A stretch of 64,000 nt of DNA from Thiotrichaceae bacterium. Lineage in GTDB: Bacteria > Pseudomonadota > Gammaproteobacteria > Beggiatoales > Beggiatoaceae. The notes under the pieces are model-generated. The model had not been told where the DNA came from and made no database searches. It saw nothing but the letters and a program-made list of their open reading frames with translations. The stretch is from contig JAOZSV010000002.1 of assembly GCA_029939505.1 (NCBI GenBank), positions 17,741-81,740 of the forward strand. The letters run 5' to 3'. Shown piece after piece: positions 1 to 64,000 of this stretch (positions are counted from its first letter, which is position 1; each line of letters starts with the position of its first letter). The translations under genes and the position numbers were made by a program.

Positions 1-611
1 GTTTGGGATCAAAAGTCTTGCAAATTCGTGCAGTGGAATTTGCCAGTAAATATAATGTACCATTACGAGTGCTATCCTCTTTTAAAGAGGGGCAAGGCAC
101 TTTGATTGCGTCAGAGGATGAAACGATGGAAAAAGCCCTCATTTCAAGTATTGCGTTTAATCGTGATGAGGCCAAATTAACGTTATTGGGTGTACCTGAT
201 CAACCTGGAATCGCCTATCAGATTTTAGGCCAGATTGCGGATGCTAATATTGAAGTAGATATGATCATCCAAAACATCGGAGCCGATGGGACGACAGATT
301 TTACCTTCACAGTACATCATAATGACTACAAAAATGCCTTAACGATTTTACAGAATATCGCTAAAGAATTAGGAATTCGTGAGGTACTTGGCGATGATAG
401 CATTGTGAAAATTTCTTTAGTGGGTGTTGGGATGCGTTCACATGCTGGCATTGCCAGTACCATGTTTAAAACGTTGGCGGATGAGGGCATTAACATCCAA
501 ATGATTTCGACTTCAGAAATTAAAATTTCAGTAGTCGTCCACGAAAAATACCTTGAATTAGGGGTCAGAGCATTACATGCGGCTTTTAACTTGGATGAAG
601 CAGCTTCTTAA
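1..611 (+). CDS. lysC: Aspartate kinase, C-terminal part (tandem ACT domains); 5' end outside window
   Basis: Translation ...[33 protein letters not shown]...[36 protein letters not shown] is typical of the aspartokinase ACT region; followed by csrA as in many gammaproteobacteria. Confidence 0.93.
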
Positions 612-702
612 AAAAGATAGGGCATCTCAAGATGTACCTAACGCTAAAGTAGATACAACTGTTGAGCTTGAAACCAGGAAGAAGGATAAAAGGAGAAAAT
701 CT

Positions 703-897
703 ATGTTGATTTTGACAAGGCGTGTTGGTGAATCATTGATGATAGGAGACGATATAGTCATCACAGTATTGGGTGTGAAGGGTAATCAAGTGCGAATTGG
801 TGTCAATGCACCCCGGGAGATTGCTGTTCACCGTGAGGAAATTTATCATCGGATTCAACAGGAGAAAATTCAAGCCAATCCAGAAGAAAGCGAATAA
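703..897 (+). CDS. csrA: Carbon storage regulator CsrA (64 aa; start at ATG 703 rather than 577)
   Basis: [56 protein letters not shown] just upstream. Confidence 0.97.
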
Positions 898-998
898 GGA
901 GCCTTTCTAGCTTTGGAAGTTTTTTGGAGTCCAACGCTTCAGCTTTGGCGTATTTCCGTTCAACGCTTCAGCTTTGGCAGGACATTAATATTAATCTT

Positions 999-1342
999 TT
1001 CTTGTTTGAATCAGAATTGACAGAATTTGAGAATTTTCAGAATAAAATCATTTCGAGGCGTAACTACCTTGAAATTAATTTCAAGGCTAAAATGTACAGG
1101 ACAATTTTTTTATCATTTCTGAGTAGGGTGGGTAGAGCGAACGCTCCACCCACCATTTTTTGTGGGTTTCCACTTCGTTCCTACCCACCCTACATTTTAC
1201 TAAATTAGAGAGTTTAGCTGGCTTTAGCCTGCTTTGGTTTTCAGCCTTGAAATTGATTTCAAGGCTAAGTAGTTACAATCATTGAAATAAGAAATTCTGT
1301 TAATTCTCAAATTCGGTCAATTCTGATTCAAACAAGAAAAAA
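999..1342. repeat. Nested inverted-repeat composite: outer ~40 bp TIR (TCTTGTTTGAATCAGAATTGAC.GAATTTGAGAATT), inner GTAAC..GTTAC element, innermost TGTACAGGACA / GGGTGGGTAGAGCG motif
   Basis: Left arm 999-1042 is the near-perfect reverse complement of about 1295-1342; GTAACTAC at 1060 pairs with GTAGTTAC ending at 1276. Confidence 0.8.
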
Positions 1343-1379
1343 TGTCCTATACAACAGAAATATTTTTAACAGATTGATT

Positions 1380-1973
1380 TTAAAGACGTTTATTAAACAA
1401 TCCGAACAAAGGTAATTTTTCCAATTGCCCTAATTCCTGTTTTTCGACGAACAGCAATTTTTTGAGTCTCTTTTCACGTCGATCCTGCCATAAACGACTC
1501 ACTTGTAAACGCCATAAGAGATTAATCAGTAAATAACCTGTTAAAGCACTAAAACTACCTAGCACAAAACTACCCAGTAGTAACGGCTGCCAAAAAATGT
1601 CTAATGAATTGAGCAACCATTCAAAAGATAAACTAAATTCAATATGTTCAGTAGGCAATCCTAATAATACTGTACCCAGTTTGTAGGCAAAATAGAATAC
1701 AGGTGGTATGGTAATAGGATTAGTGACCCAAACTAAGCTGACTGATAAAGGTAAATTGACGCGAAACGCAATCGCCAATGCAGCAGCTAATAACATTTGC
1801 ATCGGTAAAGGAACAAAAGCGATGAATAAGCCAACAGCCATGCCCCCTGCTAATGATCGCCTATTCAAATGCCACAAATTGGGATCATGGAGAAGAGCGC
1901 CAAAAAACTGAAGTTTAGGATGAGATTTAACATGAGAAATCTCTGGTAATGAACGCTTAAAAAATTTTTTCAT
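1380..1973 (-). CDS. DUF2062 domain-containing membrane protein
   Basis: MKKFFKRSLPEI...HDPNLWHLNRRSLAGGMAVGLFIAFVPLPMQMLLAAALAIAFRVNLPLSVSLVWVTNPITIPPVFYFAYKLG. Confidence 0.88.
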   Translation of the reverse strand: MKKFFKRSLPEISHVKSHPKLQFFGALLHDPNLWHLNRRSLAGGMAVGLFIAFVPLPMQMLLAAALAIAFRVNLPLSVSLVWVTNPITIPPVFYFAYKLGTVLLGLPTEHIEFSLSFEWLLNSLDIFWQPLLLGSFVLGSFSALTGYLLINLLWRLQVSRLWQDRREKRLKKLLFVEKQELGQLEKLPLFGLFNKRL

Positions 1974-2147
1974 GAGAAGAATATTTGGAAATCTATCGTT
2001 TTTTAGATAAATTGTTTCACGGAAAAGAAACTCAGTTTCTTGAAGAAAGTCAGTTTTTCTTGTTTCTGAAAAAATTGAGTTTCTGAACATCTATAAAATG
2101 AATCACCAGACAACCGACCTTCTTAAAGTCTGCATTTATTTATAAAA

Positions 2148-4436
2148 ATGCGTTTAGGTGCAATCGCCTTTCTGTTTGGCATACTCTTTTGTCAAACGCT
2201 TTCTTTTATACCTGCAATCCCCTCGTTTATTCTACTATTTCCCTTATTTGCTTTTTTCATACTACCACGTTATCGCGTTATCGCTTTGTTTACATTAGGA
2301 TTGCTATGGGCAATGTGGCGTGCGGATATGATATTAGCACAAAAATTACCCAATGCACTTGAAGGGCAGGATATAAAAATCACTGGCACGATCATTAATT
2401 TACCTCAAGAAAAGCATTATAGGCGAAATGTTTCTGCCTGGCAATTTGATTTCGCGCCCTTGCCATTCAAAGAATGGCAGAATCCGGGTAAGCTCCGTTT
2501 AAAGCTGTTTGGTAATCCCCCACAATCTCTACGCCCTGGGCAGCAATGGCAATTCACTGTGCGATTAAAACGGGTACATGAATCGCTCAATCCTGGTGTA
2601 TTTGACTACTCTAAGTATTTGTTTCAACAAAGAATATTAACAAAAGGCACTGTGCGAACAAAAGGGGAACAGCGTCTATTAAGTGAGCCTTCGCTATTTA
2701 ATAGTGACAATTTACGTTATCGTTTAGCACAAAGCATACGAGCAGAGTTAGGTGACAGTGCAAGTATAGGCATCATCATTGCGTTGGCTGTAGGTGAAAG
2801 ACAATGGCTTACCTCAAAACAGAAAACCATTTTGCAACGAACTGGCACAGCGCATCTGATTGCCATCTCAGGTTTACATATTGGTTTCATCGCAATGTTG
2901 GCTTTTTGGATAGCCCGAAGACTCTGGAGTTATGCAGGTAAAGCAACGTTATGGTTGCCAGCCCCCTATTTTGCCGCATTTGTCAGTTTCTTAGCCGCAT
3001 TTTTATACGCACTATTAGCAGGGTTTTCTATTTCAACACAAAGAGCTTTAATTATGATTGCTGTCGCTCTTTCTGGAATAATGTTTTCCCGCAAAGTCGC
3101 CCCTTCACATATTTTAGCTTATGCACTGTTGCTGGTATTGTTATGGGATCCTTTATCAATCTTATCGGCAGGATTTTGGCTATCGTTTGGAGCAGTTGCA
3201 ATCATCGCCTATGCTTTAAGTTGCCGCTGTGAGCAAGGTATTTCCTCTTTAGCAAAATGGGGAATCGGCACTTTGCACTCTCAAATAGCCGTCGTTTTAG
3301 GTTTGTTTCCCATTTCTTTATACATATTTGGTTATATTCCATTGACTTCGATCTTGGCTAATACCATTGCTATTCCCTGGGTGAGTTTTATTGTTGTACC
3401 ATTAACCTTGCTTGGCACAGCAATTATTTTGTATTTGCCCGCATTAAGCGGCGAATTATTACAAATTGCGGCTTACACGCTTGATGCTCTCAATTCTTCT
3501 TTGGAATGGTTGGCTCATATTGACTGGGCGATATGGCAACAGCATACACCCCCATTATGGAGTGTACTCACGGCGATGATCGGCGTTGCGATTTTACTCT
3601 TGCCACGCGGTTTTCCAGCACGGTGGTTAGGTATTATCTGGATATTACCTATTTTCTTTACACCACCGCCCTACCCAAATCGTGGCGAAGTTTGGTTTAC
3701 CCTATTAGATATAGGGCAAGGTTTAGCGGCAGTCATACGCACTGAAAATTATGTCTTGCTCTATGATACGGGGAAAGCATTCAAAGGGCGAACAGTTATA
3801 TTGCCTTTTTTTCGCGCAAAAGGAATACAACAGATTGATAAACTCTTGATTAGTCACGATGATAATGATCATAGCGGAGGCGCGCGAAGCGTATTAAAAA
3901 ATTTCAGGGTGGATGAAATTCTAACCAGTGCGCCTGAAAAATTTAAAGAGGATAATGCGCGTTTATGTCAAGCAGGGCAATATTGGCATTGGGATGACGT
4001 TCATTTTCAGATTTTACACCCGCCTAAAAACTATCAAGCAAAAGACAATGATCGTAGCTGTGTCTTAAAAATCACGACAATAGGTGGCACAATCTTATTA
4101 TCTGGGGATATTGAAAAAAGGACAGAATATCATTTAATAAAACAGTATCCCATTGATTTAAAAGCAGATATTCTCATCGTTCCCCATCATGGCAGCAAAA
4201 CGTCATCAACGATTAATTTTATTAAGGCAGTGCAACCCATAATTGCTTTATTCTCAGCGGGCTATCGTAACCGTTTTGGGCATCCCAAAAAAGAGATCGT
4301 ACAACGTTATCGTCACCATAAGATTAAGGTATGGAATACCGCACAAACAGGGGCTATTCAATTTCAATTATCAGCAAATGGGATATCGCCTCCTATTTTA
4401 GCGCGTGAAGAAATGCGCCGTTATTGGCATCAATAG
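2148..4436 (+). CDS. comEC: DNA internalization-related competence protein ComEC/Rec2
   Basis: 762 aa; competence membrane domain (GTAHLIAISGLHIGFIA) plus MBL-fold C-terminus (LLISHDDNDHSGGA...ILIVPHHGSKTSS). Confidence 0.95.
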   Translation: MRLGAIAFLFGILFCQTLSFIPAIPSFILLFPLFAFFILPRYRVIALFTLGLLWAMWRADMILAQKLPNALEGQDIKITGTIINLPQEKHYRRNVSAWQFDFAPLPFKEWQNPGKLRLKLFGNPPQSLRPGQQWQFTVRLKRVHESLNPGVFDYSKYLFQQRILTKGTVRTKGEQRLLSEPSLFNSDNLRYRLAQSIRAELGDSASIGIIIALAVGERQWLTSKQKTILQRTGTAHLIAISGLHIGFIAMLAFWIARRLWSYAGKATLWLPAPYFAAFVSFLAAFLYALLAGFSISTQRALIMIAVALSGIMFSRKVAPSHILAYALLLVLLWDPLSILSAGFWLSFGAVAIIAYALSCRCEQGISSLAKWGIGTLHSQIAVVLGLFPISLYIFGYIPLTSILANTIAIPWVSFIVVPLTLLGTAIILYLPALSGELLQIAAYTLDALNSSLEWLAHIDWAIWQQHTPPLWSVLTAMIGVAILLLPRGFPARWLGIIWILPIFFTPPPYPNRGEVWFTLLDIGQGLAAVIRTENYVLLYDTGKAFKGRTVILPFFRAKGIQQIDKLLISHDDNDHSGGARSVLKNFRVDEILTSAPEKFKEDNARLCQAGQYWHWDDVHFQILHPPKNYQAKDNDRSCVLKITTIGGTILLSGDIEKRTEYHLIKQYPIDLKADILIVPHHGSKTSSTINFIKAVQPIIALFSAGYRNRFGHPKKEIVQRYRHHKIKVWNTAQTGAIQFQLSANGISPPILAREEMRRYWHQ

Positions 4437-4775
4437 GGCTTCACCGAAAAACTTGGCTTCAATGAAAAACCTCTGAGGTTTCTAAAACCTCAGAGGTTTG
4501 GTTTGGCTTCAACGAAAAACTTGGCTTCACCGAAAAACCTCTGAGGTTTCTAAAACCTCAGAGGTTTAGCTTCACCGAAAAACTTGGCTTCAACGAAAAA
4601 CCTCAGAGGTTTAGCTTCAACGAAAAACTTGGCTTCAACGAAAAACCTCTGAGGTTTCTAAAACCTCTGAGGTTTAGCTTCAACGAAAAACTTGGCTTCA
4701 ACGAAAAACCTCTGAGGTTTCTAAAACCTCAGAGGTTTGGCTTCAATGAAAAACTTGGCTTCAACGAAATTAATG
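4437..4775. repeat. Tandem GGCTTCAACGAAAAACTT units alternating with CCTCTGAGGTTTCTAAAACCTCAGAGG hairpins
   Basis: Direct reading: at least five units between comEC and maf. Confidence 0.92.
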
Positions 4776-4949
4776 GCTTGAAATCGTTTTTTTCTAAAAT
4801 CCGTTTAAGCCTCATTAGAAATAAGTATGTTACCGCGCTGAGTATAAAGTCTGCTAAAGCAGACTGAGTGATTTAACTCAAGTTTCGGAGTTCAAAGAGG
4901 TCCGTAATTATCAGTAATTGTTCCGGATGGACACTATTTAGGAAAGAGG

Positions 4950-5537
4950 TTAAAGTATCTGCACCCCCTCCGCCTCAAGCATTTGAACAAGACGAATCAG
5001 TGGTAAACCAATGATGGCAGTTGGATCACTCCCAATCATTTTATCAAGCAAAGCAATCCCCAAACCTTCTGATTTAAAACTACCTGAACAATTGTAAGGT
5101 TTATCCTGACGCAAATAATTTTCTATCTGCGATAAAGTGAGTTGACGAAATTTCACACTAAAACGAACCACATCAGTTTGAACATGGTTTGTGTTACTAT
5201 TAAATAAGCATAAGCCAGTTAAAAAATCGACTTGCTTGCCACTGACAGAAATCAGTTGTTTTACCGCTTTCTCATGGGTACCTGGTTTGCCTAAAAGGGT
5301 ATCATCTATCACAGCAAGTTGATCAGAACCAATAATCAAAGCTCGTGGATAAGTAGATTTCGCCGATTTCGCTTTAAGTTCTGCCAAACGAGTGACTATT
5401 TGTTTTGGAGGCTCATTTGGGTGAGGTGTTTCATCAACCCCTGGTGCAAAAGTGTCAAATGAGATATGTAATCGACTTAACACATTTTTTCTAAATGGTG
5501 AAGTTGAAGCCAATATCAAAGGTAAAGAGAGAGTCAT
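4950..5537 (-). CDS. Maf/YceF-family nucleoside triphosphate pyrophosphatase
   Basis: LPLILASTSPFRKNVLSRLHISFDTFAPGVDE...IIGSDQLAVIDDTLLGKPG...CSGSFKSEGLGIALLDKMIGSDPTAIIGLPL; divergent next to yceD-rpmF. Confidence 0.93.
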   Translation of the reverse strand: MTLSLPLILASTSPFRKNVLSRLHISFDTFAPGVDETPHPNEPPKQIVTRLAELKAKSAKSTYPRALIIGSDQLAVIDDTLLGKPGTHEKAVKQLISVSGKQVDFLTGLCLFNSNTNHVQTDVVRFSVKFRQLTLSQIENYLRQDKPYNCSGSFKSEGLGIALLDKMIGSDPTAIIGLPLIRLVQMLEAEGVQIL

Positions 5538-5600
5538 ATTATTTAATTATCAATATCAGGATTTGACAGAATTTAGTTATCATTATATCATTGTCAGTTT

Positions 5601-6128
5601 ATGTCAGATAAAAAACACCTTTCGAGGCTCGAAACCACATTGATTGAACCAAAGGAACTTGCCCTTAAAGGTTGCCACTTAAAGGGAATCGTTGCGCTGG
5701 CGCAAACGACACGTCTGCATGACAAGCAGTGCGAAGTTCAAGAAGAGGCACAGATTGATTGGTTATTTAGCATTGATGAAAAACAACGTCCAACGATTCA
5801 TGGCAATTTATATGCACAACTTTCTATACAATGTCAACGTTGTTTGCAACCCATGCCCTGGTTAATTGACAAGAAAACGGCTTTAATTATTCTGACTAAT
5901 GAACAAGATGAACAAGATGATGAAGAAATACCAGCAGATTATGAAACCATTATTTTAACAAACACTCCAGTTTCATTAATAACACTGGTTGAAGACGAAC
6001 TCATTTTAGCTTTACCTATTATTGCAAAACATAACGAATGTCCATTTAATGAATATCAATTACCTGAACATCTTAATGAATCATTCAAAAACAACCCATT
6101 TCATGTTTTATCTGCTTTTAAAAAATAA
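5601..6128 (+). CDS. yceD: YceD/DUF177 family protein
   Basis: LSIQCQRCLQPMPW motif and position directly before rpmF. Confidence 0.85.
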   Translation: MSDKKHLSRLETTLIEPKELALKGCHLKGIVALAQTTRLHDKQCEVQEEAQIDWLFSIDEKQRPTIHGNLYAQLSIQCQRCLQPMPWLIDKKTALIILTNEQDEQDDEEIPADYETIILTNTPVSLITLVEDELILALPIIAKHNECPFNEYQLPEHLNESFKNNPFHVLSAFKK

Positions 6129-6226
6129 GAACTAAAAACAGATTAAGGAACGTTTCAAGGTTTTCGTTTTTCTTCAAAAAACTCGAAAATAAAATCATTT
6201 CCAAAATTCTTAATCAAGGTTTAGTT

Positions 6227-6267
6227 TTCGAGGTTTTAGTTTTTCTTCAAAAAACTAAAACCTCGAA
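6227..6267. repeat. Family-1 hairpin TTCGAGGTTTTAGTTTTTCTTCAAAAAACTAAAACCTCGAA
   Basis: Perfect inverted repeat read directly. Confidence 0.95.
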
Positions 6268-6393
6268 AATGTTTTATTAAATTTTCATTCCTAAGTACCT
6301 ATAAATTTTCAGAAAAATCATTTCAGAATCTGTTCAGGTACTCATTAATAATTAATAATTAACAATTAACAATTAAATAGAAGGATTTGAAAC

Positions 6394-6573
6394 ATGGCTG
6401 TACAACAAAATCGTAAAACTCGCTCTAAACGCGGTATGCGTCGTTCCCACGATGCCCTAAAGGCACCCACTTTATCTATTGAACCCACACTGGGTGAAGA
6501 ACATTTCCGTCACCATATCAGTCCCTCCGGTTATTATAGAGGTCGTAAAGTCATTACTACTAAGGAAGAATAA
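6394..6573 (+). CDS. rpmF: 50S ribosomal protein L32 (59 aa; absent from ORF track because of size)
   Basis: [59 protein letters not shown]. Confidence 0.96.
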
Positions 6574-6578
6574 AACTC

Positions 6579-7610
6579 TTGAGACCACGGATTGCGCTAG
6601 ATGCAATGAGCGGCGATCATGGCCCATCAATCGTCGTCCATGCTGCCCTTAAAGTCTTGTCAGAAATGGATGACTTGCACCTTATTCTTGTAGGTGATGA
6701 AGTCGTCCTTAAATCGGCATTAGGTCATCACTCTGCCAAGGTGAAAGAACGTTTATCTATTCACCATGCTGGGCAGCGAGTCGAAATGGATGAATCGCCT
6801 TCGCGTGCTTTACGCAATAAGAAGGATTCTTCCATGCGTGTCGCTATTAATCTTGTGAAAGAAGGTTTAGCTGATGCTTGTGTTAGTGCAGGTAATACGG
6901 GAGCCTTGATGGCAACAGCCCGTTATGTGTTGAAAACACTGCCTGGTATAGATCGACCTGCTATTATTACAGGCTTGCCCAATATGCAAGAAACTTGCAC
7001 CCATGTGCTTGATTTAGGCGCAAATATTGATACCACCTCTGAACACTTGTTCCAATTTGCCGCTATGGGTACAGTATTGACTCAAGCGGTCGATAATTTG
7101 CCAAACCCGCGCATCGGCTTGCTCAATATTGGTCAAGAAGAAATCAAAGGCAATGAATGTGTCAAGAAAGCCGCAAAATTACTCGCTTCCAGTTCAAGTA
7201 TTAATTACATCGGTTTTGTTGAAGGAGATGATATTTTTAAAGGCACAGTTGATGTCGTCGTTTGTGATGGTTTTGTCGGTAATGTTTCCCTCAAAACAAC
7301 GGAAGGCGTTGCCAAAATGTTCAGTCATTACGTTAAACAAAGTTTTAAGAAAAATCTGTGGACACGCTTTGTAGCCCTCATTTCTTTGCCCATCCTCAAA
7401 GACCTTCGTCATAAAATCGATCCACGCCGATATAATGGAGCAAGTTTACTTGGACTACGCGGCATTGTTATTAAAAGTCATGGTAGCGCGGATATGTTAT
7501 CATTTAGTTATGCTATCAAAGAAGCCATCATTGAGGTGCAAAAAAATGTACCCGAACAAATTAGCCACATATTGGACACTTTATTAAGTGAGAAAAGGCG
7601 CGTTGAGTGA
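6579..7610 (+). CDS. plsX: Phosphate acyltransferase PlsX (TTG start)
   Basis: [21 protein letters not shown]...; rpmF-plsX-fabHDG-acpP-fabF synteny. Confidence 0.96.
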
Positions 7611-8566
7611 ACTATTCTCGTATTATTGGAACAGGTGGATATCTGCCAGAGAAAATTCTGACTAATGCAGAACTTGAAACTTTGGTAGAAACCAGCGATC
7701 AATGGATTGTTGAGCGGACAGGCATACGCACCCGTCATTTGGCCGCCGATGATCAAGATACCTGTGATTTAGCCGAAAAAGCCGCTCGCCGTGCATTAGA
7801 TATGGCAAAGTGCGATGCTTCTGAAATGGATTTAATCATTTTAGCGACCACAACGCCTGATCGTATTTTTCCCAGCACAGCCTGTTTACTTCAAGCGCGT
7901 TTAGGTAATCATGGGGCAATCGCTTTTGATATACAAGCTGTATGTAGTGGTTTTATTTACGCTTTAACTATTGCAGATAAATTCATCAAAACAGGGGCTG
8001 CACGACGTGCTTTGATTGTTGGTGCTGACATTTTCTCACGCATCATAAATTGGTCAGATCGCAATACTTGTGTTTTATTTGGTGATGGCGCAGGGGCAGT
8101 CGTACTTGAAAAGAGCAACCAACCTGGTATTTTATCCAGCCATTTACATGCTGATGGGGCTTATAAAGACTTATTGACTGTACCTGCGACGATTGCACAA
8201 GGGCGGATTCACGGTGATGCGTTTACAAAAATGCAGGGTAACGAAGTCTTTAAATTTGCTATCAAAGCATTAAGTAAAGTTGTTGACGAAGCATTGGCGG
8301 CTAATCAACTTGATCAAGATGCCCTTGATTGGTTAGTACCCCATCAAGCCAATATTCGCATTATTACAGCAACAGCCAAAAAATTAAAATTGCCGATGGA
8401 AAAAGTGATCGTGACTGTATCAGAACATGGTAATACCTCAGCCGCCTCAGTTCCTTTAGCTTTAGACGTTGCTGTGCGTGATGGACGTATTCAGCGCGGA
8501 GACACATTATTATTGGAAGCCATCGGCGGTGGATTTACTTGGGGTGCTGTACTATTAAAATTATGA
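7607..8566 (+). CDS. fabH: 3-oxoacyl-ACP synthase III (GTG start, overlaps plsX stop)
   Basis: [20 protein letters not shown]...VCSGFIYAL...[14 protein letters not shown]-like C-terminus ([16 protein letters not shown]). Confidence 0.97.
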
Positions 8567-8631
8567 ATTGTGAGGTTCAAGTTTTTTTACGTTTAAGTTT
8601 AATTATGTGAATTAAGTGATTTTGGAATCCA

Positions 8632-8672
8632 TTCGAGATTTGAATTTTTCTTCAAAAAACTCAAACCTCGAA
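8632..8672. repeat. Family-1 hairpin (GAGATTTGAATTTTT/AAAAAACTCAAACCTC), followed by GGAGTCCAACGCTTCAGCTTTGG
   Basis: Direct reading; flanked by TCCA on the left as at 12767, 18456, 19763 and 59256. Confidence 0.88.
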
Positions 8673-8762
8673 TCCTTTAGATTTGGTTTTGGAGTCCAAC
8701 GCTTCAGCTTTGGGCTCCAATTTTAACTCTCAATTCGCATTAATTAAATCACTATAATTGAA

Positions 8763-9695
8763 ATGAAACACGCATTTGTTTTTCCAGGGCAAGGCTCTCA
8801 ATCCGTCGGCATGTTAGCGGATTTAAGCGCGACTTATCCCATTATCAAACACACCTTTGAGGAAGCTTCCGAGATATTAGGCTATGATTTATGGAATTTG
8901 AGCCAAGAAGGGCCAGAGAAAACCTTAAATCAAACCGACAAAACTCAACCCGCACTACTTGCTGGCGGTGTAAGTACATGGCGCGTATGGCAAGAGCAAG
9001 GGGGTAGCGCTCCAGTCTTTATGGCAGGACACAGTTTTGGCGAATACAGTGCTTTAGTCTGTGCAGGCGCATTAGAATTTAAAGATGCTGCCAGCTTGGC
9101 ACAAGATCGAGGTCGTTTTATGCAAGCGGCGGTGCCGGAAGGCGAAGGCGCAATGGCGGCTATCTTAGGTTTAACAGATGAAAAAATGATTGACATTTGT
9201 GCAGAAGTAGCCCAAAATCAAGTTGTTTCAGCCGTCAATTTTAATGCCCCTGGTCAAATTGTCATTGCGGGACATACTGCCGCTGTCAAACGGGCGATAG
9301 AACAGGCAAAAGCGGCGAAAGCGAAACGCGCTATCTTGTTGCAAGTCAGTGTACCTGCCCATAGCCGCTTAATGCAGCCCGCCGCTGAAAAAATGGCAGA
9401 GCGTCTTACTGCTGTTACCATAACCACGCCGACAATTCCCGTGATTCATAATGTTGATGTTTCCGTCAAAACGGAACCTGCTGATATTCGTACTGCCCTG
9501 ACAGCACAACTCTATAACCCCGTGCGCTGGGTAGAAACAATTGAAAAAATCGTCGCCGAAGGCGTGACGATGTTGTTTGAATGTGGCCCTAAAAAAGTGT
9601 TAACCGGCTTAAATAAACGTATTGCTCGCACTGCGACCGCAAAACCAATAATGGATACTAAGACATTAGAACAAGCCTTGGAGGCCCTCGCATGA
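8763..9695 (+). CDS. fabD: Malonyl CoA-acyl carrier protein transacylase
   Basis: AFVFPGQGSQSVGM...MAGHSFGEYSALVCAGAL. Confidence 0.97.
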   Translation: MKHAFVFPGQGSQSVGMLADLSATYPIIKHTFEEASEILGYDLWNLSQEGPEKTLNQTDKTQPALLAGGVSTWRVWQEQGGSAPVFMAGHSFGEYSALVCAGALEFKDAASLAQDRGRFMQAAVPEGEGAMAAILGLTDEKMIDICAEVAQNQVVSAVNFNAPGQIVIAGHTAAVKRAIEQAKAAKAKRAILLQVSVPAHSRLMQPAAEKMAERLTAVTITTPTIPVIHNVDVSVKTEPADIRTALTAQLYNPVRWVETIEKIVAEGVTMLFECGPKKVLTGLNKRIARTATAKPIMDTKTLEQALEALA

Positions 9696-10435
9696 ATTTG
9701 GATTTAAACGGCGAAATTGCCCTCGTTACAGGCGCAAGTCGCGGCATTGGTCAAAGGATTGCGTTAGCTCTAGGACAAGCAGGTGCGCTCGTCATTGGTA
9801 CAGCGACAACCGAAACGGGTGCAGAGCATATCACACAATCTTTGAACGAACAAGGCCTCAAAGGAAAGGGAAAAGTGCTTGATATAAGCAGTCTCGACTC
9901 CATTGAAACCTTGGTAGCCAGTTTAGCAGCGGAAATGCCAAGCATATTAGTTAATAATGCGGGAATTACCCGTGATACGCTATTGATGCGAATGAGTGAT
10001 GATAACTGGAATAATGTCATTAATGCGAATTTAACAGGGGTTTATCGCTTAACTAAAGCCTGTCTCCGTAAAATGATGAAAGCACGACATGGGCGTATAA
10101 TCACAATAACTAGCCTTGTCGGGTTGACAGGCAATGTCGGACAAACGAATTATACCGCTGCAAAAGCAGGTACAATAGCCTTTAGCAAATCATTAGCTAA
10201 AGAAGTGGGTAGTCGTGGGATTACTGTTAATACGGTAGCCCCCGGCTTTATTGAAACTGATATGACGCGCCGCTTGTCTGAAGAACAACGTACTGCCATT
10301 TTGCAACAAATCCCACTAAACCGTGCAGGTTTGCCAAGTGATGTCGCAAATGCAGTGGTATTTTTAGCTTCAAAAGCGGCTGATTATATAACCGGTGAAA
10401 CATTACATGTCAATGGTGGCATGTATATGTCGTAA
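9692..10435 (+). CDS. fabG: 3-oxoacyl-ACP reductase
   Basis: ALVTGASRGIGQRIA...VNNAGITRDTLLMRM...YTAAKAGTIAFSKSLAKE. Confidence 0.97.
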   Translation: MNLDLNGEIALVTGASRGIGQRIALALGQAGALVIGTATTETGAEHITQSLNEQGLKGKGKVLDISSLDSIETLVASLAAEMPSILVNNAGITRDTLLMRMSDDNWNNVINANLTGVYRLTKACLRKMMKARHGRIITITSLVGLTGNVGQTNYTAAKAGTIAFSKSLAKEVGSRGITVNTVAPGFIETDMTRRLSEEQRTAILQQIPLNRAGLPSDVANAVVFLASKAADYITGETLHVNGGMYMS

Positions 10436-10462
10436 ACAAACTGAAAAGAGGGAAAATTTATT

Positions 10463-10702
10463 ATGAGTATAATTGAGGAACGTGTCAAGAAAATAGTCGT
10501 TGAGCAGTTGGGAGTCAAAGAAAATGAGGTCAGTAATGAATCCTCCTTTGTTGACGATCTTGGTGCAGATTCTCTTGATACCGTAGAATTGGTGATGGCA
10601 CTTGAAGAAGAATTTGGGTGTGAAATTCCCGATGAAGAGGCCGAAAAAATCCAAACCGTACAACAAGCGATTGATTATATTGAAGAGACCGAAAAAAAAT
10701 AA
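10463..10702 (+). CDS. acpP: Acyl carrier protein
   Basis: [34 protein letters not shown]. Confidence 0.98.
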
Positions 10703-10861
10703 CCATTTAATCGGAATTATAAAGGGCCACGTTGCTTAATTGGTTTTTATACTCGTTCAGAAACATCAACCTCTGATATTTTGGAAACATCAAATATCTT
10801 ATGGCTAAAATGTGCAGAACAACCGTGAGGTGACGTGGGCCTGTTAGGGTGTGCAATTCAA

Positions 10862-12100
10862 GTGACTAAAAGACGTGTTGTTATTACAGGGCTCGGTGCG
10901 GTTTCTCCAGTCGGCTTAACGGTCAAAGACAGTTGGGAAACCGTATTGGCAGGAAAAAGCGGAATTGCGACAATTACCAATTTCGATACAGAAGGCTTTT
11001 CTGTCCAATTTGCAGGACAAATTAAAGACTTTGATGTTAAGCAATACTTGTCCATTAAAGAAGCAAGAAAAATGGATATCTTCATCCATTACGGCATTGC
11101 TGCTGGGACACAAGCCATTGAAGATGCCAACCTAGAAATTACAGAAGCCAATGCAGAACGAATCGGGGTAGCAATCGGTTCCGGTATCGGCGGACTCCCT
11201 GGCATTGAAAAAGGCCATAATGCTTATCTGAAAGGCGGGGCGCGAAAGATTTCGCCTTTTTTTGTACCGAGTAATATTATTAATATGATAGCGGGCAACC
11301 TATCAGTCAAGTATGGTTTAAAAGGTCCCAATTATGCCATCGTCACCGCCTGTTCAACAGGAACACATAACATTGGAAATGCAGCCCGTTTAATTGAATA
11401 TGGGGACGCAGAGGTGATGATTGCCGGTGGTGCTGAAATGGCCAGTTCAGAAATGGGTATAGGTGGGTTTTCTGCTTCCCGCGCCTTATCCACCCGCAAC
11501 GATTCTCCGGAAACCGCTAGTCGTCCTTGGGATAAAGAACGTGATGGTTTTGTTCTTAGCGACGGAGCAGGCGTATTGGTACTCGAAGAATATGAATATG
11601 CAAAGCAGCGCGGCGCACATATTTATGCAGAATTGCTGGGTTCCGGAATGAGTGGTGATGCTTACCACATGACTTTACCGCCTGCAGACGGCGAAGGAGC
11701 ACGACGCTGTATGTTAAATGCTTTGCGTAATGCCCAATTAAATCCAGAAGAAGTCGATTACATCAACGCGCATGGCACATCAACGCCAGCTGGTGACAAA
11801 GCGGAAACATTGGCTATTAAAAAAGTATTTGGTGAACAAAAATTAGCTGTCAGTTCGACTAAATCCATGACGGGACATTTGTTAGGGGCGGCAGGTGGCT
11901 TAGAGGCGATATTTTGTGTGTTAAGTATTCGTGATCAAGTCGCACCACCAACCATTAATCTATTTAACCTTGAACCTGAATGTGAGGGTTTAGACTATGT
12001 ACCCCATCAGGCGAAAAAAATGAAGATAGAGGTCGCATTATCAAATTCATTTGGATTTGGCGGAACGAATGGAACGTTAGTATTTAAACGTCTAAAATAG
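10862..12100 (+). CDS. fabF: 3-oxoacyl-ACP synthase II (GTG start at 10862 preferred over 10835)
   Basis: [20 protein letters not shown]...ITACSTG-type motif ([15 protein letters not shown]), [14 protein letters not shown]. Confidence 0.96.
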
Positions 12101-12107
12101 GTGATTT

Positions 12108-13202
12108 ATGGCTAAAAGAATTGCCTTATTTAATCATAAGGGCGGAGTCAGCAAAACCACAACGACCTTTAATTTAGGCTGGATGTTAGCCTTAAAAGGT
12201 AAGCGGGTGATTATGGTTGATGCTGATCCGCAATGTAATCTAACTGGGCTTGTTTTAGGTGAAGAAGAATTTGAGGATTTTTATGAAAATCCAGATAATC
12301 ACAACCTGAAAAAAAGTCTCATTCCGGCTTTTGAAGCGCAGCCTAAATTAATTGAACCTGTCAATTGTCAACCTGTCAAAGATAGGGTAAATGGAGGTGA
12401 TATTGAGGGACTTTTTTTAATACCCGGTCACCTTGATTTATCAGGGTATGAAGTCATGCTAGGTATGGCCCAAGAATTGTCCGGTTCACTTCAAGCGTTG
12501 ATGAACCTACCGGGTTCATTTTCTTACCTATTTGAGAAAACAGCTAAAAAATACAACGCGGATTATATTTTGATTGATATGAGTCCCAGTTTGAATTCAG
12601 TCAACCAAAATTTATTAATGACCAGTGATTATTTTTTCTTGCCAACTGCCCCAGATTATTTTTCGGTTATGGCACTCAAATCTCTAACAACTATATTACC
12701 GCGGTGGGCGGATTGGACTAACAGGGCTAAAAATTTTCCCGTTCTAAGAGAAGCCACTTATCCATTTCCATTCGAGGCTAAAGTTTTTTCTTTAAAAAAA
12801 CTTTAGCCTCGAAAAGTGATTCCTAAATTTTTGGGAACTGTGATTCAAAAATATCGTGTGCGAGATGAGAAACCCTCAAGGGGTTTTCAAGAATGGATTG
12901 TTCAAATCAACCGGATTGTGTCGAGTAGCTTGTTTCCGGCGTTAAAAGAAAAAAAGATGACTCTTTCCCAAGAAAAATATACAAATGTTTTGGGGAATAG
13001 CTCTTATGAGCTTGCTCATTTTTCAGATTTTAATACGTTAGTTGCTTTATCACAAACTCATCAAACGCCTATCTTTGCGCTTTCTGAAGAGCAAATGGCT
13101 CAGACAGGTGTTGTCTTAGAAAATTTCAAAAAAAGTCGTGATAAATTTAGGGAAGTATTTTCAGGGCTTGCTGATTCGATAATTAACTTAACGACTGACT
13201 AA
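12108..13202 (+). pseudogene. ParA-family ATPase interrupted by a family-1 hairpin that introduces an in-frame TAG (12804-12806); reading frame continues in register after it
   Basis: N-part KGGVSKTTTTFNLGWMLALKGKRVIMVDADPQCNLTG; 12816 ORF (MIPKFLGTVIQKYRVRDEKPSRGFQEWI...) is in the same frame; hairpin at 12771-12813. Confidence 0.85.
12771..12813. repeat. Family-1 hairpin TTCGAGGCTAAAGTTTTTTCTTTAAAAAAACTTTAGCCTCGAA inserted in parA-like gene
   Basis: Identical over 47 nt (with TCCA prefix) to the intergenic copy at 19762-19808. Confidence 0.95.
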
Positions 13203-13547
13203 TGCAAACAGCAATTGAATAATTTCGTGACAATATTGCTCACGTTAGGAACCTTGCAACTATATACACTAGTTTGGTTGCTACTCGTACATCAGCATTA
13301 GATTTATCTGATATTCTGAGAGCAGAAATGGTTTTGGCTGTGAGTGCCTTAGATAATTTTATTCATCATTTGGCACGTAAAAGAACAACTGGATTTGATT
13401 ATTGATAGACGCAATAAAATTGCACACGAAGCGGATAATATTCCTCATCTGCCTAGCGCAAGATGGCCTATCACAGTCACATTAGCTGATGAAGCTGTCA
13501 ACTTTATAGAAAAACTGGCAGAAGCAATTTATAAAATCGTGACATAA
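13202..13547 (+). pseudogene. Decayed RiboL-PSP-HEPN-like protein (in-frame TAA at codon 7, internal deletion/frameshift)
   Basis: MQTAIE*FRDNIAHVRNLATIYTSLVATRTSALDLSDILRAEMVLAVSALDNFIHHLARKR then, in a second frame, LDLIIDRRNKIAHEADNIPHLPSARWPITVTLADEAVNFIEKLAEAIYKIVT*; RRNKIAH matches the HEPN Rx4-6H motif. Confidence 0.78.
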
Positions 13548-13550
13548 ATT

Positions 13551-14609
13551 ATGTTAAGAACCCTATTTCTCCTCTTTTTATTATTTATCACCACAGTCAG
13601 TTGTGGTGGCTATTGGATTTATAAATACCACCTGACTGCACCGTTACCTCTCTATGAGAATTTACATTATACCGTACAACCCAATGCGACTTTACGTCAG
13701 GTTGCTATTGATTTAATGGAAAAAGAGGTATTCAACTATCCCACAGCAGTCGCTTGGTTTTCCTTAGCGCGTTGGCAAAAAAGGGCTCATTTGATAAAAG
13801 CGGGTGAATATATTATCCCAAAGACGACAACTCCACAACAATTACTAGATATTCTGATTACAGGTAAAACCATACAGCATAGCTTAACTATCCCTGAAGG
13901 GTGGAATTTTCGGCAACTGATGGCAGCAGTACGCAAACATCCTAAATTAGTACAAACACTTGGCCTTATTGATAATAAGGCTATCATGGCAAAACTGGGT
14001 TGGTCAGCTCAACACCCTGAAGGGCGTTTTTTTCCAGATACCTATTTATTTCCAACGGGTATGACGGATGCTGAATTTTTACAACGCGCCTATAACATGA
14101 TGAAAAAAGAGTTGAAAGCGACATGGGAAAAACGGGATGATAATTTGCCATTGAAAACGGCTTATAAGGCGTTGATACTGGCTTCCATTATTCAAAAGGA
14201 AACCGCCATCCTTGAAGAAAGCCCGATCATAGCGGGCGTTTTTGTGCGACGCTTAAAAAAAAAGATGCCTTTGCAAACTGATCCGACTGTGATTTACGCG
14301 CTAGGTGAAGATTATGATGGGAAAATTCGTCAACGAGATTTAAAAGTAAACAGCCCTTATAATACTTATATCAAAAAAGGTTTGCCTCCAACTCCTATTG
14401 CGATGCCAGGACGCACTGCCCTATCGGCTGCTGTTAATCCTGCTGATGGTGATGCGTTATTTTTCGTTGCAAAAGGGGGGGGGCGCCACTACTTTTCAGC
14501 CACCTATAAAGAACATGCTTGTGCAGTCATTAAATATCAACTCAAGGTTAATTCAAGGCGTTATCATAGAGAGTGTAATAAATATCCAAACTGCGCCGCT
14601 TGTCGTTAA
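13551..14609 (+). CDS. mltG: Endolytic murein transglycosylase MltG (YceG-like)
   Basis: LTIPEGWNFRQLMAAV...GRFFPDTYLFPTG...ILASIIQKETAILEESPIIAGVFVRRL...YNTYIKKGLPPTPIAMPGRTALSAAVNP. Confidence 0.95.
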   Translation: MLRTLFLLFLLFITTVSCGGYWIYKYHLTAPLPLYENLHYTVQPNATLRQVAIDLMEKEVFNYPTAVAWFSLARWQKRAHLIKAGEYIIPKTTTPQQLLDILITGKTIQHSLTIPEGWNFRQLMAAVRKHPKLVQTLGLIDNKAIMAKLGWSAQHPEGRFFPDTYLFPTGMTDAEFLQRAYNMMKKELKATWEKRDDNLPLKTAYKALILASIIQKETAILEESPIIAGVFVRRLKKKMPLQTDPTVIYALGEDYDGKIRQRDLKVNSPYNTYIKKGLPPTPIAMPGRTALSAAVNPADGDALFFVAKGGGRHYFSATYKEHACAVIKYQLKVNSRRYHRECNKYPNCAACR

Positions 14610-14619
14610 ATAATGATGA

Positions 14620-14757
14620 ATTAATTATGAATGGTGAATTTCTCCAATGGTGAATTATGAATGGTGAATTATTCAATTCATTCATCATTTACCATTAAAC
14701 ATTTACCATTCACCATTAAACATTCACCATTCACCATTAAATTCATTCACCATTGAT
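14620..14757. repeat. Tandem/inverted ATTCACCATT / AATGGTGAAT short-repeat tract
   Basis: Direct reading: more than eight units. Confidence 0.9.
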
Positions 14758-15325
14758 TAAAAGAATAGGTATAAGTGGTAGCCATCGCACAGGGAAAACA
14801 ACGCTTGCTAAAAAGATTTCCACTGATAAGGGAATACCTTTTGTTCAAACCAGTACAAGCCACGTTTTTAAACAACACGGTTTACATCCTGCGGCACCAA
14901 TGGATTTTAAAACTCGTCTTTGGATTCAGCACCATGTCATAGAATCTGCTATTACCGTTTGGCAGGCTGAAACAGGTTCCTTTGTGACTGACAGAACCCC
15001 CATAGATTTTATGGCTTATACGCTTGCTGATATTCAAGGGAATACTCAAGTGGATTTTGCTCAATTAGAAGCCTATTTTGCACGGTGTTTTGAGGTGACG
15101 CATCAATTTTTTACGACGCTTGCCGTGCTTCAACCCGCTATTCCCCTGGTTTTTGAGGAGGGCAAAGCGGCATTGAATCAAGCATATATAGAACATCTCA
15201 ATACGCTTGTGATAGGTTTATGTCATGATGAACGGCTCAAATGCCCTTCAATCGTTATTAAACGCGATGTGATTAGTCTTGAAGATCGGATAAGGGGTGT
15301 CTTATTAAGTGAATACATTCTATAG
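14753..15325 (+). CDS. AAA_28-like ATP-binding protein (P-loop kinase-like; TTG start)
   Basis: IGISGSHRTGKTTLAKKISTDKGIPFVQTSTSHVFKQHG...FVTDRTPIDFMAYTLADIQ. Confidence 0.7.
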   Translation: MIKRIGISGSHRTGKTTLAKKISTDKGIPFVQTSTSHVFKQHGLHPAAPMDFKTRLWIQHHVIESAITVWQAETGSFVTDRTPIDFMAYTLADIQGNTQVDFAQLEAYFARCFEVTHQFFTTLAVLQPAIPLVFEEGKAALNQAYIEHLNTLVIGLCHDERLKCPSIVIKRDVISLEDRIRGVLLSEYIL

Positions 15326-15627
15326 ATTTTCAGAAAAATCATTTCATCAATTGAAGCATTTTTAATTTCACGCCAAGACGCTAAGGAACGTGCATGAAAT
15401 ACACCATGTTGAATCAGACCTGTCAGGTCTAGTTCAGGTCTAGTTCAGGTCTAGTTGTCGATATTATTTCATTTTCGAGGTTTTCTTTTCAAAAAACGAA
15501 AACCTCGAAACGTTCCTAAGAAGAAAATTGAACCGCTTTGCGCCTTTGCGTAAGCAACACTTAGTAAAAATCATTATCTGAATCACTATAAGTTCAAAGA
15601 ACTTGAGCCAAGAATGTACCCAATTGA

Positions 15628-16380
15628 CTATTGAATGTGCTTCTTATGTTTTTTCTTTATTTTTCTGAATGAACCATTCATGTAAATTTTTCTTAAACCC
15701 TGATTAAAATCTATCAGTTTCTGCTGTGCATTAGTCGTTTTTTTGGAAATCGCCACATAAATCTTATTCATAGCAAGAACGGGCTTAATGAATTCTATCT
15801 TTTTACTGATGCCTGGGTTCTTCTCTTCCAGAATTTTCAGACGATATTTACCTACGGCTTGACTGTCAGCCACCAGATCAATTTCTTCGTTGAGGAGTTT
15901 TACCAAACCTTCATCCAAACTATCAACCTCAACTTTATCAAGATCATCGGCAGAATCAAAATTCTTACTCGTTGCATAGCCTTTAACAACGCCAATTTTA
16001 TAATTCTTGATATCTGTTAATTCTTTAAATGAAATATCTACATCTTTTCTCTTAAAAAATCCTGTACGAGCCTGTGCAATCGGTGCAGAAAAATAATATA
16101 ATTCTGCTCTCTCACGGGTGTGATATGCACCCAGCAACGCATCATAATACCCTTCTTGCGTATCCTCAACCGCTTTTATCCAAGGCATAAACTTAATTTC
16201 AACTTCATAACCTTGAATTTCTAAAGCGGCTTTGACGATTTCAGAAACCCAACCTTGTTCTGGCAAATCTTCACCATAATAGGGTGGAAAATCAACTGTC
16301 ACAAAAGTGAACCTTTTTCCTGCAAAACACGTTGCGGAGTAGAATAGGGTAACAATTAATAAAAAAACAATTTTTTTCAT
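15628..16380 (-). CDS. Periplasmic substrate-binding protein (SBP_bac_3 family)
   Basis: Signal peptide; FTFVTVDFPPYYGEDLPEQGWVSEIVKAALEIQGYEVEIKFMPWIKAVEDTQEGYYDALLGAYHTRERAELYYFSAPI. Confidence 0.85.
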   Translation of the reverse strand: MKKIVFLLIVTLFYSATCFAGKRFTFVTVDFPPYYGEDLPEQGWVSEIVKAALEIQGYEVEIKFMPWIKAVEDTQEGYYDALLGAYHTRERAELYYFSAPIAQARTGFFKRKDVDISFKELTDIKNYKIGVVKGYATSKNFDSADDLDKVEVDSLDEGLVKLLNEEIDLVADSQAVGKYRLKILEEKNPGISKKIEFIKPVLAMNKIYVAISKKTTNAQQKLIDFNQGLRKIYMNGSFRKIKKKHKKHIQ

Positions 16381-16471
16381 TTTGACTCACCAAAATTTAA
16401 TTGTGTTATTTTAAGCCGATAAATATTTTTTTTCAATGGCCAATTTTTAAATTAAATGTTCGAGATTAAAA

Positions 16472-18097
16472 TCAGGGAATATCTTTCAGAGACTGACTCA
16501 AATTAACTAATTTAATAAATTCGCCACGATAGCCAAACGGATCATAACCACGCGCACCACGCGCTAAACTTAAAATCTCATCATAAGAAAATTTATCAAG
16601 GTACTGACCACCCCGTAGTTGTTGAGCAAAGGCAGCAACAGCGGCGGAAAAACGAAAACGCTCGCTTGTATTTCTCACTATGTCTTGCCGCTTTAAAACG
16701 CTTTCTAGTAATTTGCTCGTATTACTGTCAGGTGCTTTGTAACGTAGGCGCAAAAATGCCAACTCAGAACTCAGTCTATCCGAAGTGGTCGTTTGTCCAT
16801 AGCGCATATTTTCTAAGCGTTCCCCACCACTGCCAACTAAGGCGATTTCATAGAGGGCAGTTACAGTGTGCCCCGCGCCAATTTCGCCAGCATCTATTTT
16901 GTCATTGCTAAAATCTTCACGTCTTAATAAGCGATTTTCGTAGCCAATTAGGCGATATTCTGCCACTGTAGCAGGATTAAATTCAATCTGAATTTTAACA
17001 TCTTTGGCAATGATTTGGAGAGTTGAGGACATTTCATCAACGAGCACTTTTTGTGCCTCATAAAGTGTGTCAATATAGGCATAGTTACCATTACCCGCGT
17101 CGGCAAGCTGTTCCATCATAAGTTCGTTATAATTACCCGTACCAAAACCGAGTGTCGTTAAAGAAATCCCTGTTTTGCGTTTTTCCTCAATGAGATTTTT
17201 AAGTGTTTCAAAATTAACAGAGCCGACATTAAAATCACCATCTGTTGCTAATAATATCCGATTAATGCCCTCTTTGATGAAAGCCTGTTCAGCGGTGGCA
17301 TAAGCTAATTGTATCCCCGCACTGCCGTGAGTAGAACCCCCAGCCGTCAGACGATCTAAGGCCGCGTTAATTGTAGCAACTTGATTGCCAGGTGTCGGCT
17401 TTAACACTAAACCTGCTGCGCCCGCATAGACAACCAATGAAACTTTGTCCTTTTTACTCAATTGTTGACTGAGCAGTTTCAGAGCAGTTTTGAGTAAATC
17501 TAATTTATCAGGGCTTTGCATGGAACCTGACACATCGACTAAAAATACTAAATTGGCAGGAGGTAATTTATCTTTTGGAATGTCATACCCTTTAAAACCA
17601 ATATGTAGCAAGTGAGTTTTTTTATTCCAAGGAGTTGGTGCTATTTCGGTGATGACTTTAAAGGGCGGATCAAGACTATCTGGTAATGGATAATCGTAGC
17701 TAAAATAGTTAATCATCTCTTCAACACGCACAGCATCATGCGGCGGCAACTGCCCACTATTCAATATGCGTCGCACATTGGCATAAGCGCCCGTATCGAC
17801 ATCAATACTAAAAGTTGAGATGGGATGTTCACTCACATTTTTTATGGGATTATCTTTAAAATGAGCGTAGTTTTCACGATCAGTTGGTTTACTTGGTGGA
17901 CGTATAAATCCTTCCACAAGGGGAACTGCCATGCCAGGTGAAACCATAATATGATCTGCAAATTCTTCTTGTATCATTGCAGGAATTTCCATAGAGGCTA
18001 TTTCTGCATTGGCTGGCATTACTGACTTATCAGTTTGACTACAAGCACTTAATAATAAACCACTCAAGAATAATATAATAAATCTCTTTTTGAACAT
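16472..18097 (-). CDS. vWA domain-containing lipoprotein (YfbK-like)
   Basis: Lipobox LLSACSQ; NPIKNVSEHPISTFSIDVDTGAYANVRRILNSGQLPPHDAVRVEEMINYFSYDYP; MIDAS-type FLVDVSGSMQ. Confidence 0.92.
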   Translation of the reverse strand: MFKKRFIILFLSGLLLSACSQTDKSVMPANAEIASMEIPAMIQEEFADHIMVSPGMAVPLVEGFIRPPSKPTDRENYAHFKDNPIKNVSEHPISTFSIDVDTGAYANVRRILNSGQLPPHDAVRVEEMINYFSYDYPLPDSLDPPFKVITEIAPTPWNKKTHLLHIGFKGYDIPKDKLPPANLVFLVDVSGSMQSPDKLDLLKTALKLLSQQLSKKDKVSLVVYAGAAGLVLKPTPGNQVATINAALDRLTAGGSTHGSAGIQLAYATAEQAFIKEGINRILLATDGDFNVGSVNFETLKNLIEEKRKTGISLTTLGFGTGNYNELMMEQLADAGNGNYAYIDTLYEAQKVLVDEMSSTLQIIAKDVKIQIEFNPATVAEYRLIGYENRLLRREDFSNDKIDAGEIGAGHTVTALYEIALVGSGGERLENMRYGQTTTSDRLSSELAFLRLRYKAPDSNTSKLLESVLKRQDIVRNTSERFRFSAAVAAFAQQLRGGQYLDKFSYDEILSLARGARGYDPFGYRGEFIKLVNLSQSLKDIP

Positions 18098-18229
18098 TGC
18101 TAATCTCTTATTTGAATATGATTTTTTTTGCATTTTCTTTAAAGATGAATGGTCACTATTTCAAATAGCAATTTAACATTATAATATACCATGTTATCTG
18201 TTAATAATGATTTTTTGTTTAACTATAAC

Positions 18230-18533
18230 GTAACTACTCAGTCTTAAAGCGTTTTCGATTCGAGGTTCAAGTTTTTTTTACTGAAAAAAACTTGAACCTC
18301 GAATTTAGTTTTCAAAAAAACTAAAACCTCGAACTTCAATACGCACAAAGCTGAAGCGTTGTACTCCAATACGCACAAAGCTGAAGCGTTGTACTCCAAT
18401 ACGCACATGAAGCGTTTTCGAGGTTTTCGTTTTCAAAAAAACTAAAACCTCGAACTCCATTCGAGGCTAAAGTTTTTTTAAAGAAAAAACTTTAGCCTCG
18501 AACACATTTCAAGGCTAACCGCTGAGTAATTAC
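18230..18533. repeat. GTAACTACTCAG..CTGAGTAATTAC-bounded composite containing four family-1 hairpins or fragments and GAAGCGTTGTACTCCAATACGCACAAAGCT units
   Basis: Direct reading of termini and internal palindromes; inner block is largely the inverse of 32623-32730. Confidence 0.82.
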
Positions 18534-18654
18534 AAATTATGATATTTTAATAACACCTTCGCTAAAGGATTTAAAAAATTTTTAGCGATGATTAAAAAAC
18601 CGAAAATTTAACCCTAAATTTAACCCTGAGCAGTATAGAAATTAAAATAAGACA

Positions 18655-19653
18655 ATGAAATTAGAAATACTCAAATGTCATGGATCTGGAAACGATTTCA
18701 TACTTATTAATGAATATGAACGTATCTTGTTTTCAGAAGAACAACGGATTACTTTATCACAATTTTTATGCGATAGAAAGGGGGTACTCGGTGCCGATGG
18801 CATTCTCTTTTTCCAAAAGAGCGAAAAGGCTAATGGCAAAATGAGAATGTTTAACCCCGATGGTTCAGAGGCGGAAATGTGTGGCAATGGTTTAAGATGT
18901 TTAGGCAGATTCGCTTATGAACAATTTGGCACCAATTCCATTTTAATTGAGACACTTAAAGGCTTATCCCAGATCATTAAAGATGATGATATTCATAAGG
19001 GTGTAGAAACCTATCAGGCGGAGTTAAGTACAGTTTCACTGCAAACGCAAGATATTCCGATTTTGATCAACAAGCCATCACTGATTTCACAGTCGCTTAC
19101 CGCATTATCAACACGCTTAAAGTTTACTGCGGTTAGTATGCCCAATCCGCATATCGTGTCAATAGTCGATAATATTTCTGATCAAGGCAAAAGTTTTTGC
19201 GGAACAAAAACTTTTGCCTCAATTGCGGAACTTGAGCAGATAGGCGAAAAATCAAATCAACTCACTACACTCTTTCCTAATGGGGTTAATGTCAATTTTT
19301 GTCAAATTCTTGATGATTCATCTATTTATGTGAGAACTTATGAAAGGGGAGTTGGCTTAACCCAATCCTGTGGTAGTGGCATGTCTGCCTCATCATTGGT
19401 ATCTTGTCTTTTAGGGCATCACGTCTTTGGAAAAACAATTAATGTTTATAATCAGGGCGGATTAGTGCGTTGTAAACCTTTAGTGACTAATCAAGATCAT
19501 TATTCTGTTTTCTTATCTGGTAATGCGACTTTTATATTTAGTGGAATGTTTGATTTTTCAAATTTGAGTCATTTCACTGTTGAATGTGGCAAGATTTTTG
19601 TAAATGAAATTCAGAATTATGAAAAATTCACAGATTACTGTACTTTACTTTAA
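18655..19653 (+). CDS. dapF: Diaminopimelate epimerase carrying an in-frame hairpin-encoded insertion
   Basis: CHGSGNDFILIN, GSEAEMCGNGLRCLGRF, MPNPHIVSIVDN, GVGLTQSCGSGMSASSL; insertion around DQGKSFCGTKTFA. Confidence 0.93.
   Translation: MKLEILKCHGSGNDFILINEYERILFSEEQRITLSQFLCDRKGVLGADGILFFQKSEKANGKMRMFNPDGSEAEMCGNGLRCLGRFAYEQFGTNSILIETLKGLSQIIKDDDIHKGVETYQAELSTVSLQTQDIPILINKPSLISQSLTALSTRLKFTAVSMPNPHIVSIVDNISDQGKSFCGTKTFASIAELEQIGEKSNQLTTLFPNGVNVNFCQILDDSSIYVRTYERGVGLTQSCGSGMSASSLVSCLLGHHVFGKTINVYNQGGLVRCKPLVTNQDHYSVFLSGNATFIFSGMFDFSNLSHFTVECGKIFVNEIQNYEKFTDYCTLL
19182..19222. repeat. Hairpin AGGCAAAAGTTTTTG-cggaa-CAAAAACTTTTGCCT within dapF
   Basis: Perfect 15-nt arms 19185-19199 / 19205-19219. 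Confidence 0.92.
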
Positions 19654-19663
19654 GGAAAATTTT

Positions 19664-19998
19664 TTGTTTGAATCAGAATTTTCAGAATGAAATATTTAAC
19701 ATAAATTATTGATTTATAAGGCTTTTTAAATTTATTGAAACCAATCAGTTCGATTCTAAAATCCATTCGAGGCTAAAGTTTTTTCTTTAAAAAAACTTTA
19801 GCCTCGAATGTACTATATTGAATACAAATTGAGTACAACGGATTTAGGAATATAACGGATTAAGTACCATCAGTATTGAAACCAATCCGTTTTTCAGCCT
19901 AAAGTTTTTTAAAGAAAAACTTTAGGCTGAAATTCTAAAATCCGTTGTACTTATTTTTATTCTGAAAATTCTCAAATTCTGAAAATTCTGATTCAATA
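19664..19998. repeat. Composite inverted-repeat element with GTTTGAATCAGAATTTTCAGAAT termini, containing a family-1 hairpin (19766-19808) and a GAGTACAACGGATT-bounded element (19829-19957) that itself contains a TTCAGCCTAAAG hairpin
   Basis: Arms and inner palindromes read directly. Confidence 0.8.
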
Positions 19999-20102
19999 TG
20001 TAGGGGAAATTTTTATGTGATTATTCCCGTTTTTTTAAAGAAATTAGCCTCAAAACGTGATCATTAAATAAAAACAATAAATATTCAGGATTAAAATAGA
20101 TT

Positions 20103-20468
20103 ATGAGCTACAAAATTTTAATTTGTGACGACTCAGCTGCTATACGACAACTCGTGAAATTGATATTGACGACTTATGAATATGAGGTGATAGAAGCTGA
20201 TGATGGTTTGCAAGGATTAGCGTTGGCAAAAAAACATCAATTTGATTTAATTATCACGGATGTCAATATGCCAAATATGGATGGATTAAACTTAGTGCGT
20301 GAATTACGCACATTACCAAAGTATCAGTTTACACCTATCTTACTAATGACGACTGATCCCGATTCACAAACAAAGAAAGAGGCTAAGTCGGCGGGTGCAA
20401 CGGGATGGATTATTAAACCATTTGATCCAGACAAGTTAATTGCCGCTGTTAGAAAAGTGTTGAGGTAA
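20103..20468 (+). CDS. CheY-like response regulator
   Basis: ILICDDSAAIRQLVKLIL...DLIITDVNMPNMDGLNLV...PILLMTTDPDSQTKKEAKSAGATGWIIKPFDPDKL. Confidence 0.95.
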   Translation: MSYKILICDDSAAIRQLVKLILTTYEYEVIEADDGLQGLALAKKHQFDLIITDVNMPNMDGLNLVRELRTLPKYQFTPILLMTTDPDSQTKKEAKSAGATGWIIKPFDPDKLIAAVRKVLR

Positions 20469-20474
20469 CCAACT

Positions 20475-22631
20475 ATGCCAGTGGATTTAGCAGAAATTCG
20501 TGAAATTTTTTTTGAAGAAAGTGTTGAGAATCTCAATAGGATGGAATCGAATTTACTCGAATTGGAAAAAGGAACTGTTGATAGTGAACTCATCAACAGT
20601 ATCTTTCGTGGTGCCCATTCGATTAAAGGGGGGGCTGGCATATTTAACTTTGAAGAAATCATTGCCTTTGCACATATCATGGAAACTTTGCTTGATGATA
20701 TGCGCCATGAAAAACAGGTTATAACGCCTTCAGTGATTGATTTATTGTTACGCTCAGTGGATGCCCTGCGAATGATGTTATTAGCCGTCAAAGAGGAAAG
20801 TGACTATGATGTTCAAGAAGTACAGGCTTGTCAAAATGAACTGAAAAATGTTTTAAATGTGCCGACAAAGAAAAGTGATGAAAAAGAAAGTCTTGAAGAA
20901 GAAAGTGATGAAAAAGCAACCTCTGAATCTTCTAAATCTTCTGAATCTTCTGAGTTAAAAGAGCCAGCCACCTCTGACACGTCAACAACGGGATGGCATA
21001 TCGTCTTTAAGCCCAACTTGTCTATGCTGAAAACGGGTAATGATCCGATTAATCTGTTTGATGAATTAAAACGTTTAGGGGATTTAGAAGTTAAGGTAGA
21101 TATAAGCCAAATACCCACTTTTTCTGATCTGGATGTACAAGCATGTCATTTAAGTTGGGAACTCATTTTACGTGCTGATGTTAAACTGGCTGCTCTTGAA
21201 GAGATTTTTGATTGGGTAGAAGACGAATGCGAATTACATATTACGGCTTTAGAGGAATTTTCATCGCCGCAAGAAACAGAATCCCCTCTTGAAAAAAGTG
21301 AAGAATTTATCATTGATAAATGTGAAGGGGCAGTTAATCAAATTGAACAACCCATTCCCCACTTTAAAAAAGAAACAAATAGGGAAGAGATTTCTCAGCT
21401 AAAAACCGCCCCGATTGAACATAAAAAAAAGGTTCATCACCAGACAGAAGCCAATTCTATTCGTGTCAGTATTAACAAAATTGATGATCTAATTAATATG
21501 GTTGGTGAATTGGTAATTACCCAATCCATGTTGGAACAATTTGGAGATAATTTTGACAGTTCACGTATTAGCCAATTGCGCGATGGCTTATCACAATTAG
21601 AACGTAATAGCCGTGAATTACAAGAAAGCGTCATGCGTATTCGCATGTTACCTATCAGTTATTCATTTAATCGCTTTCCGCGCCTAGTTCACGATTTAAG
21701 TTTACAATTAAGCAAAAAAGTTGAATTAAAATTATCAGGTGAACATACTGAATTAGATAAAACAGTATTAGAAAAAATGAGTGATCCGCTGGTACATTTG
21801 GTGCGTAATGCCCTTGATCATGGCATTGAAACACCAGTACAACGTCAAGCGGCGGGCAAGTCTGAAACGGGAGAATTGCGCCTCCACGCTTTTCATCAAG
21901 GGGGCAATATTATTATTCAAATCAGCGATGATGGGGCAGGTTTTGATTTGGATAAAATCCGTGCTAAGGCGATACAACAAGATTTGTTAAATCCTGATGA
22001 TCATCCTAGCGAAGAAGAGTTATATGATCTGATTTTTCAGCCGGGCTTTACGACTGTAGAGGAAGTGAGTAATTTATCGGGGCGTGGTGTAGGCATGGAC
22101 GTGGTGCGCCGTAATATTCGTGCATTAGGGGGTACAATTCATGTTGAATCTAAACAAGGAGAAGGCTCAACTTTCAATGTCCGTCTTCCACTGACCTTAG
22201 CCATTTTAGATGGGCAATTAGTGCGTGTTGGGCAAGAAATTTACATTTTATCCTTACTTTCTATTATTGAATCACTGCGTGTTCAAACAAAATTAGTGAA
22301 TTCTTATGGAGGCTCTGCTGAAGTGTATAAGTTACGCGATGAATACATTCCTATTTTGCGCTTGTATGATTTGTTTGACATTATACCCAGCACGACTCAA
22401 TTAGAACAAGGTATATTAGTGATTGCTGAAGGCGAAGGTCAAAAAATTGGATTATTTGTTGATGAACTACTTTCTCAACAACAAATTGTGATTAAAAGTT
22501 TAGAAAGTAATTATAAAAAAATACAAGGCATTTTTGGCGCAACCATTTTAGGCAATGGTAGTGTGGCTTTAATTTTAGATGTTGCTGGATTAATTCAACG
22601 TTTTCATCATATCGATTTTCAGGAAAACTGA
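20475..22631 (+). CDS. cheA: Chemotaxis histidine kinase CheA
   Basis: Hpt IFRGAHSIKGGAGIF, kinase LVHLVRNALDHGIE, GRGVGMDVVRRNI, CheW-like C-terminus. Confidence 0.96.
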   Translation: MPVDLAEIREIFFEESVENLNRMESNLLELEKGTVDSELINSIFRGAHSIKGGAGIFNFEEIIAFAHIMETLLDDMRHEKQVITPSVIDLLLRSVDALRMMLLAVKEESDYDVQEVQACQNELKNVLNVPTKKSDEKESLEEESDEKATSESSKSSESSELKEPATSDTSTTGWHIVFKPNLSMLKTGNDPINLFDELKRLGDLEVKVDISQIPTFSDLDVQACHLSWELILRADVKLAALEEIFDWVEDECELHITALEEFSSPQETESPLEKSEEFIIDKCEGAVNQIEQPIPHFKKETNREEISQLKTAPIEHKKKVHHQTEANSIRVSINKIDDLINMVGELVITQSMLEQFGDNFDSSRISQLRDGLSQLERNSRELQESVMRIRMLPISYSFNRFPRLVHDLSLQLSKKVELKLSGEHTELDKTVLEKMSDPLVHLVRNALDHGIETPVQRQAAGKSETGELRLHAFHQGGNIIIQISDDGAGFDLDKIRAKAIQQDLLNPDDHPSEEELYDLIFQPGFTTVEEVSNLSGRGVGMDVVRRNIRALGGTIHVESKQGEGSTFNVRLPLTLAILDGQLVRVGQEIYILSLLSIIESLRVQTKLVNSYGGSAEVYKLRDEYIPILRLYDLFDIIPSTTQLEQGILVIAEGEGQKIGLFVDELLSQQQIVIKSLESNYKKIQGIFGATILGNGSVALILDVAGLIQRFHHIDFQEN

Positions 22632-22636
22632 GGAGC

Positions 22637-22775
22637 TCTTGCAAAACTCGCTTTTTCGAGTTTCGAGCTTAGAAATCGAGGCTAAAGTTTTTTTGAAGAA
22701 AAAACTTTAGCCTCGATTCGATTTTTTTCAAAAATCGGATTTCTTAAACCTCGTGTGTTCAGAGTTTTGCAAGAA
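22637..22775. repeat. Composite GCAAAACTCG..family-D (AGAAATCCGATTTTT) palindrome interrupted by a nested family-1 hairpin (about 22678-22717)
   Basis: Comparison with uninterrupted inverse copy at 37669-37764. Confidence 0.88.
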
Positions 22776-22861
22776 CCTCTGAGTACAACTTTTTTCAAAA
22801 ATCGGATTTCTTAAACCTCGCCCGATTGTGAAAATTCTGATTCAAACAGGAAAATTTTTCT

Positions 22862-23368
22862 ATGACAAGTGAAACCACCAAAATCACTAAAAAATATCTC
22901 ACTTTTTTTTTAGCAAAAGAAGAATATGCAGTAGATATTTTATGTGTACAAGAAATAAAAGGTTGGAACAAAGCGACTACAATACCCAATACACCTGACT
23001 ATATTTCTGGTGTTATTAATTTACGGGGGACGATTATACCGATTATTGATTTACGCTTGCGTTTTAATCTCGAATGTCAGGATTATGGACCAATGACTGT
23101 TGTTATAGTCGTTAAAGTCGTCTCCTCTGGAAAGAAAGAACGCATCATGGGTATCGTTGTTGATGCCGTATCGGATGTTCATGATGTTGCTGAAGACGAG
23201 ATTAAACCGCCCCCTAATTTTGGGAGTATCATCAGCACCGAATTTGTGAAAGGGCTGGCGACAGTAAAAGACAAAATGGTAATCGTGTTAGACATTGATC
23301 TTTTGCTTAATTCCCAGGAATTAGCTATTGTTGAAAGCCTTTCTGATGAATTGTTAACTGAACATTGA
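22862..23368 (+). CDS. cheW: Chemotaxis coupling protein CheW
   Basis: YLTFFLAKEEYAVDILCVQEIKGWNKATTIPNTPDYISGVINLRGTIIPIIDLRLRF. Confidence 0.96.
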   Translation: MTSETTKITKKYLTFFLAKEEYAVDILCVQEIKGWNKATTIPNTPDYISGVINLRGTIIPIIDLRLRFNLECQDYGPMTVVIVVKVVSSGKKERIMGIVVDAVSDVHDVAEDEIKPPPNFGSIISTEFVKGLATVKDKMVIVLDIDLLLNSQELAIVESLSDELLTEH

Positions 23369-23390
23369 TAACTAAACACAGGTAATTAAT

Positions 23391-26108
23391 ATGTTATTTA
23401 TTGCTAATTTGAAAATCAAATACAAACTGATGTTAATGCTCTTTTTTCCTCTCGTCGGATTATTACATTTTTCCAGTAATCTTATGATTGAAAAATCGCA
23501 TATCGCCAGAGATATGGAAGGATTAGCGGAATTAACGCAATTGTCAAAACATCTCAGTCATATCGTCCATGCAATTCAATTGGAACGGGGCGCAAGTAGC
23601 TTGTTTTTGAAAAGTCAAGGTCAAAAATTCTCCAAGAGACTCAGCCAATATCGTACTGAAACCGATGAATCCATCACGATATTAAGGGATTATTTACAAA
23701 AACTTGATAGCCAGCAATTTGAGAGCGATCTTAACACGAAACTCGCTCAGATGTTAAAAATGTTGAAGCACGTTAAATATCTCCGTACCGATGTAACAAG
23801 CCTGAAAATTCAACAACCTAAAGCCGTAGAACGCTATACTGAGATTAACGATACTTTATTTAAATTTCTGATACAGTCTTCTCAATACGCCAACTATAAA
23901 GACGTTCTTCCACTCAAACTCGCCTATATTAATCTCTTAAATGCAAAGGAAAAAGCAGGATTAGAACGCGCTTTGTTATCAGCCGTGTTTAGTCAAAAAT
24001 CACTTGAACCGGGACAATTCCGACAGTTTATTAAACTGGTTTCAGTGCAAAAAGCCTATTTGAATCATGATGTCATGCTTTATCTGACTGAGGAACAAAG
24101 AAAATTTCTAAATACACAATTATCATCAGGTCAATTTATCAAAGAAACCACAAGAATGCGTGAAATGGTTTACGCGGCTAGAACGACTAATGGCAAACTG
24201 CAAACAACAGTTGAACCTGAATATTGGTTTAAAATGCAAACCGGTAAAATTGATCTCTTCAAAAAAGTGGAGGATAAATTGGCTCACGATTTATATCTTA
24301 AAGCGGATAAAAATCATAAAGTCGCTAAGACTGATTTTTTTATCCTAATCATTGTGATGATGAGCATCATTATCTTGGCAACCCTGTTTTTTGTCATTAT
24401 CTTGACAGATACCACTCAACGTCTCAGTAAAGCCGTATGGATTGCCAACGAGATTGCCAACGGAAATTTGAATAATCAAATTGAACTCTCATATAAGGAT
24501 GAAACTGGATTGCTTAGTCATGCCCTTAATTCTATGCAAACCCAATTACGTGAACGCATTGAAAATGAAAAACAGGTTGCTGAGGAAGCCTTGCGTATTA
24601 ACCGTGCGTTAGATAAAGCAACAACCAATATCCTGATTACCGACAAGGATTACAACATTATCTACCTCAACGAAGCCGCGCAAAGTCTATTTCAAACAGA
24701 GGAAGAGAATATTCGCAAATCCCTCAAGAATTTTGATGCCAATCATTTAATCGGTGCAAATTTTAATCTTTTTCATCAAAAAAACATTGAACAATTATCG
24801 TTATTAAAAGGATTAACAGGCAGCCACTTGGCAAAAATCGCTATTGATGATTTGGCACTTGAACATATCATTACCCCCGTGAACAATATCAATGGTGAAC
24901 GTTTAGGTATGGTGGTTGAGTTTAACAATCGTACCATCGAAGTGGCGACTGAACAAGAAATTAATCGAGTTTTGCAAGCTGCCTCTCAAGGCGATCTTCA
25001 ACAACGTATCCATCTCGAAAACAAAAGTGGATTTTTCAAAACCTTCAGCGAAGGTATCAATCAAATCATGGATTCCAACCAACTTGCGGTTGAAGACATT
25101 ATGCGCCTTATCGCTGCCCTAGCCAACGGAGATTTGACTAAACAAATTGAAAATAAGTATATCGGCATTTTTGGACAATTAAAAAATGACATCAACTCAA
25201 CTGTAGATAAGTTGACAGATATTATGACGGCAATATTGTTAATGGCGAGATCACTTAATAACACCGCCGAAAATATCTCAGAAGACAATATCAACCTCAG
25301 TCACCGTACCAAAGCACAAGCCGCATCGCTAGAAGAAACCGCCGCCAGTATGGAACAAATAACCAGTACTGTGCAGCAAAATACAGATCATGCACAGCAA
25401 GCCAGCTGTTTAGCGGTTGATGCGAAAAACGGTGCCGAGCAAGGAGGTGAAGTCGTTGGAGCCACCATACAGGCTATGACAGAAATCAGTCACAGCAGCC
25501 AAAAAATCACTGATATTATTGGGGTTATTGATAATATTGCTTTTCAAACCAATCTGTTAGCACTCAATGCTGCTGTTGAAGCCGCCAGGGCTGGTGAACA
25601 AGGGCGAGGTTTTGCAGTAGTCGCAACTGAAGTGCGTAGCCTTGCACAACGCAGTGCATCTGCGGCAAAAGAAATCAAGGCGTTGATAAAAGATAGTGTT
25701 TGTAAAGTCAAAGAGGGTACAAAACTCGCCAATAAATCGGGTGAAAACCTAAAAGAAATTGTTCTTGCTGCAAAAAAAGTCAGTGAAATCATTACGGAAA
25801 TTGCCACTGCTAATCATGAACAATCTTTAGGTATCCATCAGATTAACAAAGCAGTTGCACAAATGGACGAAATGACTCAAAAAAATGCCGATTTAGTTGA
25901 AGTCGCCACCACTGCAAGTAATGACATGAAAGAACAAGCACAGACACTTAAAGAACAAGTTTCCTTTTTTAAAGTGACAGAAGGGGAATTACATCAAGAG
26001 AGCATTCAGAACGCTTTAGTCATTGATCATCCAACTATTCACGTGGAGGAAATCCCTAAACGTTCAGCACCTTCTTTTTATAAAGAGACTGACTGGGAAG
26101 ATTTTTGA
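23391..26108 (+). CDS. Methyl-accepting chemotaxis protein with NIT-like sensor, HAMP and PAS regions
   Basis: [15 protein letters not shown] (NIT); [24 protein letters not shown] (PAS); [43 protein letters not shown]-type signalling hairpin. Confidence 0.93.
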
Positions 26109-26124
26109 GATTTGAAAAAAGTTT

Positions 26125-26335
26125 TTGAGTCCAACGCTATTTTGGAGTCCAACGCTTTGGAAATAGGAGTCCAACGCTTTAGCTTTGGAAACAGGAGTCC
26201 AACGCTTTAGCTTTGGAAACAGGAGTCCAACGCTTTAGCTTTGGATTTTGGAGTCCAACGCTTTAGCTTTTGGAGTCCAACGCTTTGGATTTTCGAGTCC
26301 AACGCTTTAGCTTTGGATTTTGGAGTCATAAACTG
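26125..26335. repeat. Array of eight or so GGAGTCCAACGCTTTAGCTTTGG units
   Basis: Direct reading. Confidence 0.95.
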
Positions 26336-26349
26336 ATTTAAAATAAAAT

Positions 26350-26622
26350 AGCTTTGTACAGGACATTTTTTTATAAGTTATTGATTTAATTTGCTTTCCA
26401 TTGTTAGAATCAGAATTTAAGAATTTAAGAATTTAAGAATTGAAAACATCATAAGTCATGTAGGTCGGGTTAGATGGCGTCGCAACGTAACCCGACATTT
26501 ATCTACTAAAACATCGAATGCTTTCGCCTCGAATTGAATTTTTAGGAAAATGTCGGGTTACTTTGCGACGCCAGCTAACCCGACCTACATAGCTAACAAT
26601 AAAAAATGTCCTGTACAAAGAT
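26350..26622. repeat. Nested palindrome: outer TTTGTACAGGACATTTTTT..AAAAAATGTCCTGTACAAA; inner ATGTAGGTCGGGTTAG..CTAACCCGACCTACAT (26458-26590)
   Basis: Both arm pairs read directly. Confidence 0.9.
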
Positions 26623-26664
26623 AAAATAGTTAAAAATTGACCGTTTTTATAAATGTCGTTCTGT

Positions 26665-26790
26665 ACTCCAAAATCATTCCAAAGCTAAAGCGTTGGACTC
26701 CTATTTCCAATGCTAAAGCGTTGGACTCCAAAATTATTCCAAAGCGTTGGACTCCAAAATTATTCCAAAGCGTTGTATTCCAAAATCATT
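26665..26790. repeat. Reverse-orientation array of CCAAAGCTAAAGCGTTGGACTCC units
   Basis: Direct reading. Confidence 0.9.
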
Positions 26791-26912
26791 CCAAATTAAA
26801 ACTTTACATCTCCTCAAATAAAGCCTAAAATACTTTGCTCAGTCAACAATCATAGCGATAAAAGACTTCACGCTATTTTTGAAATATCGTATTAACCGTT
26901 AACAAATTAACA

Positions 26913-29012
26913 ATGAATATATTTAATAACCTAAAAATCAGAACAAAGCTAACTCTATCAATTACTTTCTTAATGGCTATTGCAATTGCTGTTATTTCCA
27001 CCATTATTGGCTATAAAGTACAAGAAATGGCCAACTCTGATGCAGAAATTATTGTCAAAGAAACTGCTAATCGTTATGCCAATTATGTCAGAGCAGAACT
27101 TGAAAAGCCTTTGTCTGAAGCAAGAGCGATTGCTATTCTATTTGAAACCGCTTCTCATACTGAAGACCTCCAAATCACGCGAACAAAAATTAATTTATGG
27201 CTCAAAAATTTTATTGAACATGAATCCAATTTTTTTGGCATCGGTATCGTTTGTGAACCAGATGTTTTTTTTGAAAAAGATGCCAATTTCATTAATGCGC
27301 CTGGACATGATAAAAAAGGCCGTTTTGCTTCATATTGGACGCAGATAAAAAATGAAAAGGCGGTTTTAGAACCCCTTTTAAATTACGAAACCCAAGATTT
27401 TTATAAAAACACAAAAAAGGATGCGAAGGAAAGTATTATTGGTCCCTATCCCCATTCAGTACGGGGCAAAGAACTTCGGTTAACCACGTTAGCGGTTCCC
27501 ATGATTCATGTCATGGCGAATAATGAAGCAGACAAGCATTTTTTAGGTGTTATCAGAATCGACATAGCACTTGAATATTTACAGCAAAAACTGAGTGATC
27601 TTGACATATCGGATTTTAAAAATGCTTATGTCAGTGTCTATTCAACTAATGGAACCATTGTTGCCAGTAAAAATGCCGATTATATCGGAAAGAATCTCAA
27701 TGAAACTACTTACAGTGAGGAGATGAAAGAATATATTTCAAAACTGGAATCTTTTCTTATCACTAGAAAATCAAAAACGCTTGATAAAACGGTTATCACC
27801 TACGGCGCACCTATAGAAATTGGCAATACTGGCACCCGTTGGATGGTTGCGGTGAGTATTCCTGAAGATGAATTGTCTCTGGGATCAAAAGAGGTAAAAT
27901 GGCGAATTATTCTCATTGGTTTTATCAGCATTATTGTTATGACGCTAGTGATATTCATTTCTTCAAAAACGATTTCTAACTCTTTAAATAAAGTCGTTAG
28001 CCTTTCCAAAGCCATTGCAAAGGGGAATTTGAATAATCAAATTGAATTGGTGAGAAAAGATGAAATCGGACAATTATTACGCGCATTTGCTAGTATGCAA
28101 ACGCAGTTACGCAACATTGTCAAAACAATCTCATTGACAGTTGATGTTGTTAATACTGCCGCCGAAGAAATTTCACAGGGCAATGTTAGCCTTAGTCAAC
28201 GCACGGAAAAACAAGCCGCTTCACTTGAAGAAACGGCGGCGAATATGGAGCAAATGACTAGCACAGTACAGCACAATGCTGATAATGCCAAACAAGCCTC
28301 CGAATTAGCCATTAGTGCAAAAGAAAGTGCTTTACAAGGTGGTGAGGTTATTAATTCAACAATCTGCGCCATAACTGAAATCAACAAGAGTAGTCAAAAA
28401 GTCACCGAAATCATTGGCGTAATCAATGACATTGCTTTTCAAACTAACCTGTTGGCACTTAATGCCGCTGTTGAAGCCGCTCGTGCGGGTGAATATGGGC
28501 GTGGTTTTGCAGTAGTCGCTTCCGAAGTACGCAATCTCGCACAACGCAGTGCTGCCGCTGCTAAAGAGATCAAAACATTAATACAAGACAGTGTTCTCAA
28601 AGTTGAAGAAGGCACCAAACTCGCTAATCAGTCGGGAGACACTTTAGGGGAAATCATCACAGCAGTAAAAAAAGTCAGTGACATCATTTCTGAAATTGCG
28701 GCAGCCAATCAGGAACAATCTTTAGGCATTCGTCAGGTGAACAAATCCATTAGTCAAATGGATGAAATGACTCAAAAAAATGCGGTTTTAGTTGAAGAAG
28801 CGGCTACAACAAGTGGTGCTATGAAAGAGCAAGCATTAAGCCTGAAAGAACAGATCGCGTTTTTTAAGTTTGGGCAATATGAATTGCATCAAAACGCTAA
28901 TCAAATATTCGTCAATCCTCTTCAAGAACAAGCAAATAAGGAAGAATATCAAAGGCATAAACCGTTTATTTCACCACATTTCCATGAAGAAAATGAATGG
29001 AAAGATTTTTAA
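26913..29012 (+). CDS. Methyl-accepting chemotaxis protein with Cache-type sensor
   Basis: Extracellular domain with FFGIGIVCEPDVFFEKDANF...[64 protein letters not shown]. Confidence 0.94.
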   Translation: MNIFNNLKIRTKLTLSITFLMAIAIAVISTIIGYKVQEMANSDAEIIVKETANRYANYVRAELEKPLSEARAIAILFETASHTEDLQITRTKINLWLKNFIEHESNFFGIGIVCEPDVFFEKDANFINAPGHDKKGRFASYWTQIKNEKAVLEPLLNYETQDFYKNTKKDAKESIIGPYPHSVRGKELRLTTLAVPMIHVMANNEADKHFLGVIRIDIALEYLQQKLSDLDISDFKNAYVSVYSTNGTIVASKNADYIGKNLNETTYSEEMKEYISKLESFLITRKSKTLDKTVITYGAPIEIGNTGTRWMVAVSIPEDELSLGSKEVKWRIILIGFISIIVMTLVIFISSKTISNSLNKVVSLSKAIAKGNLNNQIELVRKDEIGQLLRAFASMQTQLRNIVKTISLTVDVVNTAAEEISQGNVSLSQRTEKQAASLEETAANMEQMTSTVQHNADNAKQASELAISAKESALQGGEVINSTICAITEINKSSQKVTEIIGVINDIAFQTNLLALNAAVEAARAGEYGRGFAVVASEVRNLAQRSAAAAKEIKTLIQDSVLKVEEGTKLANQSGDTLGEIITAVKKVSDIISEIAAANQEQSLGIRQVNKSISQMDEMTQKNAVLVEEAATTSGAMKEQALSLKEQIAFFKFGQYELHQNANQIFVNPLQEQANKEEYQRHKPFISPHFHEENEWKDF

Positions 29013-29709
29013 GTGAATGGTTTTCGAGTTTTTAGTTTTTTGAAAAAAAACTAAAAACTCGAAATGATGAATGGTGAATGATGTATGAACCTATCCCACT
29101 ATTCATTTTTGAGCTTAGAAATCCGATTTTTTCAAAAAATCGCTTAAACCTCGTTCATTTTTGAGCTTAGAAATCCGATTTTTTGAAAGGATTTCTTAAA
29201 CCGATTGTCAAAAACTCAAATATTTTTATTCATTGTTCTGCATTTTTGAATAGGGCCGGATAGGTTCATGTATGAATGATTTAACCATTCACCATTCACC
29301 ATTCGAGGTTTGAGTTTTTATCATCAGTAAAAACTAAAACTCGCATGAATAGTGGATGTCTTAATAGACCGTTTTTTAGTGTGGCTATTATGTTGATATT
29401 GTCGGTGATGAATAAAAAATATCAGTTTAAACAATCACTTGAAAATTATTTTCGGTGATTTAAAAGAGAATTTCATGAACTTCAAGAACGGATTGATGTA
29501 AAGTGTCTTTTGGAGGTGGTGGAAAAACGTCATGAGCGGGGCAACTTGGGCAACTTAAACTGGTTGATTCCATGCAACGGGTACTCGCCGCGTTTTTCTT
29601 CAAAAAACTCAAACCTCGAAACCATTAACCATTAACCATTCGAGGTTTGAGTTTTTCTTCAAAAAACTCAAACCTCGAAACCATTAACCATTCACCATTA
29701 TTATTAAAG

Positions 29710-31179
29710 ATGAAACAAAAAAGCACTATTCTAATTGTTGATGATGACTCAATAGGGCGTGAAACGCTAAACGTATTACTCTGTAATCAGGGATATGACT
29801 TAGCTTTTGCTGTTAATGGACCAGAAGCCTTAATTAAAGCAGCAGAATTAAGCCCTGATGTCATCTTATTGGATGTCATGATGCCGGGTATGGATGGCTT
29901 TGAAGTTTGCCGACGTTTGCGTAAAGATAAATCACTTGCTAACGTACCCATTCTCATGCTCACATCCTTAGGTGATCGTGAATCACGCCTACAAGGGCTT
30001 GAAGCTGGCGCAGACGATTTTATCTCCAAACCCTTTGACACCTTTGAATTGCGGGCGAGATTAAAAACCATTACAAAGCTTAATCGCTATCACACCTTAC
30101 TCGTAGAACAGGCTAAGTTTGAGTGGGTTGTTGAGCAGGCTGATGATGCTTATGTGATACTTGATCACAATGATCAAATATTTTATGCCAATTCACAAGC
30201 GCGTAAGTATTTTAACTTGCAGACAAAGCAAGATGAACCAATAGGTGAAAAATTCTTAGAATTGGCGAAGAAACACTACCATTGCGAGCCGCAACAAACT
30301 TGGACGAATTGGTTAGAATATGTTAATCAACCTTCTCCTCGCTATCTTGTGCATCCAGAAACCTCAAACGCTCACGCACTCTGGTTACAAGTTGACGTGA
30401 TGGAAATGTCGCGAGGTGCTGGCGAAAAGTATTTAGTTCGCCTGCGTAATGTGACAGATACGATTTTAGCTGAAAGACGAAAATGGACTTTCCAAGGGCA
30501 AATACGTCACAAGTTGAAAACACCCCTTTCTCCCATCACGATGGGGCTTGAATATCTTAAAAGCAATTACGCAGATTTGAGTGAGACGGATAGAAAAGAA
30601 TTTATTGAAATTGCTTACTCTGGCGCGACACGCCTCCATGCTGAAATTGAAGAAATTTTCAGATATCTGGATGTCTCTGATGTGCTTAAACCAGAATTTG
30701 GCATTTGTCAGATCACTGATATTCTATTGATCATCGACACCATTAAAGAAGACATGGCACTGAAATCCGTTCATGTTTCACAGAAGAATATTAAAAGCCC
30801 TGATAATATTTCTATCTTTTTTTCTCCACAGGCGATGGAATTGGTATTGACAGAACTCTTATCCAATGCGAAAAAGTTTCATCCAGAAGGTTCGCCCTGC
30901 TTAGAAATCAATATATCTGCTATTCCAGAAGGCTTATGTCTGCAAGTTTGTGATGATGGTTTGCAATTGTCGCCAGAGCAAATGGCTAATATTTGGACTC
31001 CCTTTTATCAGGGCGAGAAAAGTTTTACTGGTGAAGCAGAGGGAATGGGGCTTGGTTTATCAATGGTGGCTTCATTGATATGGGAAATAGGGGGTACATG
31101 CCATGCCTATAACCGTAAAGAAAAAAAGGGTATAATTATAGAATTGACTTTGCCCTTTGCTAATACTTTCGAGGTTTGA
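29710..31179 (+). CDS. Response regulator-sensor histidine kinase (REC-PAS-HATPase); start 29710 preferred over 29647
   Basis: TILIVDDDSIGRETLNVLL...VILLDVMMPGMDGFEVCRRLR; RHKLKTPLSPITMGLEYL; MGLGLSMVASLIWEIGG. Confidence 0.93.
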   Translation: MKQKSTILIVDDDSIGRETLNVLLCNQGYDLAFAVNGPEALIKAAELSPDVILLDVMMPGMDGFEVCRRLRKDKSLANVPILMLTSLGDRESRLQGLEAGADDFISKPFDTFELRARLKTITKLNRYHTLLVEQAKFEWVVEQADDAYVILDHNDQIFYANSQARKYFNLQTKQDEPIGEKFLELAKKHYHCEPQQTWTNWLEYVNQPSPRYLVHPETSNAHALWLQVDVMEMSRGAGEKYLVRLRNVTDTILAERRKWTFQGQIRHKLKTPLSPITMGLEYLKSNYADLSETDRKEFIEIAYSGATRLHAEIEEIFRYLDVSDVLKPEFGICQITDILLIIDTIKEDMALKSVHVSQKNIKSPDNISIFFSPQAMELVLTELLSNAKKFHPEGSPCLEINISAIPEGLCLQVCDDGLQLSPEQMANIWTPFYQGEKSFTGEAEGMGLGLSMVASLIWEIGGTCHAYNRKEKKGIIIELTLPFANTFEV

Positions 31180-31313
31180 ACTCAAGGTTAATCGTTTTTC
31201 GTAACGACTCAGGCGTTAGCCTTGAAATTGGTTTCAAGGCTAAAAGCTAAAGCAGACTAAAGCAGACTAAAGATTGAGTCGCAAAGCCAGCCGACAAGAA
31301 CGGAGACTTTATC

Positions 31314-31532
31314 ATGAAAAAAGAAAGCATTGTTAGATACTCTACCGAAGAACTCAAAAATTTCGAGATAAATGGCGGTGATAAAACAGATTGGCAAAGT
31401 CTCAGTCTTATGAAAGACGAAGATATCAAGTATGATGAAGATTCACCAAAAATCACCGAAGAGATGTTTTCCAAAGCCACTACACCAAAACAGAACCAAA
31501 CGGAAATCACCTTAGGAATGGTCACGAAATAA
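31314..31532 (+). CDS. Small BrnA-antitoxin-like protein, no toxin partner visible
   Basis: KTDWQSLSLMKDEDIKYDEDSPKITEEMFSKA resembles the TDW..L..M.DEDI..DSP..T..FF..A pattern of BrnA-like antitoxins. Confidence 0.5.
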   Translation: MKKESIVRYSTEELKNFEINGGDKTDWQSLSLMKDEDIKYDEDSPKITEEMFSKATTPKQNQTEITLGMVTK

Positions 31533-31939
31533 CTTCCCGTTTTGTATTTTTGCTTTAGTTACCACAGGTTCCACCTGTGGCTATTCACATTCAACCCCTA
31601 TCGGGGTTGGCAAATCATTGACAGATAGAGGGAAATTATTTCATGATCATTCCTTATCATTGGATTCAGATATGATTAAATATTCTGAGAAAGTTCGCCA
31701 GACTGTGCTTGAAGTTGAGAAAAAGTATCAGATCAAATTCAAATATGTTGAGCATCTTGGCGGTGAGCTAGTACACTGTCAAGTCAATTCTGACGGGTAG
31801 GGATTTTCAACGAGAGGGCAGACAGATATGTCTGCCCTTACAGAACCCGATACTTAATGCTTGACAATGTACTAGAGCCGCTTAGTAAGACTGCAAAACT
31901 GGCTTAAATCGCTTCAACTTGGATAATTATTGTTAATAA

Positions 31940-32560
31940 TTACTTTATATTCAAAGACTTAACAATATATCCTATACGTTCAATAATACCAGAAACATTA
32001 CTAACATGATAATTTTGGTCATCTAAAGTCAGAATATTGTCTTTTAACAACATAAATTCCCATACTTCTCCATCAGTTATAATACCATACACCTGTTCTT
32101 GCTTGGGAAACATTTTTAAGGTGGCAACCAATTCTGATAAACATTGACCAATCCCTTTACTGAGTTCACGCGGTTTGGCTTCAATTATTGAGATAACTGG
32201 ATAAATAAAATCAAAAATATCCATGCTGATAGCGTAATCACAATTACCATTTAATTGATGCGGTAAATCTGGCATTTGCTCTTTAGGAACACTTAACTCT
32301 TTTTCCAGAAAAATACCTAAATCATAGATAAAACAGGCTTCAGATACAACTGGAGTGACTAATAACCCTTTTCTAGTCGCTTCATTGTCAGCTGTTACCG
32401 ATTTAATACGTAGTACCGAGTTATTTAACCGACTTTGTAACTCGGAATATTTTTGCTCACTGTATTCTAATGTGGCAAATAAATCATCATGTTTGACTAC
32501 AATATTAAAGATTTCTCTAAGTCGATTAATTGGGTATCCATAATATTCACTGAAAGCCAT
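31940..32560 (-). CDS. PD-(D/E)XK nuclease-like restriction-endonuclease-fold protein
   Basis: NGNCDYAISMDIFDFIYPVISIIEAKPRELSKGIGQCLSELVATLKMF...VYGIITDGEVWEFMLL (D...E-x-K arrangement). Confidence 0.55.
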   Translation of the reverse strand: MAFSEYYGYPINRLREIFNIVVKHDDLFATLEYSEQKYSELQSRLNNSVLRIKSVTADNEATRKGLLVTPVVSEACFIYDLGIFLEKELSVPKEQMPDLPHQLNGNCDYAISMDIFDFIYPVISIIEAKPRELSKGIGQCLSELVATLKMFPKQEQVYGIITDGEVWEFMLLKDNILTLDDQNYHVSNVSGIIERIGYIVKSLNIK

Positions 32561-32591
32561 ATTTGCACCTTATGTTGATAGTTAAAAAATG

Positions 32592-32740
32592 GTAAGTACT
32601 CAGCCTTGAAATGTGAATGGAATTCGAGGTTTTAGTTTTCAAAAAAACTAAAACCTCGAAAACGCTTCATGTGCGTATTGGAGTACAACGCTTCAGCTTT
32701 GTGCGTATTGGAGTACAACGCTTTAAGATTGAATAGTTAC
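32592..32740. repeat. GTAAGTACTCAG..GAATAGTTAC element with internal family-1 hairpin and GGAGTACAACGCTTCAGCTTTGTGCG units; flanked by 8-bp AAAAAATG direct repeats
   Basis: TSD 32584-32591 and 32741-32748 identical. Confidence 0.85.
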
Positions 32741-33005
32741 AAAAAATGTTAGTGATACAAGAAACGGGCAGTTTTTTCAAAAAACTGGCCGTTTATAACC
32801 CGTGCTGAAATCCGTTTATTCATCAGATGTACTATTTTTTAGTGATAAAATCAACGAGTTACATTATAACAATTTTGTCCTGTATAGAACATTGTAAAAA
32901 AACGGTTTAATCCTGTCAATCCCTTAATCCGTTTTCCAGCCTAAAGTTTTTCTTCAAAAAACTAAAACATCAACCTGTTCAAAAATTTTAAGGAGCTACA
33001 AAATT

Positions 33006-34985
33006 TTGAACCCACATCAAAAAACAGACTATCAAAAAGAACTCTCTGCGGCACAAGCAGAAATCGCCCGCCTACAGCAAGCCCTTGATGAACAGACTAA
33101 AGACATTAATAAACTGATCCAATGGATGCAAAGCCTACAGCAAGATATTCTAGCTGTTTATGATTCAGCCACTTGGCAAATGGGCAATTCGATAACAGGG
33201 CTTATTTTAAAATTGCTACGCCGCCCAGTCGGCGTGACTGCTCGTGATCATATCAATAAAATCGCGGCTGGCTTTGAATCCTGGAAAATCAATTATTTTC
33301 AAAATCGGCGACAACAAGGTTTACAATCTTATACGCCCTGGCACGATACAAGGGAATATGCGCTATGGATAAAACAATATGATACTTTGAGCCATACTGA
33401 ACTTGTAGAAATGCAGAAAAGTATAGCGCAATGGCAATATCGCCCCGTTATCTCAATACTCATGCCGCTCTGCAAAGAAACTTTGCACGCCATTCAATCT
33501 GTGCGTCGTCAAATTTATCCCCATTGGCAATTATGTATTGCCTATCAAAACACTTTGCCAAAAAGTCTTATTAAAGAGATTAGTTTAGATGATCGTATTA
33601 AAAGAATAAGTGGTACAGAAAATCAGACTCTTTTAAATAGCGCATTAAGCATTGCAAACGGCGATTTTATCACTTTAATGGGCGCAGAAGATCAAATCCC
33701 CGCACATGCCCTCTATAAAATCGTCGAAATACTGAATCTCCATCCTGAAACTGATCTGATTTATACCGATGAAGATAAATTAAATCAGAAAGGGCAACGC
33801 TACGATCCCTATTTTAAATCTGACTGGAATCCTGACTTATTTTATTCACAAAATTTCATTCGTCACTTAGCCGTGTATCGCCGCACTATTATAAATCATA
33901 TCGGCGGCTTTAAGGCAGATTATCCAGATAATGAAGATTATGATTTCGCATTGCGATTTATTGAACGTACTAAACGTATTCGCCATATTCCACAGATTTT
34001 ATATCATGAAAACGCTTTGAAAAAGGGGAACGCTAAAACAGCCTGCCAAGCTTTGCAAGCCCATTTTCAACGTTTAAAGCAATCCGTTAAAGTCGTTGAA
34101 GCCATTGGTGAACAGACTCGCGTCATTTATCCGCTACCAAAAAAGCCCCCATTAGTCAGTTTAATTATCCCTACCCGTGATAAGCTTAAATTGTTGCGTG
34201 GTACAATAAATGGCATACTTAATCAAACAAGCTACAAAAATCTTGAAGTCATTATCATGGATAATGGCAGCGAAGAATCGGATACTTTAAATTATTTCCA
34301 ACAAATACAAGAAGATAAACGAATCACCGTCATTCGCCATGCTGCCCCGTTTAATTATTCACAATTGAATAATATCGGAGTATCTCATGCGAATGGCGAA
34401 ATAATTGGCTTAATAAACAATGACTTAGAAATTATTTCTCCTGAATGGTTAACAGAAATGATCAGTCATGCGCTGCGCCCTGAAATTGGCGCGGTGGGTG
34501 CTAAACTTTACTATGCCAATGAAACAATCCAACATGCTGGCGTAACTATCGGATTAGGCGGCATGGCAGGGCATCACTTTAAATTTCTCGCAAGGGAAAC
34601 GCCTGGTTATCATTGGAAACCCTTTTTAATTCAAAACTATTCAGTTGTCACAGGCGCGTGTCTCATTATGCGCCGCAAAATATTTAAAGACGTGGGCGGA
34701 TTAAACGAAAAACACCTCAAAGTCGCCTTTAATGATGTTGATTTATGTTTGCGTCTGCGTGAACGGGGTTATCAAATTGTTTGGACACCCTATGCTGAAC
34801 TCTATCATCTTGAATCTGCTAGCCGAGGCGTGGATAATACATTAAAAAAATATTTACGCTTACGGCATGAACTTAACTATATGAAAAAACGGTGGAATGA
34901 CACTTTATTAAATGATCCCTATTATAATCCTAATTTAACGATTGAATATGAAGATTTTTCTTTGGCGTATCCACCTAGAGTTTAA
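33006..34985 (+). CDS. Tandem GT2 glycosyltransferase, N-terminal GT2 domain degenerate
   Basis: C-terminal GT2: PPLVSLIIPTRDKLKLLRGTINGILNQTSYKNLEVIIMDNGS...GLINNDLEIISPEWL; N-terminal domain lacks DD and DHDD motifs. Confidence 0.88.
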   Translation: MNPHQKTDYQKELSAAQAEIARLQQALDEQTKDINKLIQWMQSLQQDILAVYDSATWQMGNSITGLILKLLRRPVGVTARDHINKIAAGFESWKINYFQNRRQQGLQSYTPWHDTREYALWIKQYDTLSHTELVEMQKSIAQWQYRPVISILMPLCKETLHAIQSVRRQIYPHWQLCIAYQNTLPKSLIKEISLDDRIKRISGTENQTLLNSALSIANGDFITLMGAEDQIPAHALYKIVEILNLHPETDLIYTDEDKLNQKGQRYDPYFKSDWNPDLFYSQNFIRHLAVYRRTIINHIGGFKADYPDNEDYDFALRFIERTKRIRHIPQILYHENALKKGNAKTACQALQAHFQRLKQSVKVVEAIGEQTRVIYPLPKKPPLVSLIIPTRDKLKLLRGTINGILNQTSYKNLEVIIMDNGSEESDTLNYFQQIQEDKRITVIRHAAPFNYSQLNNIGVSHANGEIIGLINNDLEIISPEWLTEMISHALRPEIGAVGAKLYYANETIQHAGVTIGLGGMAGHHFKFLARETPGYHWKPFLIQNYSVVTGACLIMRRKIFKDVGGLNEKHLKVAFNDVDLCLRLRERGYQIVWTPYAELYHLESASRGVDNTLKKYLRLRHELNYMKKRWNDTLLNDPYYNPNLTIEYEDFSLAYPPRV

Positions 34986-35110
34986 AAGTGATAACTGATA
35001 ACTGATATGCTCCGTAAAGTTTATGCAAATCTGCTGCTCAAGTGGCGCGGTTATCAACTCCCAACATTGCCTGAACTTTCATGTCAATAACGTATATTCG
35101 GTCATAGATC

Positions 35111-35306
35111 ATGGAAATAACTGTAGAAGAAATAGAGAATCTAATTATACAATTACCACAAATTGAGGAAATTTCGTGCTTGGTATGAAAAATTAGATTC
35201 TGATATGTGGGATGAACAAATTGAAAAGGATGCTGCTAGTGGAAAACTTGATGGTCTCGCCGCCGCTATTGCTGATCATAAAGCTGGGAGATCGAAAAAA
35301 TTGTGA
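35111..35306 (+). pseudogene. Frameshifted small antitoxin-like protein
   Basis: MEITVEEIENLIIQLPQIEE (frame 1), then FRAWYEKLDSDMWDEQIEKDAASGKLDGLAAAIADHKAGRSKKL* (shifted frame). Confidence 0.6.
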
Positions 35307-35333
35307 TTCATTGAATTTAATAAAGAGGAACAA

Positions 35334-36209
35334 ATGGAGATATTTAAAAACGGAAAACAGACCATATTTTGGGGAGATGCAATTGAAGCATTACAAAAAG
35401 AAATTGAGGATAATTCGATTGATTTAATATTCGTCGATCCACCTTACAATATTGGAAAAATTTTCAATGGAAGTCAAGAAAAATGGTCTTCGAGTAATGA
35501 ATACTTAAAATGGTGTTATAAGTGGATAGATTTATGTTTGAACAAATTAAAACCAACAGGAAGCTTTTATGTTATGACAGCAACTCAATTTATGCCATAT
35601 TTTGATATTTATCTGCAAAAGAAAGTTGAAATATTATCCAGAATTGTATGGTCCTACGATAGTTCAGGTGTGCAAGCTAAAAAGCATTACGGTTCTTTAT
35701 ATGAACCGATACTGTTTTGTGTTAAGGATAAACAAAATTATACATTCAATACAGATGATATTCTTGTTGAAGCTAAAACAGGTGCAAAACGAAAATTAAT
35801 AGATTATCGTAAAAATCCACCACAAGTTTATAATTCAAAAAAAGTACCTGGCAATGTTTGGGAGATTCCACGAGTAAGATATAGAATGCCTGAATATGAG
35901 AACCACCCTACTCAAAAACCAATACTGTTACTTGAACGCATAATTAAAGCAAGTTCAAAAGAAAATGATGTTGTTTTAGATCCCTTTTCAGGCACTTTTA
36001 CCACATCTTATGTTGCAAAACAGTTGAACAGAGAGTCTATTGGAATTGAATTACAAGATGAATATGTCAAAATTGGACTAAGACGATTACAAATAACCGA
36101 TGAGTTCAACGGTGAAAAACTGGAAAAAGAAGTCAGAACTTATGAAACAGCAAAACAAAAATCATACTCTTGTTCCCAAACAGAGTTTGGGAACGAGAAA
36201 CAAAAATGA
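35334..36209 (+). CDS. Site-specific DNA methyltransferase (amino-MTase, DPPY type)
   Basis: IDLIFVDPPYNIGKIF (motif IV), VVLDPFSGTFTTSYVAKQLNRESIGIELQDEYV (motif I); C-terminus ends in a GTTCCCAAACAGAGTTTGGGAAC palindrome. Confidence 0.9.
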   Translation: MEIFKNGKQTIFWGDAIEALQKEIEDNSIDLIFVDPPYNIGKIFNGSQEKWSSSNEYLKWCYKWIDLCLNKLKPTGSFYVMTATQFMPYFDIYLQKKVEILSRIVWSYDSSGVQAKKHYGSLYEPILFCVKDKQNYTFNTDDILVEAKTGAKRKLIDYRKNPPQVYNSKKVPGNVWEIPRVRYRMPEYENHPTQKPILLLERIIKASSKENDVVLDPFSGTFTTSYVAKQLNRESIGIELQDEYVKIGLRRLQITDEFNGEKLEKEVRTYETAKQKSYSCSQTEFGNEKQK

Positions 36210-36220
36210 AAAATTTACCC

Positions 36221-36412
36221 TTTATATTTGAATCAGAATTTAAGAATTTGAGAATTTTCAGAATAAATGATTGATTTTTATGGCATTTTAAAAATGACTG
36301 ACACTCATAAACATAATATAATCAATAACTTAATGAAAATATTACATAACATTTTAGGTTTTATTCTGAAAATTCTAAAATTCTGAAAATTCTGATTCAA
36401 ACCTTTAATTAA
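36221..36412. repeat. Long inverted repeat with TTTGAATCAGAATTTAAGAATTTGAGAATTTTCAGAATAAA-type arms
   Basis: Left arm 36222-36265, right arm about 36358-36410. Confidence 0.85.
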
Positions 36413-36601
36413 TGGAGCTTTGTACAGGACAATTTTTTTATCATTTCTGAGTAGGGTGGGTAGAGCGATAGCGAAACCCACCATTTTTGGTGCCACTTCG
36501 TTCCTACCCACCCTACATTTTACGGATCAATTTTTATAAAATACGGAAAATCAATGAGTTATAGAAAATTTTCCTGTACAGTGTTAATGGAGTTAAATCT
36601 G

Positions 36602-37696
36602 ATGATAGAAGAACAAACTAAAGATATGCTGGAAGGTGAAGAGGATTCAAATGATATTTATCCCAATGCGACGGTTAAAATATCTAAAGAACAATTTAGT
36701 ATTTATGATTTAAAAAGACAATATGATAAACGTCAAAATATCATTATTGCACCGATTTTCCAAAGAAATGAGGTCTGGAAATCTAAGCAAAAAAGTGAAT
36801 TAATTGAATCCGTTTTAATGGGTATTCCTATTCCAGTCATGTATTTTTTTGAGGGCAAGGATGGCAAAAAACAGGTTGTGGATGGTCGTCAAAGATTAAC
36901 GACTTTTTTTAGTTTTATTGACGGTGAATTTAAACTAAACAATCTAAAGATTTTAAAAGAGCAAAATGCTAAACGCTTTAACGATTTAGAACCAGTTTAT
37001 CAGGGCTTGATAGAAGATTATCAGTTGCTTATTTATATCATTCAACCACCGACACCAGAAAAAGTCAAGTTTGATATTTTTGATAGAGTTAATCGTGGTG
37101 GCACTCAATTAAATCATCAAGAAATGCGAAATGCTTTATATCAAGGTAAAGCAACGGAATTATTAAACCGATTAGTCGAATTGGATTCTTTTAAACGGGC
37201 TACCGGTGAAGCGATAAATAGCACAAGAATGAAAGATAAATATGTCGTTTTAAGATTTTTATCTTTTTATATGTTACACGAAAACTGGTTAGGTGAAATC
37301 ACCTATAAAAGTGATATTGATGATTTTCTAGCCAAAACGATGGAATTTATCAATAAATTAAGTGAAGACAAAATTGAAAGTTTAGAACATCTCTTTCAAA
37401 CGGCTATGCAGAATAGCTATGATATTCTTGGTGAAAATGGATTTAGATTTGCTAAAAAAGGTCAATCTACTAAACCAATTGCTATGGCATTATTTGAAAT
37501 AATGGCTTATTTTTTTAGTGATAGAGAGATTGGAAATCTTGATAAAGATTTGCTTAAAAAAGAAGTAGAACTTCTAAAATCAGAATTTGAACAAAGCGGA
37601 ACTTGCTTGAGCGGAATAGATAGTTCAATTAATGTTAAGTACCGATTTGAGAAAATTAAAGAACTAAGAGCCTCTTGTAAAACTCTGAATACATAA
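36602..37696 (+). CDS. DUF262 domain-containing protein (ParB/GmrSD-N-like)
   Basis: IIIAPIFQRNEVWKSKQKSELIESVLMGIPIPVMYFFEGKDGKKQVVDGRQRLTTFFSFIDGEFKL; no DUF1524/HNH region visible. Start 36602 preferred over 36554. Confidence 0.9.
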   Translation: MIEEQTKDMLEGEEDSNDIYPNATVKISKEQFSIYDLKRQYDKRQNIIIAPIFQRNEVWKSKQKSELIESVLMGIPIPVMYFFEGKDGKKQVVDGRQRLTTFFSFIDGEFKLNNLKILKEQNAKRFNDLEPVYQGLIEDYQLLIYIIQPPTPEKVKFDIFDRVNRGGTQLNHQEMRNALYQGKATELLNRLVELDSFKRATGEAINSTRMKDKYVVLRFLSFYMLHENWLGEITYKSDIDDFLAKTMEFINKLSEDKIESLEHLFQTAMQNSYDILGENGFRFAKKGQSTKPIAMALFEIMAYFFSDREIGNLDKDLLKKEVELLKSEFEQSGTCLSGIDSSINVKYRFEKIKELRASCKTLNT

Positions 37697-37764
37697 GGTT
37701 TAAGAAATCCGATTTTTGAAAAAAATCGGATTTCTAAGCTCGAAAAAGCGAGTTTTGCAAGCCT
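37669..37764. repeat. Family-D palindrome composite (inverse, uninterrupted copy of 22637-22775); supplies the 3' end of the DUF262 ORF
   Basis: CTTGTAAAACTCTGAATACATAAGGTTTAAGAAATCCGATTTTTGAAAAAAATCGGATTTCTAAGCTCGAAAAAGCGAGTTTTGCAAG. Confidence 0.9.
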
Positions 37765-37787
37765 CCCCCATCAGAGAAAAAAATACT

Positions 37788-38795
37788 ATGATCAATAACT
37801 TAAAAATTAACCAATTCAAATGTCTTGGTGACGAAAATTTGACTTTTAAGAATTTAACCATTCTAACCGGTTTAAATTCTGCGGGTAAATCTTCTGTTAT
37901 TCAAAGCATATTATTAATGTCTCATTATTTTGGTGAGAAAAAATTCTTATCAGAAAATCTGCTTGACTTTACGAATAACAGAAATAAATACCTCAATGCA
38001 AAAGCATTTTCAATTGAGATAGATGGTATTTGTTTAACGAAAAATATTGATGCAACAAATCCACAAGGAATTTTGCCACATTTCACAATTGAACAAGACC
38101 TATTTCACGTCGATGCAAACAGATTAGGTCCTGAAGAACTCGCGTTATATAGTAGCGAAAATAAAATTGGCCAACATGGGGAATTTATTTTTAGTTACTA
38201 TGAACAAAATAAAAGTCATGTGATTGAAAAATCTTTGATTAAAAGTGCAAATTCAGATACATTACAGGGTAATATTGATTACTGGTTAAGCGATATTTTA
38301 GATTGTGAAGTAGAGCTGAAAACAGAAAGAGTCGCCACGAGTCATGTCAAAGTCAGTTATCAGTTTAATCAACTTCAAGCAATCTCACCTGATAGTTTAG
38401 GGGCAGGAACGAGCTATATTGCTAAAATCTTGATTGTCTGTTTACTCGCGAAAAAAGATCAGGTTTTACTTCTTGAAAATCCTGAAATTCATTTACATCC
38501 CAAAGCGCAAGCCAAACTGGGGGAATTTTTTGCTTTTATTGCAAATAACGGCGTTCAAGTAGTTTTGGAAACCCATTGTGAAAATTTAATTGATAAAATT
38601 AGATATGAGGTATATAAAAATCACATTAATAATGATGATGTGGTCATTTACTATAAAGAGGATTCAAAAACCCCTTTTGAAAAAATAGAAGTTGATGGAA
38701 CTGGACATTTTATTCGGGAAAATAAAGAAGCTCAAGACAATTTTCCCGCCAGTTTTTTCGGAACAAATTTAACAGAACTTTTGGAAATGGGATAA
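37788..38795 (+). CDS. AAA family ATPase (SMC/OLD-like P-loop, DUF3696-like C-terminus); start 37788
   Basis: FKNLTILTGLNSAGKSSVIQSILLM (Walker A), DQVLLLENPEIHLHPKAQAKLGEFF (Walker B-like), VVLETHCENLIDKIR, GHFIRENKEAQDNFPASFFGTNLTELLE. Confidence 0.88.
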   Translation: MINNLKINQFKCLGDENLTFKNLTILTGLNSAGKSSVIQSILLMSHYFGEKKFLSENLLDFTNNRNKYLNAKAFSIEIDGICLTKNIDATNPQGILPHFTIEQDLFHVDANRLGPEELALYSSENKIGQHGEFIFSYYEQNKSHVIEKSLIKSANSDTLQGNIDYWLSDILDCEVELKTERVATSHVKVSYQFNQLQAISPDSLGAGTSYIAKILIVCLLAKKDQVLLLENPEIHLHPKAQAKLGEFFAFIANNGVQVVLETHCENLIDKIRYEVYKNHINNDDVVIYYKEDSKTPFEKIEVDGTGHFIRENKEAQDNFPASFFGTNLTELLEMG

Positions 38796-38801
38796 AAAAT
38801 A

Positions 38802-39497
38802 ATGGAATATACGATTATTTTAAGCGACGAACTGTTAAAAGCGTATTATGACTTTAAAAATGCCAAAGATGTTGATCAAAATATTATCACCAATCTTTTG
38901 AAGTATTATTCTAGGCATTTAACCAATATTGCCCAATTAAAAAGAATTGCAATAGATGTAGATGATTCTTTTAAAAAGAACTTATTACGAAAAGGTTATA
39001 TAAATCAAACCTTAGAAGAGCTTTGCGAAAAAACGATATACAAATTCATTTTAAATACTGAAAAGAATGATTACCCGTATATCAATATTAATGCTGATAA
39101 AATCGAAAGAAATTTCACTGCGACTTATGGTAAAAATGAAAGCCGTGATAAAACGATTAAGCATATAAAAGCCTTGTGTAAAAATGCGAAATATATTTTT
39201 ATCTATGATAAATATATGAACGATAAAGTGATTCAAAAAATATCTCAAATTTTGCCTCAAAAAAAACTGAATCTCATTTATAAAGAAGGGCAATTATCTC
39301 AAACGCAAATAAGTCGCTTAAAAAAAGAAGATCAAAATTGGAAAATTCAACAAGATAGTAAAAATACTTATCATGATTATCACGATAGATATTTGTTGAT
39401 TGATAATCACATCGAAATGATTTTAACCAGTGGATTTGACTATTTATTTGATGAAAACAAAGATTTTACCTATATTGTTAGAAATCGGGTAAATTAA
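38802..39497 (+). CDS. Uncharacterised protein with PLD-like HDR motif; third gene of DUF262-AAA module
   Basis: C-terminal YHDRYLLIDNHIEMILTSGFDYLFDENKDFTYIV resembles single-HxK/HDR phospholipase-D-like motifs; 6 bp downstream of the ATPase. Confidence 0.6.
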   Translation: MEYTIILSDELLKAYYDFKNAKDVDQNIITNLLKYYSRHLTNIAQLKRIAIDVDDSFKKNLLRKGYINQTLEELCEKTIYKFILNTEKNDYPYININADKIERNFTATYGKNESRDKTIKHIKALCKNAKYIFIYDKYMNDKVIQKISQILPQKKLNLIYKEGQLSQTQISRLKKEDQNWKIQQDSKNTYHDYHDRYLLIDNHIEMILTSGFDYLFDENKDFTYIVRNRVN

Positions 39498-39613
39498 TCA
39501 CTTAAAAATTCACTACTCAATAAGGTAAATAATAAACACAATAAAATCAAATAGTTATATTTTTTTACATTAATTCTGTCAATCCTGAAAATCCGTTTAA
39601 TTCTGTTAAAAAC

Positions 39614-40891
39614 ATGAAAATTAAATTTTCCAATTTAGGTTCGATTAAAGAAACAGAACTTGAATTACGCCCTTTAACGATAATTATTGGTCCAAATAAC
39701 TCAAATAAGACTTATCTGGCTTATTGTGTTTATGGCATTTTGCAACAATGTTTACTGTCTATAGATCGTCTTGATCAAATCAACAATTTAAATTCGCTTA
39801 TGGGATGGTCTCAACTGGTAAACGAATCCATTCATCAAGAAATTGAACGCCACTCATTTAAACGGTTAATTGGTCAATCAACAAACAATGAACTATTTTT
39901 AAAAAAGCCGAAAGCCAATGTAGAAGCCGCTTTTATTGAAACGCTGACAACCATATTCAATAAGAATATATATCGCTTTAAAAGAAAAATCAGTATTTTT
40001 TTTCAAGATCATGATAAAAAACTGTTCGCCAACAGCAATTTTTCTCTTTTACCAGAAACATTTAACGCGCTATTTGATAATCACATTCCCATTCTTGGGA
40101 TAGAAGGCAATCCCATTGAAGAACGCATTGCACAGGCATTAATTGATCGTATTATTAATATACTATTACCAAAACCATTTCTGCTACCAACCGAGCGTAA
40201 TGCCCTGATACTCAATTATAAAATGCTTAATAAGCAGCGTTCAAACCGGTTAGAACACCGCCTCTCGCAATTTCATGAGAAAATTCAAAAACCGGATGAA
40301 TCTGTTCAAATTCGTTATCCTAAGCCGGTAGAAGATTTCTTGAGTTTTCTGAAAAATAGTGAAGTCAATAAAAACGGAAAGTTGACTCCAACCACCCCAT
40401 TTCAAATACTGGCTGATAAAATTGAACGGGACATACTTGACAAGAACCATATTTTCTATGAAACGACTGTACTTGAAGAGAACGAAATCAAAGTCAAAAT
40501 CAATGACAAACTAACGATTGACTTATATAATGCCTCCTCTGCAACTAAGCAATTAACTTCTTTATTGTTATATTTACGCTATCGCGCTAAGGAAAACGAT
40601 TTGCTGATTATAGATGAACCAGAAATGAATTTGCATCCAAAATATCAAGCCAAACTGCTTGAAATATTTGCTATTTTGGTTAATATTGGCGTTAAAGTGT
40701 TAATCACAACACATAGCCCTTATCTTGTGGATCATCTCAATCATTTAGTCAATGCTAAAACGGATTCTTATCAAGGAATCCAAAAACAAGCGAGTACTTT
40801 GGATTCAAAATATTTAAGGGCCTTTCTGACTTTAGAACAAGTGAATGCTTATGAAATGAAGAATAATCAGTTGCATTTGCTGAAATATTAA
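39614..40891 (+). CDS. AAA family ATPase (AAA_15/AAA_21-like)
   Basis: MKIKFSNLGSIKETELELRPLTIIIGPNNSNKTYLAY; NDLLIIDEPEMNLHPKYQAKLLEIFAILVNIGVKVLITTHSPYLVDHLNHL. Confidence 0.88.
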   Translation: MKIKFSNLGSIKETELELRPLTIIIGPNNSNKTYLAYCVYGILQQCLLSIDRLDQINNLNSLMGWSQLVNESIHQEIERHSFKRLIGQSTNNELFLKKPKANVEAAFIETLTTIFNKNIYRFKRKISIFFQDHDKKLFANSNFSLLPETFNALFDNHIPILGIEGNPIEERIAQALIDRIINILLPKPFLLPTERNALILNYKMLNKQRSNRLEHRLSQFHEKIQKPDESVQIRYPKPVEDFLSFLKNSEVNKNGKLTPTTPFQILADKIERDILDKNHIFYETTVLEENEIKVKINDKLTIDLYNASSATKQLTSLLLYLRYRAKENDLLIIDEPEMNLHPKYQAKLLEIFAILVNIGVKVLITTHSPYLVDHLNHLVNAKTDSYQGIQKQASTLDSKYLRAFLTLEQVNAYEMKNNQLHLLKY

Positions 40892-41019
40892 CTCGTCTCC
40901 ATCCGGAAACACCTGATTTTAAAAGCAGTTTCCGGATGGGTACTAACTAACCAGTCAGCGGAAAACAATTTGTCACTAGGTTTCTCAAAGCCATCAGGAG
41001 AAACTTAGCATATTAATCA

Positions 41020-41110
41020 CTGATGTGACGCAAGGTGCTTCCAAGTTCCACCGATGAAATCGGTGGAATTGAGGTGGTATTCAAATTGAAAGAACCCTGC
41101 GTCACATCAG
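41020..41110. mobile_element. MITE-like element, 91 bp, TIR CTGATGTGACGCA, TSD TTAATCA
   Basis: CTGATGTGACGCAAGGT..ACCCTGCGTCACATCAG; flanks TTAATCA on both sides; inner CCACCGATGAAATCGGTGG stem. Confidence 0.85.
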
Positions 41111-41149
41111 TTAATCATACTGATGGCCAGTGAAAAAAGAGAGGGCATC

Positions 41150-42646
41150 ATGTCTTATCAAAAGCCTGAATTCAGGAAACAATACGAAAATTATATCGGT
41201 GGAAAATGGGTTCCCCCAGTTGACGGTGATTATTTTGATGACACTTCCCCTGTTGATGGAAGTTTCATTGCTAAAGTGCCAAAATCCAACAGTCGAGATA
41301 TCGAACTAGCCGTGAAGGCGGCTTGGAAGGCGGCTGAAACTTGGGGTAAAACATCAGTAACAGAACGCAGTAATCTCTTGTTTAATATCGCCGATCGCAT
41401 AGAAGAAAACTTGGAAAATCTGGCTTTGGTAGAAACTTGGGATAATGGTAAAGCGATTAGAGAAACTTTGGCGGCAGATATTCCATTGGCAATTGATCAC
41501 TTTCGTTACTTCGGTAGCGTTATTCGTGCTGAATCCGGAAGTGTGAGTGATCTTGATGTCAACACAGTTTCCATGGAAATCCATGAACCATTAGGAGTAG
41601 TCGGTCAGATTATCCCCTGGAACTTCCCAATACTGATGGCGACGTGGAAACTCGCTCCTGCATTAGCAGCGGGTAACTGTGTTGTTTTAAAACCAGCAGA
41701 ACAAACACCGGTTTCTCTTCTTTTCGTGATGGAAGCAATTGCTGATTTACTTCCAGCAGGTGTCATTAATGTTGTTAATGGCTTCGGACCGGAAGCAGGT
41801 AAACCTTTGGCAACTCATCCAGATATTAAGAAAGTGGCATTTACAGGTGAAACGACGACCGGTAGGCTCATAATGCAATATGCGGCTGAAAATATCATTC
41901 CTGTGACTTTAGAACTGGGTGGTAAATCACCAAACATTTTCTTTGAAAGCGTAATGGCAGAGGATGATAATTTCCTAGATAAAGCAATTGAGGGGCTTGT
42001 CTTGTTTGCTTTTAATCAGGGTGAAGTTTGCACTTGTCCCTCTCGCGCTTTAATCCAAGAAAGTATTTATGATGAGTTCATGGAACGGTGTTTAAAGCGT
42101 ATTGAGGCAATCACCATGGGCGATCCACTTGATACCAACACGATGATGGGCGCACAAGCCTCAAATGATCAGTATGAAAAGATACTGAATTACATTGACA
42201 TTGGGAAACAAGAAGGAGCGGAACTATTGATGGGTGGTGAGGCTTATAATAATGACACTTACCCCAATGGCTACTACATTAAGCCTACGGTATTCAAGGG
42301 CAACAATAAGATGCGTATCTTCCAAGAGGAAATATTTGGTCCAGTCTTGAGTGTGACGACATTCAAAGATGAAGCCGAAGCATTGGAAATAGCCAATGAC
42401 ACTTTATATGGACTGGGTGCAGGCGTATGGACGCGCGATGTGCATCAAATGCAAATATTTTCTCGTGGCATTGAAGCAGGGCGTGTTTGGTGTAATTGTT
42501 ACCATGCTTATCCTGCACATGCTTCGTTTGGTGGATATAAAAAATCCGGTATTGGGCGAGAAACTCATAAAATGATGCTCAATCATTATCGCCATACCAA
42601 GAATATATTGGTATCTTATGATAAGAATCCATTAGGATTCTTCTAA
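41150..42646 (+). CDS. NAD-dependent aldehyde dehydrogenase
   Basis: [64 protein letters not shown]; paired with DUF779. Confidence 0.96.
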
Positions 42647-42769
42647 ACACATAATGATGTGGACCGTTCTTTCAATCGCGTCAAGAAATCCGATTTTTTG
42701 AAAAAATCGGATTTCTAAGTTCAAAAGCAAATAGGGCCGGATAGGTTCATTTCTTTCAATGGAATTTTT

Positions 42770-43138
42770 ATGTATATAGAACGGGTATCCGTTACCAAGA
42801 AAGCCAAGGCGGTTATAGAACAATTGCGGAAAAAGCATGGGGAACTAATATTTCATCAAAGCGGTGGATGTTGTGATGGTTCCGCTCCGATGTGTCTAGC
42901 AAAAGGTGATTTGTTGATTTGTTCCAGAGATGTGTGTTTGGGTGAAATTCAGGGTTGCAACTTTTATATGGCATCGGATCAATTTGAATACTATAAGAAC
43001 ATGCACATAACAGTTGATGTTTCAAAAGGCAGAGGTTCGAGTTTCTCATTGGAAATCCCGCTTGGTTTAAGATTTATGGCTATTTCAAGACTTTTTACAG
43101 ATGATGAATTAAAAAATATTATACCGATTGAAACATAG
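42770..43138 (+). CDS. DUF779 family protein
   Basis: GELIFHQSGGCCDGSAPMCLAKGDLLICSRDVCLGEI; typical partner of acetaldehyde dehydrogenases. Confidence 0.9.
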   Translation: MYIERVSVTKKAKAVIEQLRKKHGELIFHQSGGCCDGSAPMCLAKGDLLICSRDVCLGEIQGCNFYMASDQFEYYKNMHITVDVSKGRGSSFSLEIPLGLRFMAISRLFTDDELKNIIPIET

Positions 43139-43203
43139 AGCGCCGGAACAAACTTTTTTCAATGAAGCCGGTGGGCAAGAAAAAGATTTTGCCCACCCTA
43201 CTA

Positions 43204-43338
43204 CTGAGTACAACTGATTTGAGAATCAAACGGATTAAATCGACGAGGAGAACGTTTCAAAAAACGTTCTCCTCCTCATCAATTCATTAACGTTAACGTT
43301 TTTTCAAATCCGTTTGATTCTCAAATCAGTTGTACTCA
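43204..43338. repeat. Inverted-repeat element GAGTACAACTGATTTGAGAATCAAACGGATT..AATCCGTTTGATTCTCAAATCAGTTGTACTC with nested GAGGAGAACGTTTCAAAAAACGTTCTCCTC hairpin
   Basis: About 31-nt perfect arms read directly. Confidence 0.93.
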
Positions 43339-43365
43339 TCTGCTCACAGAAATGATCCTCATTAT

Positions 43366-43444
43366 CTGATGTGACGCACTATGTTTCCAAGAGGTTTAAA
43401 AAATCCGAAAGGGCTTAAACATGAATCGCTTTGCGTCACATCAG
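43366..43444. mobile_element. Second MITE-like copy with CTGATGTGACGCA..TGCGTCACATCAG termini (79 bp)
   Basis: Termini match element at 41020-41110; interior unrelated. Confidence 0.8.
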
Positions 43445-43523
43445 TTATTCAAAATACTAAAACATCGACTCGAATACTTTAGCTTTGAGCGTTTTTTAAA
43501 TTAACTGATAACAAGTAACTGAT

Positions 43524-46500
43524 ATGCAAATAATTGTTTTAGGAATGCACCGTTCCGGCACATCTGTCGTGGCGCGATTGTTAAATATGATGGGGGCTTA
43601 CTTTGCACCCGAAAAAATAGCAGCACCCGAAAAAGCAGCATTGCCCATGACAGAAGCAAATCCTAAAGGCTATTGGGAACGATGGGATGTGCTTATTTTA
43701 AATGAGAATATTTTAAAAGCCTTAGAATTGACGTGGGATAACATCAGTGACTTCAATCTCAAAAAGATTACCCCTGAAATCCAGAGTCAATTTGAATCGT
43801 CAATACGCGAAATCATTATGGGGCTTGATGCCAATCGCCCTTGGATGCTGAAAGATCCCCGTTTAAGCTTATTACTCCCGCTTTGGCAATCGGCACTTGA
43901 AGTGCCTGTATGTGTTTATGTCCATCGCAGCCCCATCCAAATTGCCCAATCTTTAAAAACACGCGAAGGTTTTCCCTTAACATTAGGTATCGCCTTATGG
44001 GAAAAATATAATTTACAGGGATTAACCCATTCTGCTGATATGCCAAGAATACTGGTTTCCCATGAAGAATTAATGAGTAATCCTGTAACGGCGGTTAAAA
44101 AATTACATCAAGAATTAATTGATTGTGAAGTACAAGGGTTACGCTTACCTTCGGATAAAGAAATACGCGCTTTTATAGAACCTAAACTTTTCCGTGAACA
44201 CGGCGATATTCAATTACAAAATGCTTATATCAATGCCCAACAAACGCTTTTAGTTGAAGCTTATGAAAATGGCAGTATATTTCAACTCGATCCGCTTCCT
44301 GAACTCTCTCAAGGGGCCGCTGAAATTTTAGAAGAACATAAAAATAAAATAGCTGCCAAAGAAAAAGCGTTGAAATTGCAATCGGAATTGCAACAACAAA
44401 TCAGCGAACGCGATGAAGAAATTGCTCAACGCAATGAAGAAATTGCTCAACGCGATGAAGAAATTGCTGCTTTACAGAAAAATCTTGAACAAGCCAATCT
44501 CACTTTGCAAACTCAAGCAACCCATTATCAAAACCAGTTATTAGTTGCTGAAAATCAGCAACATGAGTTACAAAAAAATTTAACCAACACCCAAAACACG
44601 CTTGCCGACAAAGAACAAACGAATTTGGCACTCAACCAGAAAGCGGATACACAACAATATCATATACACAAACTGATGCAATGGATTTGGGCGTTGGATG
44701 AAGATATCAAAGCAACGTTCAATTCACTGACTTGGCGTTCTGGCAATGTATTCACACAGATTGCCCGCAAACTCATGTTTAAGAAAGAGGAATTAACCGC
44801 ACAAGATCATATTAAAGACATTCTGGCTGACATTACTGCATGGCAATCGAAAATCGACGCAACCCTCAACGAACCCATTGCGCCAACTCGCACAACTTCA
44901 AGGGTAGCACCCGCCGAAAAACAGTTACCACATAATCCAAAAGACTATTCTCGCTGGATTCAAAACTATGATAGTTTAACCACAAAAACGGTTAAGCTGA
45001 TGCAAAAACGCATTAAAAAATGGGACGATCTTCCCCTGTTCTCCATTATCATGCCAACCTATAACACGGAAGAAAAATGGTTAAGGGCAGCTATCGACTC
45101 CGTGCGAGAGCAAATTTATCCCAATTGGGAACTCTGTATTGCCGATGATGCCTCAACCCAAGGGCATGTTCGTCGTGTTTTAGAAGAATATGCTGGGCGC
45201 GATAAACGTATCAAAGTCAAATTGAGGGCAGAAAATGGACATATTTCTGCCGCTTCAAATACCGCCCTTGAATTAGTCACTGGTAAATTTGTGGCTTTTT
45301 TAGATCATGATGATATGTTGGCTCGGCACGCATTATTTTGGATGGCGAAGGATATTCTTGACAATCCCGATGCCATGCTCTGGTATTCCGATGAAGACAA
45401 AATCAATGAACAAGGAAAACGCTACGAACCCTATTTTAAATCGGATTGGAATCCAGACTTATTTTTATCCTATAATTTAATTAACCATCTTGCGATCTAT
45501 CGGGCTTCTTCAATAGAAAAAATAGGAGGCTTTCGAGAAGGCTATGAAGGTGCTCAAGATTATGATTTAGCACTGCGAATCATTGAACAAATCAATCCCT
45601 CTAAAATTCGTCACATTCCACGCATACTCTATCATTGGCGAGCAATAAGTGGCAGCACTGCCACAAAACCGGATGAAAAACCTTATGCCATCATTGCCGC
45701 ACAAAAAGCAATTAGCGAACATTTAGAACGAAACGATATTGAAGCGATTGTAACCGAATCTCCCATCGTACCAGGGACTATACGGGTACAGTATGCGCTA
45801 CCTGTCGAACCGCCCTTAGTCAGTTTAATTATTCCGACTCATAATGCGTTAGACGTGCTACGTCTTTGTATTGAGAGCATTTTAAATAAAACGGATTACC
45901 CAAACATTGAAATTCTGATAGTCGATAACAACAGCGATGATCCCGCCACCTTAGATTATCTGCAACAATTAGAAGAGAATGAACAAGCGCGTATCCTTGA
46001 CTATTCCTTGCCCTTTAACTATCCGGCTATCAATAACATGGCGGTCAATGAGGCGAAAGGGGAAATAATTTGCTTACTAAACAATGACATAGAAGTGATT
46101 ACCCCTGGTTGGCTAACCGAAATGGTCAGTCATGCGTTACGTCCAGATATTGGTGCAGTCGGTGCAAGGCTTTGGTATCCCAATGACACACTTCAACATG
46201 GCGGTGTTATACTTGGCATTGGTGGCGTTGCAGGACATTCTCACAAATATCTGTCACGAAATAAAACCGGTTACTTTAGTCGGGCTGCTTTGATTCAGAA
46301 CTTTTCAGCCATTACCGCCGCCTGTATGGTTTTACGAAAAGAAACCTATTTAGCGGCAGGAGGGATCAATGCCGAACATCTGAGCATCGCCTTTAACGAT
46401 ATAGACTTCTGCTTAAAAATAAAAGAATTGGGTTTAGAGATAATCTGGACCCCTTTTGCAGAATTAACCCATCACGAATCGGTGAGCCGAGGTCATGAAA

Positions 46501-46661
46501 ATACGCCTGAAAAAGTGGCACGCTTTCAAAAAGAATGTGCCTATATGAAAAACCGTTGGGGAAATACCTTAATCACTGACTTTGCCTACAGCCCCAATTT
46601 GACATTAGAAACAGAAGATTTTGCCTATGCTTGGCCTCCAAGAGTGCCATCACTGCCTTAA
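43524..46661 (+). CDS. Sulfotransferase-like / coiled-coil / tandem GT2 glycosyltransferase fusion (1045 aa)
   Basis: N-terminus IIVLGMHRSGTSVVARLLNMMGAYF; coiled coil ISERDEEIAQRNEEIAQRDEEIAALQ; two GT2 domains FSIIMPTYNTEEKW..DHDDMLA and VSLIIPTHNALDVL..NNDIEVI. Confidence 0.9.
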   Translation: MQIIVLGMHRSGTSVVARLLNMMGAYFAPEKIAAPEKAALPMTEANPKGYWERWDVLILNENILKALELTWDNISDFNLKKITPEIQSQFESSIREIIMGLDANRPWMLKDPRLSLLLPLWQSALEVPVCVYVHRSPIQIAQSLKTREGFPLTLGIALWEKYNLQGLTHSADMPRILVSHEELMSNPVTAVKKLHQELIDCEVQGLRLPSDKEIRAFIEPKLFREHGDIQLQNAYINAQQTLLVEAYENGSIFQLDPLPELSQGAAEILEEHKNKIAAKEKALKLQSELQQQISERDEEIAQRNEEIAQRDEEIAALQKNLEQANLTLQTQATHYQNQLLVAENQQHELQKNLTNTQNTLADKEQTNLALNQKADTQQYHIHKLMQWIWALDEDIKATFNSLTWRSGNVFTQIARKLMFKKEELTAQDHIKDILADITAWQSKIDATLNEPIAPTRTTSRVAPAEKQLPHNPKDYSRWIQNYDSLTTKTVKLMQKRIKKWDDLPLFSIIMPTYNTEEKWLRAAIDSVREQIYPNWELCIADDASTQGHVRRVLEEYAGRDKRIKVKLRAENGHISAASNTALELVTGKFVAFLDHDDMLARHALFWMAKDILDNPDAMLWYSDEDKINEQGKRYEPYFKSDWNPDLFLSYNLINHLAIYRASSIEKIGGFREGYEGAQDYDLALRIIEQINPSKIRHIPRILYHWRAISGSTATKPDEKPYAIIAAQKAISEHLERNDIEAIVTESPIVPGTIRVQYALPVEPPLVSLIIPTHNALDVLRLCIESILNKTDYPNIEILIVDNNSDDPATLDYLQQLEENEQARILDYSLPFNYPAINNMAVNEAKGEIICLLNNDIEVITPGWLTEMVSHALRPDIGAVGARLWYPNDTLQHGGVILGIGGVAGHSHKYLSRNKTGYFSRAALIQNFSAITAACMVLRKETYLAAGGINAEHLSIAFNDIDFCLKIKELGLEIIWTPFAELTHHESVSRGHENTPEKVARFQKECAYMKNRWGNTLITDFAYSPNLTLETEDFAYAWPPRVPSLP

Positions 46662-46744
46662 TGATTCTCATTTTCCGTCCAACGCTTTAGTTTTAGAGAA
46701 CTGGAGTTCAACGCTTCAGCTTTGGGCGTTTTTTTTGGACTCCA

Positions 46745-46862
46745 AACTCTTTGTACAGGACCAAAAATCAAGTCTTTTAATGTAGCGAAACCCACCAAAA
46801 ATGGTGGGTTTCCACTTCGTTCCTACCCACCCTACATTTACTTTTTGATTTAAAACATAAAT
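46745..46862. repeat. TGTACAGGAC..AAACCCACCAAAAATGGTGGGTTT..CCTACCCACCCTACATTTA repeat
   Basis: Shared with 1093-1200, 36418-36530 and 57630-57690. Confidence 0.85.
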
Positions 46863-47558
46863 ATGTCTGCACATTTGAATCATCGAAAAGCAGGTTATAA
46901 TTTGCTGACAGGGCACGGTTTAGAAATTGGTGCCTTTCATCAACCTGCAACCATTCCGGCACATTGCACGATTGAATATTGTGATGCCCAATCTAAAGAA
47001 GACGCTATCAAATATTTTCCAGAATTAAATATTAACGATCTGGTTGATGTGAACTATATCTGCGATTTAGACAAAGAAGGGCTATCTCTATTCAAAGCGG
47101 AACGCTTTAACTTTGTGATACTCAATCATGTCATTGAACATGTGGCTAATCCCATCAAAGTGGTCGAAGAATTATTTAGGGTGACAAAACCGGGAGGGCA
47201 GGTTATTATTTCTGCTCCAGATAAAAATTTTACCTTTGACAAAAAGCGAGCCTTAACTTCATTTGCACATCTCCAAGAAGAATATGAAAATCAAGTCACT
47301 GAAGTAACAGATGCCCACTATATCGATTTTCTTCAGGGCGTGCATCCGGAAATTTTAGAGCTTGCACCTGAAAACGTACAAATTCATATCAACAGCGTCA
47401 AAAACAGACGGGAACACGCGCATGTGTGGGATTCACAACGTTTTAGTGAATTTATGCTAAATGCGCTTGAACTCCTACAGTTAAAAGCCAATTGTGTGTT
47501 TTCCACTCTTGGAAACGACAATAAAATGGAATATTTTTCTGTCTTGAAAAAACATTAA
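46863..47558 (+). CDS. Class I SAM-dependent methyltransferase
   Basis: GHGLEIGAFHQPATIPAHCTIEYCDA...FNFVILNHVIEHVANPIKVVEELFRVTKPGGQVIISAPDK. Confidence 0.88.
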   Translation: MSAHLNHRKAGYNLLTGHGLEIGAFHQPATIPAHCTIEYCDAQSKEDAIKYFPELNINDLVDVNYICDLDKEGLSLFKAERFNFVILNHVIEHVANPIKVVEELFRVTKPGGQVIISAPDKNFTFDKKRALTSFAHLQEEYENQVTEVTDAHYIDFLQGVHPEILELAPENVQIHINSVKNRREHAHVWDSQRFSEFMLNALELLQLKANCVFSTLGNDNKMEYFSVLKKH

Positions 47559-47737
47559 CCTCATCAATCTGGGAAGGGATTCTTATAAGTACTGAAGCAC
47601 AAGTGATCGGATATGATGGACTCCAAAAAGGGTCACGTCCAAATCTAAAGGTTTGGACTCCAAAAAGTGCTAAAACTGGTGCTTTGGTACTTAAACCCAG
47701 TTTCTTAAACAATACGGTGGAACAAGTGTCGTTAAAT

Positions 47738-49075
47738 ATGAGTAATAATAATAAAGTTGAAATTATTGACGTTTCTTATGTCAACAAAAGTACAGAGCGA
47801 CTATGGGGATTTGTCATAGATGCGCCCAAAGCCAATACTCAACACAATGTTTACTTGATTACGATAAAAGGTTGGGTCTTAGGAAAAAAATCTCCGGTAA
47901 AAGAGGTCTGGTTAACCTATCACAATACCCCTCACAGACCACTTAAAACAACAACGGTTTCTTTACATAGACCAGATGTTGCCCGGCGTTATCCACAGGT
48001 CAAAAATGCAGAAAACTGTGGTTTTTACATGTTACTCTCTGTTGTCGGCATACCCTTTGAAGTTGATTTAGGAATACAACTTGTTTTTCAAGATCAATGT
48101 CGTATCAATGTCGGCAAAATTCGATTGCGACATCAAGCCTTACAATCCCCTTATCAACCCAAATTACAACCCCTTATGCTCAATGCACTGGGACGTTCAG
48201 GCTCAACTTGGTTAATGCATATATTAACAGAGTGTCCAAATATTATTGTGCAACGCCAATATCCTTACGAAGCGTATGCCGCTAAATATTGGTTATATAT
48301 GCTCTTCAGATTCATTTCTGATCCGATGAATTATCTTGAAGTCAAAGTACCCGATACATTTTTTGACTTAACGATGCAGTGGCTCAATAACCACCTTCTG
48401 CATAATAAGTCATCCCAAGACTGGTTAGGGCGTACTTATATAGAGCAGACATTAGCATTTTGTCAGCAAAGTATTGATGGTTTTTATGAACAGATTGCGG
48501 TGAGTCAAGGTCAGAAAATTGCGTTAGGGCATAACGCTTCAAATTCGCCGGTCTATTTTGCCGAAAAGTTTGGTCCTGGAGAACCCGCACAATTTCTTTA
48601 TGAAATCTATCCCCAAGTCGCTGAAATTTTCTTGGTGCGTGATTTTCGCGATGTGGTTTGTTCCAGTCTTTCTTTTTCTGAAAAAACGGGTAATTTTGGT
48701 CAGTTTTCTGTCCAAAACAAAGAAGAAGCCGTTAAAATTGTTAAATCCAATGCACAAGATATATTACACGCTTGGCAAAGTCGCTCTACACAGGCACATT
48801 TAGTACGTTACGAGGATTTAATTTTGGAGCCGGTTCATACAGTTCAAGCCATTTTAAGTTATTTAAACTTAGATCATGACTTATCTCTGGTAAAGCGTAT
48901 CGTTAAAAACGCTTCAAAAAGTACCCCGGCTATCATGCAAAAACGACACAAAACCACTAGCCATCCAACAAAATCAATTGGACGCTGGCAGCATGATTTA
49001 AATGACTCATTGAAAGCGTTATGTGAAGAACATTTAGCTGATGAACTTCAGGCATTTGGTTACGAGACTCAATGA
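47738..49075 (+). CDS. Sulfotransferase-domain protein (start 47738 preferred over 47603)
   Basis: PLMLNALGRSGSTWLMHILTECPNIIVQRQYPYE...AEIFLVRDFRDVVCSSLSF. Confidence 0.82.
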   Translation: MSNNNKVEIIDVSYVNKSTERLWGFVIDAPKANTQHNVYLITIKGWVLGKKSPVKEVWLTYHNTPHRPLKTTTVSLHRPDVARRYPQVKNAENCGFYMLLSVVGIPFEVDLGIQLVFQDQCRINVGKIRLRHQALQSPYQPKLQPLMLNALGRSGSTWLMHILTECPNIIVQRQYPYEAYAAKYWLYMLFRFISDPMNYLEVKVPDTFFDLTMQWLNNHLLHNKSSQDWLGRTYIEQTLAFCQQSIDGFYEQIAVSQGQKIALGHNASNSPVYFAEKFGPGEPAQFLYEIYPQVAEIFLVRDFRDVVCSSLSFSEKTGNFGQFSVQNKEEAVKIVKSNAQDILHAWQSRSTQAHLVRYEDLILEPVHTVQAILSYLNLDHDLSLVKRIVKNASKSTPAIMQKRHKTTSHPTKSIGRWQHDLNDSLKALCEEHLADELQAFGYETQ

Positions 49076-49396
49076 TTTGATAAGAGTGCAGTTCCTTTTC
49101 TACGATGAGTGGTTTCATTATCTGGAAATCATAATAAAAAACACTAATAATATTAGTCAGTTGAATGATATCGTATATTTCCTATGTTTTCGTGTGGATT
49201 TATTTGACCACAGTTTCTTAAATATTCAATTTAAAATTTTAGTGTGATGAATGTAGGATATAAGTACAGCGGATTTGGAAATTGAACGAATTGTTTCAGA
49301 ATTCGGATAATGTGCCATTTAACTTTTAAACAAAAATACCCTTTCAATGATTAACCAAAATCCGTTAAATTCTATAATCCGTTGTACTAAATACAA

Positions 49397-49624
49397 TTAA
49401 TGTTGTTGCCTTTTGAGTTGTTTGAGGTAGTCTTCAATGATCTCTGGCTCTAAACCCGCCAACCTCTCAACCGGCTGAAACTGAGCCAAAATATCTTGCC
49501 GTTTGAAATAGGGCAAGACTTCTTCCACATTTAAAGTGGATAAATATGCACTTCCCCACATTTTGCCCATTTCAAACACTTTTTCTGGTGTGAGTTCAAC
49601 TGTCATCTCATCATTTCCTATCAC
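49397..49624 (-). CDS. Small hypothetical protein downstream of Rpn/PD-(D/E)XK-like remnant
   Basis: 75 aa ORF, VERLAGLEPEIIEDYLKQLKRQQ. Confidence 0.5.
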   Translation of the reverse strand: MIGNDEMTVELTPEKVFEMGKMWGSAYLSTLNVEEVLPYFKRQDILAQFQPVERLAGLEPEIIEDYLKQLKRQQH

Positions 49625-49702
49625 GAGTCAGTTAGAAACGAGTTGGAATAAAACCTCAGCGGTTTTCAAAACCTCTGAGGTTTTTAGATAATTAATGTGT
49701 TA

Positions 49703-50082
49703 TCAAGGAATTGGTTTCATTTTTTTCCGATTAAGATACTCCGTTTGCACATCAGCTTCACTCAATTCATTCGCCCGTTTATAAAATGTATCATATCCCA
49801 GCGTCTGTCGAAAAGCCTCTTCATTGATCGATTCAGTGTATTTAAATTCGAGCAAAATCTGACGAGCCGTGCTATCTCGGATACCATCTGGTAGGCGCGA
49901 TAGCTGTTCTGCTGTCCATTGAGGCGCATCTCGTCGAAGCAATAAAATATCCGCTTCGGGCGATTCAGTCATCACCTTAAAATCGAATTGTACCAAAATA
50001 CCGACGGGGAAAGTAAAGTCCTCAGCAAGGTTCCTAGCAAGCGATGCCATTTTGTCTTGGGCGTATTATTTGAAGTCGTCAT
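49703..50082 (-). pseudogene. Frameshifted PD-(D/E)XK/Rpn-like protein
   Basis: MTTSNNTPKTKWHRLLGTLL encoded from 50082 in one frame, then AEDFTFPVGILVQFDFKVMTESPEADILLLRRDAPQWTAEQLSRLPDGIRDS... in another. Confidence 0.65.
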
Positions 50083-50264
50083 GGTTAATAGCGGTTATTG
50101 ATCCGGCGGTTGTGTCTTGCGTTCTTCATCGCGGAGGGTTTTGAGCAGCGATGCTACTGAAACTCGATCATCAAGTTTTTTTGTTACCCAACAGACAGAA
50201 ATGAGATATGCGAAATTCAGTTGAAAAACTGATTTAAAATCAAAGTATTAAGTTTTTTTATCTG

Positions 50265-50420
50265 TTATGGAATCCAACGCTTCAGCTTTGGCGACTCCTC
50301 AAAGCTAAAGCGTTGAGACTCCTCAAAGCTAAAGCGTTGAGACTCCTTAAAGCTAAAGCGTTGAGACTCCAATCGACAAAGCTAAAGCGTTGAGACTCCT
50401 CAAAGCGCGTTGAACTCCAA
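50265..50420. repeat. Array of CCTCAAAGCTAAAGCGTTGAGACTC units with inverted copies
   Basis: Direct reading. Confidence 0.9.
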
Positions 50421-50594
50421 AAAACGCCTTATAGTTTTTGTTGGAAGACTAAAAACTTGATGATCGAGTGAAAGAAACCGACTATGAACGCATTAAACAG
50501 AATAACAAATAGCAATTTGCATACTCTTCCTTACGTGTATCGCGTTGGAGATTAATAATGCGAATTAAGAGTTGAAATTTTTTTGAAAATGGAG

Positions 50595-50692
50595 TTCGAG
50601 GTTTTAGTTTTTTGAAAAAAAACTAAAACCTCGAAAACGCTTTAGCTTTGTTGCTTTGGAGTACAACGCTTTAGCTTTGTTGCTTTGGAGTA
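50595..50692. repeat. Family-1 hairpin followed by GCTTTAGCTTTGTTGCTTTGGAGTACAAC direct repeats
   Basis: Direct reading. Confidence 0.9.
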
Positions 50693-50853
50693 TACTTAAC
50701 GCGGGAACAAACTGAACTTTTTTAAAGGAGGCTAACTTAATCCTTAGACTCGGCGGTTTGATTTATGGTAAAATTTAGACGCTTTGATTATGCGTTTTAA
50801 ATGATCGTCAATTCACAATTAGAAAATTCACAACAATATTCAGAGTAATTATA

Positions 50854-51210
50854 ATGGCGAATTCCAATTCGATTATGGTGATTTTTCCCTATTGTTATCA
50901 AAACACCTGGGTATTTGACGACGAACGAGTTGATCTTGTGCAAGAACCTTTTGTTTCAGGAATGCCTGAAATCATTGATCTTTTCGTTCAAGACTTGCCC
51001 AATGCGGCACAAGGTTTTAAACTGTTATTTTCAGCCACTCCTTTTCCTGGTTATCAAGCTAAACTGGTTTGGCGCAGGGAAGAATATGAGGGCAATTGGT
51101 ATCTTTTGGAAAATCATCTGATGGAAGGTTGGCTATGCCCAGCCCTATTCAAATATTTCAGTGAAGCGCCCAAACAGATTTATTGCAAAGCAGAATCACT
51201 TTCAACTTAA
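50854..51210 (+). CDS. DUF6717-like conserved hypothetical protein
   Basis: IMVIFPYCYQNTWVFDDERVDLVQEPFVSGMPEIIDLFVQDLPNAAQGFKLLFSATPFPGYQAKLVW..EYEGNWYLL...EGWLCPALFKYF. Confidence 0.7.
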   Translation: MANSNSIMVIFPYCYQNTWVFDDERVDLVQEPFVSGMPEIIDLFVQDLPNAAQGFKLLFSATPFPGYQAKLVWRREEYEGNWYLLENHLMEGWLCPALFKYFSEAPKQIYCKAESLST

Positions 51211-51214
51211 AACA

Positions 51215-51625
51215 ATGATGCAAATACCTACTCCAACCTCTAAAGTAAGAATTGATAAATGGCTATGGGCAGCGCGTTTTTTTAAAACCCGTCGCCTTGC
51301 AATCGCAGCAGTAACAGGCAATAAAGTTCACCTCAATGAACAACGCACTAAACCAGCTAAGGAAGTGCATATTGGTGATCAATTGCTCATACGCACGGGT
51401 TATGTTGAACGCACTGTGATTGTGCAAGCCTTATCTAAACAACGTCGTTCAGCTAAAGAAGCCATCTTGCTCTATGAAGAAACGCCGGAAAGTATTAAAA
51501 AACGCGAAGAAGCGGCTGATTTACGTCGTCAAGCCTCAGCGTTACGTGAACCCAGAATAGGGCGCCCAACTAAAAAAGAGCGTCGCCAAATTCATAAGTT
51601 TACAACTGAAAATAGTGTGAATTAA
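51215..51625 (+). CDS. hslR: Ribosome-associated heat shock protein Hsp15 (S4 domain)
   Basis: VRIDKWLWAARFFKTRRLAIAAVTGNKVHLNEQRTKPAKEVHIGDQLLIRTG. Confidence 0.92.
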   Translation: MMQIPTPTSKVRIDKWLWAARFFKTRRLAIAAVTGNKVHLNEQRTKPAKEVHIGDQLLIRTGYVERTVIVQALSKQRRSAKEAILLYEETPESIKKREEAADLRRQASALREPRIGRPTKKERRQIHKFTTENSVN

Positions 51626-51743
51626 TTTTGCAGCTCAGAAATCCGATTTTTTCAAAAAATCGGATTTCTTAAAACAGATTTCCTAATTATTTGATTTTAA
51701 ATGATTTTTATGGGAATTCATTCACATTGCTCAGGTTTCAAAT

Positions 51744-52700
51744 ATGGAATACAAGGATTATTATAAAATTTTAGGTGTATCGCGTAATGCCACTCCAGAT
51801 GAAATTAAACGTGCTTACCGCAAATTAGCACATAAATATCATCCTGACATCAGTAAAGAAAAAAAGGCTGAACAACATTTTAAAGAAGTCGGAGAAGCCT
51901 ATGAAGTGCTTAAAGACACGGAAAAACGCGCTGCTTATAATCAATTAGGAACGAGGTGGCAAGCGGGTGAAAATTTTCGCCCTCCCCCTGGTTGGAATAA
52001 TGCAGGATGTCGTGGTAGCGGCTTTAAAAACACTCATGTGAATTACAGTGATTTTTTTGAAAACCTATTTGGAGGAGGAGGGCAGCACAATAAACGCCAT
52101 AACGCCTTTCAGACCAAGGGCGAAGATCAACAGATAAAAATTGCGATCAGTTTTGAAGAAGCCTATCAAGGCACAACCCGAATGTTACAATTAACAATGC
52201 CTGAAATGGGCAACAATAGGCAAATAAATTCTAAAAAACGGACGCTTAAAGTCAAAGTTCCACGCGGTGTTATAGCAGGTCAAAAAATTCGTTTGGGCGG
52301 ACAAGGTGGAGGGGGTATAGCTGGCGGTGTTCGTGGTGATTTATATTTGGAAATTGAATTTCAAGCCCATCATCTCTACCGTGCCGAAGGTAAAGATGTT
52401 TATATGACCTTACCCATAACACCTTGGGAAGCGGCTTTAGGTTGCGCTGTGGTTGTGCCAACTTTAGACGGAAAAGTAGAAATCAAAATTCCCGCCAATT
52501 CAAAATCAGGACAAAAATTACGTCTCAAAGGACGAGGATTTTCCAGTCATCCCCCAGGGGATTATTACATCGTGTTACAAATAGTTACGCCGACAGCGGA
52601 TAGCGAAGTGGTACAAGAAATTTATCGCAAAATGGCAAAAGAATTCTCCTTTTTCAATCCACGCGCTACAAAGGATTTTGAATTGGAGCCAAACCTCTGA
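51744..52700 (+). CDS. DnaJ-class chaperone (CbpA-like)
   Basis: [36 protein letters not shown] plus DnaJ C-terminal domain; no zinc-finger CXXCXGXG. Confidence 0.93.
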
Positions 52701-52858
52701 TGTTTTAGAAACCTCAGAGGTTTTTCTAAACGTTGGCAGCCCAAACCTCTGAGGTTTTGGAAACCTCAGAGGTTTTTCTAAAAAAGGATTTTGAACAGGA
52801 TTAAACGTTGGCAGCCCAACCTCTGAGGTTTTAGAAACCTCAGAGGTTTTCTAAACGT
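52690..52858. repeat. Three CCAAACCTCTGAGGTTTTRGAAACCTCAGAGGTTTTTCTAAACGTTGGCAGCC hairpin units
   Basis: Direct reading. Confidence 0.93.
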
Positions 52859-52882
52859 ATCCGTTCCTGTTTAAAAAAAATT

Positions 52883-52985
52883 GGTAACTACTCAGCCTTG
52901 AAATCAATTTCAAGGCTGACAGCTTTAGCAGACTTTAGCTTTTCGCCTTGAAATTGATTTCAAGGCTAACCGCTGAGTCGTTACC
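52883..52985. mobile_element. MITE-like element GGTAACTACTCAG..CTGAGTCGTTACC flanked by AAAAATTG
   Basis: TIR and flanking direct repeats read directly; one extra C at right end. Confidence 0.78.
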
Positions 52986-53164
52986 AAAAATTGATTTATG
53001 TCATTTTAAAAAAATAATCGTGTTTAGGTTAATCTGTTTTTTTAAGCCATTTGACGACAAAAATTTTAACTCTAAAATTTAAATCGCTATTGAAAAAATT
53101 GATTTATGTCATTATATAATGATTATTAGCCACTTCAATTTGAAAAATCAATAATGGGGATATT

Positions 53165-53743
53165 ATGCACACACTTCCTGAACTGACATTTGCTAAAAAT
53201 GCTCTGGAGCCACATATTTCCAAAGAAACTTTGGAATATCATCACGGTAAACATCACCAGACTTATGTGACTAATTTGAACAATCTTATCAAGGGGACTG
53301 AATTTGAAAACCTTTCCTTGGAAGAGACGATTCGTAAATCTTCTGGTGGTATTTTCAATAATGCCGCGCAAATCTGGAACCACAGTTTTTATTGGAACTG
53401 TCTCAGCCCACAGGGCGGCGGTGAACCCTCTGGTGCGCTTGCAGAAGCCATTAAGCGAGACTTTGGCTCTTTTGAAAGTTTCAAGGAACAATTTTCCAAA
53501 ACAGCCATCACCACTTTTGGTTCAGGATGGGGTTGGTTGGTGAAAAAACCAAACGGCTCCCTCGCATTGGAAAGTAGCAGCAATGCAGCTACTCCCTTGA
53601 CTGGTGAAAACAAACCTTTGTTGACATGCGATGTCTGGGAACATGCCTATTACATTGATTATCGCAATGCACGCCCTAAGTATGTGGAAGCCTTCTGGAA
53701 TTTGGTGAATTGGGATTTTGTGACGAAAAATTTTGGGGCTTAA
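53165..53743 (+). CDS. sodB: Superoxide dismutase (Fe type)
   Basis: [45 protein letters not shown]...[31 protein letters not shown]. Confidence 0.96.
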
Positions 53744-53830
53744 ACTAAAAGTACAAAGCTAAAGCGTTGTACTCCAAAAAGAGCAAAAAACAATCAGCCT
53801 TCATTTCCCTATAATAAAGTGAGAAATATT

Positions 53831-54250
53831 ATGACCGCTCGAAGAAATTTTATTAAGACAGCATTGACTGTTGCATCAGGCATAGCAATTGGACAAGCGT
53901 CCACCGCTTTTGCTGCGAGTAATGACTCCTCGTGTTCAACGACGGGTATCATCTATACTGCTAAGAACCCAGGAAAATGGGCAGGCAAGGCTGGGGGGCA
54001 TGCGCCAAAAGTCAGCATTGACGGACAAAAAGTCACGATCACGACTGATCACAGCATGAGCGAAAAGCATTATATTGTGCGTCATACTCTGGTTTCTGAA
54101 AACGGAACGGTACTTGGTACCAAGACGTTCTCTTTTTCTGACGATAAGGCGGTTTCAACCTTTGAGTTAGCTGAAGGGCAGAAAGGAAAGTTACAAGCAA
54201 CCAGTTTTTGCAACAAACACGATTTATGGCTAACTGAATTTACTCTTTAA
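53831..54250 (+). CDS. Superoxide reductase/desulfoferrodoxin-family protein with TAT-type signal
   Basis: TARRNFIKTALTVASGIAIGQ; GKWAGKAGGHAPKVSIDGQKVTITTDHSMSEKHYIVRHTLV...TSFCNKHDLW (metal-site C..H pattern). Confidence 0.85.
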   Translation: MTARRNFIKTALTVASGIAIGQASTAFAASNDSSCSTTGIIYTAKNPGKWAGKAGGHAPKVSIDGQKVTITTDHSMSEKHYIVRHTLVSENGTVLGTKTFSFSDDKAVSTFELAEGQKGKLQATSFCNKHDLWLTEFTL

Positions 54251-54265
54251 CAAAAGGAAAAAACA

Positions 54266-54769
54266 ATGGCAGACGTAACTTTAAAGGGCAATACTTGTCA
54301 TACCAATGGCACTTTACCTGCTGTAGGCAGTGTCGCACCCGATTTCAATAGCCTGATTGATGGCAAGTTGGCTGAAGTGACTTTAAGCAGCTATGCGGGC
54401 AAGAGAAAATTGCTGAATATCGTTCCCAGTTTGGACACCCCGACTTGTGCCAGCTCTACTCGTAAGTTCAACGAGAAGGCTTCACAACTGAAGGATACGG
54501 TGGTACTGGTGATTTCTGCCGATTTACCCTTTGCACAGGGCCGTTTTTGTACGGCAGAAGGATTGGAAAACGTCATTCCTTTATCTCTGATGCGTTCCAA
54601 AAAAATGGCCAAAGACTATGGCATGTTATTGGTAGATGGACCACTTGAAGGAATCAGTGGTCGCGCAGTGGTCGCTCTTGACAAAGATAATAAGGTGATC
54701 TACACCCAACTGGTCGGCGAAATTACCGAAGAACCTGATTATGAAAGTGCTTTAGTCGCTTTAGGTTAA
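54266..54769 (+). CDS. tpx: Thiol peroxidase
   Basis: VTLKGNTCHTNGTLPAVGSVAPDF...NIVPSLDTPTCASSTRKFNE...SADLPFAQGRFC. Confidence 0.96.
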   Translation: MADVTLKGNTCHTNGTLPAVGSVAPDFNSLIDGKLAEVTLSSYAGKRKLLNIVPSLDTPTCASSTRKFNEKASQLKDTVVLVISADLPFAQGRFCTAEGLENVIPLSLMRSKKMAKDYGMLLVDGPLEGISGRAVVALDKDNKVIYTQLVGEITEEPDYESALVALG

Positions 54770-54960
54770 TCAGATAAGTACCTCTGCATATCGTATTAAA
54801 AAACAGCGTTTTTTCAAAAAACTCTGTTTATGAACGACGAATAAAAATGGAGTCCAACGCTTCAGCTTTGGGCGTTTGTTGGACGGACTGACAAAGCTGT
54901 GATCCCTATTTAATGTCAATCCACTTAATTGGTGGATATTATTCCATAAGAGGTATATAA

Positions 54961-55566
54961 ATGAGTGTATTAGTAGGACGTTCTGCCCCTGATTTCACAG
55001 CCGCTGCCGTATTGGGTAATGGCGAAATTGTTGAACAGTACAACTTATCAGAAACAGTCAAAGGCAAATATACGGTATTGTTTTTCTATCCATTGGACTT
55101 TACCTTTGTCTGTCCAACCGAGCTAATCGCTTTTGATAAGCGTCTCTCTGCTTTTAAAGAACGCAATGTCGAAGTGATTGGTATTTCTGTTGACTCACAG
55201 TTTGTACATAAAGCATGGCGCGATACCCCTGTAGAAAAAGGGGGTATTGGTGCAGTGGGTTATACCTTAGTGGCTGATTTAACACATGCCATCGCTAAAG
55301 CCTATGATGTAGAAACCCCTAATGGTGCAGTGGCTTTTCGTGGCTCATTTTTGATTGACAAGGAAGGCGTTGTACGTCATCAAGTCGTCAATGATTTAGG
55401 GCTTGGACGCAATATTGATGATATGATTCGCATGGTTGACGCTTTGCAATTCAATGAAGAACATGGCGAAGTTTGTCCTGCCGGTTGGAATAAAGGCGAT
55501 GCGGGTATGAAAGGTTCAACAGAAGGTGTTGCTGAATACTTATCAAAACATGCTCAGGAACTCTAA
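54961..55566 (+). CDS. Peroxiredoxin (AhpC/Prx1 type)
   Basis: LFFYPLDFTFVCPTELIAFDKRLSAFKERNVEVIGISVDSQFVHKAW...HGEVCPAGWNKGDAGMK. Confidence 0.96.
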   Translation: MSVLVGRSAPDFTAAAVLGNGEIVEQYNLSETVKGKYTVLFFYPLDFTFVCPTELIAFDKRLSAFKERNVEVIGISVDSQFVHKAWRDTPVEKGGIGAVGYTLVADLTHAIAKAYDVETPNGAVAFRGSFLIDKEGVVRHQVVNDLGLGRNIDDMIRMVDALQFNEEHGEVCPAGWNKGDAGMKGSTEGVAEYLSKHAQEL

Positions 55567-55599
55567 GTTTAATGATGAATGATTCAATGATGAATGGTT

Positions 55600-55702
55600 T
55601 TCGAGGTTTTAGTTTTTTGAAAAAAAACTAAAACCTCGAAATGATGAATTAAATCAATCGCTTTTCGAGGCGAAAGTTTTTTGAAGAAAAACTTTCGCCT
55701 CG
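55600..55702. repeat. Two adjacent family-1 hairpins with different arm cores (TTTTAG and CGAAAG)
   Basis: Direct reading. Confidence 0.93.
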
Positions 55703-55964
55703 ACTATTCTGAAAATGCTTATTCAAAGCATTTTCTTCAACCCTTCCTCAACACTTATCCCCAACACCTTCGCAACCGCAGCAGACACGGATTAGCGGTA
55801 TAAACGGATTGATAAACGGATTCTATAAAAATCCGTTGAGACCGTCAATCCGCTATACTAAACCTCTTCAACACTTCCTCAACACTTATCCCCAACACCT
55901 TCGCAACCACAGCGTAGCATCGTTGGTGGCTTGTATACTCCGAACGGGAATAAACTTAACTTTT

Positions 55965-56185
55965 CTATGCGAATTAAGAGTGAAAATAGGAGTCCAACGC
56001 TTCAGCTTTGGTTATTTTGGAATGCGAATTAAGAGTGAAAATAGGAGTCCAACGCTTCAGCTTTGGTTATTTTGGAATGCGAATTAAGAGTGAAAATAGG
56101 AGTCCAACGCTTCAGCTTTGGGCGGACTAACAAAGCTAAAGCGTTGTACTCCAAATCACAAAGCTAAAGCGTTGTACTCCATTTT
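55965..56185. repeat. Three direct copies of GCGAATTAAGAGTGAAAATAGGAGTCCAACGCTTCAGCTTTGGTTATTTTGGAAT, then inverse copies of the core
   Basis: Direct reading. Confidence 0.95.
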
Positions 56186-56290
56186 TGACAAAGCTAAAGC
56201 ATTCATCATTCACCATTCACCATTCATCATTCATCTTAGGATTAACGATCCTTGATGAAAATGATGAATTGATATCAAAAGGAAAAGCGA

Positions 56291-57343
56291 ATGACTTCTG
56301 AAAATATCACTCTGTATTTTAAACAGGGAACGAGCGATAAAGTGTATAAAGCCTCTATGGAAGAAGCGGATAACAATTTTGTGGTGAATTTTGCTTATGG
56401 GCGCAGGGGAGCGACGCTCAAAACCGGGACTAAAACGAAAACCCCCGTTGATTATGCTTCCGCCAAGAAGATATACGAAAAACTGGTGGAAAGCAAAACG
56501 TCGAAAGGTTATATGCCCGGCAAAGACGGTTCACAATATGTTCATGCCGACACCGATATGAAAAACACAGGTGTCCAATGTCAATTACTCAACTTTGTTG
56601 AAGAAGCCGTCGCGCTTCAACTCATCAAAGACAGCAAGTGGTGGGCGCAGGAAAAGCTTGACGGGAGGAGAATGCTTATCCACAAAACCGATTCGATAAC
56701 CGCAATCAACAGAAAAGGGCTTTCTATCGGTGCGCCGGATACGATACTCCAAAGTGCGAGTGAAGTTGAACAATCTTACCTCGTCGATGGTGAAGCCGTC
56801 GGGGAACAATTGTTTGTTTTTGACCTCTTGGAAATTGATAATACTGATGTAAAAACAAGAATTTACAAAAAAAGGCTCTCTCAACTCGAAAAATTGGAAT
56901 TTAATGGTTCAATCATCATCGTTGAAACCGCAAAAACCAAAAAAGAGAAACAAGAATTGTATGACAGATTAAAAGCGTCAGGCATGGAGGGCATTGTCTT
57001 CAAAAAACCGTCTGCGCCCTACACTGCTGGCAGACCAAACAGTGGCGGAAACCAGATGAAATTCAAGTTTTATGCCACTGCATCTGTCATTGTCACCTCG
57101 CACAATCAGAAGCGCAGTGTTGCGGTTGCGATTATCGCCGATAAAAAGCAAGTCAACGTGGGAAATGTCACCATCCCACCCAACAAAGAAATACCGGCGG
57201 TTGATTCAATTATTGAAGTTCGGTATCTCTATGCCTATAAGGGCGGTAATCTTTACCAACCCACTTATATTGGTGTGCGGGATGATATTTGTTTTGAAGA
57301 TTGTCTTATCTCACAATTGAAATATAAAAAAGACTATGCTTAA
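56291..57343 (+). CDS. ATP-dependent DNA ligase with N-terminal WGR domain
   Basis: WGR: ENITLYFKQGTSDKVYKASMEEADNNFVVNFAYGRRGATLKTGTKTKTPVDYASAKKIYEKLVESKTSKGY; ligase: WAQEKLDGRRMLIH (KxDGxR), LVDGEAVGEQLFVFDLLE, GMEGIVFKKP, QMKFKFYATAS. Confidence 0.88.
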   Translation: MTSENITLYFKQGTSDKVYKASMEEADNNFVVNFAYGRRGATLKTGTKTKTPVDYASAKKIYEKLVESKTSKGYMPGKDGSQYVHADTDMKNTGVQCQLLNFVEEAVALQLIKDSKWWAQEKLDGRRMLIHKTDSITAINRKGLSIGAPDTILQSASEVEQSYLVDGEAVGEQLFVFDLLEIDNTDVKTRIYKKRLSQLEKLEFNGSIIIVETAKTKKEKQELYDRLKASGMEGIVFKKPSAPYTAGRPNSGGNQMKFKFYATASVIVTSHNQKRSVAVAIIADKKQVNVGNVTIPPNKEIPAVDSIIEVRYLYAYKGGNLYQPTYIGVRDDICFEDCLISQLKYKKDYA

Positions 57344-57739
57344 TGGTGAATGGTTCTCGATGTTTGAGTTTTTTGAAAAAAAACTCAAACATCGAAATGA
57401 TGTATTAAATCAATCATTTAAAGAAAATTTTAGTTCAGGTAGGCCGTTGCACAGTCTTTATATTGCAACGGCTAAATGTAAAAAGCCATCTGAACTGATA
57501 CAGGAATTTAATGTGATTGTTGACATAGTCATTTTCCAAATCAGTGAAATTAAATATAACCTTATTTGAGTTATTATAACTTAAAATCATTTATATCGTT
57601 TAAAAAGGGAACTAAAGGTGAGGAAAACTGACGAATGTGGTGGGCGAAAAAAAAAGGTGGGTTTCGCTTTACCCACCCTACAATTTAACATAAGCGACGC
57701 TGGCTAAAATTTAACATAAGCGACGTTGGCTAGGACGAT

Positions 57740-58435
57740 TCATTTTTGTCGGCTTAAAAGAATATTTCCATTTTCTGTCGTTTCATCCCCTGAACCGTAT
57801 GTCTTATTCGGTACTCCGACTGCCCCTGATAAAATTCCGTTTTCCAGTATCATTCTATACTCACGATTTGTACTCCAACTACCATCAAACTCCAAAGCTC
57901 TTACCCTTTTAATCCTAACGAGTTGGCGTGTTATGGTATCAGGGGGAAGGTTATTCAGTGTTTCAGGAGTGAGCCTATCTTCATCAATAAAGCTATCACC
58001 TATCTGATATTGGCTTAAAATATCTCCAGTTACTCTGGCATGAAGATAATCACCACCCACTTCTTCTGGTTCTGAGTGTGTAATTTCACCACCAATGTAA
58101 CCATCTTGAACAACGACCAGTTTCAGTGTAGTCGAATAACTCTTATCATTAATAAGATACTTACCCACCCAAGTTGTATTACGCAGATTTTGTTCCAATT
58201 GTTCTTGGAGAGAAGATTGATTAAGTACACCCAGAATATTGAGGCTATATTCAGGATTTAATGTAAAATCCACACTATAAAACAAGTCACTCCATAAAGG
58301 TTTCACACCGCCTATTGTGACTTTATCTACACTTGATTTTTCAGGAACGATGTAAGCCTTTGAAAAATCAACATCTGCTCCCGCATAAGCATAGGAACTT
58401 AATGCTATGCTTATTGTAAATACCCATTTTTTCAT
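57740..58435 (-). CDS. Hypothetical secreted protein (start 58435)
   Basis: MKKWVFTISIALSSYAYAGADVDFSKAY signal peptide; DFYTGYWAG-like repeats not identified. Confidence 0.6.
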   Translation of the reverse strand: MKKWVFTISIALSSYAYAGADVDFSKAYIVPEKSSVDKVTIGGVKPLWSDLFYSVDFTLNPEYSLNILGVLNQSSLQEQLEQNLRNTTWVGKYLINDKSYSTTLKLVVVQDGYIGGEITHSEPEEVGGDYLHARVTGDILSQYQIGDSFIDEDRLTPETLNNLPPDTITRQLVRIKRVRALEFDGSWSTNREYRMILENGILSGAVGVPNKTYGSGDETTENGNILLSRQK

Positions 58436-58774
58436 CAAATTACTCCAATACCCAATTAAGTAGCGAACGTAGGGGGCAGGTAGAGGAACAAAACCCATCT
58501 TTTCAGATAAATGGTGGATTGATCTCACTTCGCGATATTCCACATTTCCACCTGCTACGCTGGCTTTAATCATCAGATATCACATTGCACAGATTATTTA
58601 TTTTGAAAAAATACCACTAAATATTGTATAATCCCAAAACACTAAAAACAGTAGGCATTATCACTCAGCCCACTTTTTAAGTTCTCGCATTCTACAGGAT
58701 AATCTTAAACTAATCAAGCGACCCAGAGTTATTAATGGCCTAACTCAGAGTATCTATTTATAAATAAAACTCAG

Positions 58775-59203
58775 ATGAATAGATTACAAGCACTCTATCC
58801 CGCACGGATTTGGTATGAAGACGACGTATATTATGTGCAATTTCTTGATCTTGAGAATGGGTTTACCTTTGGAGAAAACCTGACTCAAGCTAAAGAAATG
58901 GCTGCTGATGTTCTTAATGGTTTATTGGCATCAGCATTAACACATAATGAGCCGATTCCGCTCCCTCAAAAAGCACAAGGTGACAATATTTACCTCATTG
59001 CACCAACCATTCAAGTGCAAGTCGCCCTCTTATTGCGCCTAATTCGAGCGAACTGGCCTGAAGAAAAAATGGCATTAGCAATGGGTGAAACCAAACAAAC
59101 CTATCAAAAAATTGAGCAGAGCTATAAGATTCCGACTTTGTCACAATTACAAGAGATTGCACAGGTTTTTGGCAAAGAGTTAGTTATTGAGTTTAGGGAT
59201 TGA
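58775..59203 (+). CDS. HicB-family antitoxin-like protein with C-terminal HTH, no HicA adjacent
   Basis: LYPARIWYEDDVYYVQFLDLENGFTFGENLTQAKEMAADVLNGLL (HicB fold) + LLLRLIRANWPEEKMALAMGETKQTYQKIEQSYKIPTLSQLQEIAQVFG (HTH). Confidence 0.8.
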   Translation: MNRLQALYPARIWYEDDVYYVQFLDLENGFTFGENLTQAKEMAADVLNGLLASALTHNEPIPLPQKAQGDNIYLIAPTIQVQVALLLRLIRANWPEEKMALAMGETKQTYQKIEQSYKIPTLSQLQEIAQVFGKELVIEFRD

Positions 59204-59215
59204 ACTAGCTGGTTT

Positions 59216-59350
59216 CCACTCGTCGGAGTCACTGCCATTAAGTTAAGCCTTGGAGTCCATTCGAGGTTTTAGTTTTTTTTTCAAAAAAACTAAAACCTCG
59301 AATCCTTTAGATTTGGAACTTAATGACATTGACTCGTCGGAGTGGGAACC
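59216..59350. repeat. Nested inverted repeat: outer CCACTCGTCGGAGTCACTGCCATTAAGTT arms, inner family-1 hairpin (59260-59302)
   Basis: Direct reading of both arm pairs. Confidence 0.85.
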
Positions 59351-59399
59351 CATTCCAACAACCCAGAGTTATTAATAGCCTAACTCAGAGAATCTATTT

Positions 59400-59510
59400 A
59401 TGGAAAAATTACCTAAAAAACTGAAATTTATTCGCTCAGTTAAAAATTGGACACAAGAAGAGGTTGCGAAGAAATTGGGCATTTCCACGTTTAAGTCGAG
59501 GTTTGGTTAG
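59400..59510 (+). pseudogene. Truncated XRE-family regulator (5' duplicate of 60345 gene)
   Basis: MEKLPKKLKFIRSVKNWTQEEVAKKLGIS-TFKSRFG* versus MEKLPKKLKFIRSVKNWTQEDVAEKLGISIHAYAKIERGETNVS. Confidence 0.85.
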
Positions 59511-59817
59511 CATTATCGTTCAATTCAGCATCCTTTAATGTTGATTCATCAGGTGGACTTGGATAATGCCCTTTAGCTTGGACAAGATAGATACAGTCAT
59601 CATCAAACCGATATACCAGACGATTTTCTCTATCAATTCGACGTGACCAATATCCTGACCATTCATACTTTAAAGCTTCTGGTTTACCAATACCCGTTTT
59701 AGGTGTTGTACAGATTTGTTCCAACATTCGCTTGATTTTGTTATATCGTTGGTTATCGGTTTGTTTCCAGTTAGCCAACTCTTGTTTAGCATTGAGTGTG
59801 AGTTTCAGTATTCGCAT
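59491..59817 (-). CDS. Txe/YoeB-family toxin
   Basis: ELANWKQTDNQRYNKIKRMLEQICTTPKTGIGKPEALKYEWSGYWSRRIDRENRLVYRFDDDCIYLVQAKGHY. Confidence 0.85.
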   Translation of the reverse strand: MRILKLTLNAKQELANWKQTDNQRYNKIKRMLEQICTTPKTGIGKPEALKYEWSGYWSRRIDRENRLVYRFDDDCIYLVQAKGHYPSPPDESTLKDAELNDNANQTST

Positions 59818-60124
59818 TTTCTATGAATTCATCCAATTGTGCATCTAGGTTCTCTAATTTAACCGTTTCAACTTCACCCGCTTTAAGTTGTTGAATAGAC
59901 TCTCTCAGTCTTTTTATATCAATTCCTTGAGATTGCAAATCGTTTAAATAGGCTTCTTGATTGTTTAGGACATTATCACTTTGCCCAAGAACATAAGATT
60001 GTTGTTCAGCATTTTCGGCGATAATAATAACCGTAACGGTTTGCGTGGCTGGTAATTGTTTCGTCCATGCGGGTGGCAGTTCATTAACTTTGATGTGTTC
60101 TAACGTAATATGAGACATATTCAT
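59786..60124 (-). CDS. Putative antitoxin partner of the YoeB-like toxin
   Basis: Overlaps toxin start, same strand, 112 aa acidic C-terminus. Confidence 0.65.
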   Translation of the reverse strand: MNMSHITLEHIKVNELPPAWTKQLPATQTVTVIIIAENAEQQSYVLGQSDNVLNNQEAYLNDLQSQGIDIKRLRESIQQLKAGEVETVKLENLDAQLDEFIENANTETHTQC

Positions 60125-60344
60125 TAACTCATGTATCTATATTGGTTGTTATGTTGTCTAAATCAGCAAGCATAGGATTTATTATGGCATTTTGAAAAGG
60201 TACCACTAAATATCGTATAATTTCAACAGACTAAAAACAGTAGGCATTCTCATTCAGCCCACTTTTTCAGCCTTTCTTATTTTACAAAATAATCTTAAAC
60301 TAATCAAGCGACCCAGAGTTATTAATAGCCTAACTCAGAGTATT

Positions 60345-60755
60345 ATGGAAAAATTACCCAAAAAACTGAAATTTATTCGCTCAGTTAAAAATTGGACGCA
60401 AGAAGATGTTGCGGAAAAATTGGGCATATCCATCCATGCCTACGCAAAAATAGAGCGCGGGGAAACGAATGTGAGCCTTTCTAGGCTTGAACAAATTGCT
60501 GAAGTCATGGAAATCGAATTGTCGCAGTTATTTGGTTTGGATGAAAAGAATGTTATAAGTGGTGATAACAATACGCTATGTCAAAATGTGAATTCCCCCT
60601 CAACTGAGCAAATAGAATACAAACATGAATTAGAAAAAGCCAATTTAATGATTGAAGAGCAAGAAAGGGAAATTGATTATTTAAAACAACAGGTTAATGA
60701 TTTGAGAGAAATAAATAACCTATTGAAAAAACAGGAAAAACAAGAATCCAGTTAA
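60345..60755 (+). CDS. XRE-family HTH regulator with C-terminal coiled coil
   Basis: FIRSVKNWTQEDVAEKLGISIHAYAKIERGETNVSLSRLEQIAEVMEIELSQLFGL. Confidence 0.9.
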   Translation: MEKLPKKLKFIRSVKNWTQEDVAEKLGISIHAYAKIERGETNVSLSRLEQIAEVMEIELSQLFGLDEKNVISGDNNTLCQNVNSPSTEQIEYKHELEKANLMIEEQEREIDYLKQQVNDLREINNLLKKQEKQESS

Positions 60756-61019
60756 GGGTTATTATGCAGATGACACAAGCCCTCTATTTTCATTTGGAAG
60801 AGATGATGGAGAAAGGTGAACGGTTTCCACCAGCGCGATGTTTGACGGATCACATTGACGAGATTAATACAACTGCTGGTGATTTTTTTACATTTATACC
60901 GATCAATATGAATAAATTGAAACGTGTACAAAATAACTTCTACAATGTTGCTTCAAACCTGACAGGTTTTTAAAACCTGTCAATGCGAATTAAGAGTTGA
61001 ATTTTTTTTGAAAATGGAG

Positions 61020-61060
61020 TTCGAGGTTTTCGTTTTTTGAAGAAAAACGAAAACCTCGAA
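61020..61060. repeat. Family-1 hairpin (GAGGTTTTCG core)
   Basis: Direct reading. Confidence 0.93.
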
Positions 61061-61169
61061 TTTGCCCCTACGTCAAATATTTCATTATTGTAGGGGCTGC
61101 GTGTCTGCCCTTTGTGAAATGAATTATCTGAACGTCTATAAACCTGTCAGGTTTGAAGCAACCAATCCA

Positions 61170-62396
61170 TTAAAATTTATAGAGCATCCCGGCTGAAAAG
61201 ACGTTTTCATCGCGGTAATCGTTATCACTGTCGGTTTCACGATAACCCGCAAAAATGTGAGCATATTTAGTAATATGGAACTTAGCCCCCAGGGACCAAC
61301 TTAAAGCATCTTCGTCTAAAACCTCACCGTTGATGTCTGTCAATCTTAAATTCTCTTCAATATCAGAGAGATAACCGGCAACCCAACCCGCCAGAGTGAT
61401 TTTCTGGATGCGGTAATTAAAGGAACCAATAATATATTGCCCCCCATCCGGGTTATTATCAAAAGCCCCCAATTCCCCATCTTCATATTGAATTGCGAGT
61501 TTGAGTCCGGGTATCACCTTGTAGCTGGCACCGATTTTCCAATTGGTGAACTTGTCATTGTTCCAAGCAGCACCGCCTGGTGAAATTTGGTTGTCTCCTT
61601 GATCAAGGTAAGCACCCAGGAGCCATACAATCAACTTGTCGTTGGTATATTTCAGTTCGGCATTTCCACCTCTTTTGTCGGCATTGTCATCGCCCATGAT
61701 TTGTACACGCGCATTAACTCCCCCAAATTTGACACCCATTTCTAACGCACCGGGTATGTCACTGCTATGTACCAAACCAGAGGTGTTAATACCATAACCG
61801 GGGTTAATGCCGACTTTTCCCGTTATAGGGTCTTTGACAACCGAGCGTCGATCTCCAGTTGCATTCCAATTCCAATGCACTTCGTTATATCTGCCACCAG
61901 ACATGCCACCACCAGAGCCACGAGCCTGCATAGAAGTGTATATCCACGGGTCAATCAGCCCTTTAGCGTTTCGATAGGCTCCCCGCAATTTCCCATATTT
62001 AATCTGGAAGGTGTCATTTTTCAAGCCAACCCAAGCCTCTAAACCTGGTCCAAGCCCAGAATTATTAGTCGTATGAAACGTGGTACGATAACGGGCATGG
62101 GGAATCATACCACCGGGCAGTTTTTTATCCAGTTCAAAGTCAAGGCCAATCAGGTTAGGACCATCATTAAGAATGTTACCATACCGATCTTCTGTCAGAA
62201 TTTGGCGATCCATGTCATCATCCGTTTCCGTAAAGCCCAAACCGCTACCCATTTTACCCCTCACGAGGTCTTCATCACCACCCGCGTATTCAACACTGGC
62301 TGCTTCAGCGCCGATTTGACCATAAATCTTGATATCGGCATGGGTTGTGATAGGTATAGCCAACGCGACGGCTAAAGAAAGTACCTGTTTATTCAT
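61170..62396 (-). CDS. Outer membrane porin
   Basis: MNKQVLSLAVALAIPITTHADIKIYGQIGAEAASVEY...; C-terminal aromatic (SAGMLYKF). Confidence 0.88.
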   Translation of the reverse strand: MNKQVLSLAVALAIPITTHADIKIYGQIGAEAASVEYAGGDEDLVRGKMGSGLGFTETDDDMDRQILTEDRYGNILNDGPNLIGLDFELDKKLPGGMIPHARYRTTFHTTNNSGLGPGLEAWVGLKNDTFQIKYGKLRGAYRNAKGLIDPWIYTSMQARGSGGGMSGGRYNEVHWNWNATGDRRSVVKDPITGKVGINPGYGINTSGLVHSSDIPGALEMGVKFGGVNARVQIMGDDNADKRGGNAELKYTNDKLIVWLLGAYLDQGDNQISPGGAAWNNDKFTNWKIGASYKVIPGLKLAIQYEDGELGAFDNNPDGGQYIIGSFNYRIQKITLAGWVAGYLSDIEENLRLTDINGEVLDEDALSWSLGAKFHITKYAHIFAGYRETDSDNDYRDENVFSAGMLYKF

Positions 62397-62666
62397 TAAA
62401 TTCTCCTTTGTTAATTACCAATTGTAAATAAAAAATGCCTATAGTTATTCAGAGAAATAATTGTATTCAAACCTCAGAGGTTTTCAAAACCTCTGAGGTT
62501 TTTGTTTGAAGAATTTATTTTTCTGAACATCTATGGGTAAATTACCATAATTTAAAAAAAAATGTAACCCTTGTTTTGTCAACTTGATATTCTTGATATT
62601 TGAAAATGTTCAAAGATTTATGTGAGAAAAACTTTATTATTTCAACTTTGGATTAAGCAATTAAAT

Positions 62667-62842
62667 GTAACTACTCAGTCTTAGATATTGCTCACGCAAA
62701 GACGCAAAGACGCAAAGGAATCAAAAATCACCTGGACGAAATGAGGAAGAAAAGAGGCTCGTTCAAGTTTTTCTTCAACAAACTCAAATTGAATCCCTTT
62801 GCGTGACCTTTTTTCTGAAAATCAATAAGGCTGAGTAGTTAC
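62667..62842. mobile_element. MITE-like element, 176 bp, GTAACTACTCAGTCTTA..AAGGCTGAGTAGTTAC with 8-bp TSD AATTAAAT
   Basis: TSD 62659-62666 and 62843-62850 identical; interior has GCTCACGCAAAGACGCAAAG..CTTTGCGTGAC. Confidence 0.88.
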
Positions 62843-62902
62843 AATTAAATAAGATATAATTATGAATTATTTTTAAAAACTCAATCTCAACTGGAGCATT
62901 AT

Positions 62903-63211
62903 ATGCAACAAGAACTTGTTGATAAAATAAAAAATGATCCGAAATATCAAGCACTTGTTTCAAAAAGAAGCCGCTTTGCTTGGATATTGTCGATCATTAT
63001 GCTGGTGATTTACTATACCTTTATTATGGTTATTGCCTTTTCACCCCAAACGTTTGCGATTAAAATCGCTGAAGGTTCCGTCATCACTATTGGTATTCCT
63101 ATAGGGATATTAATTATTATCAGTGCGTTTGTGCTGACTGGTATTTACGTTTGGCGTGCCAATGGTGAATTTGATAATTTGACTCATCAAATTAAGGAGG
63201 GGATCAAGTGA
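62903..63211 (+). CDS. yjcH: DUF485 domain-containing membrane protein (YjcH-like)
   Basis: [40 protein letters not shown]; directly upstream of actP. Confidence 0.92.
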
Positions 63212-64000
63212 GTAGAAATTTTCTGATATGGGGTGCTTTTGCCACCCTTTTTGCCGCAACCGGTGTCTTTGCAACAGGTGGTGTGCTTGACGGGGCGATT
63301 GAAAAACAGTCCTTGAATGTCGCGGCTATTGTGATGTTTTTACTTTTCGTGACAGCGACGCTTGGTATTACTTACTGGGCGGCGAAACGGACCAAAACGG
63401 CTAAGGATTTTTATACCGCTGGTGGGGGGATTACGGGCTTGCAAAATGGCCTTGCCATTTCGGGTGATTACATGTCAGCCGCTTCTTTTTTGGGCATTTC
63501 AGCCTTGGTGTATACAAGTGGTTATGATGGCTTGATTTATTCTATCGGCTTTTTAGTGGGTTGGCCAGTGATTTTATTTCTCATCGCTGAACGACTCAGA
63601 AATCTTGGTAAATACACTTTTGCCGATGTCGCTTCTTATCGTTTGGCACAAACGCCTATTAGAACTTTATCCGCATTTGGCGCGTTGGCAACGGTTATTT
63701 TGTATTTAATCGCCCAAATGGTCGGTGCCGGGCAACTGATTCAATTGTTATTTGGTTTACCCTACTGGATGGCAGTGGTTATTGTCGGTGTTTTAATGAC
63801 TTTATATGTTACCTTTGGCGGCATGTTAGCGACGACTTGGGTACAAATTATCAAGGCGGTTTTGCTACTTTCCGGAGCCACTTTCATTGCATTAGGTGTG
63901 CTGTATTCTTTCGATTTTAGCTTTGAAAAGATGTTCACGGAAGCGATTAATACCACAAGAGATGCTAAGGGTATGATGTCAGGAGAAGCCATTATGGCAC
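63208..64000 (+). CDS. actP: Cation/acetate symporter ActP, 3' truncated by window end (GTG start overlapping yjcH stop; not in ORF track)
   Basis: [25 protein letters not shown]...[64 protein letters not shown]. Confidence 0.93.

Follow-up and report, generated by a model that had tools for sequence, protein, structure and literature searches.

What kind of system is encoded by three consecutive genes – for a DUF262 protein, an AAA ATPase and a small protein with a phospholipase-D-like (PLD-like) end – in a member of the Beggiatoaceae related to Thiomargarita, a giant sulfur bacterium, and what part does each protein play? The genes lie in a row on the plus strand of the window (the whole 64,000-nucleotide stretch of DNA that was analysed; Table 1). 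The coordinates, gaps and motifs given for them in an earlier sequence-only reading were all verified, the motifs VVDGRQRLTTFF and HDRYLLIDNHIEMILTSGFDYL being found exactly as quoted. Ninety-one bases separate the end of nsnA (37696) from the ATG of nsnB (37788), and nsnC begins directly downstream of nsnB, after a gap of 6 bases (38795 to 38802). An alternative in-frame ATG upstream, at 36554, would extend NsnA by 16 residues; the ATG at 36602 agrees better with relatives.

Table 1. The three genes, the hairpin element that parts two of them, and the flanking genes (positions within the window).
Feature	Position	Strand	Description
nsnA	36602..37696	+	DUF262 (GmrSD_N, ParB/Srx-like NTPase), 364 aa; (V/I)DG(R/K)QR motif; without DUF1524
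nsnB	37788..38795	+	RecF/OLD-like ABC-type AAA ATPase, 335 aa; without Toprim domain; DUF3696-like tail
nsnC	38802..39497	+	231 aa; N-terminal part and C-terminal predicted PLD-fold domain, residues about 103-231
palindromic hairpin insertion	37699..37764	.	AAGAAATCCGATTTTT..AAAAATCGGATTTCT plus GCTCGAAAAAGCGAG; between nsnA and nsnB
adenine methyltransferase	35334-36209		PRK11524 family, 1.1e-140
AAA ATPase	39614-40891		PD-T4-4_A-like 2.1e-55; PDC-M47A 3.8e-48

Profile matches indicate that the trio is almost certainly a complete Menshen system, in the order nsnA-nsnB-nsnC, of the subtype in which NsnC has a PLD-like C-terminal end. Each protein matches a PADLOC model: NsnA matches PDLC03877 (E 2.7e-111, 371 bits, model positions 20-379 of 385), NsnB matches PDLC03878 (E 9.5e-77, over nearly the full model length) and NsnC matches PDLC03880 (E 1e-73, residues 1-228). 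NsnA, NsnB and NsnC are the proteins of Menshen, a system reportedly described by Millman et al. in 2022. The proposal that these genes form a defence system is borne out by the three matches; the accompanying view, that the module is uncharacterised and corresponds to no named system, is ruled out by them. Menshen is known and already named, and the system itself is not new. Taken by itself the NsnA model does not settle the matter, since it gives a higher score (4.7e-116) to a different DUF262 gene of the same genome, one that precedes a truncated nsnB; the NsnB models, for their part, cross-match many ATPases. What carries the diagnosis is the trio in its order, together with NsnC. With the named Menshen (PDLC03877, PDLC03878 and PDLC03880) the window copy shares its three proteins, gene order, lengths and domain content; it differs in its Beggiatoaceae host and in the hairpin insertion that parts nsnA and nsnB.

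The DUF262 protein invites comparison with better known families. NsnA matches a single Pfam family, PF03235 (GmrSD_N, or DUF262; E 1.3e-26), and Pfam found no DUF1524 in NsnA or in neighbouring proteins, in agreement with the early description of a DUF262 protein lacking the DUF1524/HNH half. The likeness to GmrSD, BrxU and SspE lies in a DUF262 domain with a DGQQR-like motif, but those enzymes carry a DUF1524 HNH nuclease half, in place of which the window trio has two partner proteins; a type IV enzyme of this kind was rejected for want of that half. The DUF262 protein of PD-T4-2 is also related to NsnA, but the PD-T4-2_A model scores 136 bits, far below the 371 of the NsnA model, and the partners match NsnB and NsnC; membership of PD-T4-2 was therefore rejected too. 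Among relatives of NsnA, the nucleotide-pocket motif (V/I)DG(R/K)QR is kept, and comparison with the nsnA of other trios gives identities of 43-95%. The structure model of NsnA was not good enough to establish its fold, Foldseek giving no match at E <= 0.001. According to a review, Menshen has a DUF262 protein and no DUF1524, and its resistance is abolished when the DUF262 genes are mutated or deleted (PMC10952713).

Do the three genes belong together? The sequence-only reading had treated them as a unit, and homologous trios do recur, in plasmids, prophages, E. coli and other Beggiatoaceae. NsnA, NsnB and NsnC each served as a separate query on a set of 72,556 plasmids. NsnB was found, at E <= 1e-30, in 7 records, with DUF262 annotated beside it in all 7 and an NsnC match present in all 7; the same plasmids, which include those of Campylobacter (L015/L016) and Klebsiella (L018), are the top 7 NsnA records (43-50% identity, against at most 39% for the remainder). 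Complete trios were found in Thiomargarita (L009: nsnC 95% identical, same neighbour genes, intact) and in Marithrix (L010: 88% identical, other neighbour genes). In viral contigs a narrow alignment gave no match, while a broader one gave four (L029-L032), all prophage-like, with the trio between replication-nickase and portal genes; their flanking genes match phage replication nickase, portal and terminase, and the arrangement looks P2-like. In one of these copies (L029) nsnA is interrupted by a stop. A single E. coli genome out of 5,426 (EC42405, L033) carries the trio, between hsdRMS and yjiA. The family is rare: besides the window's genome, 369 genomes of the class yielded one weak non-Menshen match, 399 genomes of the phylum yielded none, and none of 50,697 phage records matched NsnC. 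The prophage slot of L029 that holds Menshen also contains, beside it (7661-9097), a 478-aa protein, SEFIR/TIR-like by eye, that matches phrog_11745 (function unknown).

The same comparisons bear on the flanking genes, which had been noted as neighbours of the module. Both the methyltransferase and the second AAA ATPase are real, and both border the trio here as well as in the Thiomargarita copy, a closely related locus, as would be expected if they were functional parts of a larger system concerned with self/non-self marking. Neither, however, adjoins the trio in Marithrix, in the Campylobacter and Klebsiella plasmids, in the P2-like prophages or in E. coli, and the ATPase belongs to a family of its own (PD-T4-4_A); a larger system thus seems exceedingly unlikely, and the two genes were rejected as system parts since they are not conserved with the trio. 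No restriction partner was recognised near the methyltransferase, and the gene following the ATPase encodes an aldehyde dehydrogenase, so no partner is recognised for the ATPase. Two further genes were seen in these surroundings: in the Thiomargarita copy a HepT-like (HEPN) gene (L009, 4470-4943) separates the trio from the AAA ATPase and is absent from the window, where the gap is about 116 bases; and on the minus strand of the window (31940-32560) a protein matches, at 5.5e-32, a PD-(D/E)XK model classed by PADLOC as CRISPR-associated.

A peculiarity of the window copy is the hairpin between nsnA and nsnB, which is present in the window and in the Thiomargarita copy and absent from Marithrix. 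In Marithrix nsnA and nsnB overlap, as they do or nearly do in the other trios; the 91-bp gap is accounted for by the hairpin insertion, which is not needed by the system. The palindrome (AAATCCGATTTTT-loop-AAAATCGGATTTCT) is REP/MITE-like, and the 5.58 Mb genome holds about 700 copies of it: 700 matches in the forward and 711 in the reverse direction, against 0 for a reversed control. Copies in the window stand at 22731, 22798, 29117, 29169, 37703-37735, 42684-42716 and 51637-51669, and elsewhere the palindrome is sometimes set in regular arrays, with a period of 192 bp (contig C5) or 56 bp (C45). Palindromic repeats and MITEs are abundant in Thiomargarita (PMC4853749).

Such an insertion might be taken as a sign of decay, the locus no longer working in its host, and damaged copies are seen elsewhere. 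In the window's genome a second locus (C156:7945-9164; L002, L035) combines an NsnA-like gene with a truncated nsnB and with several hairpins of the CGAGG type, and is probably a decayed relative of Menshen; in Thiomargarita nelsonii the trio is interrupted, with a stop in nsnC. Against this, all motifs are present in the window copy and each of its three ORFs is intact, as is the orthologous trio of L009, whose nsnC is 95% identical: that the window locus is a relic we consider quite improbable. The T. nelsonii copy (L011, 2460-5489 and 312-1941) is of interest in itself, for an insert of about 3.0 kb, which carries a group-II-intron-like reverse transcriptase, divides its nsnB, an IscB-like (transposon-like) gene sits at the nsnA/nsnB junction, and the premature stop in nsnC falls directly after HDR. 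Another DUF262 gene of the window's genome (C304) was rejected as a second Menshen on its gene content, the next gene encoding a 214-aa protein whose HEPN-type match is weak; it scores 200 bits with the NsnA model and 181 with PD-T4-2_A.

Which of the three proteins is the effector? Evidence came from five more distant nsnA-nsnB pairs (L046-L050), whose NsnA is 34-39% identical to that of the window and whose hosts are Bacteroidota, Cyanobacteria and Alpha-, Beta- and Gammaproteobacteria. They share the order DUF262, DUF3696-type AAA ATPase, third protein, but the third gene matches other NsnC models (for example PDLC03896, PDLC03899 and PDLC03914), and most of these third proteins have a C-terminal WHGK...IRIH...YIG region and no PLD domain, where the window NsnC has one. 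Since the distant pairs carry quite different third proteins, NsnC is the variable part, as expected of an effector, a role that we hold to be likely. A 2025 paper is devoted to domain polymorphism in Menshen and may already cover this variability.

NsnB is best read as an ATP-driven switch: it has Walker A (GLNSAGKSS), signature (LGAGTS) and Walker B (LLLENPE) motifs and an ETH motif, the key P-loop, signature and Walker B residues are invariant in the seven aligned sequences, and a Toprim domain is absent (no Pfam match in 335 aa). Its Pfam matches, AAA_21 and AAA_15 (about 1e-19), are exclusively to ATPase-type families. The DUF3696-like tail that had been noticed at the outset holds by homology: PF12476 has no match in the window protein at E <= 1, a distant NsnB (L048) matches it at 2.2e-12, and NsnB of C. 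jejuni carries a DUF3696 annotation. A competing arrangement would make an OLD-like NsnB the nuclease and NsnC a regulator or adaptor. In the review cited above (PMC10952713) the protein paired with DUF262 in Menshen is described as a predicted OLD nuclease, and the best PDB sequence match of NsnB is indeed an OLD-family protein (6p74, 7.7e-12); but that match is confined to residues 1-45, at the P-loop end, a protein of 335 aa with ATPase-type families alone has no room for a Toprim domain, and the component that varies is NsnC. We judge this arrangement very unlikely. For Gabija GajA and the OLD nucleases, similarly, the likeness lies in a related ABC-type ATPase domain, but there a Toprim nuclease domain follows the ATPase; the search having found none in NsnB, membership of that group was rejected.

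The chemistry of NsnC is the most delicate point. No Pfam family matched NsnC significantly – Helicase_Sgs1, DUF2779 and Seadorna_Vp10 were rejected, their scores lying under the curated cut-offs and being inconsistent across members – and a further NsnC model of PADLOC, the shorter PDLC03907, matches residues 1-115 (1.1e-14). From a seven-sequence alignment AlphaFold2 predicts, for residues 103-231, a PLD half-fold of the beta-alpha type; confidence there is fair to good, pLDDT lying mostly at 75-89 over residues 111-230, whereas residues 1-102 stay below 50. The best Foldseek matches in the PDB are MITD1 (1.8e-4), NucT (3.3e-4) and phospholipase D (3.5e-4), with Nuc (2.7e-3) and SauUSI, a restriction enzyme (0.012), lower down; almost all of the top matches are PLD-fold proteins, with modest structural scores (TM 0.3-0.5). 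NsnC profiles found no match among PDB sequences, and the assignment thus stems from structure prediction. A PLD fold for the C-terminal half is supported at that level, and the third protein does, on the predicted model, have the PLD-type domain first proposed for it.

As a guess at function that proposal was a good one, although the PLD motif has Arg where catalysts have Lys. In HDRYLLID the residues concerned are His194, Arg196 and Asp201; His194, Asp195, Arg196, Tyr197, Ser210 and Gly211 are invariant in ten NsnC homologues, HDRY thus being kept in 10/10. The catalytic motif HxKx4D was found neither in NsnC nor in its aligned relatives, which have HxRx4(D/E): the HKD lysine is Arg in all of them, and the Asp is Glu in some, both unusual for an active PLD enzyme. 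With that Arg in ten relatives, nuclease activity is plausible rather than certain. The single-HKD nucleases Nuc and NucT and the PLD-like domain of MITD1 resemble residues 103-231 in predicted fold, but differ in having neither the Arg nor the extra N-terminal part, at an identity of about 14%.

These departures lend themselves to the main rival account, in which the system is Menshen and the PLD-like domain, rather than being a nuclease, binds or attacks phospholipids as in MITD1, with the membrane as target. MITD1, whose PLD-like fold binds membranes (PMC6015221), is the top Foldseek match; Pfam MIT_C matches Campylobacter homologues weakly (E 0.011 and 0.039); and HxR replaces HxK, with Asp/Glu variation besides. 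Yet a histidine conserved in 10/10 is not obviously needed by a purely membrane-binding domain, nucleases (NucT, Nuc, SauUSI) are also among the structural matches, and the scores are all modest. A membrane target is, in our estimation, unlikely, and we would say the same, with slightly more reserve, of the broader idea that Menshen has nucleic-acid-attacking and membrane-attacking forms set by the swappable NsnC, with the window's PLD-like half a membrane effector of the MITD1 kind. A nuclease is the favoured reading of the effector chemistry, if by no means a secure one.

Copies of NsnC without partners are also found. On a C. coli plasmid (L017, 4426-5010) an orphan NsnC lacks residues 1-42, has neither nsnA nor nsnB nearby, and is 98.5% identical to NsnC of C. 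jejuni pSKBC25; about 20 more Campylobacter plasmid records hold similar partial matches. The C. coli orphan suggests that the PLD part may not be lethal alone and may need its partners. The G284 PLD-like protein was rejected as Menshen, nsnA and nsnB not lying beside its gene. A related genome (L034, 6864-7787) encodes, on its own and with no link to Menshen, a 307-aa protein that has a PLD-like stretch of the HDR type.

Taking PLD-type Menshen with a nuclease effector as the preferred reading, a mechanism can be sketched. The NTP-binding fold of NsnA would sense phage DNA or a phage protein as its cue; NsnB would dimerise on ATP and serve as a switch or clamp linking sensor to effector; NsnC would dock via its N-terminal part, its PLD domain acting once released or activated. 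That domain would most likely be a nuclease of the Nuc/NucT kind, which would work as a dimer and abort the infection by cutting DNA or RNA. These putative roles of sensor, switch and effector are reasonable, although whether NsnA rather than NsnB is the sensor is evenly poised. Taken whole, an abortive PLD-type Menshen with NsnA sensing, NsnB switching and NsnC most likely a nuclease is probable.

The single conserved His and the unusual Arg in an otherwise PLD-like motif provide a concrete test of effector chemistry. The range observed for PLD-type Menshen now includes giant sulfur bacteria of the Thiomargarita type, P2-like prophages, and plasmids of Campylobacter and Klebsiella. The swappable third gene, moreover, makes Menshen a useful comparison set, in which one sensor/ATPase pair drives different effectors.
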